From: Owenia fusiformis
Taxonomy: Eukaryota; Annelida; Polychaeta; Sabellida; Oweniidae
Assembly: GCA_903813345.2 (NCBI GenBank)
Contig: CAIIXF020000009.1
Span: 30,354,740 to 30,418,739 of the forward strand
Direction: 5' to 3'
Length of the DNA: 64,000 bases
How positions within the stretch are numbered: the stretch's first letter is position 1; every line of letters begins with the position of its first letter. A program made the position numbers and the translations under genes. Shown here piece after piece: positions 1 through 64,000 of this stretch. The notes beneath the pieces were generated by a model. The model was not told where the DNA came from. It saw nothing but the letters and a program-made list of their open reading frames with translations, and ran no database searches.

Positions 1-3000
1 GCAGTTATGTCTTCAGGCATTGGCACTGAATTTATAGGTAAAGATGGAAGCAGTTATGTCTTCAGGCATTGGCACTGAATTCATAGGTAAGATGGTAGTA
101 GTTATGTCTTCAGGCAATGGCACTGAATTCATAGGTAAAGATGGTGGCAGTTATGTCTTCAGGCATTGGCACTGAATTCATAAGTAGAGATGGTAGCAGT
201 TATGTCTTCAGGCATTGGCACTGAATTCATAAGTAGAGATGGTAGCAGTTATGTCTTCAGGCATTGGCACTGAATTCATAAGTAGAGATAGTAGCAGTTA
301 TGTCTTCAGGCATTGGCACTGAATTCATAAGTAAAGATGACAGCAGTTATGTCTTCAGGCATTGGCACTGAATTCACAAGTGGAGATGGTAGCAGTTATG
401 TCTTCAGGCATTGGCACTGAATTCATAGGTAAAGATGGTAGTAGTTATGTCTTCAGGCATTGGCACTGAATTCAAATTGAAAGATGGTGTCAGTTATGTC
501 TTCAGGCATTGGCACTGAATTCATAGGTAAACATGGTAGTAGTTATGTCTTCAGGCATTGGCACTGAATTCATAGGTAAACATGGTAGTAGTTATGTCTT
601 TGGGGATTGGCACTGAATTCAAATTGAAAGATGGTGTCAGTTATGTCTTCAGGCATTGGCACTGAATTCATAAGTAAAGATGGTGGCATTTATGTCTTCA
701 GGCATTGGCACTGAATTCATAGGTAAAGATGGTAGTAGTTATGTCTTCAGGCAATGGCACTGAATTCATAGGTAAAGATGGTGGCAGTTATGTCTTCAGG
801 CATTGGCACTGAATTCACAAGTAGAGACGGTAGCAGTTATGTCATCAGGCATTGGCACTGAATTCATAGGTAAAGATGGTGGCAGTTATGTCTTCAGGCA
901 TTGGCACTGAATTCATAGGTAAGATGGTAGTAGTTATGTCTTCAGGCAATGGCACTGAATTCATAGGTAAAGATGGTGACAGTTATGTCTTCAGGCATTG
1001 GCACTGAATTCATAAGTAGAGATGGTAGCAGTTATGTCTTCAGGCATTGGCACTGAATTCACAAGTAGAGACGGAAGCGGTTATGTCTTCAGGCATTGGC
1101 ACTGATTCCATAGGTAAACATGGTGGCAGTTATGTCTTCAGGCATTGGCACTGAGTTCATAAGTAAAGATGACAGCAGTTATGTCTTCAGGCATTGGCAC
1201 TGAATTCACAATTAAGTGGAGACGGTAGCAGTCATGTCTTCAGGCATTGGCACTGAATTCATAGGTAAAGATGGTAGTAGTTATGTCTTCAGGCATTGGC
1301 ACTGAATTCAAATTGAAAGATGGTGTCAGTTATGTCAGGCATTGGCACTGAATTCATAGGTAAAGATGGTGGCAGTTATGTCTTCAGGCATTGGCACTGA
1401 ATTCATAAGTAGAGATGGTAGCAGTTATGTCTTCAGGCATTGGCACTGAATTCATAAGTAGAGATGGAAGCAGTTATGTCTTCAGGCATTGGCACTGAAT
1501 TTAAAGGTAAAGATGGAAGCAGTTATGTCTTCGGGCATTGGCACTGAATTTATAGGTAGAGATGGAAGCAGTTATGTCTTCAGGCATTGGCACTGAATTT
1601 ATAGGTAAAGATGGAAGCAGTTATGTCTTCAGGCATTGGCACTGAATTCATAGGTAAAGATGGTAGTAGTTATGTCTTCAGGCATTGGCACTGAATTCAA
1701 ATTGAAAGATGGTGTCAGTTATGTCAGGCATTGGCACTGAATTCATAGGTAAAGATGGTGGCAGTTATGTCTTCAGGCATTGGCACTGAATTCATAAGTA
1801 GAGATGGTAGCAGTTATGTCTTCAGGCATTGGCACTGAATTCATAAGTAGAGATGGAAGCAGTTATGTCTTCAGGCATTGGCACTGAATTTAAAGGTAAA
1901 GATGGAAGCAGTTATGTCTTCGGGCATTGGCACTGAATTTATAGGTAGAGATGGAAGCAGTTATGTCTTCAGGCATTGGCACTGAATTTATAGGTAAAGA
2001 TGGAAGCAGTTATGTCTTCAGGCATTGGCACTGAATTCATAGGTAAGATGGTAGTAGTTATGTCTTCAGGCAATGGCACTGAATTCATAGGTAAAGATGG
2101 TGGCAGTTATGTCTTCAGGCATTGGCACTGAATTCATAAGTAGAGATGGTAGCAGTTATGTCTTCAGGCATTGGCACTGAATTCATAAGTAGAGATGGTA
2201 GCAGTTATGTCTTCAGGCATTGGCACTGAATTCATAAGTAGAGATAGTAGCAGTTATGTCTTCAGGCATTGGCACTGAATTCATAAGTAAAGATGACAGC
2301 AGTTATGTCTTCAGGCATTGGCACTGAATTCACAAGTGGAGATGGTAGCAGTTATGTCTTCAGGCATTGTCACTGAATTCATAGGTAAAGATGGTAGTAG
2401 TTATGTCTTCAGGCATTGGCACTGAATTCAAATTGAAAGATGGTGTCAGTTATGTCTTCAGGCATTGGCACTGAATTCATAGGTAAAGATGGTGGCAGTT
2501 ATGTCTTCAGGCATTGGCACTGAATTCATAAGTAGAGATGGTAGCAGTTATGTCTTCAGGCATTGGCACTGAATTCATAAGTAGAGATGGAAGCAGTTAT
2601 GTATTCAGGCATTGGCACTGAATTTATAGGTAAAGATGGAAGCAGTTATGTCTTCAGGCATTGGCACTGAATTTATAGGTAGAGATGGAAGCAGTTATGT
2701 CTTCAGGCATTGGCACTGAATTTAGAGGTAAAGATGGAAGCAGTTATGTCTTCAGGCATTGGCACTGCAGTTCATAGGTAAGATGGTAGTAGTTATGTCT
2801 TCAGGCAATGGCACTGAATTCATAGGTAAAGATGGTGGCCGTTATGTCTTCAGGCATTGGCACTGAATTCATAAGTAGAGATGGTAGTAGTTATGTCTTC
2901 AGGCATTGGCACTGAATTCATAAGTAGAGATGGTAGCAGTTATGTCTTCGGGCATTGGCACTGAATTCATAGGTAAAGATGGTGGCATTTATGTCTTCAG

Positions 3001-5503
3001 GCATTGGCACTGAATTCATAAGTAGAGATAGTAGCAGTTATGTCTTCAGGCATTGGCACTGAATTCATAAGTAAAGATGACAGCAGTTATGTCTTCAGGC
3101 ATTGGCACTGAATTCACAAGTGGAGATGGTAGCAGTTATGTCTTCAGGCATTGGCACTGAATTCATAGGTAAAGATGGTAGTAGTTATGTCTTCAGGCAT
3201 TGGCACTGAATTCAAATTGAAAGATGGTGTCAGTTATGTCTTCAGGCATTGGCACTGAATTCATAGGTAAACATGGTAGTAGTTATGTCTTCAGGCATTG
3301 GCACTGAATTCATAGGTAAACATGGTAGTAGTTATGTCTTTGGGGATTGGCACTGAATTCAAATTGAAAGATGGTGTCAGTTATGTCTTCAGGCATTGGC
3401 ACTGAATTCATAAGTAAAGATGGTGGCATTTATGTCTTCAGGCATTGGCACTGAATTCATAGGTAAAGATGGTAGTAGTTATGTCTTCAGGCAATGGCAC
3501 TGAATTCATAGGTAAAGATGGTGGCAGTTATGTCTTCAGGCATTGGCACTGAATTCACAAGTAGAGACGGTAGCAGTTATGTCATCAGGCATTGGCACTG
3601 AATTCATAGGTAAAGATGGTGGCAGTTATGTAATCAGGCATTGGCACTGAATTCATAGTATAAGATGGTAGTAGTTATGTCTTCAGGCAATGGCACTGAA
3701 TTCATAGGTAAAGATGGTGACAGTTATGTCTTCAGGCATTGGCACTGAATTCATAAGTAGAGATGGTAGCAGTTATGTCTTCAGGCATTGGCACTGAATT
3801 CACAAGTAGAGACGGAAGCGGTTATGTCTTCAGGCATTGGCACTGATTCCATAGGTAAACATGGTGGCAGTTATGTCTTCAGGCATTGGCACTGAGTTCA
3901 TAAGTAAAGATGACAGCAGTTATGTCTTCAGGCATTGGCACTGAATTCACAATTAAGTGGAGACGGTAGCAGTCATGTCTTCAGGCATTGGCACTGAATT
4001 CATAGGTAAAGATGGTAGTAGTTATGTCTTCAGGCATTGGCACTGAATTCAAATTGAAAGATGGTGTCAGTTATGTCTTCAGGCATTGGCACTGAATTCA
4101 TAGGTAAAGATGGTGGCAGTTATGTCTTCAGGCATTGGCACTGAATTCATAAGTAGAGATGGTAGCAGTTATGTCTTCAGGCATTGGCACTGAATTCATA
4201 AGTAGAGATGGAAGCAGTTATGTCTTCAGGCATTGGCACTGAATTTAAAGGTAAAGATGGAAGCAGTTATGTCTTCGGGCATTGGCATTGAATTTATAGG
4301 TAGAGATGGAAGCAGTTATGTCTTCAGGCATTGGCACTGAATTTATAGGTAAAGATGGAAGCAGTTATGTCTTCAGGCATTGGCACTGAATTCATAGGTA
4401 AGATGGTAGTAGTTATGTCTTCAGGCAATGGCACTGAATTCATAGGTAAAGATGGTGGCAGTTATGTCTTCAGGCATTGGCACTGAATTCATAAGTAGAG
4501 ATGGTAGCAGTTATGTCTTCAGGCATTGGCACTGAATTCATAAGTAGAGATGGTAGCAGTTATGTCTTCAGGCATTGGCACTGAATTCATAAGTAGAGAT
4601 AGTAGCAGTTATGTCTTCAGGCATTGGCACTGAATTCATAAGTAAAGATGACAGCAGTTATGTCTTCAGGCATTGGCACTGAATTCACAAGTGGAGATGG
4701 TAGCAGTTATGTCTTCAGGCATTGGCACTGAATTCATAGGTAAAGATGGTAGTAGTTATGTCTTCAGGCATTGGCACTGAATTCAAATTGAAAGATGGTG
4801 TCAGTTATGTCTTCAGGCATTGGCACTGAATTCATAGGTAAAGATGGTGGCAGTTATGTCTTCAGGCATTGGCACTGAATTCATAAGTAGAGATGGTAGC
4901 AGTTATGTCTTCAGGCACTGGCACTGAATTCATAAGTAGAGATGGAAGCAGTTATGTATTCAGGCATTGGCACTGAATTTATAGGTAAAGATGGAAGCAG
5001 TTATGTCTTCAGGCATTGGCACTGAATTTATAGGTAGAGATGGAAGCAGTTATGTCTTCAGGCATTGGCACTGAATTTATAGGTAAAGATGGAAGCAGTT
5101 ATGTCTTCAGGCATTGGCACTGAATTCATAGGTAAGATGGTAGTAGTTATGTCTTCAGGCAATGGCACTGAATTCATAGGTAAAGATGGTGGCCGTTATG
5201 TCTTCAGGCATTGGCACTGAATTCATAAGTAGAGATGGTAGTAGTTATGTCTTCAGGCATTGGCACTGAATTCATAAGTAGAGATGGTAGCAGTTATGTC
5301 TTCGGGCATTGGCACTGAATTCATAGGTAAAGATGGTGGCATTTATGTCTTCAGGCATTGGCACTGAATTCACAAGTAGAGACGGTAGGGGTTTTGTCCT
5401 TAGGCATTGGCACTGAATTCATAGGTAAAGATGGTGGCAGTTATGTCTTCAGGCATTGGCACTGAACTCATAGGTAAAGCTGGTAGCAGTTATGTCTTCA
5501 GGC
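1..5503. repeat. 49-bp minisatellite array with higher-order blocks
   Basis: About 110 tandem copies of a 49-bp unit with the core words GTCTTCAGGCATTGGCACTG and GAATTCAT. The first base of the window is already inside the array, and the last recognisable unit breaks off at about 5503. Most units hold an EcoRI site (GAATTC). Subtypes differ in the segment after GAATTC: CATAGGTAAAGATGG, CATAAGTAGAGATGG, CACAAGTGGAGATGG and AAATTGAAAGATGG. Subtype order is repeated at larger scale: about 260-1310 matches 3000-4050 (offset about 2740), about 1650-2990 matches 4005-5345 (offset about 2355), and 1 to about 500 matches 1957-2450 (offset 1956). The unit is not a multiple of three and carries stops, so it is not a protein repeat. 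The last units (5390-5503) are the most degenerate, as is usual at an array edge. Confidence 0.97.
1263..2040. repeat. 389-bp tandem duplication inside the minisatellite
   Basis: Two adjacent blocks of 389 bp (about 1263-1651 and 1652-2040) carry the same ordered set of unit subtypes. They share a private 3-bp deletion that turns TATGTCTTCAGG into TATGTCAGG (at about 1331 and 1720) and share the rare word TTAAAGGTAA (at 1501 and 1890). The related block at about 4005-4390 has a single copy without the deletion. The deletion therefore arose first and the 389-bp piece was then duplicated, a recent slippage or unequal-exchange event. Confidence 0.8.
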
Positions 5504-6303
5504 AGCAGCAACTTCATCCATTTTCTTTACAGAATTATAAGTTGTATTTTTTTGTGTTTGTCCAAATTCTAGCTATTTCAATCTTGCATATGCTCTCTAT
5601 TGTAAATGTTTATATAGGGACATGAAATGCCGGAGGGCGCGATTTGCCCAAACCCCGTCTATCCATTGTATATTTGTTTGTATTTATGATATAATATTGA
5701 TTAAAAACATTTACCCAGAATGCTCCAAAACTGATCAGTTCTAAACTTTTGGAGATAGAAACATCCCATTTCAGATGATTCCCTCTTACGGATTGGCTTG
5801 AAACCTGTAGACAAAAATCAGGACTCCCATTCGACTGACCAACTGACCGACTGACCACCCGTCCGCCCGCCAATCCACCTGTCAAACTGATCACAATATA
5901 GCACCCTAGGATGCGATAATAAGGTAAGTTATTAAGCATAAGTATTTCATTCAATCTATCTAAGAATTATAGATACAAAATAACATACTTTTAACCATGA
6001 TTGACCATGGTCATCTATGGCATTTATGGTCAGAGATAATCGCCAACAATATGATTCAGACCAAAAACCACCGACAATAAACTTTAAATATTCCACGGTA
6101 GATAATTGTCAACGTAGACTCTGATTATGTGCGTATATGACGTCAACTTGATCACGCCCATTACGATGAAATAATATGATTTTGCCATAATACCTGACTT
6201 ACTATCAATCGTATTATCAAATGACAATATCAGGTCTTGATTGAAAGCAATCCCTTTATTATTATCCCATCGAACCAAGTTCGGAAGGATATAGGGAACG
6301 GTT
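5504..6303. other. Non-genic flank right of the minisatellite
   Basis: No gene is recognised. 5835-5890 holds a degenerate run of CTGACC/CCGTCC/CCGCC words like the short simple repeats scattered through many marine invertebrate genomes. The open frames crossing this stretch (5431-5625 plus, 5610-5954 minus, 6084-6398 minus) have no recognisable domain. They are biased by the simple repeat or start inside the minisatellite. Confidence 0.6.
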
Positions 6304-6337
6304 CCGTCCGTCCGTCCGTACATACGTCTGTCCGGGT
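6304..6337. repeat. CCGT-type simple repeat
   Basis: CCGTCCGTCCGTCCGTA is followed by degenerate CATACGTCTGTCCGG. It is probably part of a short interspersed repeat, because the flank continues with words such as GGTGATAACTCAAATACC that I recognise as a repeat-like context. The family is not identified. Confidence 0.6.
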
Positions 6338-6421
6338 GATAACTCAAATACCGCCCAATGTTGTTCATTTTGCACACATGTGCCCTATGGGAGTACAAGT
6401 TCTATTCTAAAGCCGATTTTC

Positions 6422-6718
6422 AAAATGGCCGCTTGCTGAAAAATGGCAGCCATTTTAGTGCTGATTCTACAGTAATTTATACAAAACTGTAATAGCAATA
6501 TGTTTAAATGTTATATAGGACATTAATTAAGCTAGAAATGTAAATTTATAAGAAATACACGGCAGCCATCTTGAAAAATGGCTGTCTTTGCACGTCATTT
6601 TACGATTTTTTGCTGTAACTAGGAAAGTAGTGGAGCGATTTTGTTCATATTTGATATGTGAATACTCATGAGCCTTGCACACTGTCTCATGACATTTCGG
6701 GTAGTAGGTGGCCATTTT
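6422..6718. promoter_or_regulatory. Cluster of YY1-like AAAATGGC words
   Basis: Six occurrences of AAAATGGC or its complement GCCATNTT fall within 300 bp: 6422-6432 (AAAATGGCCGC), a perfect palindrome 6440-6456 with two opposed copies, 6565-6572, 6575-6582 and 6711-6718. The word matches the animal YY1/Pleiohomeotic core (CCAT in AANATGGC). Whether it binds anything is unknown. The same words are common inside invertebrate interspersed repeats, so this may simply be a decayed repeat. Confidence 0.2.
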
Positions 6719-7123
6719 AAAAATCCTTTGTTATGTGTGTTATTTTAAGATATTTGCTATATATTTCGTTTGTAAAAATGCTGTCAGCCATTGTTGCTCG
6801 ATGGGATTTGCTACGCTTTGGCGTTGCTGTTGTCTAGTGTGCTTCCCGTAAGATCTTCATATTACCGATCATGATTATCATCATGGCAACGAAAACATAA
6901 ACAAGTATGTAATGATATCTATACCATGGTCAAATCAATATCAGGTATATGATAGCAAGTGATAAATGGATATCAACCCCGGTGTCAGAGTAAATATAGT
7001 CTCCCTGAATATAATGTCCGGGAAATATTGATACCATCCGAGAGGTATTCCTCATATAATTAATTTGTGTAAACATCAATAATGATGCATCGCTACACTC
7101 CTTGAGTCAAAAGTGGTGTGTCT
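6719..7123. other. AT-rich non-coding stretch, nothing recognised
   Basis: No ORF of note, no inverted ends and no RNA gene are seen. The sequence is ordinary AT-rich DNA between the AAAATGGC cluster and the retrotransposon remnant. Confidence 0.5.
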
Positions 7124-7856
7124 CTAGAGATATTGGGAAGGGACATTAGCTTTTGACTGATGGGTGGGCTTGGGGGTTGGTGCTCTTGCGTCATCAGCAG
7201 GTAGCACGTGCGTCAGACAGTGTTTCGACCCATTATAACCTGGACACCTAGCACGTGTGGGTCGATGAGGTTCTTTACAGAGCCTCACCCGTAGATGAGC
7301 AACATTGGTCATTCCGCTTCAGCCACAGCCATTTGGAGCAGTACTCTGCCGCACCACCACTGAATAGACTTAGTAGCACCCTTGAGATCAGAGGTCCATC
7401 TGACTTGTTTTACTGAGGTGACTGCCTCCCGGACTGCCTTGACTCTTTGACTCTGCATTTCTCCCTTTCTCACTAGTTGAACAATCCTATCACGTCTGGC
7501 TTTGGCGTCAGTCTCACTCCACTGTTAGTTACTGCTGCCTGTGGATTCCATGAAGTTCGACATTTCACAGCTTTGTTAACTCTAGTATCCATGGATACCT
7601 TGAGAGTACAGAGGGCTCTGGTCTATGATGCCTTGAATTCTTCAGTAACTGTTGTTACAGGCAGAGTAAGCTTGAAGGTTTTACTGTAGATGTTGACTGA
7701 AGAAAGGTTTGGTGGAACACCCAGCCATTTGCGAAAGAATCTGCTGCATAGGTTCTTCATGGATTTTACAGCCGTCAGTTGGATATCATACAGCAAAAAT
7801 GGCCACCGAAGTCTTGGGATGATGCCAAACTGTAAGCACCAGACTTTGAAACGTCC
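7124..7856 (-). pseudogene. Decayed non-LTR retrotransposon reverse transcriptase C-terminus
   Basis: Reading the minus strand from 7856 down gives successive fragments of the C-terminal part of a LINE-type reverse transcriptase in different frames. The first (7856-7623) has the post-catalytic segment with FKVWCLQF, YDIQLTAVKSM and FRKWLGVP, ending in a stop after EEFKAS. The next fragment (down to about 7470) has a RVNKAVKCRTSW segment. Then comes a basic helix (AKARRDRIVQLVRKG ... VRWTSDLK). The last (7312-7124) has LRVRLCKEPHRPTRARCPG ... CLTHVLP, a degenerate Cys/His zinc-binding tail. At least two frameshifts and several stops break it. The catalytic YxDD region is absent, so the copy is 5'-truncated and dead. 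The family assignment rests on recalled similarity to reverse transcriptases common in cnidarian, mollusc and lancelet genomes. The clade was not determined. Confidence 0.72.
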
Positions 7857-8380
7857 TTGGATGGACAGAATAATGGTATACGAGACAATAACAAAATGGA
7901 AGCGAATAAAAAAATCAGTTTTCAGTTATTTTGATATTTCAAAAACAAAAAAACACATAAAAAGATGTGTTTTATTTTTTGTTAATCAGTTATTTTTGCT
8001 CTGCAAGGTTATATATACACATGATTATTGAAAATAAGTTTTTAAAAAATTACTACTCAAAAGTTATGAAGACCTAAACTTCAACATCTGATTTCTCAAT
8101 ATAAGCAGCGAAAATGCAATTGTAACAATGTGGAAAGAATGGGACGATATGGTATTATCTTAAAAAATTACTCGTGTTAATGATTGTTCTGAAGGAGTTG
8201 TATGGCAATTTATTCTTTATCCATCGAGTGCTAATTTTGTTTAATTGTTTGGGGAACTTGAAGCTATCGTCAATGAAATAATCGATATTATACAGAAAAG
8301 CAAAGATTTTCATTTGTATTGTCAGAATGATAAGATATAAACAACTGCTATGATGTAAATACAGCGCCCATTTCTATATA
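7857..8380. other. AT-rich intergenic stretch
   Basis: Poly-A-rich sequence around 7895-7960 and 8030-8060 with no recognisable gene. The plus-strand ORF 7690-8031 lies mostly antisense to the retrotransposon remnant and is not considered real. Confidence 0.5.
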
Positions 8381-8849
8381 CAGAGTATCTCAAAAGTCTC
8401 TTTCATAATTTTGACTTTTCCCCCAAAATGTACTTTGGATTAAAACACAAATCTTTCTCGAATAATTTGACACCATCAGATTCAAAATATGTCCTTGATT
8501 GCCTCCACAGGACAGCTTTTAGTGTCCCATAGTAAAATCTGACTTGCGCCAACTTCTAAGTGATTGGATGGACCACATGACAAAAGAGGAACAGTTTCTT
8601 TAACATTTAACTTTCTTCTGAGCAGAAGCTTGACCTTTAACTGAGTCATTCTGTTATTTTCCTATTTTTCTTACATATGGTCATTGGGTCTATCCACATA
8701 AACATGAGGTCCTCTCAACTTGTTGAATGTGAAAGGAAAATTGAGGATCTAAGGTATCTTGTCCATGCGAACATGCATTGTAATATCACACTGATTCCGT
8801 CAGTTATTTTTGTAGAAGTTCATTAAGTTAGTTTGTGATGCTGTAGAGC

Positions 8850-9000
8850 GCTTTCAGAGGCCCTTCAAAAATCAAGGGTGTAAAGTGGGATGACCCTGGG
8901 GGCCAATCAATTGGGTAATTCAATGCTATCTTCTGATTTCCAAAGAGTTCTACCAAACGATCTGCCACAGGCCTTTGCATCATCCTGTTGCCATCATACT
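8850..9000 (-). pseudogene. Mariner-type DDE transposase remnant
   Basis: The minus-strand translation contains VADRLVELFGNQ followed by YPIDWPPGSSHFTPLIFEG. This matches the transposase segment that in intact relatives reads WPPRSPDLTPLDFFLWG, the region around the last catalytic acidic residue. Here the expected Asp positions are replaced (SSHFTPLIF), so the copy would be inactive. Stops follow in frame. Upstream parts with the first catalytic residues are missing or interrupted by the insertion at 9032-9361. Confidence 0.65.
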
Positions 9001-9031
9001 TACCGAAATTAAACTTTTTACAATGAAATGC

Positions 9032-9361
9032 CTATGGCGGATCCGGGGGGGGGGCCCATGGGGCCCGGGCCCCCCCCCTAAGGTTGGCCCAAAAAAAAAA
9101 GAAGTTGGGCCCAAAAAAATTTTAGGCCAAAAAAGGCCTTAAGGCCCCAAAAAGTGGGCCTTTTGGTCATTATTGGGCCTTCTAAGGCCTTATTTTTTTA
9201 ATTTAGGCCAAATTTGGAAGAAAATGGGCCTCAAATTTTCAAAATTTGGGCCCACTTTTTCGGTTTTAGGGGCCCAAAATTTTTTTCCGCGCAAGCGCGG
9301 AGGTTTTTTCTACATTCTCAAATTTGGGCCCCCCCCTTGTTGGTTCCTGGATCCGCCACTG
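9032..9361. mobile_element. 330-bp GC-rich MITE nested in the mariner-like element
   Basis: The left end CTATGGCGGATCC (9032-9044) and right end GGATCCGCCACTG (9349-9361) are inverted repeats with two mismatches. A 5-bp direct repeat AATGC flanks the element (9027-9031, 9362-9366). The interior is built from G/C homopolymers and GGGCCC/AGGCC words and has a short perfect hairpin at 9286-9301 (TCCGCG, loop CAAG, CGCGGA). The CAGTGGCGGATCC end resembles hAT-type (CAGNG) termini, but hAT elements normally make 8-bp duplications, so the superfamily is open. The overlapping ORFs 9173-9397 and 9214-9534 are low-complexity translations of this element. Confidence 0.65.
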
Positions 9362-9662
9362 AATGCTGTATTTCTATTCAGGAAAGAAACAACTTGATCA
9401 TTGATCATATCAAGATATCACTGTCCACAGCATTCCTACCAAAAAAAGAATTGACCACCACAGTCCAACCACTGAGAAGTTGGCGCAAATCAGATTTCAC
9501 ATGCGTGTATAAAATATGTCCTGACGGATTTTGAATCTGATGGTGTGGATTTATTCGAGAACGGCTGGTCTTTTGGTATCTAAGTATATTTTAGGGGAAA
9601 AGTCAAAATCATGAAGGATATTGAACTTTTTGTAAGTGAAACATTTTTTGAGACACACTGTA

Positions 9663-10503
9663 TATAGTGAATGTTTCCCAGTTTCAAACGATAATAATAA
9701 ACAAAGCTCATGCACTGACTGACTGAGGAAACTAGTGGTAATTTTCTCCCTTTTCTGGCTAACACAGCACCATTTAGTGTGTGTGGTAAAATACATACTG
9801 AGGATTTTTCTGAATTTTCAGTTATTTGAGTAATGTTGTACATTTTGTTATTTTTGAATTTTTTATTTATTTATTTATACCTTATTCGACTTACAAATTA
9901 CGCAAGTTACAAGCTAAGTCTTACGTAATATGATATTTCACATATTATGCAGTTTAGCTTAGATAACTGAATGGAATAATATACGTATAATATACAAGTA
10001 TGTATATAGATAGATTTACCCAGAAATATTCATCATTCATCAAATAAGTATCTATTGCCTTTGATGTTATATTTGATGGATAATACTTAAGGCATGTAAG
10101 GTGTGGAAAGATAACTCAAGCTATAAGTGACAAATCTGCTGCTTTTAAAATTTACATTTTTCTAAACACTTCCTTCAAATGGTGAATTATAAGTAATTTC
10201 TTTGCTTATATTACAGAGTAATGTAGATAACATCCAATAAACTGTTACAGTTATAATGTTTGAAAACATATTTACAGTTTAGCAACAAGTTTTTAATGAT
10301 ACTTTGTACAGCTTAAGCACGTCAAAATATGCTAGCATAATGTGCCGGTAAATTGCCAACATATTGGCTCTGGCTTATAAGCTTGACTCTTGATTGTTAT
10401 ATTGCATGGGAAATGTTGGAAATACTATATATTATAAAAGAAAATGAGGAAAGCCAAAGACCTATTGCAAGGTCACGCCTTTCAGTATTCCTTAACTAAA
10501 GTG
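9663..10503 (-). other. 3' flank and likely 3' UTR of the STING-like gene
   Basis: AT-rich sequence without a convincing gene. On the minus strand it follows the stop codon at 10504-10506. Possible polyadenylation signals on that strand are ATTAAA at 10292-10297 and overlapping AATAAA words at about 9862-9881, implying a 3' UTR of about 200 or 640 bp. The minus ORFs 9551-9796 and 9580-9843 overlap one another and the right arm of the mariner-like element and are not considered genes. Confidence 0.35.
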
Positions 10504-13500
10504 TTAAAGGTCATTTTCTATTTTCTCTTCAAGGATATCAGATATCATGGGCGATGCATCATTAATGTCCAATAGCTCAACAACAAAACCGTCATCCTCA
10601 AATGTGTTGCTGATGAAAATTTTGAGAGATTCACTGAAGTTCTTTGTAGTACTTTTCCTATCTTCGTCATCCAATCCTGGCAGCTCTGTCAACGTTTGGA
10701 GGATGGACGCATATTCCGCCAACACATGATACACCTGAAAAATGTTATAGTGATTTCAGTGTTTGCTTTTGTTAAAAGAACGTAATACAGTTATACAGGG
10801 TGGGCCAAAAAAACGCCACTTTTTTTTCAAAATGCTATAACTTTTTTAATTTTTGATACAAAATCATAATTTGCATACCAAATGAAACTTGAGGTTGTTA
10901 TCTAGCCATGGATCATGAATTATACACTTTTACTTGAATAAAATATGTCACCAGCGTCTCACTTAAATATGCGGTGTGCCATGAGAAATAAGCATAATTT
11001 GCAAAATGTTCCTGAACTGATACGGCCTGATGACCGCCAAGCTAATAGCCCTAATGCAAACCCAAGTGAGAAAAGGGTATGGGAAGGTCTCCAGGAGATG
11101 GTATGAAGGCACCCAATCTAAAAAATTGCTCAACTAAAGCTGGCAACTAAGACACGTTGAAAAAAATATACAGCTAACATTTTATTGATACTGCTCTATC
11201 AGCAAGGCGACTAAAACTAAAATCTATCATCAAATAGGGTGGCGGACCAATTGAACTCATCTTTTAGATCAAATATAATCCCAGTTGAAGGACTTGTTAC
11301 ATTATATTATTACTAAGAACCCTTGGCACTATATAACTGCAAAATTTGGGGTATGTAGGTTGGGAAATAAAAAAGTTATAGTGTCTTGAAAAAAAGTGGC
11401 GTTTTTTTGGCCCACCCTGTATATAATTTGTTTAACATAAAAAGAAATGATATCAAATTGATACCCTACCTGGTGCCCCTTCTCAAATGACCACGCTGTG
11501 TTTTTGTATGGCCTCGAAGAACCTGCACGATTTGCTTGTAATTCGATGCATCCTGTTTCCTTCATGTTCGGGTCCTTGTCGCTCATTAACTTTGGACAGT
11601 TTCCACATTCAGGTACAAATATATAAAGTTTTTTTGCCATTTTGATATTGTTTTCTGTCAATTTCTTTTCATTCATGTACATTTCAATTTTGTCCTCCAA
11701 TCCTGAAATATATAATCACGACATTCAAAGACAAATAGCCTAAAGGGAATTAGTTTGCATAACAAAATATCAGCATTAAAAGTTTATACCAAAGCTTAAA
11801 ATACATTAATAGGTATGTTTATAATACAAATATATAGGATCCGTTATCCCATGTACCCAAAGATGACCCAAAAGGTTTCATTGGACATAACATAGAAATT
11901 GTTAATTTTGTCAATTATAAACACATCAAAAACGAAATTAGGTCATTGGGATTAAAACTAAGATAATTCAGTGCATTTAAGTTTAAGATTATGCAAATCA
12001 TTCTAAATATCATTTTAGGGGTATGTTAGTCTTCACTCATGACTATCTTAAGTATCTTGACCATTCAATCAATCGATGTATCAAAATATCATTAAAATAT
12101 CATTCAAATGACAACATATTGAAAACATAAATCATAAAATATCCCCTAATGTATCAATGAATCTTAATATGGGTGTTCTCAGCAAAAGTTCCAGAATCGT
12201 CTCAGTTTGTATGCAGCAGTAGATTTAACAAAGGCATTCAATTTAGAGGACACATTAAACACCATTATAAAGGTAGGAAAGAAAGAGCAACATATTGAAA
12301 ACACAAAACCTAGGTATTCAACTCTGATGTGTAAATCACTAAGTATTATGAAGTAAAATGTTTTTTTATGACTGAGGATGAGAACTATCTTACAAGTCTT
12401 AAGGAGTGTCCCTTTAATGGCTAAATAGATATTATATCAGTGTCTCAGCAATATATCTATCATCTTCCGGGGCAGGCATCAAAAACAAATTGACGTAAGA
12501 ACTACCTTACAAGCAGTGTCCCTTTAAATGGGTAAATGGATATTGATTCAGTCCCTCGGCAATACATCATCTTCAGGGGTAGGCATGAAGTTTATTTTCT
12601 ACATGTATTTCATGAGTATTCCCCCAGCAACATTCTTTCTCTCTAAGATCACTTTATGGGTACATTATTACATAGTCGCTTACCAGTTTGATTTGCATAC
12701 CTTGGCAATCCAATATGACACTATTATATATTAGTTGTTCCTGATATTGATATATTATCAATTTTGAATAAATATCATGTATTCAGTCCATTCACAATAA
12801 AAAATACTATATGAAACTGTATGTCATTTTGCTATTATTTTTTTCGTAAGATGAAGGAACATAAGATATATTTAAAAATTAAAATGCATAAAAAGGTTAC
12901 ATTATAACTAATTGTCAGAACACTTTTAACACAAAATACCCTTTTACAAAGAGAAAAAGTAACCTACCTACATGCCGTTGATTTTGTTGAATGACAATCT
13001 TCAGGTATGCAAAGAAGTAATTTGCTGCATACACATGTCCAATATGAAACTTAAAACCTGAAAGTATTGAGTATTGGTCAAATTGAGCTGATTGATAATA
13101 TTGGTTACATAATACACAATTTTAAGAATTTTATCACCAATGTATTAAATGTGCTATCCCTCGATGATGTTTCTCTGAATGTTGGAGGATAGAAGGGGTT
13201 TGGGTGATTTCTTCCCTTATGACCTATTATAGTCCAAGATGTTACTTTTAATGTTTTGGTCTATCTTAATGCCACCCGTTGTTTCATATTTTCACTAATA
13301 GCTTTACCTTGAATGTAATTGTTAATGATATTTGTCCCAGATCCAACCTGGACGTTGTGGCATTGCCTAACGTCAACTGTTGTCTCTTCTAAAACATACA
13401 ATGGCAATTTAAAAAATATATATTTCAAACAAGAACATGATTATTTATAAGTAATTTGTACATGTTTTGGTAATTATATCTCTGGTTTAAACCTGAATAA

Positions 13501-14576
13501 ATATTAACCTTTACATAGTTGAACCCCATGTGACATGGCACCATGTGGGAATTCCTGAACTTCAGACGTGTCACCCCCTCCCTCCTCTTCGATTCCTGCC
13601 CTTTCTTCCAACCCATCATTGTAATCATTGGATGCTGATGTGCTGTCGTCTGTTCTACGTAGGGTTGACACTTCATTGGTGTCAGCCAAAGGGTCAGATG
13701 ATTCACTCGAAGAAGGCTGGCAATGCAAACCCGAAGAAATCACAATTACCTGATGTTTGCAATTGATGATGTGATGATAACTAATTTTAAGTTAATGGTT
13801 CTTTGGTACATGTTAGAACTTCTTTGAAATTCTTTTCATTGCTTCTGTTTGAATTAAATCTTGACATTACATACGAGCAATCAATACAGAGTAATCTGTT
13901 CGTCATTGAATAGATTGTCACTATTTTAAGGCACTAAACAAAGATGCAACAAGGATGCTTGTTCGATAAAATAAGTGCACCCATGTCTTCATAATTTATT
14001 TTGTAGCAGAAAATAACATGTGCAGGTATAGCAATTTTTCAAAATTGTTTTCTTGAACATCTGCCTTACATTTTAACCCCTATGAACAAAAACAATCACT
14101 CGGGGTATCACCCTGAGTCATCTTTCTAATTAGTAATGGCGATTCTGGACATGGAGCAATGATTCAACGCATTTTTCTTATCACATTACCAAGTAGTCAT
14201 GTTATGTCTTCCTTTGATTGTTTCTAACCTGCGTTGCACTTGTGCTGATGCGTAGGTGAGGCATTCCAAGTCTCTTCAGAAGTTCATTGACTGCTACTAT
14301 CCCGAGCAGCGCAGACATTACCTGTGTATGGAGTTCCATTTCACCCTGAAAACAATGTGCAAGATCTTGACAATGGTCTCATGGATTTCGTCCCCTACTT
14401 TTATAGCAAAATTTCCAGAATCATGGGATTCTGAACTTCCCATCTCACCATCCGTGGGATTCCCTAATAAAAATAGGGTAATCCCCTTCGAGGTTTTCTT
14501 TCAGGGTATGAGGTTCCATATCCATCCGCCAAAAGGTATATAGTCCTACCTGTAGTATTGTTCTAAATAACGCCAT
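10504..14576 (-). CDS. STING-like cyclic-dinucleotide receptor with RHIM-like motif (7 exons)
   Basis: Seven minus-strand exons join with GT-AG introns and consistent phases: 14576-14550, 14345-14229, 13749-13509, 13388-13308, 13057-12968, 11702-11470, 10734-10504. They give 1020 bp, 339 residues plus TAA. The start ATG has A at -3 and G at +4. Residues 156-339 match the STING ligand-binding domain: GHVYAANYFFAYLKIV (human Tyr163/Tyr167 equivalents Y169, Y173), LYIFVPECG, then NRAGSSRPYKN (R244, R249, Y251 for human Arg232, Arg238, Tyr240), then AEYASILQTL (E270, Y271, S273, T277 for Glu260, Tyr261, Thr263, Thr267). The protein ends after the last helix, with no TBK1/IRF3 tail. Residues 10-48 hold one weakly hydrophobic helix (VMSALLGIVAVNELLKRLGM), possibly a relic of the last membrane helix and connector; there is no four-helix membrane domain. 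Residues 49-128 are an acidic Ser-rich linker and 129-155 carry the RHIM-like VQVG. In animals STING binds 2'3'-cGAMP or bacterial cyclic dinucleotides in innate immunity; signalling by this form is inferred. Further 5' exons beyond the satellite cannot be excluded. Confidence 0.85.
10796..11419. mobile_element. Mariner-type MITE in the last intron of the STING-like gene
   Basis: The 624-bp element starts CAGGGTGGGCCAAAA and ends with the exact inverted copy. Identity runs about 30 bp, and recognisable similarity continues to about 57 bp (10796-10852 against 11363-11419, including CTATAACTTTTTTA). TA lies on both sides (10794-10795, 11420-11421). It falls within the intron 10735-11469 and does not touch either splice site. 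A short plus-strand frame from about 11030 (MTAKLIALMQTQVRKGYGKV) weakly resembles the N-terminal helix-turn-helix of mariner transposases, but it stops after about 35 codons. The element is non-autonomous. Confidence 0.82.
12381..12590. repeat. Imperfect 117-bp direct repeat in the STING-like intron
   Basis: Two copies begin with AGAACTATCTTACAAG (12381) and AGAACTACCTTACAAG (12498). They share GTGTCCCTTTAA, GGCAATACATCAT-like and CATCTTCNGGGG words. Copies differ by several substitutions and small indels, so the duplication is old. It lies in the 1265-bp intron between the exons ending at 12968 and starting at 11702. No function is evident. Confidence 0.6.
13308..13388 (-). other. RHIM-like exon of the STING-like gene
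   Basis: This 81-bp exon (acceptor TTTTAG before 13388, donor CAAG/GTAAAG after 13308) encodes residues 129-156. It contains CHNVQVGSGTNIINNY, with tetrad V141-Q142-V143-G144 and N148 downstream. RHIM motifs of RIPK1, RIPK3, TRIF and ZBP1 share an I/V-Q-I/V/L-G core followed within a few residues by Asn and a hydrophobic residue and form hetero-amyloids. Here the Asn is one place further from Gly than in the mammalian set. Both exon boundaries are phase 1, so the exon is symmetric and could be skipped or shuffled without breaking frame. The acidic Ser-rich linker before it (exon 13509-13749) resembles the disordered context in which RHIMs normally sit. The assignment is by motif only. Confidence 0.6.
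14346..14463 (-). other. Open frame in intron 1, possible alternative exon
   Basis: On the minus strand an acceptor-like TTTTTATTAG ends at 14464. From 14463 a frame stays open for about 41 codons (NPTDGEMGSSESHDSGNFAI, then KVGDEIHETIVKILHIVF) into the start of exon 2, but one base out of frame with it. One base more in the TTTT run at 14349-14352 would make it continuous with exon 2. Either this is a chance ORF within the 204-bp intron 1, or it is an alternative first region hidden by a single-base error or polymorphism. The intron model (exon 14576-14550 spliced to 14345) keeps frame without any correction and is preferred. Confidence 0.3.
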
Positions 14577-14703
14577 AGTTGGCTTCTAGGGTACCTAGTA
14601 TGCCACTTTTTGGTATCAAAATAAAGAGGAGTTCAACTTTCATTTGAATTACGAAAATAGCGATGTAGGTCAAAATAGTTCCGATGTGAGCATGTTTTAC
14701 TAC
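14577..14703 (-). promoter_or_regulatory. 5' flank of the STING-like gene up to the satellite edge
   Basis: Only 127 bp of unique sequence separate the inferred start codon (14576) from the first base of the macrosatellite (14704). No TATA box, interferon-response or NF-kB-type site was recognised. The 5' UTR and core promoter must lie here, within the satellite, or beyond it if an upstream non-coding exon exists. Confidence 0.4.
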
Positions 14704-15163
14704 GGGTTCACCCAACTAATTGTTATAACATGCGTATTCCCATACAAACGATCTGTCTTCAAGAGAAAACTAAGATTTGTGGACATGTTTTGCTATCATT
14801 GCATCATACCCCAGTATGTCCTCTGTCAGTCAAAAAAGTTTGAATCAAAACTCCCCACGAAAATCAAAAGATCTCACCTGTTGAAGACGCCATCTATAGA
14901 AAATGTCAAAAAATGTCATTCTGATTTTGACAGATGGAGGCAGGTCAAAAAGGTCACATTTTTTAAAGAAAATGCACCTTAATCACATCAAATCATGTCT
15001 CAGAGTTGGTCCACACATACACTTTTTCATTCATGTACTTACCAAAATCCAACCACTGGTGATGCTAATGTAATTACAATAATTGGACTATATTTTTGTT
15101 TTTATAATGCCATCTATTCGTCTTCCCACTCGGCGGAAGGATCTAATGGTTGTGTGTCTCCTA
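14704..15163. repeat. Edge copy of the 463-bp satellite segment
   Basis: The array begins with this segment rather than with a core. It lacks only its first three bases (ATA) relative to internal copies, which start ATAGGGTTCACCC. To its left is unique DNA ending TTTTACTAC. Its right end passes into core 1 exactly as internal copies do (CTCCTA/GTAGTGACCC). The 463-bp segment contains no inverted ends, no recognisable protein domain and no RNA gene that I can identify. Confidence 0.9.
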
Positions 15164-15344
15164 GTAGTGACCCATCCTTTAAGTTACAATTGTAATTTCC
15201 TCCAAAATGTAACCCCAAGTTGTTTTCTAGTAAAATAATACAAACCGCAAGCAGATTCGACTATTTTTTCCAGATATATGAATGATTAAAGTTACCCATC
15301 CCCTTTCTGCAATTAGATGTTTTCCTGGGATATTGACTAAAATT

Positions 15345-16781
15345 GGAACCTATGGCTAGATGTGTTGGGAGGTGTCTAGTTTGAGATGGGGAGGTAGTAC
15401 AGAGCTGAATGAGCTATATCTGGAAAGCACATTTTGCCTAGAATCAATTTTTGTAATTTAAAGAAATAGGCAATTAATATCTCTTATTTATGCGCATATT
15501 TAATAACACGGGGTAGATTTTTGCGAAAAAATGCTTATTCGACACTTTTGGGAAATAGTACAGACCATCGTGACATTAAACTTTGTCAAATGATAGAACA
15601 ATTCATGTGTTATCAATTACATAAACTAATTGTAATCATTATTATTGCTTCTGAATGTTTACAGAGAAATATTTAGTATGGAGGATACAGAAAAATTGGT
15701 CATTTTCTCCAGTTGTTGTTCTACCCTGGGGAATATTCATCAAAGAAAACCAAAACAACACACATTTCCAATTATAGGTCTCCCAATTGATAAATGATCA
15801 TTCTGAACACTGTATTTGATTACTTAGGGTTAAGTCAAGGTTAGGATTAGGGGTTAGGGTTAGGCTTGGGCTTAGGGTTAGGCTTTAGTTAGGGCTAAGG
15901 GTAGTGTTGGGGCTAGGGTAAGGCCCTGGCTTAGGGTAAGGCTATAGTTAGGGTTAGGGGTAGTGTTGGGGTTAGGCTTAGGCTCTAGCTTGGGGTTAGG
16001 CTATAGTTAGGGTTAGTGTTGAGGTTAGAGTTAGGGTTAGGCTCTGGCTTAGGGTTAGGCTATAGTTAGGGTTAGGGGTAATGTTGGGGTAAGGGGTTAG
16101 GGTTAGGGGTTAGGGTTAGACTCTGGCTTAGGGTTAGGCTGTAGTTAGGGTTAGGAATAGTGTTGGGGTTAGGGTTAGGGGTTAGGGTTAGGCTCTGGCT
16201 TAGGGTTAGGCTATAGTTAGGGTTAGGGGTAGTGTTGGGGTTCAGGTTAAGGGTTAGAGTTAGGCTCTGGCTTAGGGTTAGGCTATAGTTAGGGTTAGAG
16301 ATATTGTTGGGGTTAGGGTTAGGTCATGGCCAATGATTTAGCCTTCTAGAGCAAAATTTGTGAAAATTCCAATAAGAATCATGGAAACAGTGGAGAAATA
16401 TGACCAAAGTAACAAAAAGTTGACTCCTGGTTGGAGCCTATGACGGATGTGTTGGGAGATGTCTAGTTTGAGCTGGGGAGGTCTTACAGAGCTGATTGAG
16501 CTATATCTGGATAGCACATTTTGCCTAGAATCAATTTTTGTGATTTAGAAAAATAATCAATAAATTTCTCTAATTTATGCACATATTTGAATAACACGGG
16601 GTAAATTTTTGCGAAAAAATGCTTATTCAGCACTTTTTGGGGAAAAGCATGGACCATAGTGACATGAAACTTTGTCAAACGCATTGAGAGAGATGAAATT
16701 AATGAAAGTCCCAATAAAAACTGAAAATAGTTGAGAAATATGACCAAATTAAAAAAAAGTGGTACTCCAGAATGGGCGATA
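15345..16781. repeat. Diverged ~340-bp monomers within the core
   Basis: Block A1 (15345-15590) and block A2 (16433-16679) are clearly homologous. Both contain GATGTGTTGGGAG, GAGCTATATCTGG, CACATTTTGCCTAGAATCAA, AACACGGGGTA and GCGAAAAAATGCTTATTC, with scattered differences. The tail after A2 (GAGAAATATGACC at 16733) repeats the stretch before A2 (GAGAAATATGACC at 16393) at an offset of 340 bp. The core therefore evolved from a simpler satellite with a monomer near 340 bp, split by insertion or retention of the telomere-like block between A1 and A2. Confidence 0.8.
15824..16324 (+). repeat. Degenerate TTAGGG-like block (one per core)
   Basis: About 500 bp made of TTAGGG and variants (TTAGGC, GTTAGGGG, TTGGGG, CTTAGGG), with the G-rich strand on +. 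It is itself organised in longer modules that restart with GGCTCTGGCTTAGGG or GGCTATAGTTAGGGTTAG. The same block recurs in all 26 cores. Runs of GGG and GGGG separated by short loops make G-quadruplex formation plausible. It is too degenerate to be a functional telomere end and is better described as an interstitial or subtelomeric telomere-like repeat. Confidence 0.9.
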
Positions 16782-19700
16782 GTAGTGACCCATCCTTTAA
16801 GTTACAATTGTAATTTCCTCCAAAATGTAACCCCAAGTTGTTTTCTAGTAAAATAATACAAACCGCAAGCAGATTCGACTATTTTTTCCAGATATATGAA
16901 TGATTAAAGTTACCCATCCCCTTTCTGCAATTAGATGTTTTCCTGGGATATTGACTAAAATTGGAACCTATGGCTAGATGTGTTGGGAGGTGTCTAGTTT
17001 GAGATGGGGAGGTAGTACAGAGCTGAATGAGCTATATCTGGAAAGCACATTTTGCCTAGAATCAATTTTTGTAATTTAAAGAAATAGGCAATTAATATCT
17101 CTTATTTATGCGCATATTTAATAACACGGGGTAGATTTTTGCGAAAAAATGCTTATTCGACACTTTTGGGAAATAGTACAGACCATCGTGACATTAAACT
17201 TTGTCAAATGATAGAACAATTCATGTGTTATCAATTACATAAACTAATTGTAATCATTATTATTGCTTCTGAATGTTTACAGAGAAATATTTAGTATGGA
17301 GGATACAGAAAAATTGGTCATTTTCTCCAGTTGTTGTTCTACCCTGGGGAATATTCATCAAAGAAAACCAAAACAACACACATTTCCAATTATAGGTCTC
17401 CCAATTGATAAATGATCATTCTGAACACTGTATTTGATTACTTAGGGTTAAGTCAAGGTTAGGATTAGGGGTTAGGGTTAGGCTTGGGCTTAGGGTTAGG
17501 CTTTAGTTAGGGCTAAGGGTAGTGTTGGGGCTAGGGTAAGGCCCTGGCTTAGGGTAAGGCTATAGTTAGGGTTAGGGGTAGTGTTGGGGTTAGGCTTAGG
17601 CTCTAGCTTGGGGTTAGGCTATAGTTAGGGTTAGTGTTGAGGTTAGAGTTAGGGTTAGGCTCTGGCTTAGGGTTAGGCTATAGTTAGGGTTAGGGGTAAT
17701 GTTGGGGTAAGGGGTTAGGGTTAGGGGTTAGGGTTAGACTCTGGCTTAGGGTTAGGCTGTAGTTAGGGTTAGGAATAGTGTTGGGGTTAGGGTTAGGGGT
17801 TAGGGTTAGGCTCTGGCTTAGGGTTAGGCTATAGTTAGGGTTAGGGGTAGTGTTGGGGTTCAGGTTAAGGGTTAGAGTTAGGCTCTGGCTTAGGGTTAGG
17901 CTATAGTTAGGGTTAGAGATATTGTTGGGGTTAGGGTTAGGTCATGGCCAATGATTTAGCCTTCTAGAGCAAAATTTGTGAAAATTCCAATAAGAATCAT
18001 GGAAACAGTGGAGAAATATGACCAAAGTAACAAAAAGTTGACTCCTGGTTGGAGCCTATGACGGATGTGTTGGGAGATGTCTAGTTTGAGCTGGGGAGGT
18101 CTTACAGAGCTGATTGAGCTATATCTGGATAGCACATTTTGCCTAGAATCAATTTTTGTGATTTAGAAAAATAATCAATAAATTTCTCTAATTTATGCAC
18201 ATATTTGAATAACACGGGGTAAATTTTTGCGAAAAAATGCTTATTCAGCACTTTTTGGGGAAAAGCATGGACCATAGTGACATGAAACTTTGTCAAACGC
18301 ATTGAGAGAGATGAAATTAATGAAAGTCCCAATAAAAACTGAAAATAGTTGAGAAATATGACCAAATTAAAAAAAAGTGGTACTCCAGAATGGGCGATAG
18401 TAGTGACCCATCCTTTAAGTTACAATTGTAATTTCCTCCAAAATGTAACCCCAAGTTGTTTTCTAGTAAAATAATACAAACCGCAAGCAGATTCGACTAT
18501 TTTTTCCAGATATATGAATGATTAAAGTTACCCATCCCCTTTCTGCAATTAGATGTTTTCCTGGGATATTGACTAAAATTGGAACCTATGGCTAGATGTG
18601 TTGGGAGGTGTCTAGTTTGAGATGGGGAGGTAGTACAGAGCTGAATGAGCTATATCTGGAAAGCACATTTTGCCTAGAATCAATTTTTGTAATTTAAAGA
18701 AATAGGCAATTAATATCTCTTATTTATGCGCATATTTAATAACACGGGGTAGATTTTTGCGAAAAAATGCTTATTCGACACTTTTGGGAAATAGTACAGA
18801 CCATCGTGACATTAAACTTTGTCAAATGATAGAACAATTCATGTGTTATCAATTACATAAACTAATTGTAATCATTATTATTGCTTCTGAATGTTTACAG
18901 AGAAATATTTAGTATGGAGGATACAGAAAAATTGGTCATTTTCTCCAGTTGTTGTTCTACCCTGGGGAATATTCATCAAAGAAAACCAAAACAACACACA
19001 TTTCCAATTATAGGTCTCCCAATTGATAAATGATCATTCTGAACACTGTATTTGATTACTTAGGGTTAAGTCAAGGTTAGGATTAGGGGTTAGGGTTAGG
19101 CTTGGGCTTAGGGTTAGGCTTTAGTTAGGGCTAAGGGTAGTGTTGGGGCTAGGGTAAGGCCCTGGCTTAGGGTAAGGCTATAGTTAGGGTTAGGGGTAGT
19201 GTTGGGGTTAGGCTTAGGCTCTAGCTTGGGGTTAGGCTATAGTTAGGGTTAGTGTTGAGGTTAGAGTTAGGGTTAGGCTCTGGCTTAGGGTTAGGCTATA
19301 GTTAGGGTTAGGGGTAATGTTGGGGTAAGGGGTTAGGGTTAGGGGTTAGGGTTAGACTCTGGCTTAGGGTTAGGCTGTAGTTAGGGTTAGGAATAGTGTT
19401 GGGGTTAGGGTTAGGGGTTAGGGTTAGGCTCTGGCTTAGGGTTAGGCTATAGTTAGGGTTAGGGGTAGTGTTGGGGTTCAGGTTAAGGGTTAGAGTTAGG
19501 CTCTGGCTTAGGGTTAGGCTATAGTTAGGGTTAGAGATATTGTTGGGGTTAGGGTTAGGTCATGGCCAATGATTTAGCCTTCTAGAGCAAAATTTGTGAA
19601 AATTCCAATAAGAATCATGGAAACAGTGGAGAAATATGACCAAAGTAACAAAAAGTTGACTCCTGGTTGGAGCCTATGACGGATGTGTTGGGAGATGTCT

Positions 19701-22700
19701 AGTTTGAGCTGGGGAGGTCTTACAGAGCTGATTGAGCTATATCTGGATAGCACATTTTGCCTAGAATCAATTTTTGTGATTTAGAAAAATAATCAATAAA
19801 TTTCTCTAATTTATGCACATATTTGAATAACACGGGGTAAATTTTTGCGAAAAAATGCTTATTCAGCACTTTTTGGGGAAAAGCATGGACCATAGTGACA
19901 TGAAACTTTGTCAAACGCATTGAGAGAGATGAAATTAATGAAAGTCCCAATAAAAACTGAAAATAGTTGAGAAATATGACCAAATTAAAAAAAAGTGGTA
20001 CTCCAGAATGGGCGATAATAGGGTTCACCCAACTAATTGTTATAACATGCGTATTCCCATACAAACGATCTGTCTTCAAGAGAAAACTAAGATTTGTGGA
20101 CATGTTTTGCTATCATTGCATCATACCCCAGTATGTCCTCTGTCAGTCAAAAAAGTTTGAATCAAAACTCCCCACGAAAATCAAAAGATCTCACCTGTTG
20201 AAGACGCCATCTATAGAAAATGTCAAAAAATGTCATTCTGATTTTGACAGATGGAGGCAGGTCAAAAAGGTCACATTTTTTAAAGAAAATGCACCTTAAT
20301 CACATCAAATCATGTCTCAGAGTTGGTCCACACATACACTTTTTCATTCATGTACTTACCAAAATCCAACCACTGGTGATGCTAATGTAATTACAATAAT
20401 TGGACTATATTTTTGTTTTTATAATGCCATCTATTCGTCTTCCCACTCGGCGGAAGGATCTAATGGTTGTGTGTCTCCTAGTAGTGACCCATCCTTTAAG
20501 TTACAATTGTAATTTCCTCCAAAATGTAACCCCAAGTTGTTTTCTAGTAAAATAATACAAACCGCAAGCAGATTCGACTATTTTTTCCAGATATATGAAT
20601 GATTAAAGTTACCCATCCCCTTTCTGCAATTAGATGTTTTCCTGGGATATTGACTAAAATTGGAACCTATGGCTAGATGTGTTGGGAGGTGTCTAGTTTG
20701 AGATGGGGAGGTAGTACAGAGCTGAATGAGCTATATCTGGAAAGCACATTTTGCCTAGAATCAATTTTTGTAATTTAAAGAAATAGGCAATTAATATCTC
20801 TTATTTATGCGCATATTTAATAACACGGGGTAGATTTTTGCGAAAAAATGCTTATTCGACACTTTTGGGAAATAGTACAGACCATCGTGACATTAAACTT
20901 TGTCAAATGATAGAACAATTCATGTGTTATCAATTACATAAACTAATTGTAATCATTATTATTGCTTCTGAATGTTTACAGAGAAATATTTAGTATGGAG
21001 GATACAGAAAAATTGGTCATTTTCTCCAGTTGTTGTTCTACCCTGGGGAATATTCATCAAAGAAAACCAAAACAACACACATTTCCAATTATAGGTCTCC
21101 CAATTGATAAATGATCATTCTGAACACTGTATTTGATTACTTAGGGTTAAGTCAAGGTTAGGATTAGGGGTTAGGGTTAGGCTTGGGCTTAGGGTTAGGC
21201 TTTAGTTAGGGCTAAGGGTAGTGTTGGGGCTAGGGTAAGGCCCTGGCTTAGGGTAAGGCTATAGTTAGGGTTAGGGGTAGTGTTGGGGTTAGGCTTAGGC
21301 TCTAGCTTGGGGTTAGGCTATAGTTAGGGTTAGTGTTGAGGTTAGAGTTAGGGTTAGGCTCTGGCTTAGGGTTAGGCTATAGTTAGGGTTAGGGGTAATG
21401 TTGGGGTAAGGGGTTAGGGTTAGGGGTTAGGGTTAGACTCTGGCTTAGGGTTAGGCTGTAGTTAGGGTTAGGAATAGTGTTGGGGTTAGGGTTAGGGGTT
21501 AGGGTTAGGCTCTGGCTTAGGGTTAGGCTATAGTTAGGGTTAGGGGTAGTGTTGGGGTTCAGGTTAAGGGTTAGAGTTAGGCTCTGGCTTAGGGTTAGGC
21601 TATAGTTAGGGTTAGAGATATTGTTGGGGTTAGGGTTAGGTCATGGCCAATGATTTAGCCTTCTAGAGCAAAATTTGTGAAAATTCCAATAAGAATCATG
21701 GAAACAGTGGAGAAATATGACCAAAGTAACAAAAAGTTGACTCCTGGTTGGAGCCTATGACGGATGTGTTGGGAGATGTCTAGTTTGAGCTGGGGAGGTC
21801 TTACAGAGCTGATTGAGCTATATCTGGATAGCACATTTTGCCTAGAATCAATTTTTGTGATTTAGAAAAATAATCAATAAATTTCTCTAATTTATGCACA
21901 TATTTGAATAACACGGGGTAAATTTTTGCGAAAAAATGCTTATTCAGCACTTTTTGGGGAAAAGCATGGACCATAGTGACATGAAACTTTGTCAAACGCA
22001 TTGAGAGAGATGAAATTAATGAAAGTCCCAATAAAAACTGAAAATAGTTGAGAAATATGACCAAATTAAAAAAAAGTGGTACTCCAGAATGGGCGATAGT
22101 AGTGACCCATCCTTTAAGTTACAATTGTAATTTCCTCCAAAATGTAACCCCAAGTTGTTTTCTAGTAAAATAATACAAACCGCAAGCAGATTCGACTATT
22201 TTTTCCAGATATATGAATGATTAAAGTTACCCATCCCCTTTCTGCAATTAGATGTTTTCCTGGGATATTGACTAAAATTGGAACCTATGGCTAGATGTGT
22301 TGGGAGGTGTCTAGTTTGAGATGGGGAGGTAGTACAGAGCTGAATGAGCTATATCTGGAAAGCACATTTTGCCTAGAATCAATTTTTGTAATTTAAAGAA
22401 ATAGGCAATTAATATCTCTTATTTATGCGCATATTTAATAACACGGGGTAGATTTTTGCGAAAAAATGCTTATTCGACACTTTTGGGAAATAGTACAGAC
22501 CATCGTGACATTAAACTTTGTCAAATGATAGAACAATTCATGTGTTATCAATTACATAAACTAATTGTAATCATTATTATTGCTTCTGAATGTTTACAGA
22601 GAAATATTTAGTATGGAGGATACAGAAAAATTGGTCATTTTCTCCAGTTGTTGTTCTACCCTGGGGAATATTCATCAAAGAAAACCAAAACAACACACAT

Positions 22701-25700
22701 TTCCAATTATAGGTCTCCCAATTGATAAATGATCATTCTGAACACTGTATTTGATTACTTAGGGTTAAGTCAAGGTTAGGATTAGGGGTTAGGGTTAGGC
22801 TTGGGCTTAGGGTTAGGCTTTAGTTAGGGCTAAGGGTAGTGTTGGGGCTAGGGTAAGGCCCTGGCTTAGGGTAAGGCTATAGTTAGGGTTAGGGGTAGTG
22901 TTGGGGTTAGGCTTAGGCTCTAGCTTGGGGTTAGGCTATAGTTAGGGTTAGTGTTGAGGTTAGAGTTAGGGTTAGGCTCTGGCTTAGGGTTAGGCTATAG
23001 TTAGGGTTAGGGGTAATGTTGGGGTAAGGGGTTAGGGTTAGGGGTTAGGGTTAGACTCTGGCTTAGGGTTAGGCTGTAGTTAGGGTTAGGAATAGTGTTG
23101 GGGTTAGGGTTAGGGGTTAGGGTTAGGCTCTGGCTTAGGGTTAGGCTATAGTTAGGGTTAGGGGTAGTGTTGGGGTTCAGGTTAAGGGTTAGAGTTAGGC
23201 TCTGGCTTAGGGTTAGGCTATAGTTAGGGTTAGAGATATTGTTGGGGTTAGGGTTAGGTCATGGCCAATGATTTAGCCTTCTAGAGCAAAATTTGTGAAA
23301 ATTCCAATAAGAATCATGGAAACAGTGGAGAAATATGACCAAAGTAACAAAAAGTTGACTCCTGGTTGGAGCCTATGACGGATGTGTTGGGAGATGTCTA
23401 GTTTGAGCTGGGGAGGTCTTACAGAGCTGATTGAGCTATATCTGGATAGCACATTTTGCCTAGAATCAATTTTTGTGATTTAGAAAAATAATCAATAAAT
23501 TTCTCTAATTTATGCACATATTTGAATAACACGGGGTAAATTTTTGCGAAAAAATGCTTATTCAGCACTTTTTGGGGAAAAGCATGGACCATAGTGACAT
23601 GAAACTTTGTCAAACGCATTGAGAGAGATGAAATTAATGAAAGTCCCAATAAAAACTGAAAATAGTTGAGAAATATGACCAAATTAAAAAAAAGTGGTAC
23701 TCCAGAATGGGCGATAATAGGGTTCACCCAACTAATTGTTATAACATGCGTATTCCCATACAAACGATCTGTCTTCAAGAGAAAACTAAGATTTGTGGAC
23801 ATGTTTTGCTATCATTGCATCATACCCCAGTATGTCCTCTGTCAGTCAAAAAAGTTTGAATCAAAACTCCCCACGAAAATCAAAAGATCTCACCTGTTGA
23901 AGACGCCATCTATAGAAAATGTCAAAAAATGTCATTCTGATTTTGACAGATGGAGGCAGGTCAAAAAGGTCACATTTTTTAAAGAAAATGCACCTTAATC
24001 ACATCAAATCATGTCTCAGAGTTGGTCCACACATACACTTTTTCATTCATGTACTTACCAAAATCCAACCACTGGTGATGCTAATGTAATTACAATAATT
24101 GGACTATATTTTTGTTTTTATAATGCCATCTATTCGTCTTCCCACTCGGCGGAAGGATCTAATGGTTGTGTGTCTCCTAGTAGTGACCCATCCTTTAAGT
24201 TACAATTGTAATTTCCTCCAAAATGTAACCCCAAGTTGTTTTCTAGTAAAATAATACAAACCGCAAGCAGATTCGACTATTTTTTCCAGATATATGAATG
24301 ATTAAAGTTACCCATCCCCTTTCTGCAATTAGATGTTTTCCTGGGATATTGACTAAAATTGGAACCTATGGCTAGATGTGTTGGGAGGTGTCTAGTTTGA
24401 GATGGGGAGGTAGTACAGAGCTGAATGAGCTATATCTGGAAAGCACATTTTGCCTAGAATCAATTTTTGTAATTTAAAGAAATAGGCAATTAATATCTCT
24501 TATTTATGCGCATATTTAATAACACGGGGTAGATTTTTGCGAAAAAATGCTTATTCGACACTTTTGGGAAATAGTACAGACCATCGTGACATTAAACTTT
24601 GTCAAATGATAGAACAATTCATGTGTTATCAATTACATAAACTAATTGTAATCATTATTATTGCTTCTGAATGTTTACAGAGAAATATTTAGTATGGAGG
24701 ATACAGAAAAATTGGTCATTTTCTCCAGTTGTTGTTCTACCCTGGGGAATATTCATCAAAGAAAACCAAAACAACACACATTTCCAATTATAGGTCTCCC
24801 AATTGATAAATGATCATTCTGAACACTGTATTTGATTACTTAGGGTTAAGTCAAGGTTAGGATTAGGGGTTAGGGTTAGGCTTGGGCTTAGGGTTAGGCT
24901 TTAGTTAGGGCTAAGGGTAGTGTTGGGGCTAGGGTAAGGCCCTGGCTTAGGGTAAGGCTATAGTTAGGGTTAGGGGTAGTGTTGGGGTTAGGCTTAGGCT
25001 CTAGCTTGGGGTTAGGCTATAGTTAGGGTTAGTGTTGAGGTTAGAGTTAGGGTTAGGCTCTGGCTTAGGGTTAGGCTATAGTTAGGGTTAGGGGTAATGT
25101 TGGGGTAAGGGGTTAGGGTTAGGGGTTAGGGTTAGACTCTGGCTTAGGGTTAGGCTGTAGTTAGGGTTAGGAATAGTGTTGGGGTTAGGGTTAGGGGTTA
25201 GGGTTAGGCTCTGGCTTAGGGTTAGGCTATAGTTAGGGTTAGGGGTAGTGTTGGGGTTCAGGTTAAGGGTTAGAGTTAGGCTCTGGCTTAGGGTTAGGCT
25301 ATAGTTAGGGTTAGAGATATTGTTGGGGTTAGGGTTAGGTCATGGCCAATGATTTAGCCTTCTAGAGCAAAATTTGTGAAAATTCCAATAAGAATCATGG
25401 AAACAGTGGAGAAATATGACCAAAGTAACAAAAAGTTGACTCCTGGTTGGAGCCTATGACGGATGTGTTGGGAGATGTCTAGTTTGAGCTGGGGAGGTCT
25501 TACAGAGCTGATTGAGCTATATCTGGATAGCACATTTTGCCTAGAATCAATTTTTGTGATTTAGAAAAATAATCAATAAATTTCTCTAATTTATGCACAT
25601 ATTTGAATAACACGGGGTAAATTTTTGCGAAAAAATGCTTATTCAGCACTTTTTGGGGAAAAGCATGGACCATAGTGACATGAAACTTTGTCAAACGCAT

Positions 25701-28700
25701 TGAGAGAGATGAAATTAATGAAAGTCCCAATAAAAACTGAAAATAGTTGAGAAATATGACCAAATTAAAAAAAAGTGGTACTCCAGAATGGGCGATAGTA
25801 GTGACCCATCCTTTAAGTTACAATTGTAATTTCCTCCAAAATGTAACCCCAAGTTGTTTTCTAGTAAAATAATACAAACCGCAAGCAGATTCGACTATTT
25901 TTTCCAGATATATGAATGATTAAAGTTACCCATCCCCTTTCTGCAATTAGATGTTTTCCTGGGATATTGACTAAAATTGGAACCTATGGCTAGATGTGTT
26001 GGGAGGTGTCTAGTTTGAGATGGGGAGGTAGTACAGAGCTGAATGAGCTATATCTGGAAAGCACATTTTGCCTAGAATCAATTTTTGTAATTTAAAGAAA
26101 TAGGCAATTAATATCTCTTATTTATGCGCATATTTAATAACACGGGGTAGATTTTTGCGAAAAAATGCTTATTCGACACTTTTGGGAAATAGTACAGACC
26201 ATCGTGACATTAAACTTTGTCAAATGATAGAACAATTCATGTGTTATCAATTACATAAACTAATTGTAATCATTATTATTGCTTCTGAATGTTTACAGAG
26301 AAATATTTAGTATGGAGGATACAGAAAAATTGGTCATTTTCTCCAGTTGTTGTTCTACCCTGGGGAATATTCATCAAAGAAAACCAAAACAACACACATT
26401 TCCAATTATAGGTCTCCCAATTGATAAATGATCATTCTGAACACTGTATTTGATTACTTAGGGTTAAGTCAAGGTTAGGATTAGGGGTTAGGGTTAGGCT
26501 TGGGCTTAGGGTTAGGCTTTAGTTAGGGCTAAGGGTAGTGTTGGGGCTAGGGTAAGGCCCTGGCTTAGGGTAAGGCTATAGTTAGGGTTAGGGGTAGTGT
26601 TGGGGTTAGGCTTAGGCTCTAGCTTGGGGTTAGGCTATAGTTAGGGTTAGTGTTGAGGTTAGAGTTAGGGTTAGGCTCTGGCTTAGGGTTAGGCTATAGT
26701 TAGGGTTAGGGGTAATGTTGGGGTAAGGGGTTAGGGTTAGGGGTTAGGGTTAGACTCTGGCTTAGGGTTAGGCTGTAGTTAGGGTTAGGAATAGTGTTGG
26801 GGTTAGGGTTAGGGGTTAGGGTTAGGCTCTGGCTTAGGGTTAGGCTATAGTTAGGGTTAGGGGTAGTGTTGGGGTTCAGGTTAAGGGTTAGAGTTAGGCT
26901 CTGGCTTAGGGTTAGGCTATAGTTAGGGTTAGAGATATTGTTGGGGTTAGGGTTAGGTCATGGCCAATGATTTAGCCTTCTAGAGCAAAATTTGTGAAAA
27001 TTCCAATAAGAATCATGGAAACAGTGGAGAAATATGACCAAAGTAACAAAAAGTTGACTCCTGGTTGGAGCCTATGACGGATGTGTTGGGAGATGTCTAG
27101 TTTGAGCTGGGGAGGTCTTACAGAGCTGATTGAGCTATATCTGGATAGCACATTTTGCCTAGAATCAATTTTTGTGATTTAGAAAAATAATCAATAAATT
27201 TCTCTAATTTATGCACATATTTGAATAACACGGGGTAAATTTTTGCGAAAAAATGCTTATTCAGCACTTTTTGGGGAAAAGCATGGACCATAGTGACATG
27301 AAACTTTGTCAAACGCATTGAGAGAGATGAAATTAATGAAAGTCCCAATAAAAACTGAAAATAGTTGAGAAATATGACCAAATTAAAAAAAAGTGGTACT
27401 CCAGAATGGGCGATAATAGGGTTCACCCAACTAATTGTTATAACATGCGTATTCCCATACAAACGATCTGTCTTCAAGAGAAAACTAAGATTTGTGGACA
27501 TGTTTTGCTATCATTGCATCATACCCCAGTATGTCCTCTGTCAGTCAAAAAAGTTTGAATCAAAACTCCCCACGAAAATCAAAAGATCTCACCTGTTGAA
27601 GACGCCATCTATAGAAAATGTCAAAAAATGTCATTCTGATTTTGACAGATGGAGGCAGGTCAAAAAGGTCACATTTTTTAAAGAAAATGCACCTTAATCA
27701 CATCAAATCATGTCTCAGAGTTGGTCCACACATACACTTTTTCATTCATGTACTTACCAAAATCCAACCACTGGTGATGCTAATGTAATTACAATAATTG
27801 GACTATATTTTTGTTTTTATAATGCCATCTATTCGTCTTCCCACTCGGCGGAAGGATCTAATGGTTGTGTGTCTCCTAGTAGTGACCCATCCTTTAAGTT
27901 ACAATTGTAATTTCCTCCAAAATGTAACCCCAAGTTGTTTTCTAGTAAAATAATACAAACCGCAAGCAGATTCGACTATTTTTTCCAGATATATGAATGA
28001 TTAAAGTTACCCATCCCCTTTCTGCAATTAGATGTTTTCCTGGGATATTGACTAAAATTGGAACCTATGGCTAGATGTGTTGGGAGGTGTCTAGTTTGAG
28101 ATGGGGAGGTAGTACAGAGCTGAATGAGCTATATCTGGAAAGCACATTTTGCCTAGAATCAATTTTTGTAATTTAAAGAAATAGGCAATTAATATCTCTT
28201 ATTTATGCGCATATTTAATAACACGGGGTAGATTTTTGCGAAAAAATGCTTATTCGACACTTTTGGGAAATAGTACAGACCATCGTGACATTAAACTTTG
28301 TCAAATGATAGAACAATTCATGTGTTATCAATTACATAAACTAATTGTAATCATTATTATTGCTTCTGAATGTTTACAGAGAAATATTTAGTATGGAGGA
28401 TACAGAAAAATTGGTCATTTTCTCCAGTTGTTGTTCTACCCTGGGGAATATTCATCAAAGAAAACCAAAACAACACACATTTCCAATTATAGGTCTCCCA
28501 ATTGATAAATGATCATTCTGAACACTGTATTTGATTACTTAGGGTTAAGTCAAGGTTAGGATTAGGGGTTAGGGTTAGGCTTGGGCTTAGGGTTAGGCTT
28601 TAGTTAGGGCTAAGGGTAGTGTTGGGGCTAGGGTAAGGCCCTGGCTTAGGGTAAGGCTATAGTTAGGGTTAGGGGTAGTGTTGGGGTTAGGCTTAGGCTC

Positions 28701-31700
28701 TAGCTTGGGGTTAGGCTATAGTTAGGGTTAGTGTTGAGGTTAGAGTTAGGGTTAGGCTCTGGCTTAGGGTTAGGCTATAGTTAGGGTTAGGGGTAATGTT
28801 GGGGTAAGGGGTTAGGGTTAGGGGTTAGGGTTAGACTCTGGCTTAGGGTTAGGCTGTAGTTAGGGTTAGGAATAGTGTTGGGGTTAGGGTTAGGGGTTAG
28901 GGTTAGGCTCTGGCTTAGGGTTAGGCTATAGTTAGGGTTAGGGGTAGTGTTGGGGTTCAGGTTAAGGGTTAGAGTTAGGCTCTGGCTTAGGGTTAGGCTA
29001 TAGTTAGGGTTAGAGATATTGTTGGGGTTAGGGTTAGGTCATGGCCAATGATTTAGCCTTCTAGAGCAAAATTTGTGAAAATTCCAATAAGAATCATGGA
29101 AACAGTGGAGAAATATGACCAAAGTAACAAAAAGTTGACTCCTGGTTGGAGCCTATGACGGATGTGTTGGGAGATGTCTAGTTTGAGCTGGGGAGGTCTT
29201 ACAGAGCTGATTGAGCTATATCTGGATAGCACATTTTGCCTAGAATCAATTTTTGTGATTTAGAAAAATAATCAATAAATTTCTCTAATTTATGCACATA
29301 TTTGAATAACACGGGGTAAATTTTTGCGAAAAAATGCTTATTCAGCACTTTTTGGGGAAAAGCATGGACCATAGTGACATGAAACTTTGTCAAACGCATT
29401 GAGAGAGATGAAATTAATGAAAGTCCCAATAAAAACTGAAAATAGTTGAGAAATATGACCAAATTAAAAAAAAGTGGTACTCCAGAATGGGCGATAGTAG
29501 TGACCCATCCTTTAAGTTACAATTGTAATTTCCTCCAAAATGTAACCCCAAGTTGTTTTCTAGTAAAATAATACAAACCGCAAGCAGATTCGACTATTTT
29601 TTCCAGATATATGAATGATTAAAGTTACCCATCCCCTTTCTGCAATTAGATGTTTTCCTGGGATATTGACTAAAATTGGAACCTATGGCTAGATGTGTTG
29701 GGAGGTGTCTAGTTTGAGATGGGGAGGTAGTACAGAGCTGAATGAGCTATATCTGGAAAGCACATTTTGCCTAGAATCAATTTTTGTAATTTAAAGAAAT
29801 AGGCAATTAATATCTCTTATTTATGCGCATATTTAATAACACGGGGTAGATTTTTGCGAAAAAATGCTTATTCGACACTTTTGGGAAATAGTACAGACCA
29901 TCGTGACATTAAACTTTGTCAAATGATAGAACAATTCATGTGTTATCAATTACATAAACTAATTGTAATCATTATTATTGCTTCTGAATGTTTACAGAGA
30001 AATATTTAGTATGGAGGATACAGAAAAATTGGTCATTTTCTCCAGTTGTTGTTCTACCCTGGGGAATATTCATCAAAGAAAACCAAAACAACACACATTT
30101 CCAATTATAGGTCTCCCAATTGATAAATGATCATTCTGAACACTGTATTTGATTACTTAGGGTTAAGTCAAGGTTAGGATTAGGGGTTAGGGTTAGGCTT
30201 GGGCTTAGGGTTAGGCTTTAGTTAGGGCTAAGGGTAGTGTTGGGGCTAGGGTAAGGCCCTGGCTTAGGGTAAGGCTATAGTTAGGGTTAGGGGTAGTGTT
30301 GGGGTTAGGCTTAGGCTCTAGCTTGGGGTTAGGCTATAGTTAGGGTTAGTGTTGAGGTTAGAGTTAGGGTTAGGCTCTGGCTTAGGGTTAGGCTATAGTT
30401 AGGGTTAGGGGTAATGTTGGGGTAAGGGGTTAGGGTTAGGGGTTAGGGTTAGACTCTGGCTTAGGGTTAGGCTGTAGTTAGGGTTAGGAATAGTGTTGGG
30501 GTTAGGGTTAGGGGTTAGGGTTAGGCTCTGGCTTAGGGTTAGGCTATAGTTAGGGTTAGGGGTAGTGTTGGGGTTCAGGTTAAGGGTTAGAGTTAGGCTC
30601 TGGCTTAGGGTTAGGCTATAGTTAGGGTTAGAGATATTGTTGGGGTTAGGGTTAGGTCATGGCCAATGATTTAGCCTTCTAGAGCAAAATTTGTGAAAAT
30701 TCCAATAAGAATCATGGAAACAGTGGAGAAATATGACCAAAGTAACAAAAAGTTGACTCCTGGTTGGAGCCTATGACGGATGTGTTGGGAGATGTCTAGT
30801 TTGAGCTGGGGAGGTCTTACAGAGCTGATTGAGCTATATCTGGATAGCACATTTTGCCTAGAATCAATTTTTGTGATTTAGAAAAATAATCAATAAATTT
30901 CTCTAATTTATGCACATATTTGAATAACACGGGGTAAATTTTTGCGAAAAAATGCTTATTCAGCACTTTTTGGGGAAAAGCATGGACCATAGTGACATGA
31001 AACTTTGTCAAACGCATTGAGAGAGATGAAATTAATGAAAGTCCCAATAAAAACTGAAAATAGTTGAGAAATATGACCAAATTAAAAAAAAGTGGTACTC
31101 CAGAATGGGCGATAATAGGGTTCACCCAACTAATTGTTATAACATGCGTATTCCCATACAAACGATCTGTCTTCAAGAGAAAACTAAGATTTGTGGACAT
31201 GTTTTGCTATCATTGCATCATACCCCAGTATGTCCTCTGTCAGTCAAAAAAGTTTGAATCAAAACTCCCCACGAAAATCAAAAGATCTCACCTGTTGAAG
31301 ACGCCATCTATAGAAAATGTCAAAAAATGTCATTCTGATTTTGACAGATGGAGGCAGGTCAAAAAGGTCACATTTTTTAAAGAAAATGCACCTTAATCAC
31401 ATCAAATCATGTCTCAGAGTTGGTCCACACATACACTTTTTCATTCATGTACTTACCAAAATCCAACCACTGGTGATGCTAATGTAATTACAATAATTGG
31501 ACTATATTTTTGTTTTTATAATGCCATCTATTCGTCTTCCCACTCGGCGGAAGGATCTAATGGTTGTGTGTCTCCTAGTAGTGACCCATCCTTTAAGTTA
31601 CAATTGTAATTTCCTCCAAAATGTAACCCCAAGTTGTTTTCTAGTAAAATAATACAAACCGCAAGCAGATTCGACTATTTTTTCCAGATATATGAATGAT

Positions 31701-32610
31701 TAAAGTTACCCATCCCCTTTCTGCAATTAGATGTTTTCCTGGGATATTGACTAAAATTGGAACCTATGGCTAGATGTGTTGGGAGGTGTCTAGTTTGAGA
31801 TGGGGAGGTAGTACAGAGCTGAATGAGCTATATCTGGAAAGCACATTTTGCCTAGAATCAATTTTTGTAATTTAAAGAAATAGGCAATTAATATCTCTTA
31901 TTTATGCGCATATTTAATAACACGGGGTAGATTTTTGCGAAAAAATGCTTATTCGACACTTTTGGGAAATAGTACAGACCATCGTGACATTAAACTTTGT
32001 CAAATGATAGAACAATTCATGTGTTATCAATTACATAAACTAATTGTAATCATTATTATTGCTTCTGAATGTTTACAGAGAAATATTTAGTATGGAGGAT
32101 ACAGAAAAATTGGTCATTTTCTCCAGTTGTTGTTCTACCCTGGGGAATATTCATCAAAGAAAACCAAAACAACACACATTTCCAATTATAGGTCTCCCAA
32201 TTGATAAATGATCATTCTGAACACTGTATTTGATTACTTAGGGTTAAGTCAAGGTTAGGATTAGGGGTTAGGGTTAGGCTTGGGCTTAGGGTTAGGCTTT
32301 AGTTAGGGCTAAGGGTAGTGTTGGGGCTAGGGTAAGGCCCTGGCTTAGGGTAAGGCTATAGTTAGGGTTAGGGGTAGTGTTGGGGTTAGGCTTAGGCTCT
32401 AGCTTGGGGTTAGGCTATAGTTAGGGTTAGTGTTGAGGTTAGAGTTAGGGTTAGGCTCTGGCTTAGGGTTAGGCTATAGTTAGGGTTAGGGGTAATGTTG
32501 GGGTAAGGGGTTAGGGTTAGGGGTTAGGGTTAGACTCTGGCTTAGGGTTAGGCTGTAGTTAGGGTTAGGAATAGTGTTGGGGTTAGGGTTAGGGGTTAGG
32601 GTTAGGCTCT

Positions 32611-32620
32611 GGCTTAGGCT
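32611..32620. repeat. Private 6-bp deletion in core 10
   Basis: Core 10 reads CTGGCTTAGGCTATAG where all other copies have CTGGCTTAGGGTTAGGCTATAG. One GGGTTA hexamer is lost, as expected for slippage in telomere-like DNA, and the core is 1612 bp. Confidence 0.9.
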
Positions 32621-35600
32621 ATAGTTAGGGTTAGGGGTAGTGTTGGGGTTCAGGTTAAGGGTTAGAGTTAGGCTCTGGCTTAGGGTTAGGCTATAGTTAG
32701 GGTTAGAGATATTGTTGGGGTTAGGGTTAGGTCATGGCCAATGATTTAGCCTTCTAGAGCAAAATTTGTGAAAATTCCAATAAGAATCATGGAAACAGTG
32801 GAGAAATATGACCAAAGTAACAAAAAGTTGACTCCTGGTTGGAGCCTATGACGGATGTGTTGGGAGATGTCTAGTTTGAGCTGGGGAGGTCTTACAGAGC
32901 TGATTGAGCTATATCTGGATAGCACATTTTGCCTAGAATCAATTTTTGTGATTTAGAAAAATAATCAATAAATTTCTCTAATTTATGCACATATTTGAAT
33001 AACACGGGGTAAATTTTTGCGAAAAAATGCTTATTCAGCACTTTTTGGGGAAAAGCATGGACCATAGTGACATGAAACTTTGTCAAACGCATTGAGAGAG
33101 ATGAAATTAATGAAAGTCCCAATAAAAACTGAAAATAGTTGAGAAATATGACCAAATTAAAAAAAAGTGGTACTCCAGAATGGGCGATAGTAGTGACCCA
33201 TCCTTTAAGTTACAATTGTAATTTCCTCCAAAATGTAACCCCAAGTTGTTTTCTAGTAAAATAATACAAACCGCAAGCAGATTCGACTATTTTTTCCAGA
33301 TATATGAATGATTAAAGTTACCCATCCCCTTTCTGCAATTAGATGTTTTCCTGGGATATTGACTAAAATTGGAACCTATGGCTAGATGTGTTGGGAGGTG
33401 TCTAGTTTGAGATGGGGAGGTAGTACAGAGCTGAATGAGCTATATCTGGAAAGCACATTTTGCCTAGAATCAATTTTTGTAATTTAAAGAAATAGGCAAT
33501 TAATATCTCTTATTTATGCGCATATTTAATAACACGGGGTAGATTTTTGCGAAAAAATGCTTATTCGACACTTTTGGGAAATAGTACAGACCATCGTGAC
33601 ATTAAACTTTGTCAAATGATAGAACAATTCATGTGTTATCAATTACATAAACTAATTGTAATCATTATTATTGCTTCTGAATGTTTACAGAGAAATATTT
33701 AGTATGGAGGATACAGAAAAATTGGTCATTTTCTCCAGTTGTTGTTCTACCCTGGGGAATATTCATCAAAGAAAACCAAAACAACACACATTTCCAATTA
33801 TAGGTCTCCCAATTGATAAATGATCATTCTGAACACTGTATTTGATTACTTAGGGTTAAGTCAAGGTTAGGATTAGGGGTTAGGGTTAGGCTTGGGCTTA
33901 GGGTTAGGCTTTAGTTAGGGCTAAGGGTAGTGTTGGGGCTAGGGTAAGGCCCTGGCTTAGGGTAAGGCTATAGTTAGGGTTAGGGGTAGTGTTGGGGTTA
34001 GGCTTAGGCTCTAGCTTGGGGTTAGGCTATAGTTAGGGTTAGTGTTGAGGTTAGAGTTAGGGTTAGGCTCTGGCTTAGGGTTAGGCTATAGTTAGGGTTA
34101 GGGGTAATGTTGGGGTAAGGGGTTAGGGTTAGGGGTTAGGGTTAGACTCTGGCTTAGGGTTAGGCTGTAGTTAGGGTTAGGAATAGTGTTGGGGTTAGGG
34201 TTAGGGGTTAGGGTTAGGCTCTGGCTTAGGGTTAGGCTATAGTTAGGGTTAGGGGTAGTGTTGGGGTTCAGGTTAAGGGTTAGAGTTAGGCTCTGGCTTA
34301 GGGTTAGGCTATAGTTAGGGTTAGAGATATTGTTGGGGTTAGGGTTAGGTCATGGCCAATGATTTAGCCTTCTAGAGCAAAATTTGTGAAAATTCCAATA
34401 AGAATCATGGAAACAGTGGAGAAATATGACCAAAGTAACAAAAAGTTGACTCCTGGTTGGAGCCTATGACGGATGTGTTGGGAGATGTCTAGTTTGAGCT
34501 GGGGAGGTCTTACAGAGCTGATTGAGCTATATCTGGATAGCACATTTTGCCTAGAATCAATTTTTGTGATTTAGAAAAATAATCAATAAATTTCTCTAAT
34601 TTATGCACATATTTGAATAACACGGGGTAAATTTTTGCGAAAAAATGCTTATTCAGCACTTTTTGGGGAAAAGCATGGACCATAGTGACATGAAACTTTG
34701 TCAAACGCATTGAGAGAGATGAAATTAATGAAAGTCCCAATAAAAACTGAAAATAGTTGAGAAATATGACCAAATTAAAAAAAAGTGGTACTCCAGAATG
34801 GGCGATAATAGGGTTCACCCAACTAATTGTTATAACATGCGTATTCCCATACAAACGATCTGTCTTCAAGAGAAAACTAAGATTTGTGGACATGTTTTGC
34901 TATCATTGCATCATACCCCAGTATGTCCTCTGTCAGTCAAAAAAGTTTGAATCAAAACTCCCCACGAAAATCAAAAGATCTCACCTGTTGAAGACGCCAT
35001 CTATAGAAAATGTCAAAAAATGTCATTCTGATTTTGACAGATGGAGGCAGGTCAAAAAGGTCACATTTTTTAAAGAAAATGCACCTTAATCACATCAAAT
35101 CATGTCTCAGAGTTGGTCCACACATACACTTTTTCATTCATGTACTTACCAAAATCCAACCACTGGTGATGCTAATGTAATTACAATAATTGGACTATAT
35201 TTTTGTTTTTATAATGCCATCTATTCGTCTTCCCACTCGGCGGAAGGATCTAATGGTTGTGTGTCTCCTAGTAGTGACCCATCCTTTAAGTTACAATTGT
35301 AATTTCCTCCAAAATGTAACCCCAAGTTGTTTTCTAGTAAAATAATACAAACCGCAAGCAGATTCGACTATTTTTTCCAGATATATGAATGATTAAAGTT
35401 ACCCATCCCCTTTCTGCAATTAGATGTTTTCCTGGGATATTGACTAAAATTGGAACCTATGGCTAGATGTGTTGGGAGGTGTCTAGTTTGAGATGGGGAG
35501 GTAGTACAGAGCTGAATGAGCTATATCTGGAAAGCACATTTTGCCTAGAATCAATTTTTGTAATTTAAAGAAATAGGCAATTAATATCTCTTATTTATGC

Positions 35601-36720
35601 GCATATTTAATAACACGGGGTAGATTTTTGCGAAAAAATGCTTATTCGACACTTTTGGGAAATAGTACAGACCATCGTGACATTAAACTTTGTCAAATGA
35701 TAGAACAATTCATGTGTTATCAATTACATAAACTAATTGTAATCATTATTATTGCTTCTGAATGTTTACAGAGAAATATTTAGTATGGAGGATACAGAAA
35801 AATTGGTCATTTTCTCCAGTTGTTGTTCTACCCTGGGGAATATTCATCAAAGAAAACCAAAACAACACACATTTCCAATTATAGGTCTCCCAATTGATAA
35901 ATGATCATTCTGAACACTGTATTTGATTACTTAGGGTTAAGTCAAGGTTAGGATTAGGGGTTAGGGTTAGGCTTGGGCTTAGGGTTAGGCTTTAGTTAGG
36001 GCTAAGGGTAGTGTTGGGGCTAGGGTAAGGCCCTGGCTTAGGGTAAGGCTATAGTTAGGGTTAGGGGTAGTGTTGGGGTTAGGCTTAGGCTCTAGCTTGG
36101 GGTTAGGCTATAGTTAGGGTTAGTGTTGAGGTTAGAGTTAGGGTTAGGCTCTGGCTTAGGGTTAGGCTATAGTTAGGGTTAGGGGTAATGTTGGGGTAAG
36201 GGGTTAGGGTTAGGGGTTAGGGTTAGACTCTGGCTTAGGGTTAGGCTGTAGTTAGGGTTAGGAATAGTGTTGGGGTTAGGGTTAGGGGTTAGGGTTAGGC
36301 TCTGGCTTAGGGTTAGGCTATAGTTAGGGTTAGGGGTAGTGTTGGGGTTCAGGTTAAGGGTTAGAGTTAGGCTCTGGCTTAGGGTTAGGCTATAGTTAGG
36401 GTTAGAGATATTGTTGGGGTTAGGGTTAGGTCATGGCCAATGATTTAGCCTTCTAGAGCAAAATTTGTGAAAATTCCAATAAGAATCATGGAAACAGTGG
36501 AGAAATATGACCAAAGTAACAAAAAGTTGACTCCTGGTTGGAGCCTATGACGGATGTGTTGGGAGATGTCTAGTTTGAGCTGGGGAGGTCTTACAGAGCT
36601 GATTGAGCTATATCTGGATAGCACATTTTGCCTAGAATCAATTTTTGTGATTTAGAAAAATAATCAATAAATTTCTCTAATTTATGCACATATTTGAATA
36701 ACACGGGGTAAATTTTTGCG

Positions 36721-36727
36721 AAAAAAA
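36721..36727. repeat. Private one-base A insertion in core 12
   Basis: Seven A residues follow GCG where every other copy has six. This shifts the frame of the recurring minus-strand ORF (97 instead of 127 codons) with no other change nearby. It is either a real variant or a homopolymer sequencing error. Confidence 0.85.
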
Positions 36728-39700
36728 TGCTTATTCAGCACTTTTTGGGGAAAAGCATGGACCATAGTGACATGAAACTTTGTCAAACGCATTGAGAGAG
36801 ATGAAATTAATGAAAGTCCCAATAAAAACTGAAAATAGTTGAGAAATATGACCAAATTAAAAAAAAGTGGTACTCCAGAATGGGCGATAATAGGGTTCAC
36901 CCAACTAATTGTTATAACATGCGTATTCCCATACAAACGATCTGTCTTCAAGAGAAAACTAAGATTTGTGGACATGTTTTGCTATCATTGCATCATACCC
37001 CAGTATGTCCTCTGTCAGTCAAAAAAGTTTGAATCAAAACTCCCCACGAAAATCAAAAGATCTCACCTGTTGAAGACGCCATCTATAGAAAATGTCAAAA
37101 AATGTCATTCTGATTTTGACAGATGGAGGCAGGTCAAAAAGGTCACATTTTTTAAAGAAAATGCACCTTAATCACATCAAATCATGTCTCAGAGTTGGTC
37201 CACACATACACTTTTTCATTCATGTACTTACCAAAATCCAACCACTGGTGATGCTAATGTAATTACAATAATTGGACTATATTTTTGTTTTTATAATGCC
37301 ATCTATTCGTCTTCCCACTCGGCGGAAGGATCTAATGGTTGTGTGTCTCCTAGTAGTGACCCATCCTTTAAGTTACAATTGTAATTTCCTCCAAAATGTA
37401 ACCCCAAGTTGTTTTCTAGTAAAATAATACAAACCGCAAGCAGATTCGACTATTTTTTCCAGATATATGAATGATTAAAGTTACCCATCCCCTTTCTGCA
37501 ATTAGATGTTTTCCTGGGATATTGACTAAAATTGGAACCTATGGCTAGATGTGTTGGGAGGTGTCTAGTTTGAGATGGGGAGGTAGTACAGAGCTGAATG
37601 AGCTATATCTGGAAAGCACATTTTGCCTAGAATCAATTTTTGTAATTTAAAGAAATAGGCAATTAATATCTCTTATTTATGCGCATATTTAATAACACGG
37701 GGTAGATTTTTGCGAAAAAATGCTTATTCGACACTTTTGGGAAATAGTACAGACCATCGTGACATTAAACTTTGTCAAATGATAGAACAATTCATGTGTT
37801 ATCAATTACATAAACTAATTGTAATCATTATTATTGCTTCTGAATGTTTACAGAGAAATATTTAGTATGGAGGATACAGAAAAATTGGTCATTTTCTCCA
37901 GTTGTTGTTCTACCCTGGGGAATATTCATCAAAGAAAACCAAAACAACACACATTTCCAATTATAGGTCTCCCAATTGATAAATGATCATTCTGAACACT
38001 GTATTTGATTACTTAGGGTTAAGTCAAGGTTAGGATTAGGGGTTAGGGTTAGGCTTGGGCTTAGGGTTAGGCTTTAGTTAGGGCTAAGGGTAGTGTTGGG
38101 GCTAGGGTAAGGCCCTGGCTTAGGGTAAGGCTATAGTTAGGGTTAGGGGTAGTGTTGGGGTTAGGCTTAGGCTCTAGCTTGGGGTTAGGCTATAGTTAGG
38201 GTTAGTGTTGAGGTTAGAGTTAGGGTTAGGCTCTGGCTTAGGGTTAGGCTATAGTTAGGGTTAGGGGTAATGTTGGGGTAAGGGGTTAGGGTTAGGGGTT
38301 AGGGTTAGACTCTGGCTTAGGGTTAGGCTGTAGTTAGGGTTAGGAATAGTGTTGGGGTTAGGGTTAGGGGTTAGGGTTAGGCTCTGGCTTAGGGTTAGGC
38401 TATAGTTAGGGTTAGGGGTAGTGTTGGGGTTCAGGTTAAGGGTTAGAGTTAGGCTCTGGCTTAGGGTTAGGCTATAGTTAGGGTTAGAGATATTGTTGGG
38501 GTTAGGGTTAGGTCATGGCCAATGATTTAGCCTTCTAGAGCAAAATTTGTGAAAATTCCAATAAGAATCATGGAAACAGTGGAGAAATATGACCAAAGTA
38601 ACAAAAAGTTGACTCCTGGTTGGAGCCTATGACGGATGTGTTGGGAGATGTCTAGTTTGAGCTGGGGAGGTCTTACAGAGCTGATTGAGCTATATCTGGA
38701 TAGCACATTTTGCCTAGAATCAATTTTTGTGATTTAGAAAAATAATCAATAAATTTCTCTAATTTATGCACATATTTGAATAACACGGGGTAAATTTTTG
38801 CGAAAAAATGCTTATTCAGCACTTTTTGGGGAAAAGCATGGACCATAGTGACATGAAACTTTGTCAAACGCATTGAGAGAGATGAAATTAATGAAAGTCC
38901 CAATAAAAACTGAAAATAGTTGAGAAATATGACCAAATTAAAAAAAAGTGGTACTCCAGAATGGGCGATAGTAGTGACCCATCCTTTAAGTTACAATTGT
39001 AATTTCCTCCAAAATGTAACCCCAAGTTGTTTTCTAGTAAAATAATACAAACCGCAAGCAGATTCGACTATTTTTTCCAGATATATGAATGATTAAAGTT
39101 ACCCATCCCCTTTCTGCAATTAGATGTTTTCCTGGGATATTGACTAAAATTGGAACCTATGGCTAGATGTGTTGGGAGGTGTCTAGTTTGAGATGGGGAG
39201 GTAGTACAGAGCTGAATGAGCTATATCTGGAAAGCACATTTTGCCTAGAATCAATTTTTGTAATTTAAAGAAATAGGCAATTAATATCTCTTATTTATGC
39301 GCATATTTAATAACACGGGGTAGATTTTTGCGAAAAAATGCTTATTCGACACTTTTGGGAAATAGTACAGACCATCGTGACATTAAACTTTGTCAAATGA
39401 TAGAACAATTCATGTGTTATCAATTACATAAACTAATTGTAATCATTATTATTGCTTCTGAATGTTTACAGAGAAATATTTAGTATGGAGGATACAGAAA
39501 AATTGGTCATTTTCTCCAGTTGTTGTTCTACCCTGGGGAATATTCATCAAAGAAAACCAAAACAACACACATTTCCAATTATAGGTCTCCCAATTGATAA
39601 ATGATCATTCTGAACACTGTATTTGATTACTTAGGGTTAAGTCAAGGTTAGGATTAGGGGTTAGGGTTAGGCTTGGGCTTAGGGTTAGGCTTTAGTTAGG

Positions 39701-42700
39701 GCTAAGGGTAGTGTTGGGGCTAGGGTAAGGCCCTGGCTTAGGGTAAGGCTATAGTTAGGGTTAGGGGTAGTGTTGGGGTTAGGCTTAGGCTCTAGCTTGG
39801 GGTTAGGCTATAGTTAGGGTTAGTGTTGAGGTTAGAGTTAGGGTTAGGCTCTGGCTTAGGGTTAGGCTATAGTTAGGGTTAGGGGTAATGTTGGGGTAAG
39901 GGGTTAGGGTTAGGGGTTAGGGTTAGACTCTGGCTTAGGGTTAGGCTGTAGTTAGGGTTAGGAATAGTGTTGGGGTTAGGGTTAGGGGTTAGGGTTAGGC
40001 TCTGGCTTAGGGTTAGGCTATAGTTAGGGTTAGGGGTAGTGTTGGGGTTCAGGTTAAGGGTTAGAGTTAGGCTCTGGCTTAGGGTTAGGCTATAGTTAGG
40101 GTTAGAGATATTGTTGGGGTTAGGGTTAGGTCATGGCCAATGATTTAGCCTTCTAGAGCAAAATTTGTGAAAATTCCAATAAGAATCATGGAAACAGTGG
40201 AGAAATATGACCAAAGTAACAAAAAGTTGACTCCTGGTTGGAGCCTATGACGGATGTGTTGGGAGATGTCTAGTTTGAGCTGGGGAGGTCTTACAGAGCT
40301 GATTGAGCTATATCTGGATAGCACATTTTGCCTAGAATCAATTTTTGTGATTTAGAAAAATAATCAATAAATTTCTCTAATTTATGCACATATTTGAATA
40401 ACACGGGGTAAATTTTTGCGAAAAAATGCTTATTCAGCACTTTTTGGGGAAAAGCATGGACCATAGTGACATGAAACTTTGTCAAACGCATTGAGAGAGA
40501 TGAAATTAATGAAAGTCCCAATAAAAACTGAAAATAGTTGAGAAATATGACCAAATTAAAAAAAAGTGGTACTCCAGAATGGGCGATAATAGGGTTCACC
40601 CAACTAATTGTTATAACATGCGTATTCCCATACAAACGATCTGTCTTCAAGAGAAAACTAAGATTTGTGGACATGTTTTGCTATCATTGCATCATACCCC
40701 AGTATGTCCTCTGTCAGTCAAAAAAGTTTGAATCAAAACTCCCCACGAAAATCAAAAGATCTCACCTGTTGAAGACGCCATCTATAGAAAATGTCAAAAA
40801 ATGTCATTCTGATTTTGACAGATGGAGGCAGGTCAAAAAGGTCACATTTTTTAAAGAAAATGCACCTTAATCACATCAAATCATGTCTCAGAGTTGGTCC
40901 ACACATACACTTTTTCATTCATGTACTTACCAAAATCCAACCACTGGTGATGCTAATGTAATTACAATAATTGGACTATATTTTTGTTTTTATAATGCCA
41001 TCTATTCGTCTTCCCACTCGGCGGAAGGATCTAATGGTTGTGTGTCTCCTAGTAGTGACCCATCCTTTAAGTTACAATTGTAATTTCCTCCAAAATGTAA
41101 CCCCAAGTTGTTTTCTAGTAAAATAATACAAACCGCAAGCAGATTCGACTATTTTTTCCAGATATATGAATGATTAAAGTTACCCATCCCCTTTCTGCAA
41201 TTAGATGTTTTCCTGGGATATTGACTAAAATTGGAACCTATGGCTAGATGTGTTGGGAGGTGTCTAGTTTGAGATGGGGAGGTAGTACAGAGCTGAATGA
41301 GCTATATCTGGAAAGCACATTTTGCCTAGAATCAATTTTTGTAATTTAAAGAAATAGGCAATTAATATCTCTTATTTATGCGCATATTTAATAACACGGG
41401 GTAGATTTTTGCGAAAAAATGCTTATTCGACACTTTTGGGAAATAGTACAGACCATCGTGACATTAAACTTTGTCAAATGATAGAACAATTCATGTGTTA
41501 TCAATTACATAAACTAATTGTAATCATTATTATTGCTTCTGAATGTTTACAGAGAAATATTTAGTATGGAGGATACAGAAAAATTGGTCATTTTCTCCAG
41601 TTGTTGTTCTACCCTGGGGAATATTCATCAAAGAAAACCAAAACAACACACATTTCCAATTATAGGTCTCCCAATTGATAAATGATCATTCTGAACACTG
41701 TATTTGATTACTTAGGGTTAAGTCAAGGTTAGGATTAGGGGTTAGGGTTAGGCTTGGGCTTAGGGTTAGGCTTTAGTTAGGGCTAAGGGTAGTGTTGGGG
41801 CTAGGGTAAGGCCCTGGCTTAGGGTAAGGCTATAGTTAGGGTTAGGGGTAGTGTTGGGGTTAGGCTTAGGCTCTAGCTTGGGGTTAGGCTATAGTTAGGG
41901 TTAGTGTTGAGGTTAGAGTTAGGGTTAGGCTCTGGCTTAGGGTTAGGCTATAGTTAGGGTTAGGGGTAATGTTGGGGTAAGGGGTTAGGGTTAGGGGTTA
42001 GGGTTAGACTCTGGCTTAGGGTTAGGCTGTAGTTAGGGTTAGGAATAGTGTTGGGGTTAGGGTTAGGGGTTAGGGTTAGGCTCTGGCTTAGGGTTAGGCT
42101 ATAGTTAGGGTTAGGGGTAGTGTTGGGGTTCAGGTTAAGGGTTAGAGTTAGGCTCTGGCTTAGGGTTAGGCTATAGTTAGGGTTAGAGATATTGTTGGGG
42201 TTAGGGTTAGGTCATGGCCAATGATTTAGCCTTCTAGAGCAAAATTTGTGAAAATTCCAATAAGAATCATGGAAACAGTGGAGAAATATGACCAAAGTAA
42301 CAAAAAGTTGACTCCTGGTTGGAGCCTATGACGGATGTGTTGGGAGATGTCTAGTTTGAGCTGGGGAGGTCTTACAGAGCTGATTGAGCTATATCTGGAT
42401 AGCACATTTTGCCTAGAATCAATTTTTGTGATTTAGAAAAATAATCAATAAATTTCTCTAATTTATGCACATATTTGAATAACACGGGGTAAATTTTTGC
42501 GAAAAAATGCTTATTCAGCACTTTTTGGGGAAAAGCATGGACCATAGTGACATGAAACTTTGTCAAACGCATTGAGAGAGATGAAATTAATGAAAGTCCC
42601 AATAAAAACTGAAAATAGTTGAGAAATATGACCAAATTAAAAAAAAGTGGTACTCCAGAATGGGCGATAGTAGTGACCCATCCTTTAAGTTACAATTGTA

Positions 42701-45700
42701 ATTTCCTCCAAAATGTAACCCCAAGTTGTTTTCTAGTAAAATAATACAAACCGCAAGCAGATTCGACTATTTTTTCCAGATATATGAATGATTAAAGTTA
42801 CCCATCCCCTTTCTGCAATTAGATGTTTTCCTGGGATATTGACTAAAATTGGAACCTATGGCTAGATGTGTTGGGAGGTGTCTAGTTTGAGATGGGGAGG
42901 TAGTACAGAGCTGAATGAGCTATATCTGGAAAGCACATTTTGCCTAGAATCAATTTTTGTAATTTAAAGAAATAGGCAATTAATATCTCTTATTTATGCG
43001 CATATTTAATAACACGGGGTAGATTTTTGCGAAAAAATGCTTATTCGACACTTTTGGGAAATAGTACAGACCATCGTGACATTAAACTTTGTCAAATGAT
43101 AGAACAATTCATGTGTTATCAATTACATAAACTAATTGTAATCATTATTATTGCTTCTGAATGTTTACAGAGAAATATTTAGTATGGAGGATACAGAAAA
43201 ATTGGTCATTTTCTCCAGTTGTTGTTCTACCCTGGGGAATATTCATCAAAGAAAACCAAAACAACACACATTTCCAATTATAGGTCTCCCAATTGATAAA
43301 TGATCATTCTGAACACTGTATTTGATTACTTAGGGTTAAGTCAAGGTTAGGATTAGGGGTTAGGGTTAGGCTTGGGCTTAGGGTTAGGCTTTAGTTAGGG
43401 CTAAGGGTAGTGTTGGGGCTAGGGTAAGGCCCTGGCTTAGGGTAAGGCTATAGTTAGGGTTAGGGGTAGTGTTGGGGTTAGGCTTAGGCTCTAGCTTGGG
43501 GTTAGGCTATAGTTAGGGTTAGTGTTGAGGTTAGAGTTAGGGTTAGGCTCTGGCTTAGGGTTAGGCTATAGTTAGGGTTAGGGGTAATGTTGGGGTAAGG
43601 GGTTAGGGTTAGGGGTTAGGGTTAGACTCTGGCTTAGGGTTAGGCTGTAGTTAGGGTTAGGAATAGTGTTGGGGTTAGGGTTAGGGGTTAGGGTTAGGCT
43701 CTGGCTTAGGGTTAGGCTATAGTTAGGGTTAGGGGTAGTGTTGGGGTTCAGGTTAAGGGTTAGAGTTAGGCTCTGGCTTAGGGTTAGGCTATAGTTAGGG
43801 TTAGAGATATTGTTGGGGTTAGGGTTAGGTCATGGCCAATGATTTAGCCTTCTAGAGCAAAATTTGTGAAAATTCCAATAAGAATCATGGAAACAGTGGA
43901 GAAATATGACCAAAGTAACAAAAAGTTGACTCCTGGTTGGAGCCTATGACGGATGTGTTGGGAGATGTCTAGTTTGAGCTGGGGAGGTCTTACAGAGCTG
44001 ATTGAGCTATATCTGGATAGCACATTTTGCCTAGAATCAATTTTTGTGATTTAGAAAAATAATCAATAAATTTCTCTAATTTATGCACATATTTGAATAA
44101 CACGGGGTAAATTTTTGCGAAAAAATGCTTATTCAGCACTTTTTGGGGAAAAGCATGGACCATAGTGACATGAAACTTTGTCAAACGCATTGAGAGAGAT
44201 GAAATTAATGAAAGTCCCAATAAAAACTGAAAATAGTTGAGAAATATGACCAAATTAAAAAAAAGTGGTACTCCAGAATGGGCGATAATAGGGTTCACCC
44301 AACTAATTGTTATAACATGCGTATTCCCATACAAACGATCTGTCTTCAAGAGAAAACTAAGATTTGTGGACATGTTTTGCTATCATTGCATCATACCCCA
44401 GTATGTCCTCTGTCAGTCAAAAAAGTTTGAATCAAAACTCCCCACGAAAATCAAAAGATCTCACCTGTTGAAGACGCCATCTATAGAAAATGTCAAAAAA
44501 TGTCATTCTGATTTTGACAGATGGAGGCAGGTCAAAAAGGTCACATTTTTTAAAGAAAATGCACCTTAATCACATCAAATCATGTCTCAGAGTTGGTCCA
44601 CACATACACTTTTTCATTCATGTACTTACCAAAATCCAACCACTGGTGATGCTAATGTAATTACAATAATTGGACTATATTTTTGTTTTTATAATGCCAT
44701 CTATTCGTCTTCCCACTCGGCGGAAGGATCTAATGGTTGTGTGTCTCCTAGTAGTGACCCATCCTTTAAGTTACAATTGTAATTTCCTCCAAAATGTAAC
44801 CCCAAGTTGTTTTCTAGTAAAATAATACAAACCGCAAGCAGATTCGACTATTTTTTCCAGATATATGAATGATTAAAGTTACCCATCCCCTTTCTGCAAT
44901 TAGATGTTTTCCTGGGATATTGACTAAAATTGGAACCTATGGCTAGATGTGTTGGGAGGTGTCTAGTTTGAGATGGGGAGGTAGTACAGAGCTGAATGAG
45001 CTATATCTGGAAAGCACATTTTGCCTAGAATCAATTTTTGTAATTTAAAGAAATAGGCAATTAATATCTCTTATTTATGCGCATATTTAATAACACGGGG
45101 TAGATTTTTGCGAAAAAATGCTTATTCGACACTTTTGGGAAATAGTACAGACCATCGTGACATTAAACTTTGTCAAATGATAGAACAATTCATGTGTTAT
45201 CAATTACATAAACTAATTGTAATCATTATTATTGCTTCTGAATGTTTACAGAGAAATATTTAGTATGGAGGATACAGAAAAATTGGTCATTTTCTCCAGT
45301 TGTTGTTCTACCCTGGGGAATATTCATCAAAGAAAACCAAAACAACACACATTTCCAATTATAGGTCTCCCAATTGATAAATGATCATTCTGAACACTGT
45401 ATTTGATTACTTAGGGTTAAGTCAAGGTTAGGATTAGGGGTTAGGGTTAGGCTTGGGCTTAGGGTTAGGCTTTAGTTAGGGCTAAGGGTAGTGTTGGGGC
45501 TAGGGTAAGGCCCTGGCTTAGGGTAAGGCTATAGTTAGGGTTAGGGGTAGTGTTGGGGTTAGGCTTAGGCTCTAGCTTGGGGTTAGGCTATAGTTAGGGT
45601 TAGTGTTGAGGTTAGAGTTAGGGTTAGGCTCTGGCTTAGGGTTAGGCTATAGTTAGGGTTAGGGGTAATGTTGGGGTAAGGGGTTAGGGTTAGGGGTTAG

Positions 45701-48700
45701 GGTTAGACTCTGGCTTAGGGTTAGGCTGTAGTTAGGGTTAGGAATAGTGTTGGGGTTAGGGTTAGGGGTTAGGGTTAGGCTCTGGCTTAGGGTTAGGCTA
45801 TAGTTAGGGTTAGGGGTAGTGTTGGGGTTCAGGTTAAGGGTTAGAGTTAGGCTCTGGCTTAGGGTTAGGCTATAGTTAGGGTTAGAGATATTGTTGGGGT
45901 TAGGGTTAGGTCATGGCCAATGATTTAGCCTTCTAGAGCAAAATTTGTGAAAATTCCAATAAGAATCATGGAAACAGTGGAGAAATATGACCAAAGTAAC
46001 AAAAAGTTGACTCCTGGTTGGAGCCTATGACGGATGTGTTGGGAGATGTCTAGTTTGAGCTGGGGAGGTCTTACAGAGCTGATTGAGCTATATCTGGATA
46101 GCACATTTTGCCTAGAATCAATTTTTGTGATTTAGAAAAATAATCAATAAATTTCTCTAATTTATGCACATATTTGAATAACACGGGGTAAATTTTTGCG
46201 AAAAAATGCTTATTCAGCACTTTTTGGGGAAAAGCATGGACCATAGTGACATGAAACTTTGTCAAACGCATTGAGAGAGATGAAATTAATGAAAGTCCCA
46301 ATAAAAACTGAAAATAGTTGAGAAATATGACCAAATTAAAAAAAAGTGGTACTCCAGAATGGGCGATAGTAGTGACCCATCCTTTAAGTTACAATTGTAA
46401 TTTCCTCCAAAATGTAACCCCAAGTTGTTTTCTAGTAAAATAATACAAACCGCAAGCAGATTCGACTATTTTTTCCAGATATATGAATGATTAAAGTTAC
46501 CCATCCCCTTTCTGCAATTAGATGTTTTCCTGGGATATTGACTAAAATTGGAACCTATGGCTAGATGTGTTGGGAGGTGTCTAGTTTGAGATGGGGAGGT
46601 AGTACAGAGCTGAATGAGCTATATCTGGAAAGCACATTTTGCCTAGAATCAATTTTTGTAATTTAAAGAAATAGGCAATTAATATCTCTTATTTATGCGC
46701 ATATTTAATAACACGGGGTAGATTTTTGCGAAAAAATGCTTATTCGACACTTTTGGGAAATAGTACAGACCATCGTGACATTAAACTTTGTCAAATGATA
46801 GAACAATTCATGTGTTATCAATTACATAAACTAATTGTAATCATTATTATTGCTTCTGAATGTTTACAGAGAAATATTTAGTATGGAGGATACAGAAAAA
46901 TTGGTCATTTTCTCCAGTTGTTGTTCTACCCTGGGGAATATTCATCAAAGAAAACCAAAACAACACACATTTCCAATTATAGGTCTCCCAATTGATAAAT
47001 GATCATTCTGAACACTGTATTTGATTACTTAGGGTTAAGTCAAGGTTAGGATTAGGGGTTAGGGTTAGGCTTGGGCTTAGGGTTAGGCTTTAGTTAGGGC
47101 TAAGGGTAGTGTTGGGGCTAGGGTAAGGCCCTGGCTTAGGGTAAGGCTATAGTTAGGGTTAGGGGTAGTGTTGGGGTTAGGCTTAGGCTCTAGCTTGGGG
47201 TTAGGCTATAGTTAGGGTTAGTGTTGAGGTTAGAGTTAGGGTTAGGCTCTGGCTTAGGGTTAGGCTATAGTTAGGGTTAGGGGTAATGTTGGGGTAAGGG
47301 GTTAGGGTTAGGGGTTAGGGTTAGACTCTGGCTTAGGGTTAGGCTGTAGTTAGGGTTAGGAATAGTGTTGGGGTTAGGGTTAGGGGTTAGGGTTAGGCTC
47401 TGGCTTAGGGTTAGGCTATAGTTAGGGTTAGGGGTAGTGTTGGGGTTCAGGTTAAGGGTTAGAGTTAGGCTCTGGCTTAGGGTTAGGCTATAGTTAGGGT
47501 TAGAGATATTGTTGGGGTTAGGGTTAGGTCATGGCCAATGATTTAGCCTTCTAGAGCAAAATTTGTGAAAATTCCAATAAGAATCATGGAAACAGTGGAG
47601 AAATATGACCAAAGTAACAAAAAGTTGACTCCTGGTTGGAGCCTATGACGGATGTGTTGGGAGATGTCTAGTTTGAGCTGGGGAGGTCTTACAGAGCTGA
47701 TTGAGCTATATCTGGATAGCACATTTTGCCTAGAATCAATTTTTGTGATTTAGAAAAATAATCAATAAATTTCTCTAATTTATGCACATATTTGAATAAC
47801 ACGGGGTAAATTTTTGCGAAAAAATGCTTATTCAGCACTTTTTGGGGAAAAGCATGGACCATAGTGACATGAAACTTTGTCAAACGCATTGAGAGAGATG
47901 AAATTAATGAAAGTCCCAATAAAAACTGAAAATAGTTGAGAAATATGACCAAATTAAAAAAAAGTGGTACTCCAGAATGGGCGATAGTAGTGACCCATCC
48001 TTTAAGTTACAATTGTAATTTCCTCCAAAATGTAACCCCAAGTTGTTTTCTAGTAAAATAATACAAACCGCAAGCAGATTCGACTATTTTTTCCAGATAT
48101 ATGAATGATTAAAGTTACCCATCCCCTTTCTGCAATTAGATGTTTTCCTGGGATATTGACTAAAATTGGAACCTATGGCTAGATGTGTTGGGAGGTGTCT
48201 AGTTTGAGATGGGGAGGTAGTACAGAGCTGAATGAGCTATATCTGGAAAGCACATTTTGCCTAGAATCAATTTTTGTAATTTAAAGAAATAGGCAATTAA
48301 TATCTCTTATTTATGCGCATATTTAATAACACGGGGTAGATTTTTGCGAAAAAATGCTTATTCGACACTTTTGGGAAATAGTACAGACCATCGTGACATT
48401 AAACTTTGTCAAATGATAGAACAATTCATGTGTTATCAATTACATAAACTAATTGTAATCATTATTATTGCTTCTGAATGTTTACAGAGAAATATTTAGT
48501 ATGGAGGATACAGAAAAATTGGTCATTTTCTCCAGTTGTTGTTCTACCCTGGGGAATATTCATCAAAGAAAACCAAAACAACACACATTTCCAATTATAG
48601 GTCTCCCAATTGATAAATGATCATTCTGAACACTGTATTTGATTACTTAGGGTTAAGTCAAGGTTAGGATTAGGGGTTAGGGTTAGGCTTGGGCTTAGGG

Positions 48701-51700
48701 TTAGGCTTTAGTTAGGGCTAAGGGTAGTGTTGGGGCTAGGGTAAGGCCCTGGCTTAGGGTAAGGCTATAGTTAGGGTTAGGGGTAGTGTTGGGGTTAGGC
48801 TTAGGCTCTAGCTTGGGGTTAGGCTATAGTTAGGGTTAGTGTTGAGGTTAGAGTTAGGGTTAGGCTCTGGCTTAGGGTTAGGCTATAGTTAGGGTTAGGG
48901 GTAATGTTGGGGTAAGGGGTTAGGGTTAGGGGTTAGGGTTAGACTCTGGCTTAGGGTTAGGCTGTAGTTAGGGTTAGGAATAGTGTTGGGGTTAGGGTTA
49001 GGGGTTAGGGTTAGGCTCTGGCTTAGGGTTAGGCTATAGTTAGGGTTAGGGGTAGTGTTGGGGTTCAGGTTAAGGGTTAGAGTTAGGCTCTGGCTTAGGG
49101 TTAGGCTATAGTTAGGGTTAGAGATATTGTTGGGGTTAGGGTTAGGTCATGGCCAATGATTTAGCCTTCTAGAGCAAAATTTGTGAAAATTCCAATAAGA
49201 ATCATGGAAACAGTGGAGAAATATGACCAAAGTAACAAAAAGTTGACTCCTGGTTGGAGCCTATGACGGATGTGTTGGGAGATGTCTAGTTTGAGCTGGG
49301 GAGGTCTTACAGAGCTGATTGAGCTATATCTGGATAGCACATTTTGCCTAGAATCAATTTTTGTGATTTAGAAAAATAATCAATAAATTTCTCTAATTTA
49401 TGCACATATTTGAATAACACGGGGTAAATTTTTGCGAAAAAATGCTTATTCAGCACTTTTTGGGGAAAAGCATGGACCATAGTGACATGAAACTTTGTCA
49501 AACGCATTGAGAGAGATGAAATTAATGAAAGTCCCAATAAAAACTGAAAATAGTTGAGAAATATGACCAAATTAAAAAAAAGTGGTACTCCAGAATGGGC
49601 GATAATAGGGTTCACCCAACTAATTGTTATAACATGCGTATTCCCATACAAACGATCTGTCTTCAAGAGAAAACTAAGATTTGTGGACATGTTTTGCTAT
49701 CATTGCATCATACCCCAGTATGTCCTCTGTCAGTCAAAAAAGTTTGAATCAAAACTCCCCACGAAAATCAAAAGATCTCACCTGTTGAAGACGCCATCTA
49801 TAGAAAATGTCAAAAAATGTCATTCTGATTTTGACAGATGGAGGCAGGTCAAAAAGGTCACATTTTTTAAAGAAAATGCACCTTAATCACATCAAATCAT
49901 GTCTCAGAGTTGGTCCACACATACACTTTTTCATTCATGTACTTACCAAAATCCAACCACTGGTGATGCTAATGTAATTACAATAATTGGACTATATTTT
50001 TGTTTTTATAATGCCATCTATTCGTCTTCCCACTCGGCGGAAGGATCTAATGGTTGTGTGTCTCCTAGTAGTGACCCATCCTTTAAGTTACAATTGTAAT
50101 TTCCTCCAAAATGTAACCCCAAGTTGTTTTCTAGTAAAATAATACAAACCGCAAGCAGATTCGACTATTTTTTCCAGATATATGAATGATTAAAGTTACC
50201 CATCCCCTTTCTGCAATTAGATGTTTTCCTGGGATATTGACTAAAATTGGAACCTATGGCTAGATGTGTTGGGAGGTGTCTAGTTTGAGATGGGGAGGTA
50301 GTACAGAGCTGAATGAGCTATATCTGGAAAGCACATTTTGCCTAGAATCAATTTTTGTAATTTAAAGAAATAGGCAATTAATATCTCTTATTTATGCGCA
50401 TATTTAATAACACGGGGTAGATTTTTGCGAAAAAATGCTTATTCGACACTTTTGGGAAATAGTACAGACCATCGTGACATTAAACTTTGTCAAATGATAG
50501 AACAATTCATGTGTTATCAATTACATAAACTAATTGTAATCATTATTATTGCTTCTGAATGTTTACAGAGAAATATTTAGTATGGAGGATACAGAAAAAT
50601 TGGTCATTTTCTCCAGTTGTTGTTCTACCCTGGGGAATATTCATCAAAGAAAACCAAAACAACACACATTTCCAATTATAGGTCTCCCAATTGATAAATG
50701 ATCATTCTGAACACTGTATTTGATTACTTAGGGTTAAGTCAAGGTTAGGATTAGGGGTTAGGGTTAGGCTTGGGCTTAGGGTTAGGCTTTAGTTAGGGCT
50801 AAGGGTAGTGTTGGGGCTAGGGTAAGGCCCTGGCTTAGGGTAAGGCTATAGTTAGGGTTAGGGGTAGTGTTGGGGTTAGGCTTAGGCTCTAGCTTGGGGT
50901 TAGGCTATAGTTAGGGTTAGTGTTGAGGTTAGAGTTAGGGTTAGGCTCTGGCTTAGGGTTAGGCTATAGTTAGGGTTAGGGGTAATGTTGGGGTAAGGGG
51001 TTAGGGTTAGGGGTTAGGGTTAGACTCTGGCTTAGGGTTAGGCTGTAGTTAGGGTTAGGAATAGTGTTGGGGTTAGGGTTAGGGGTTAGGGTTAGGCTCT
51101 GGCTTAGGGTTAGGCTATAGTTAGGGTTAGGGGTAGTGTTGGGGTTCAGGTTAAGGGTTAGAGTTAGGCTCTGGCTTAGGGTTAGGCTATAGTTAGGGTT
51201 AGAGATATTGTTGGGGTTAGGGTTAGGTCATGGCCAATGATTTAGCCTTCTAGAGCAAAATTTGTGAAAATTCCAATAAGAATCATGGAAACAGTGGAGA
51301 AATATGACCAAAGTAACAAAAAGTTGACTCCTGGTTGGAGCCTATGACGGATGTGTTGGGAGATGTCTAGTTTGAGCTGGGGAGGTCTTACAGAGCTGAT
51401 TGAGCTATATCTGGATAGCACATTTTGCCTAGAATCAATTTTTGTGATTTAGAAAAATAATCAATAAATTTCTCTAATTTATGCACATATTTGAATAACA
51501 CGGGGTAAATTTTTGCGAAAAAATGCTTATTCAGCACTTTTTGGGGAAAAGCATGGACCATAGTGACATGAAACTTTGTCAAACGCATTGAGAGAGATGA
51601 AATTAATGAAAGTCCCAATAAAAACTGAAAATAGTTGAGAAATATGACCAAATTAAAAAAAAGTGGTACTCCAGAATGGGCGATAGTAGTGACCCATCCT

Positions 51701-53303
51701 TTAAGTTACAATTGTAATTTCCTCCAAAATGTAACCCCAAGTTGTTTTCTAGTAAAATAATACAAACCGCAAGCAGATTCGACTATTTTTTCCAGATATA
51801 TGAATGATTAAAGTTACCCATCCCCTTTCTGCAATTAGATGTTTTCCTGGGATATTGACTAAAATTGGAACCTATGGCTAGATGTGTTGGGAGGTGTCTA
51901 GTTTGAGATGGGGAGGTAGTACAGAGCTGAATGAGCTATATCTGGAAAGCACATTTTGCCTAGAATCAATTTTTGTAATTTAAAGAAATAGGCAATTAAT
52001 ATCTCTTATTTATGCGCATATTTAATAACACGGGGTAGATTTTTGCGAAAAAATGCTTATTCGACACTTTTGGGAAATAGTACAGACCATCGTGACATTA
52101 AACTTTGTCAAATGATAGAACAATTCATGTGTTATCAATTACATAAACTAATTGTAATCATTATTATTGCTTCTGAATGTTTACAGAGAAATATTTAGTA
52201 TGGAGGATACAGAAAAATTGGTCATTTTCTCCAGTTGTTGTTCTACCCTGGGGAATATTCATCAAAGAAAACCAAAACAACACACATTTCCAATTATAGG
52301 TCTCCCAATTGATAAATGATCATTCTGAACACTGTATTTGATTACTTAGGGTTAAGTCAAGGTTAGGATTAGGGGTTAGGGTTAGGCTTGGGCTTAGGGT
52401 TAGGCTTTAGTTAGGGCTAAGGGTAGTGTTGGGGCTAGGGTAAGGCCCTGGCTTAGGGTAAGGCTATAGTTAGGGTTAGGGGTAGTGTTGGGGTTAGGCT
52501 TAGGCTCTAGCTTGGGGTTAGGCTATAGTTAGGGTTAGTGTTGAGGTTAGAGTTAGGGTTAGGCTCTGGCTTAGGGTTAGGCTATAGTTAGGGTTAGGGG
52601 TAATGTTGGGGTAAGGGGTTAGGGTTAGGGGTTAGGGTTAGACTCTGGCTTAGGGTTAGGCTGTAGTTAGGGTTAGGAATAGTGTTGGGGTTAGGGTTAG
52701 GGGTTAGGGTTAGGCTCTGGCTTAGGGTTAGGCTATAGTTAGGGTTAGGGGTAGTGTTGGGGTTCAGGTTAAGGGTTAGAGTTAGGCTCTGGCTTAGGGT
52801 TAGGCTATAGTTAGGGTTAGAGATATTGTTGGGGTTAGGGTTAGGTCATGGCCAATGATTTAGCCTTCTAGAGCAAAATTTGTGAAAATTCCAATAAGAA
52901 TCATGGAAACAGTGGAGAAATATGACCAAAGTAACAAAAAGTTGACTCCTGGTTGGAGCCTATGACGGATGTGTTGGGAGATGTCTAGTTTGAGCTGGGG
53001 AGGTCTTACAGAGCTGATTGAGCTATATCTGGATAGCACATTTTGCCTAGAATCAATTTTTGTGATTTAGAAAAATAATCAATAAATTTCTCTAATTTAT
53101 GCACATATTTGAATAACACGGGGTAAATTTTTGCGAAAAAATGCTTATTCAGCACTTTTTGGGGAAAAGCATGGACCATAGTGACATGAAACTTTGTCAA
53201 ACGCATTGAGAGAGATGAAATTAATGAAAGTCCCAATAAAAACTGAAAATAGTTGAGAAATATGACCAAATTAAAAAAAAGTGGTACTCCAGAATGGGCG
53301 ATA

Positions 53304-56300
53304 ATAGGGTTCACCCAACTAATTGTTATAACATGCGTATTCCCATACAAACGATCTGTCTTCAAGAGAAAACTAAGATTTGTGGACATGTTTTGCTATC
53401 ATTGCATCATACCCCAGTATGTCCTCTGTCAGTCAAAAAAGTTTGAATCAAAACTCCCCACGAAAATCAAAAGATCTCACCTGTTGAAGACGCCATCTAT
53501 AGAAAATGTCAAAAAATGTCATTCTGATTTTGACAGATGGAGGCAGGTCAAAAAGGTCACATTTTTTAAAGAAAATGCACCTTAATCACATCAAATCATG
53601 TCTCAGAGTTGGTCCACACATACACTTTTTCATTCATGTACTTACCAAAATCCAACCACTGGTGATGCTAATGTAATTACAATAATTGGACTATATTTTT
53701 GTTTTTATAATGCCATCTATTCGTCTTCCCACTCGGCGGAAGGATCTAATGGTTGTGTGTCTCCTAGTAGTGACCCATCCTTTAAGTTACAATTGTAATT
53801 TCCTCCAAAATGTAACCCCAAGTTGTTTTCTAGTAAAATAATACAAACCGCAAGCAGATTCGACTATTTTTTCCAGATATATGAATGATTAAAGTTACCC
53901 ATCCCCTTTCTGCAATTAGATGTTTTCCTGGGATATTGACTAAAATTGGAACCTATGGCTAGATGTGTTGGGAGGTGTCTAGTTTGAGATGGGGAGGTAG
54001 TACAGAGCTGAATGAGCTATATCTGGAAAGCACATTTTGCCTAGAATCAATTTTTGTAATTTAAAGAAATAGGCAATTAATATCTCTTATTTATGCGCAT
54101 ATTTAATAACACGGGGTAGATTTTTGCGAAAAAATGCTTATTCGACACTTTTGGGAAATAGTACAGACCATCGTGACATTAAACTTTGTCAAATGATAGA
54201 ACAATTCATGTGTTATCAATTACATAAACTAATTGTAATCATTATTATTGCTTCTGAATGTTTACAGAGAAATATTTAGTATGGAGGATACAGAAAAATT
54301 GGTCATTTTCTCCAGTTGTTGTTCTACCCTGGGGAATATTCATCAAAGAAAACCAAAACAACACACATTTCCAATTATAGGTCTCCCAATTGATAAATGA
54401 TCATTCTGAACACTGTATTTGATTACTTAGGGTTAAGTCAAGGTTAGGATTAGGGGTTAGGGTTAGGCTTGGGCTTAGGGTTAGGCTTTAGTTAGGGCTA
54501 AGGGTAGTGTTGGGGCTAGGGTAAGGCCCTGGCTTAGGGTAAGGCTATAGTTAGGGTTAGGGGTAGTGTTGGGGTTAGGCTTAGGCTCTAGCTTGGGGTT
54601 AGGCTATAGTTAGGGTTAGTGTTGAGGTTAGAGTTAGGGTTAGGCTCTGGCTTAGGGTTAGGCTATAGTTAGGGTTAGGGGTAATGTTGGGGTAAGGGGT
54701 TAGGGTTAGGGGTTAGGGTTAGACTCTGGCTTAGGGTTAGGCTGTAGTTAGGGTTAGGAATAGTGTTGGGGTTAGGGTTAGGGGTTAGGGTTAGGCTCTG
54801 GCTTAGGGTTAGGCTATAGTTAGGGTTAGGGGTAGTGTTGGGGTTCAGGTTAAGGGTTAGAGTTAGGCTCTGGCTTAGGGTTAGGCTATAGTTAGGGTTA
54901 GAGATATTGTTGGGGTTAGGGTTAGGTCATGGCCAATGATTTAGCCTTCTAGAGCAAAATTTGTGAAAATTCCAATAAGAATCATGGAAACAGTGGAGAA
55001 ATATGACCAAAGTAACAAAAAGTTGACTCCTGGTTGGAGCCTATGACGGATGTGTTGGGAGATGTCTAGTTTGAGCTGGGGAGGTCTTACAGAGCTGATT
55101 GAGCTATATCTGGATAGCACATTTTGCCTAGAATCAATTTTTGTGATTTAGAAAAATAATCAATAAATTTCTCTAATTTATGCACATATTTGAATAACAC
55201 GGGGTAAATTTTTGCGAAAAAATGCTTATTCAGCACTTTTTGGGGAAAAGCATGGACCATAGTGACATGAAACTTTGTCAAACGCATTGAGAGAGATGAA
55301 ATTAATGAAAGTCCCAATAAAAACTGAAAATAGTTGAGAAATATGACCAAATTAAAAAAAAGTGGTACTCCAGAATGGGCGATAATAGGGTTCACCCAAC
55401 TAATTGTTATAACATGCGTATTCCCATACAAACGATCTGTCTTCAAGAGAAAACTAAGATTTGTGGACATGTTTTGCTATCATTGCATCATACCCCAGTA
55501 TGTCCTCTGTCAGTCAAAAAAGTTTGAATCAAAACTCCCCACGAAAATCAAAAGATCTCACCTGTTGAAGACGCCATCTATAGAAAATGTCAAAAAATGT
55601 CATTCTGATTTTGACAGATGGAGGCAGGTCAAAAAGGTCACATTTTTTAAAGAAAATGCACCTTAATCACATCAAATCATGTCTCAGAGTTGGTCCACAC
55701 ATACACTTTTTCATTCATGTACTTACCAAAATCCAACCACTGGTGATGCTAATGTAATTACAATAATTGGACTATATTTTTGTTTTTATAATGCCATCTA
55801 TTCGTCTTCCCACTCGGCGGAAGGATCTAATGGTTGTGTGTCTCCTAGTAGTGACCCATCCTTTAAGTTACAATTGTAATTTCCTCCAAAATGTAACCCC
55901 AAGTTGTTTTCTAGTAAAATAATACAAACCGCAAGCAGATTCGACTATTTTTTCCAGATATATGAATGATTAAAGTTACCCATCCCCTTTCTGCAATTAG
56001 ATGTTTTCCTGGGATATTGACTAAAATTGGAACCTATGGCTAGATGTGTTGGGAGGTGTCTAGTTTGAGATGGGGAGGTAGTACAGAGCTGAATGAGCTA
56101 TATCTGGAAAGCACATTTTGCCTAGAATCAATTTTTGTAATTTAAAGAAATAGGCAATTAATATCTCTTATTTATGCGCATATTTAATAACACGGGGTAG
56201 ATTTTTGCGAAAAAATGCTTATTCGACACTTTTGGGAAATAGTACAGACCATCGTGACATTAAACTTTGTCAAATGATAGAACAATTCATGTGTTATCAA

Positions 56301-59300
56301 TTACATAAACTAATTGTAATCATTATTATTGCTTCTGAATGTTTACAGAGAAATATTTAGTATGGAGGATACAGAAAAATTGGTCATTTTCTCCAGTTGT
56401 TGTTCTACCCTGGGGAATATTCATCAAAGAAAACCAAAACAACACACATTTCCAATTATAGGTCTCCCAATTGATAAATGATCATTCTGAACACTGTATT
56501 TGATTACTTAGGGTTAAGTCAAGGTTAGGATTAGGGGTTAGGGTTAGGCTTGGGCTTAGGGTTAGGCTTTAGTTAGGGCTAAGGGTAGTGTTGGGGCTAG
56601 GGTAAGGCCCTGGCTTAGGGTAAGGCTATAGTTAGGGTTAGGGGTAGTGTTGGGGTTAGGCTTAGGCTCTAGCTTGGGGTTAGGCTATAGTTAGGGTTAG
56701 TGTTGAGGTTAGAGTTAGGGTTAGGCTCTGGCTTAGGGTTAGGCTATAGTTAGGGTTAGGGGTAATGTTGGGGTAAGGGGTTAGGGTTAGGGGTTAGGGT
56801 TAGACTCTGGCTTAGGGTTAGGCTGTAGTTAGGGTTAGGAATAGTGTTGGGGTTAGGGTTAGGGGTTAGGGTTAGGCTCTGGCTTAGGGTTAGGCTATAG
56901 TTAGGGTTAGGGGTAGTGTTGGGGTTCAGGTTAAGGGTTAGAGTTAGGCTCTGGCTTAGGGTTAGGCTATAGTTAGGGTTAGAGATATTGTTGGGGTTAG
57001 GGTTAGGTCATGGCCAATGATTTAGCCTTCTAGAGCAAAATTTGTGAAAATTCCAATAAGAATCATGGAAACAGTGGAGAAATATGACCAAAGTAACAAA
57101 AAGTTGACTCCTGGTTGGAGCCTATGACGGATGTGTTGGGAGATGTCTAGTTTGAGCTGGGGAGGTCTTACAGAGCTGATTGAGCTATATCTGGATAGCA
57201 CATTTTGCCTAGAATCAATTTTTGTGATTTAGAAAAATAATCAATAAATTTCTCTAATTTATGCACATATTTGAATAACACGGGGTAAATTTTTGCGAAA
57301 AAATGCTTATTCAGCACTTTTTGGGGAAAAGCATGGACCATAGTGACATGAAACTTTGTCAAACGCATTGAGAGAGATGAAATTAATGAAAGTCCCAATA
57401 AAAACTGAAAATAGTTGAGAAATATGACCAAATTAAAAAAAAGTGGTACTCCAGAATGGGCGATAATAGGGTTCACCCAACTAATTGTTATAACATGCGT
57501 ATTCCCATACAAACGATCTGTCTTCAAGAGAAAACTAAGATTTGTGGACATGTTTTGCTATCATTGCATCATACCCCAGTATGTCCTCTGTCAGTCAAAA
57601 AAGTTTGAATCAAAACTCCCCACGAAAATCAAAAGATCTCACCTGTTGAAGACGCCATCTATAGAAAATGTCAAAAAATGTCATTCTGATTTTGACAGAT
57701 GGAGGCAGGTCAAAAAGGTCACATTTTTTAAAGAAAATGCACCTTAATCACATCAAATCATGTCTCAGAGTTGGTCCACACATACACTTTTTCATTCATG
57801 TACTTACCAAAATCCAACCACTGGTGATGCTAATGTAATTACAATAATTGGACTATATTTTTGTTTTTATAATGCCATCTATTCGTCTTCCCACTCGGCG
57901 GAAGGATCTAATGGTTGTGTGTCTCCTAGTAGTGACCCATCCTTTAAGTTACAATTGTAATTTCCTCCAAAATGTAACCCCAAGTTGTTTTCTAGTAAAA
58001 TAATACAAACCGCAAGCAGATTCGACTATTTTTTCCAGATATATGAATGATTAAAGTTACCCATCCCCTTTCTGCAATTAGATGTTTTCCTGGGATATTG
58101 ACTAAAATTGGAACCTATGGCTAGATGTGTTGGGAGGTGTCTAGTTTGAGATGGGGAGGTAGTACAGAGCTGAATGAGCTATATCTGGAAAGCACATTTT
58201 GCCTAGAATCAATTTTTGTAATTTAAAGAAATAGGCAATTAATATCTCTTATTTATGCGCATATTTAATAACACGGGGTAGATTTTTGCGAAAAAATGCT
58301 TATTCGACACTTTTGGGAAATAGTACAGACCATCGTGACATTAAACTTTGTCAAATGATAGAACAATTCATGTGTTATCAATTACATAAACTAATTGTAA
58401 TCATTATTATTGCTTCTGAATGTTTACAGAGAAATATTTAGTATGGAGGATACAGAAAAATTGGTCATTTTCTCCAGTTGTTGTTCTACCCTGGGGAATA
58501 TTCATCAAAGAAAACCAAAACAACACACATTTCCAATTATAGGTCTCCCAATTGATAAATGATCATTCTGAACACTGTATTTGATTACTTAGGGTTAAGT
58601 CAAGGTTAGGATTAGGGGTTAGGGTTAGGCTTGGGCTTAGGGTTAGGCTTTAGTTAGGGCTAAGGGTAGTGTTGGGGCTAGGGTAAGGCCCTGGCTTAGG
58701 GTAAGGCTATAGTTAGGGTTAGGGGTAGTGTTGGGGTTAGGCTTAGGCTCTAGCTTGGGGTTAGGCTATAGTTAGGGTTAGTGTTGAGGTTAGAGTTAGG
58801 GTTAGGCTCTGGCTTAGGGTTAGGCTATAGTTAGGGTTAGGGGTAATGTTGGGGTAAGGGGTTAGGGTTAGGGGTTAGGGTTAGACTCTGGCTTAGGGTT
58901 AGGCTGTAGTTAGGGTTAGGAATAGTGTTGGGGTTAGGGTTAGGGGTTAGGGTTAGGCTCTGGCTTAGGGTTAGGCTATAGTTAGGGTTAGGGGTAGTGT
59001 TGGGGTTCAGGTTAAGGGTTAGAGTTAGGCTCTGGCTTAGGGTTAGGCTATAGTTAGGGTTAGAGATATTGTTGGGGTTAGGGTTAGGTCATGGCCAATG
59101 ATTTAGCCTTCTAGAGCAAAATTTGTGAAAATTCCAATAAGAATCATGGAAACAGTGGAGAAATATGACCAAAGTAACAAAAAGTTGACTCCTGGTTGGA
59201 GCCTATGACGGATGTGTTGGGAGATGTCTAGTTTGAGCTGGGGAGGTCTTACAGAGCTGATTGAGCTATATCTGGATAGCACATTTTGCCTAGAATCAAT

Positions 59301-62300
59301 TTTTGTGATTTAGAAAAATAATCAATAAATTTCTCTAATTTATGCACATATTTGAATAACACGGGGTAAATTTTTGCGAAAAAATGCTTATTCAGCACTT
59401 TTTGGGGAAAAGCATGGACCATAGTGACATGAAACTTTGTCAAACGCATTGAGAGAGATGAAATTAATGAAAGTCCCAATAAAAACTGAAAATAGTTGAG
59501 AAATATGACCAAATTAAAAAAAAGTGGTACTCCAGAATGGGCGATAATAGGGTTCACCCAACTAATTGTTATAACATGCGTATTCCCATACAAACGATCT
59601 GTCTTCAAGAGAAAACTAAGATTTGTGGACATGTTTTGCTATCATTGCATCATACCCCAGTATGTCCTCTGTCAGTCAAAAAAGTTTGAATCAAAACTCC
59701 CCACGAAAATCAAAAGATCTCACCTGTTGAAGACGCCATCTATAGAAAATGTCAAAAAATGTCATTCTGATTTTGACAGATGGAGGCAGGTCAAAAAGGT
59801 CACATTTTTTAAAGAAAATGCACCTTAATCACATCAAATCATGTCTCAGAGTTGGTCCACACATACACTTTTTCATTCATGTACTTACCAAAATCCAACC
59901 ACTGGTGATGCTAATGTAATTACAATAATTGGACTATATTTTTGTTTTTATAATGCCATCTATTCGTCTTCCCACTCGGCGGAAGGATCTAATGGTTGTG
60001 TGTCTCCTAGTAGTGACCCATCCTTTAAGTTACAATTGTAATTTCCTCCAAAATGTAACCCCAAGTTGTTTTCTAGTAAAATAATACAAACCGCAAGCAG
60101 ATTCGACTATTTTTTCCAGATATATGAATGATTAAAGTTACCCATCCCCTTTCTGCAATTAGATGTTTTCCTGGGATATTGACTAAAATTGGAACCTATG
60201 GCTAGATGTGTTGGGAGGTGTCTAGTTTGAGATGGGGAGGTAGTACAGAGCTGAATGAGCTATATCTGGAAAGCACATTTTGCCTAGAATCAATTTTTGT
60301 AATTTAAAGAAATAGGCAATTAATATCTCTTATTTATGCGCATATTTAATAACACGGGGTAGATTTTTGCGAAAAAATGCTTATTCGACACTTTTGGGAA
60401 ATAGTACAGACCATCGTGACATTAAACTTTGTCAAATGATAGAACAATTCATGTGTTATCAATTACATAAACTAATTGTAATCATTATTATTGCTTCTGA
60501 ATGTTTACAGAGAAATATTTAGTATGGAGGATACAGAAAAATTGGTCATTTTCTCCAGTTGTTGTTCTACCCTGGGGAATATTCATCAAAGAAAACCAAA
60601 ACAACACACATTTCCAATTATAGGTCTCCCAATTGATAAATGATCATTCTGAACACTGTATTTGATTACTTAGGGTTAAGTCAAGGTTAGGATTAGGGGT
60701 TAGGGTTAGGCTTGGGCTTAGGGTTAGGCTTTAGTTAGGGCTAAGGGTAGTGTTGGGGCTAGGGTAAGGCCCTGGCTTAGGGTAAGGCTATAGTTAGGGT
60801 TAGGGGTAGTGTTGGGGTTAGGCTTAGGCTCTAGCTTGGGGTTAGGCTATAGTTAGGGTTAGTGTTGAGGTTAGAGTTAGGGTTAGGCTCTGGCTTAGGG
60901 TTAGGCTATAGTTAGGGTTAGGGGTAATGTTGGGGTAAGGGGTTAGGGTTAGGGGTTAGGGTTAGACTCTGGCTTAGGGTTAGGCTGTAGTTAGGGTTAG
61001 GAATAGTGTTGGGGTTAGGGTTAGGGGTTAGGGTTAGGCTCTGGCTTAGGGTTAGGCTATAGTTAGGGTTAGGGGTAGTGTTGGGGTTCAGGTTAAGGGT
61101 TAGAGTTAGGCTCTGGCTTAGGGTTAGGCTATAGTTAGGGTTAGAGATATTGTTGGGGTTAGGGTTAGGTCATGGCCAATGATTTAGCCTTCTAGAGCAA
61201 AATTTGTGAAAATTCCAATAAGAATCATGGAAACAGTGGAGAAATATGACCAAAGTAACAAAAAGTTGACTCCTGGTTGGAGCCTATGACGGATGTGTTG
61301 GGAGATGTCTAGTTTGAGCTGGGGAGGTCTTACAGAGCTGATTGAGCTATATCTGGATAGCACATTTTGCCTAGAATCAATTTTTGTGATTTAGAAAAAT
61401 AATCAATAAATTTCTCTAATTTATGCACATATTTGAATAACACGGGGTAAATTTTTGCGAAAAAATGCTTATTCAGCACTTTTTGGGGAAAAGCATGGAC
61501 CATAGTGACATGAAACTTTGTCAAACGCATTGAGAGAGATGAAATTAATGAAAGTCCCAATAAAAACTGAAAATAGTTGAGAAATATGACCAAATTAAAA
61601 AAAAGTGGTACTCCAGAATGGGCGATAATAGGGTTCACCCAACTAATTGTTATAACATGCGTATTCCCATACAAACGATCTGTCTTCAAGAGAAAACTAA
61701 GATTTGTGGACATGTTTTGCTATCATTGCATCATACCCCAGTATGTCCTCTGTCAGTCAAAAAAGTTTGAATCAAAACTCCCCACGAAAATCAAAAGATC
61801 TCACCTGTTGAAGACGCCATCTATAGAAAATGTCAAAAAATGTCATTCTGATTTTGACAGATGGAGGCAGGTCAAAAAGGTCACATTTTTTAAAGAAAAT
61901 GCACCTTAATCACATCAAATCATGTCTCAGAGTTGGTCCACACATACACTTTTTCATTCATGTACTTACCAAAATCCAACCACTGGTGATGCTAATGTAA
62001 TTACAATAATTGGACTATATTTTTGTTTTTATAATGCCATCTATTCGTCTTCCCACTCGGCGGAAGGATCTAATGGTTGTGTGTCTCCTAGTAGTGACCC
62101 ATCCTTTAAGTTACAATTGTAATTTCCTCCAAAATGTAACCCCAAGTTGTTTTCTAGTAAAATAATACAAACCGCAAGCAGATTCGACTATTTTTTCCAG
62201 ATATATGAATGATTAAAGTTACCCATCCCCTTTCTGCAATTAGATGTTTTCCTGGGATATTGACTAAAATTGGAACCTATGGCTAGATGTGTTGGGAGGT

Positions 62301-64000
62301 GTCTAGTTTGAGATGGGGAGGTAGTACAGAGCTGAATGAGCTATATCTGGAAAGCACATTTTGCCTAGAATCAATTTTTGTAATTTAAAGAAATAGGCAA
62401 TTAATATCTCTTATTTATGCGCATATTTAATAACACGGGGTAGATTTTTGCGAAAAAATGCTTATTCGACACTTTTGGGAAATAGTACAGACCATCGTGA
62501 CATTAAACTTTGTCAAATGATAGAACAATTCATGTGTTATCAATTACATAAACTAATTGTAATCATTATTATTGCTTCTGAATGTTTACAGAGAAATATT
62601 TAGTATGGAGGATACAGAAAAATTGGTCATTTTCTCCAGTTGTTGTTCTACCCTGGGGAATATTCATCAAAGAAAACCAAAACAACACACATTTCCAATT
62701 ATAGGTCTCCCAATTGATAAATGATCATTCTGAACACTGTATTTGATTACTTAGGGTTAAGTCAAGGTTAGGATTAGGGGTTAGGGTTAGGCTTGGGCTT
62801 AGGGTTAGGCTTTAGTTAGGGCTAAGGGTAGTGTTGGGGCTAGGGTAAGGCCCTGGCTTAGGGTAAGGCTATAGTTAGGGTTAGGGGTAGTGTTGGGGTT
62901 AGGCTTAGGCTCTAGCTTGGGGTTAGGCTATAGTTAGGGTTAGTGTTGAGGTTAGAGTTAGGGTTAGGCTCTGGCTTAGGGTTAGGCTATAGTTAGGGTT
63001 AGGGGTAATGTTGGGGTAAGGGGTTAGGGTTAGGGGTTAGGGTTAGACTCTGGCTTAGGGTTAGGCTGTAGTTAGGGTTAGGAATAGTGTTGGGGTTAGG
63101 GTTAGGGGTTAGGGTTAGGCTCTGGCTTAGGGTTAGGCTATAGTTAGGGTTAGGGGTAGTGTTGGGGTTCAGGTTAAGGGTTAGAGTTAGGCTCTGGCTT
63201 AGGGTTAGGCTATAGTTAGGGTTAGAGATATTGTTGGGGTTAGGGTTAGGTCATGGCCAATGATTTAGCCTTCTAGAGCAAAATTTGTGAAAATTCCAAT
63301 AAGAATCATGGAAACAGTGGAGAAATATGACCAAAGTAACAAAAAGTTGACTCCTGGTTGGAGCCTATGACGGATGTGTTGGGAGATGTCTAGTTTGAGC
63401 TGGGGAGGTCTTACAGAGCTGATTGAGCTATATCTGGATAGCACATTTTGCCTAGAATCAATTTTTGTGATTTAGAAAAATAATCAATAAATTTCTCTAA
63501 TTTATGCACATATTTGAATAACACGGGGTAAATTTTTGCGAAAAAATGCTTATTCAGCACTTTTTGGGGAAAAGCATGGACCATAGTGACATGAAACTTT
63601 GTCAAACGCATTGAGAGAGATGAAATTAATGAAAGTCCCAATAAAAACTGAAAATAGTTGAGAAATATGACCAAATTAAAAAAAAGTGGTACTCCAGAAT
63701 GGGCGATAATAGGGTTCACCCAACTAATTGTTATAACATGCGTATTCCCATACAAACGATCTGTCTTCAAGAGAAAACTAAGATTTGTGGACATGTTTTG
63801 CTATCATTGCATCATACCCCAGTATGTCCTCTGTCAGTCAAAAAAGTTTGAATCAAAACTCCCCACGAAAATCAAAAGATCTCACCTGTTGAAGACGCCA
63901 TCTATAGAAAATGTCAAAAAATGTCATTCTGATTTTGACAGATGGAGGCAGGTCAAAAAGGTCACATTTTTTAAAGAAAATGCACCTTAATCACATCAAA
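53304..64000. repeat. Homogeneous run of 2081-bp units
   Basis: From core 21 onward every junction carries the 463-bp segment, so the array becomes a simple 2081-bp repeat (cores at 53767, 55848, 57929, 60010, 62091). The dimer pattern ends here and the run continues beyond the window. Confidence 0.95.

Follow-up and report, generated by a model that had tools for sequence, protein, structure and literature searches.

The window, by which we mean the whole 64,000-nucleotide stretch of Owenia fusiformis DNA analysed here, carries on its minus strand (14339-10504) a gene whose six exons, as read from the sequence, form a single open frame of 328 residues with GT-AG junctions and matching phases (Table 1). 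We call it RHIM-STING, and use C9 for its contig, C12 for the contig of its STING paralogue, C3 for that of a connexin-RHIM gene and C10 for that of two connexin-STING genes. An earlier note on this DNA had described a phase-symmetric 81-bp exon with an acidic Ser-rich exon ahead of it and the first exon of a STING domain directly behind it, and each of these elements was borne out. The 81-bp exon (peptide EETTVDVRQCHNVQVGSGTNIINNYIQ) is bounded by the acceptor tgttttag and the donor gtaaag and has phase 1 at both ends, the preceding linker contains 16 Asp/Glu and 13 Ser in residues 38-117, and the exon that follows opens the STING domain. The presence of a RHIM-like exon together with a STING domain is confirmed for the predicted gene. 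The peptide of exon 1 gave no domain above cut-off in a Pfam search, and exon 2 has a possible alternative in-frame acceptor that would let it start at 13716. A start codon in a putative exon at 14893-14878 was dropped because it throws the following exon out of frame. A search of the genome at the DNA level, using exon 3 and its flanks as query, returned exon 3 itself as the sole match.

Table 1. Exons of the window gene and the related genes discussed in the text
Feature	Position	Strand	Description
CDS exon 1	14229..14339	-	111 nt; start codon 14339; donor gttaga; phase 0 exit; MELHTQVMSALLGIVAVNELLKRLGMPHLRISTSATQ
CDS exon 2	13509..13749	-	241 nt; acidic Ser-rich linker
CDS exon 3	13308..13388	-	81 nt, phase 1-1; RHIM-like motif NVQVGSGTNIINNY = residues 129-142
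CDS exon 4	12968..13057	-	90 nt; STING ligand-binding domain begins
CDS exon 5	11470..11702	-	233 nt; STING ligand-binding domain
CDS exon 6	10504..10734	-	231 nt including stop codon; end of STING ligand-binding domain
connexin-RHIM	L024 9980-6654 (C3)		six exons, one frame, 369 residues
RHIM-like-Death gene	C3:21848001-21857000 (L038; 21.85 Mb)	minus	exon from 4668, open frame from 4103
connexin-like-STING C10a and C10b	L019 3402-8185 and L020 6860-1698 (C10)		448 and 436 aa, open gene models

Directly upstream of the gene, window positions 14704-64000 hold a satellite array with degenerate CCCTAA-like blocks, in which a 497-bp piece of the 5' side of the STING gene (14704-15200) is found in 14 full exact copies and one more that is clipped by the window end. 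Positions 1-5504 are made up of a tandem repeat (49-bp unit, 112 copies, 90% matches), and the last intron contains 60-bp inverted repeats (10792-11423) that are 92% alike and resemble the termini of a small DNA transposon.

Residues 146-328 of the predicted protein make up the STING ligand-binding domain, which was matched by Pfam STING_LBD over residues 151-310 with an E-value of 5.1e-18 and 65.5 bits against a cut-off of 27; its best solved relative in the PDB was 8ydn, a 354-residue STING (E 4.9e-15). Of the residues that we take to be the cyclic-dinucleotide contacts of human STING (Y167, R232, R238, Y240, E260 and T263), the first five are kept in the alignment to human STING, as read by eye, while T263 is replaced by Ser. 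In its ligand-binding domain and in most of these contact residues the protein is thus like the STINGs of vertebrates and Drosophila, from which it differs in having neither a transmembrane segment, as judged by hydropathy, nor a C-terminal tail, but instead an N-terminal linker and the RHIM-like motif. No 19-residue window reached the hydropathy threshold of 1.6 (maximum 1.37), and the protein stops where the STING domain stops. From its sequence, the gene product is probably a soluble STING receptor in which an N-terminal arm, probably flexible and ending in one RHIM-like motif, replaces the membrane anchor. Having a soluble N-terminal signalling module before an animal STING domain, it resembles the metazoan TIR-STINGs (PDB 6wt6; oyster TIR-STING, as described in passages of PMC10732462), although its module is a RHIM-like motif and not a TIR domain, and its STING domain is only 32-33% identical to those of two TIR-STINGs of the same genome.

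A profile search of the genome, counted exon by exon, gave 14 STING-domain matches, and the fifth exon of the window gene used as query recovered seven, including itself. One of the genes, on C12 and thus on another chromosome, was chosen for its STING domain, and a motif was then spotted in it with the pattern [IVL]Q[IVL]G, for which 13 matches over nine loci were listed; the C12 match was alone in lying in the corresponding exon slot. There, the exon right before the ligand-binding domain encodes GGDIHGDNVQVGNRNVQIIIQG and exits in phase 1 (assigned by eye), with the motif NVQVGNRNVQIIIQ, containing NVQVGNRN, in the same slot as that of the window gene. The two exons have NVQVG and IQG in common. 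Two further genes, the connexin-STINGs of C10, have a connexin-like exon, then a linker exon and then the STING domain, and in these the slot of the RHIM-like motif is filled by a phase 1-1 linker exon of 60 or 57 nt without the motif. Their STING domains are 78% identical to each other. Domains of the RHIM-type are 48-57% identical to those of the connexin-type, as are the two RHIM-types to each other, compared with 26-33% identity between any of these and two TIR-STINGs of the genome, and by this measure of sequence identity the RHIM-STINGs and the C10 connexin-STINGs are one STING lineage. In a six-sequence tree the two RHIM-STINGs were not grouped, with a support of 73 for the C9 domain together with the connexin-STINGs. 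At six other loci (L014-L018 and L021, on C7, C5 and C346), TIR-like exons were seen upstream of STING exons, as an apparent set of TIR-STINGs, and both of the two such exons tested by Pfam were TIR.

We then consider how RHIM-like the motif is. RHIMs occur in RIPK1 and RIPK3 and also in TRIF and ZBP1, and Drosophila IMD has a cryptic RHIM. The RHIM core, I/V-Q-I/V/L-G, is present as NVQVG in both STING exons, and the layout V-x-V-x-x-C-x-N-VQVG of the window motif resembles that of RIPK3 (VNIYNCSGVQVGDNN), with a tail one residue longer than in known RHIMs (VQVG-SGTN versus VQVG-xxN). The RHIM-profile search that the earlier note had put forward as a check turned out negative with Pfam RHIM, which matched neither the window exon nor the C12 exon. 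We also used a hand-aligned profile of seven motifs containing no STING, namely those of RIPK1, RIPK3 and five proteins of this genome. Of these five, two exceeded the Pfam cut-off (20 bits) at least once when tested, and the other three stayed below it. With this profile the window exon scored 13.3 bits, a value reached by 13 of 20,000 shuffled versions, and the C12 exon 13.6 bits (6 of 20,000); the count for the window exon is optimistic, because that exon had first been chosen for its VQVG. The seven members themselves, each left out in turn, scored 20.8-34.6 bits, all above both STING exons. A profile of RIPK1 and RIPK3 only gave 6.4 bits for the window exon, reached by 279 of 20,000 shuffles, with 636 of 20,000 for the C12 exon.

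When the STING-free profile was run over 9,240 six-frame segments (346,337 amino acids from the window and the fetched loci, some overlapping), the best segments after the five genome members of the profile were those of the C12 exon (11.4 bits) and the window exon (11.0 bits), both as parts of longer segments. The next best, in L030, scored 10.4 bits and is unlike a RHIM, and the maximum among 2,077,200 shuffled residues was 9.3. Codons for NVQVG as such are at background in the genome, with 91 + 88 = 179 matches against 80 + 84 = 164 for a control pattern. A codon pattern for N-I/V-Q-x-G-xx-N was also tried as a finder of RHIM genes and dropped as too unspecific, with 173 matches against 108 for its control. 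Against the PDB, a profile built from both STING exons and three further motifs of this genome had RIPK3 as its top three hits (E 0.009-0.013), followed by a tailspike (E 0.11) and, in fifth place, RIPK1 (E 0.66). No RIPK was found when the profile was limited to the two STING exons, which gave only YrdA (E 1.7), or with the window exon by itself, for which K5 lyase, tail spike, L-galactose dehydrogenase and gamma carbonic anhydrase appeared at E 0.25-1.8. With reservations, we conclude from these sequence comparisons that the motif is beyond chance when its context is counted, which bare NVQVG codons are not.

The foremost alternative takes the exon for a plain flexible linker, in which VQVG is fortuitous or forms a local beta-strand, and has the STING domain signal by itself, for example via a FADD-like adaptor. 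The absence of a Pfam RHIM match, the PDB searches without RIPK for the single exon and the STING-only profile, the background frequency of the NVQVG codons and the non-RHIM linker exon of the sister connexin-STINGs would all agree with such a linker, but the recurrence of NVQVG and IQG in the same exon slot of the C12 paralogue and the RHIM profile scores of both STING exons speak against it, and we regard it as the less likely reading. The RHIM likeness claimed for the motif stood with regard to its core, its slot in the paralogue and the top rank of RIPK3 for the five-motif profile, and failed in the Pfam, STING-only and single-exon searches. Given these mixed results, the window motif is therefore, as judged by sequence, RHIM-like and divergent but not a Pfam RHIM, and its status depends on the paralogue and on the genes that accompany it in the genome. 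Compared with RIPK1/RIPK3, TRIF, ZBP1 and Drosophila IMD, the receptor is here a STING, and the motif is divergent and lacks a Pfam RHIM match.

That company consists of other RHIM-bearing genes. Pfam RHIM searched against the genome with E up to 10 gave five matches, two of them above cut-off, and in this search, directed at RHIMs, no kinase was recognised alongside any of the five. One of the genes, connexin-RHIM, matched Pfam Connexin at 40.7 bits (cut-off 31.3), with four regions reaching 1.6 in hydropathy, and ends C-terminally in two RHIM motifs, VTVSNCKNVQAGNSNQMNI with 16.5 bits and VTIHDSENVQLGHGNVINIW with 24.4 bits (cut-off 20). The ends of connexins lie in the cytosol, and the motifs of connexin-RHIM would therefore face the STING protein. 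In the RHIM-like-Death gene, the RHIM-like exon stayed below the Pfam cut-off both alone (17.2 bits) and in the join (14.9 bits). A Death domain (E 5.8e-15) lies downstream of it on the same strand, an IMD-like order in which the two parts are linked by position. In passages of a nemertean study, Imd and RHIM-bearing PGRPs are stated not to have been found in molluscs or brachiopods, and in the nemertean itself the imd gene was found while RHIM was absent from its transcriptome (PMC9835746). A RHIM-like exon with CANVQIGDNN (16.6 bits, under cut-off) was also seen on the minus strand of C523, around position 5493 of L037, in an RNF213-like gene whose likeness was found with RNF213 of the PDB (E 4.4e-12). 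On C6 (L026, C6:78001-88000), a gene with the RHIM SQNIQIGDGNVITRD had no other named domain in the parts tested, and no such motif was seen in the related copy that lies beside it; the RHIM of the gene scored 22.9 bits as a 29-residue piece and 18.7 bits, under the cut-off, as a whole open frame.

The connexin-like part is likewise found in several settings. Pfam Connexin scored 51.6 bits for C10a and 48.2 bits for C10b, and the genome had 13 matches above the cut-off of 31.3, i.e. the two STING fusions, the one RHIM protein and ten others. Eight of these ten loci were inspected, of which five had a P-loop frame, one a Death-like stretch and two nothing recognised within about 6 kb. At the five (L029, L030, L032 and L033 on C10, and L035 on C3), a long open frame with a P-loop lies downstream of the connexin-like exon on the same strand and is STAND-like by eye, with the P-loop in the form GPxGSGKTQ (by eye; linked to the connexin-like exon by strand and position alone); one such frame gave AAA_22 in Pfam at 17.1 bits, below its cut-off of 27. 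At the sixth (L034, C12:3491001-3497000, minus strand), the stretch after the connexin-like exon reached 18 bits as Death-like, against a cut-off of 22.6. Each extracellular loop of chordate connexins has three conserved cysteines, whereas the C3 and C10 translations, inspected by eye, have two per loop. Since, in addition, two of the four segments expected in C10a fell short of the hydropathy threshold of 1.6 and just two reached it, we use the wording 'connexin-like'. The likeness to chordate connexins thus consists in Pfam matches above cut-off and, for connexin-RHIM, four hydrophobic regions, and the differences in the loop cysteines, the joining to RHIM or STING and the occurrence in a protostome. 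In the genome sequence a search for COX1 gave no match, and a protostome is indicated by one match to the microRNA bantam, which is not known outside protostomes; the match has 53.2 bits, below its cut-off of 61, and by eye its mature stretch departs from that of bantam in a single base.

All three pairings of the modules, STING-RHIM, connexin-RHIM and connexin-STING, are present in the genome. Two modules fused in one gene are often partners acting together, and the connexin-RHIM and connexin-STING genes are the strongest hint, at the level of sequence, as to the partner of RHIM-STING. They also bear on a second alternative, namely that the motif is a RHIM serving self-assembly of STING alone, as a replacement for membrane-driven clustering and without any RHIM partner. 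A protein that, as judged by hydropathy, lacks a transmembrane segment would benefit from some other means of clustering, but the connexin-RHIM and RHIM-like-Death genes are found in the same genome and the connexin-STING fusions link the same modules, which makes a partnerless motif improbable. Finally, that the gene model is wrong, either because mature transcripts leave out the RHIM-like exon or because the gene is in decay next to the satellite array, could be suspected from the exact copies of its 5' side in that array and from junctions known from sequence alone, but is highly improbable with six exons that are all open, GT-AG junctions with matching phases, the same slot in the C12 paralogue and a DNA search with the exon that returns only the exon itself.

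We thus favour, with a probability of roughly 0.55, a model in which ligand-bound RHIM-STING seeds an amyloid that recruits connexin-RHIM and/or the Death adaptor. It is offered as the best explanation, with genes, domains and motifs taken from the sequence and with expression, ligand binding, clustering, amyloid, channel opening and choice of partner inferred. The Mab-21 family, which includes cGAS-like enzymes, had 32 matches in the genome, and a cGAS-like enzyme would provide the cyclic dinucleotide. Dimers of STING would bind it and pack side by side like other STINGs, whereupon the clustered RHIM-like motifs would nucleate a short amyloid. This amyloid would template the RHIMs of connexin-RHIM, leading to membrane permeability or cell death, and possibly also the RHIM-like motif of the Death adaptor, leading to caspase or NF-kB signalling; the RHIM-like-Death gene may be an alternative or an additional partner. 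In sister genes a connexin-like part is fused directly to STING, a link in cis for which the RHIM pair would be the counterpart in trans, and RHIM-STING together with connexin-RHIM would, by analogy, be a split form of connexin-STING. The earlier note's suggestion of RHIM amyloid signalling is strengthened by the motif of the paralogue and by the candidate RHIM partners, and weakened by the negative Pfam result and by the non-RHIM linker of the sister STINGs.

The proposed logic has counterparts in fungi, where, according to parts of PMC12881547, NLRs have receptor and effector domain in one protein or in separate proteins joined by amyloid motifs, some of them RHIM-like. The pairs HELLP/PNT1 and HET-S/NWD2 each combine a receptor that carries an amyloid motif with an effector that acts on membranes and has one or more matching motifs (PMC12881547), and the anatomy of HET-S/NWD2, with an N-terminal motif in the receptor and a C-terminal one in the membrane effector, is matched by RHIM-STING and connexin-RHIM as regards anatomy only. 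The differences are that STING here takes the place of the NLR and a connexin-like protein, carrying two motifs, that of the HeLo-type effector, and that the genes are not neighbours, RHIM-STING being on C9 and connexin-RHIM on C3. According to part of PMC13144350, STING and IMD of Drosophila each recruit FADD on their own; with FADD recruited by STING without IMD, the RHIM route would come on top. A more specific version, which we put forward tentatively and with the odds somewhat against it, is a two-component protostome immune system in which soluble RHIM-STING, bound to a cyclic dinucleotide, would seed an amyloid that gates or clusters the two-RHIM connexin-like channel, with the connexin-like domain as a shared immune output module that is elsewhere found on STING and, by same-strand position, with STAND-like ATPases and a Death-like domain.

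The earlier note had also considered the architecture to be undescribed, and this agreed with the open-licence literature searched. Term searches of the main text found neither RHIM nor connexin in two surveys of animal and eukaryotic STINGs (PMC9980059 and PMC10732462), in a Death/TRADD-N study that lists a STING fusion (PMC8195603) or in a study of choanoflagellate STING (PMC12424679), and no RHIM in that of a Drosophila STING study (PMC13144350). Among the matches listed from the open-licence literature, no title or abstract had RHIM or connexin joined to STING in one protein. The partners of STING given in the parts consulted of PMC10732462, PMC8195603 and PMC12424679 are transmembrane, TIR, TRADD-N and purine nucleoside phosphorylase modules, with no amyloid motif. 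Within that scope, the window gene as predicted is a STING with a new signalling module, and its occurrence in one genome with a two-motif channel-like protein suggests a sensor-to-channel immune circuit not found in the open-licence literature searched. According to part of a survey, non-chordates are without connexins save for one unconfirmed sea-urchin transcript (PMC8769644), and the 13 Pfam Connexin matches in this protostome genome bear on the view of connexins as chordate-only. If the proposed model is true, immune effectors would include a connexin-like protein, and animal STING can use the receptor-to-effector amyloid logic of fungal NLRs and mammalian necroptosis.
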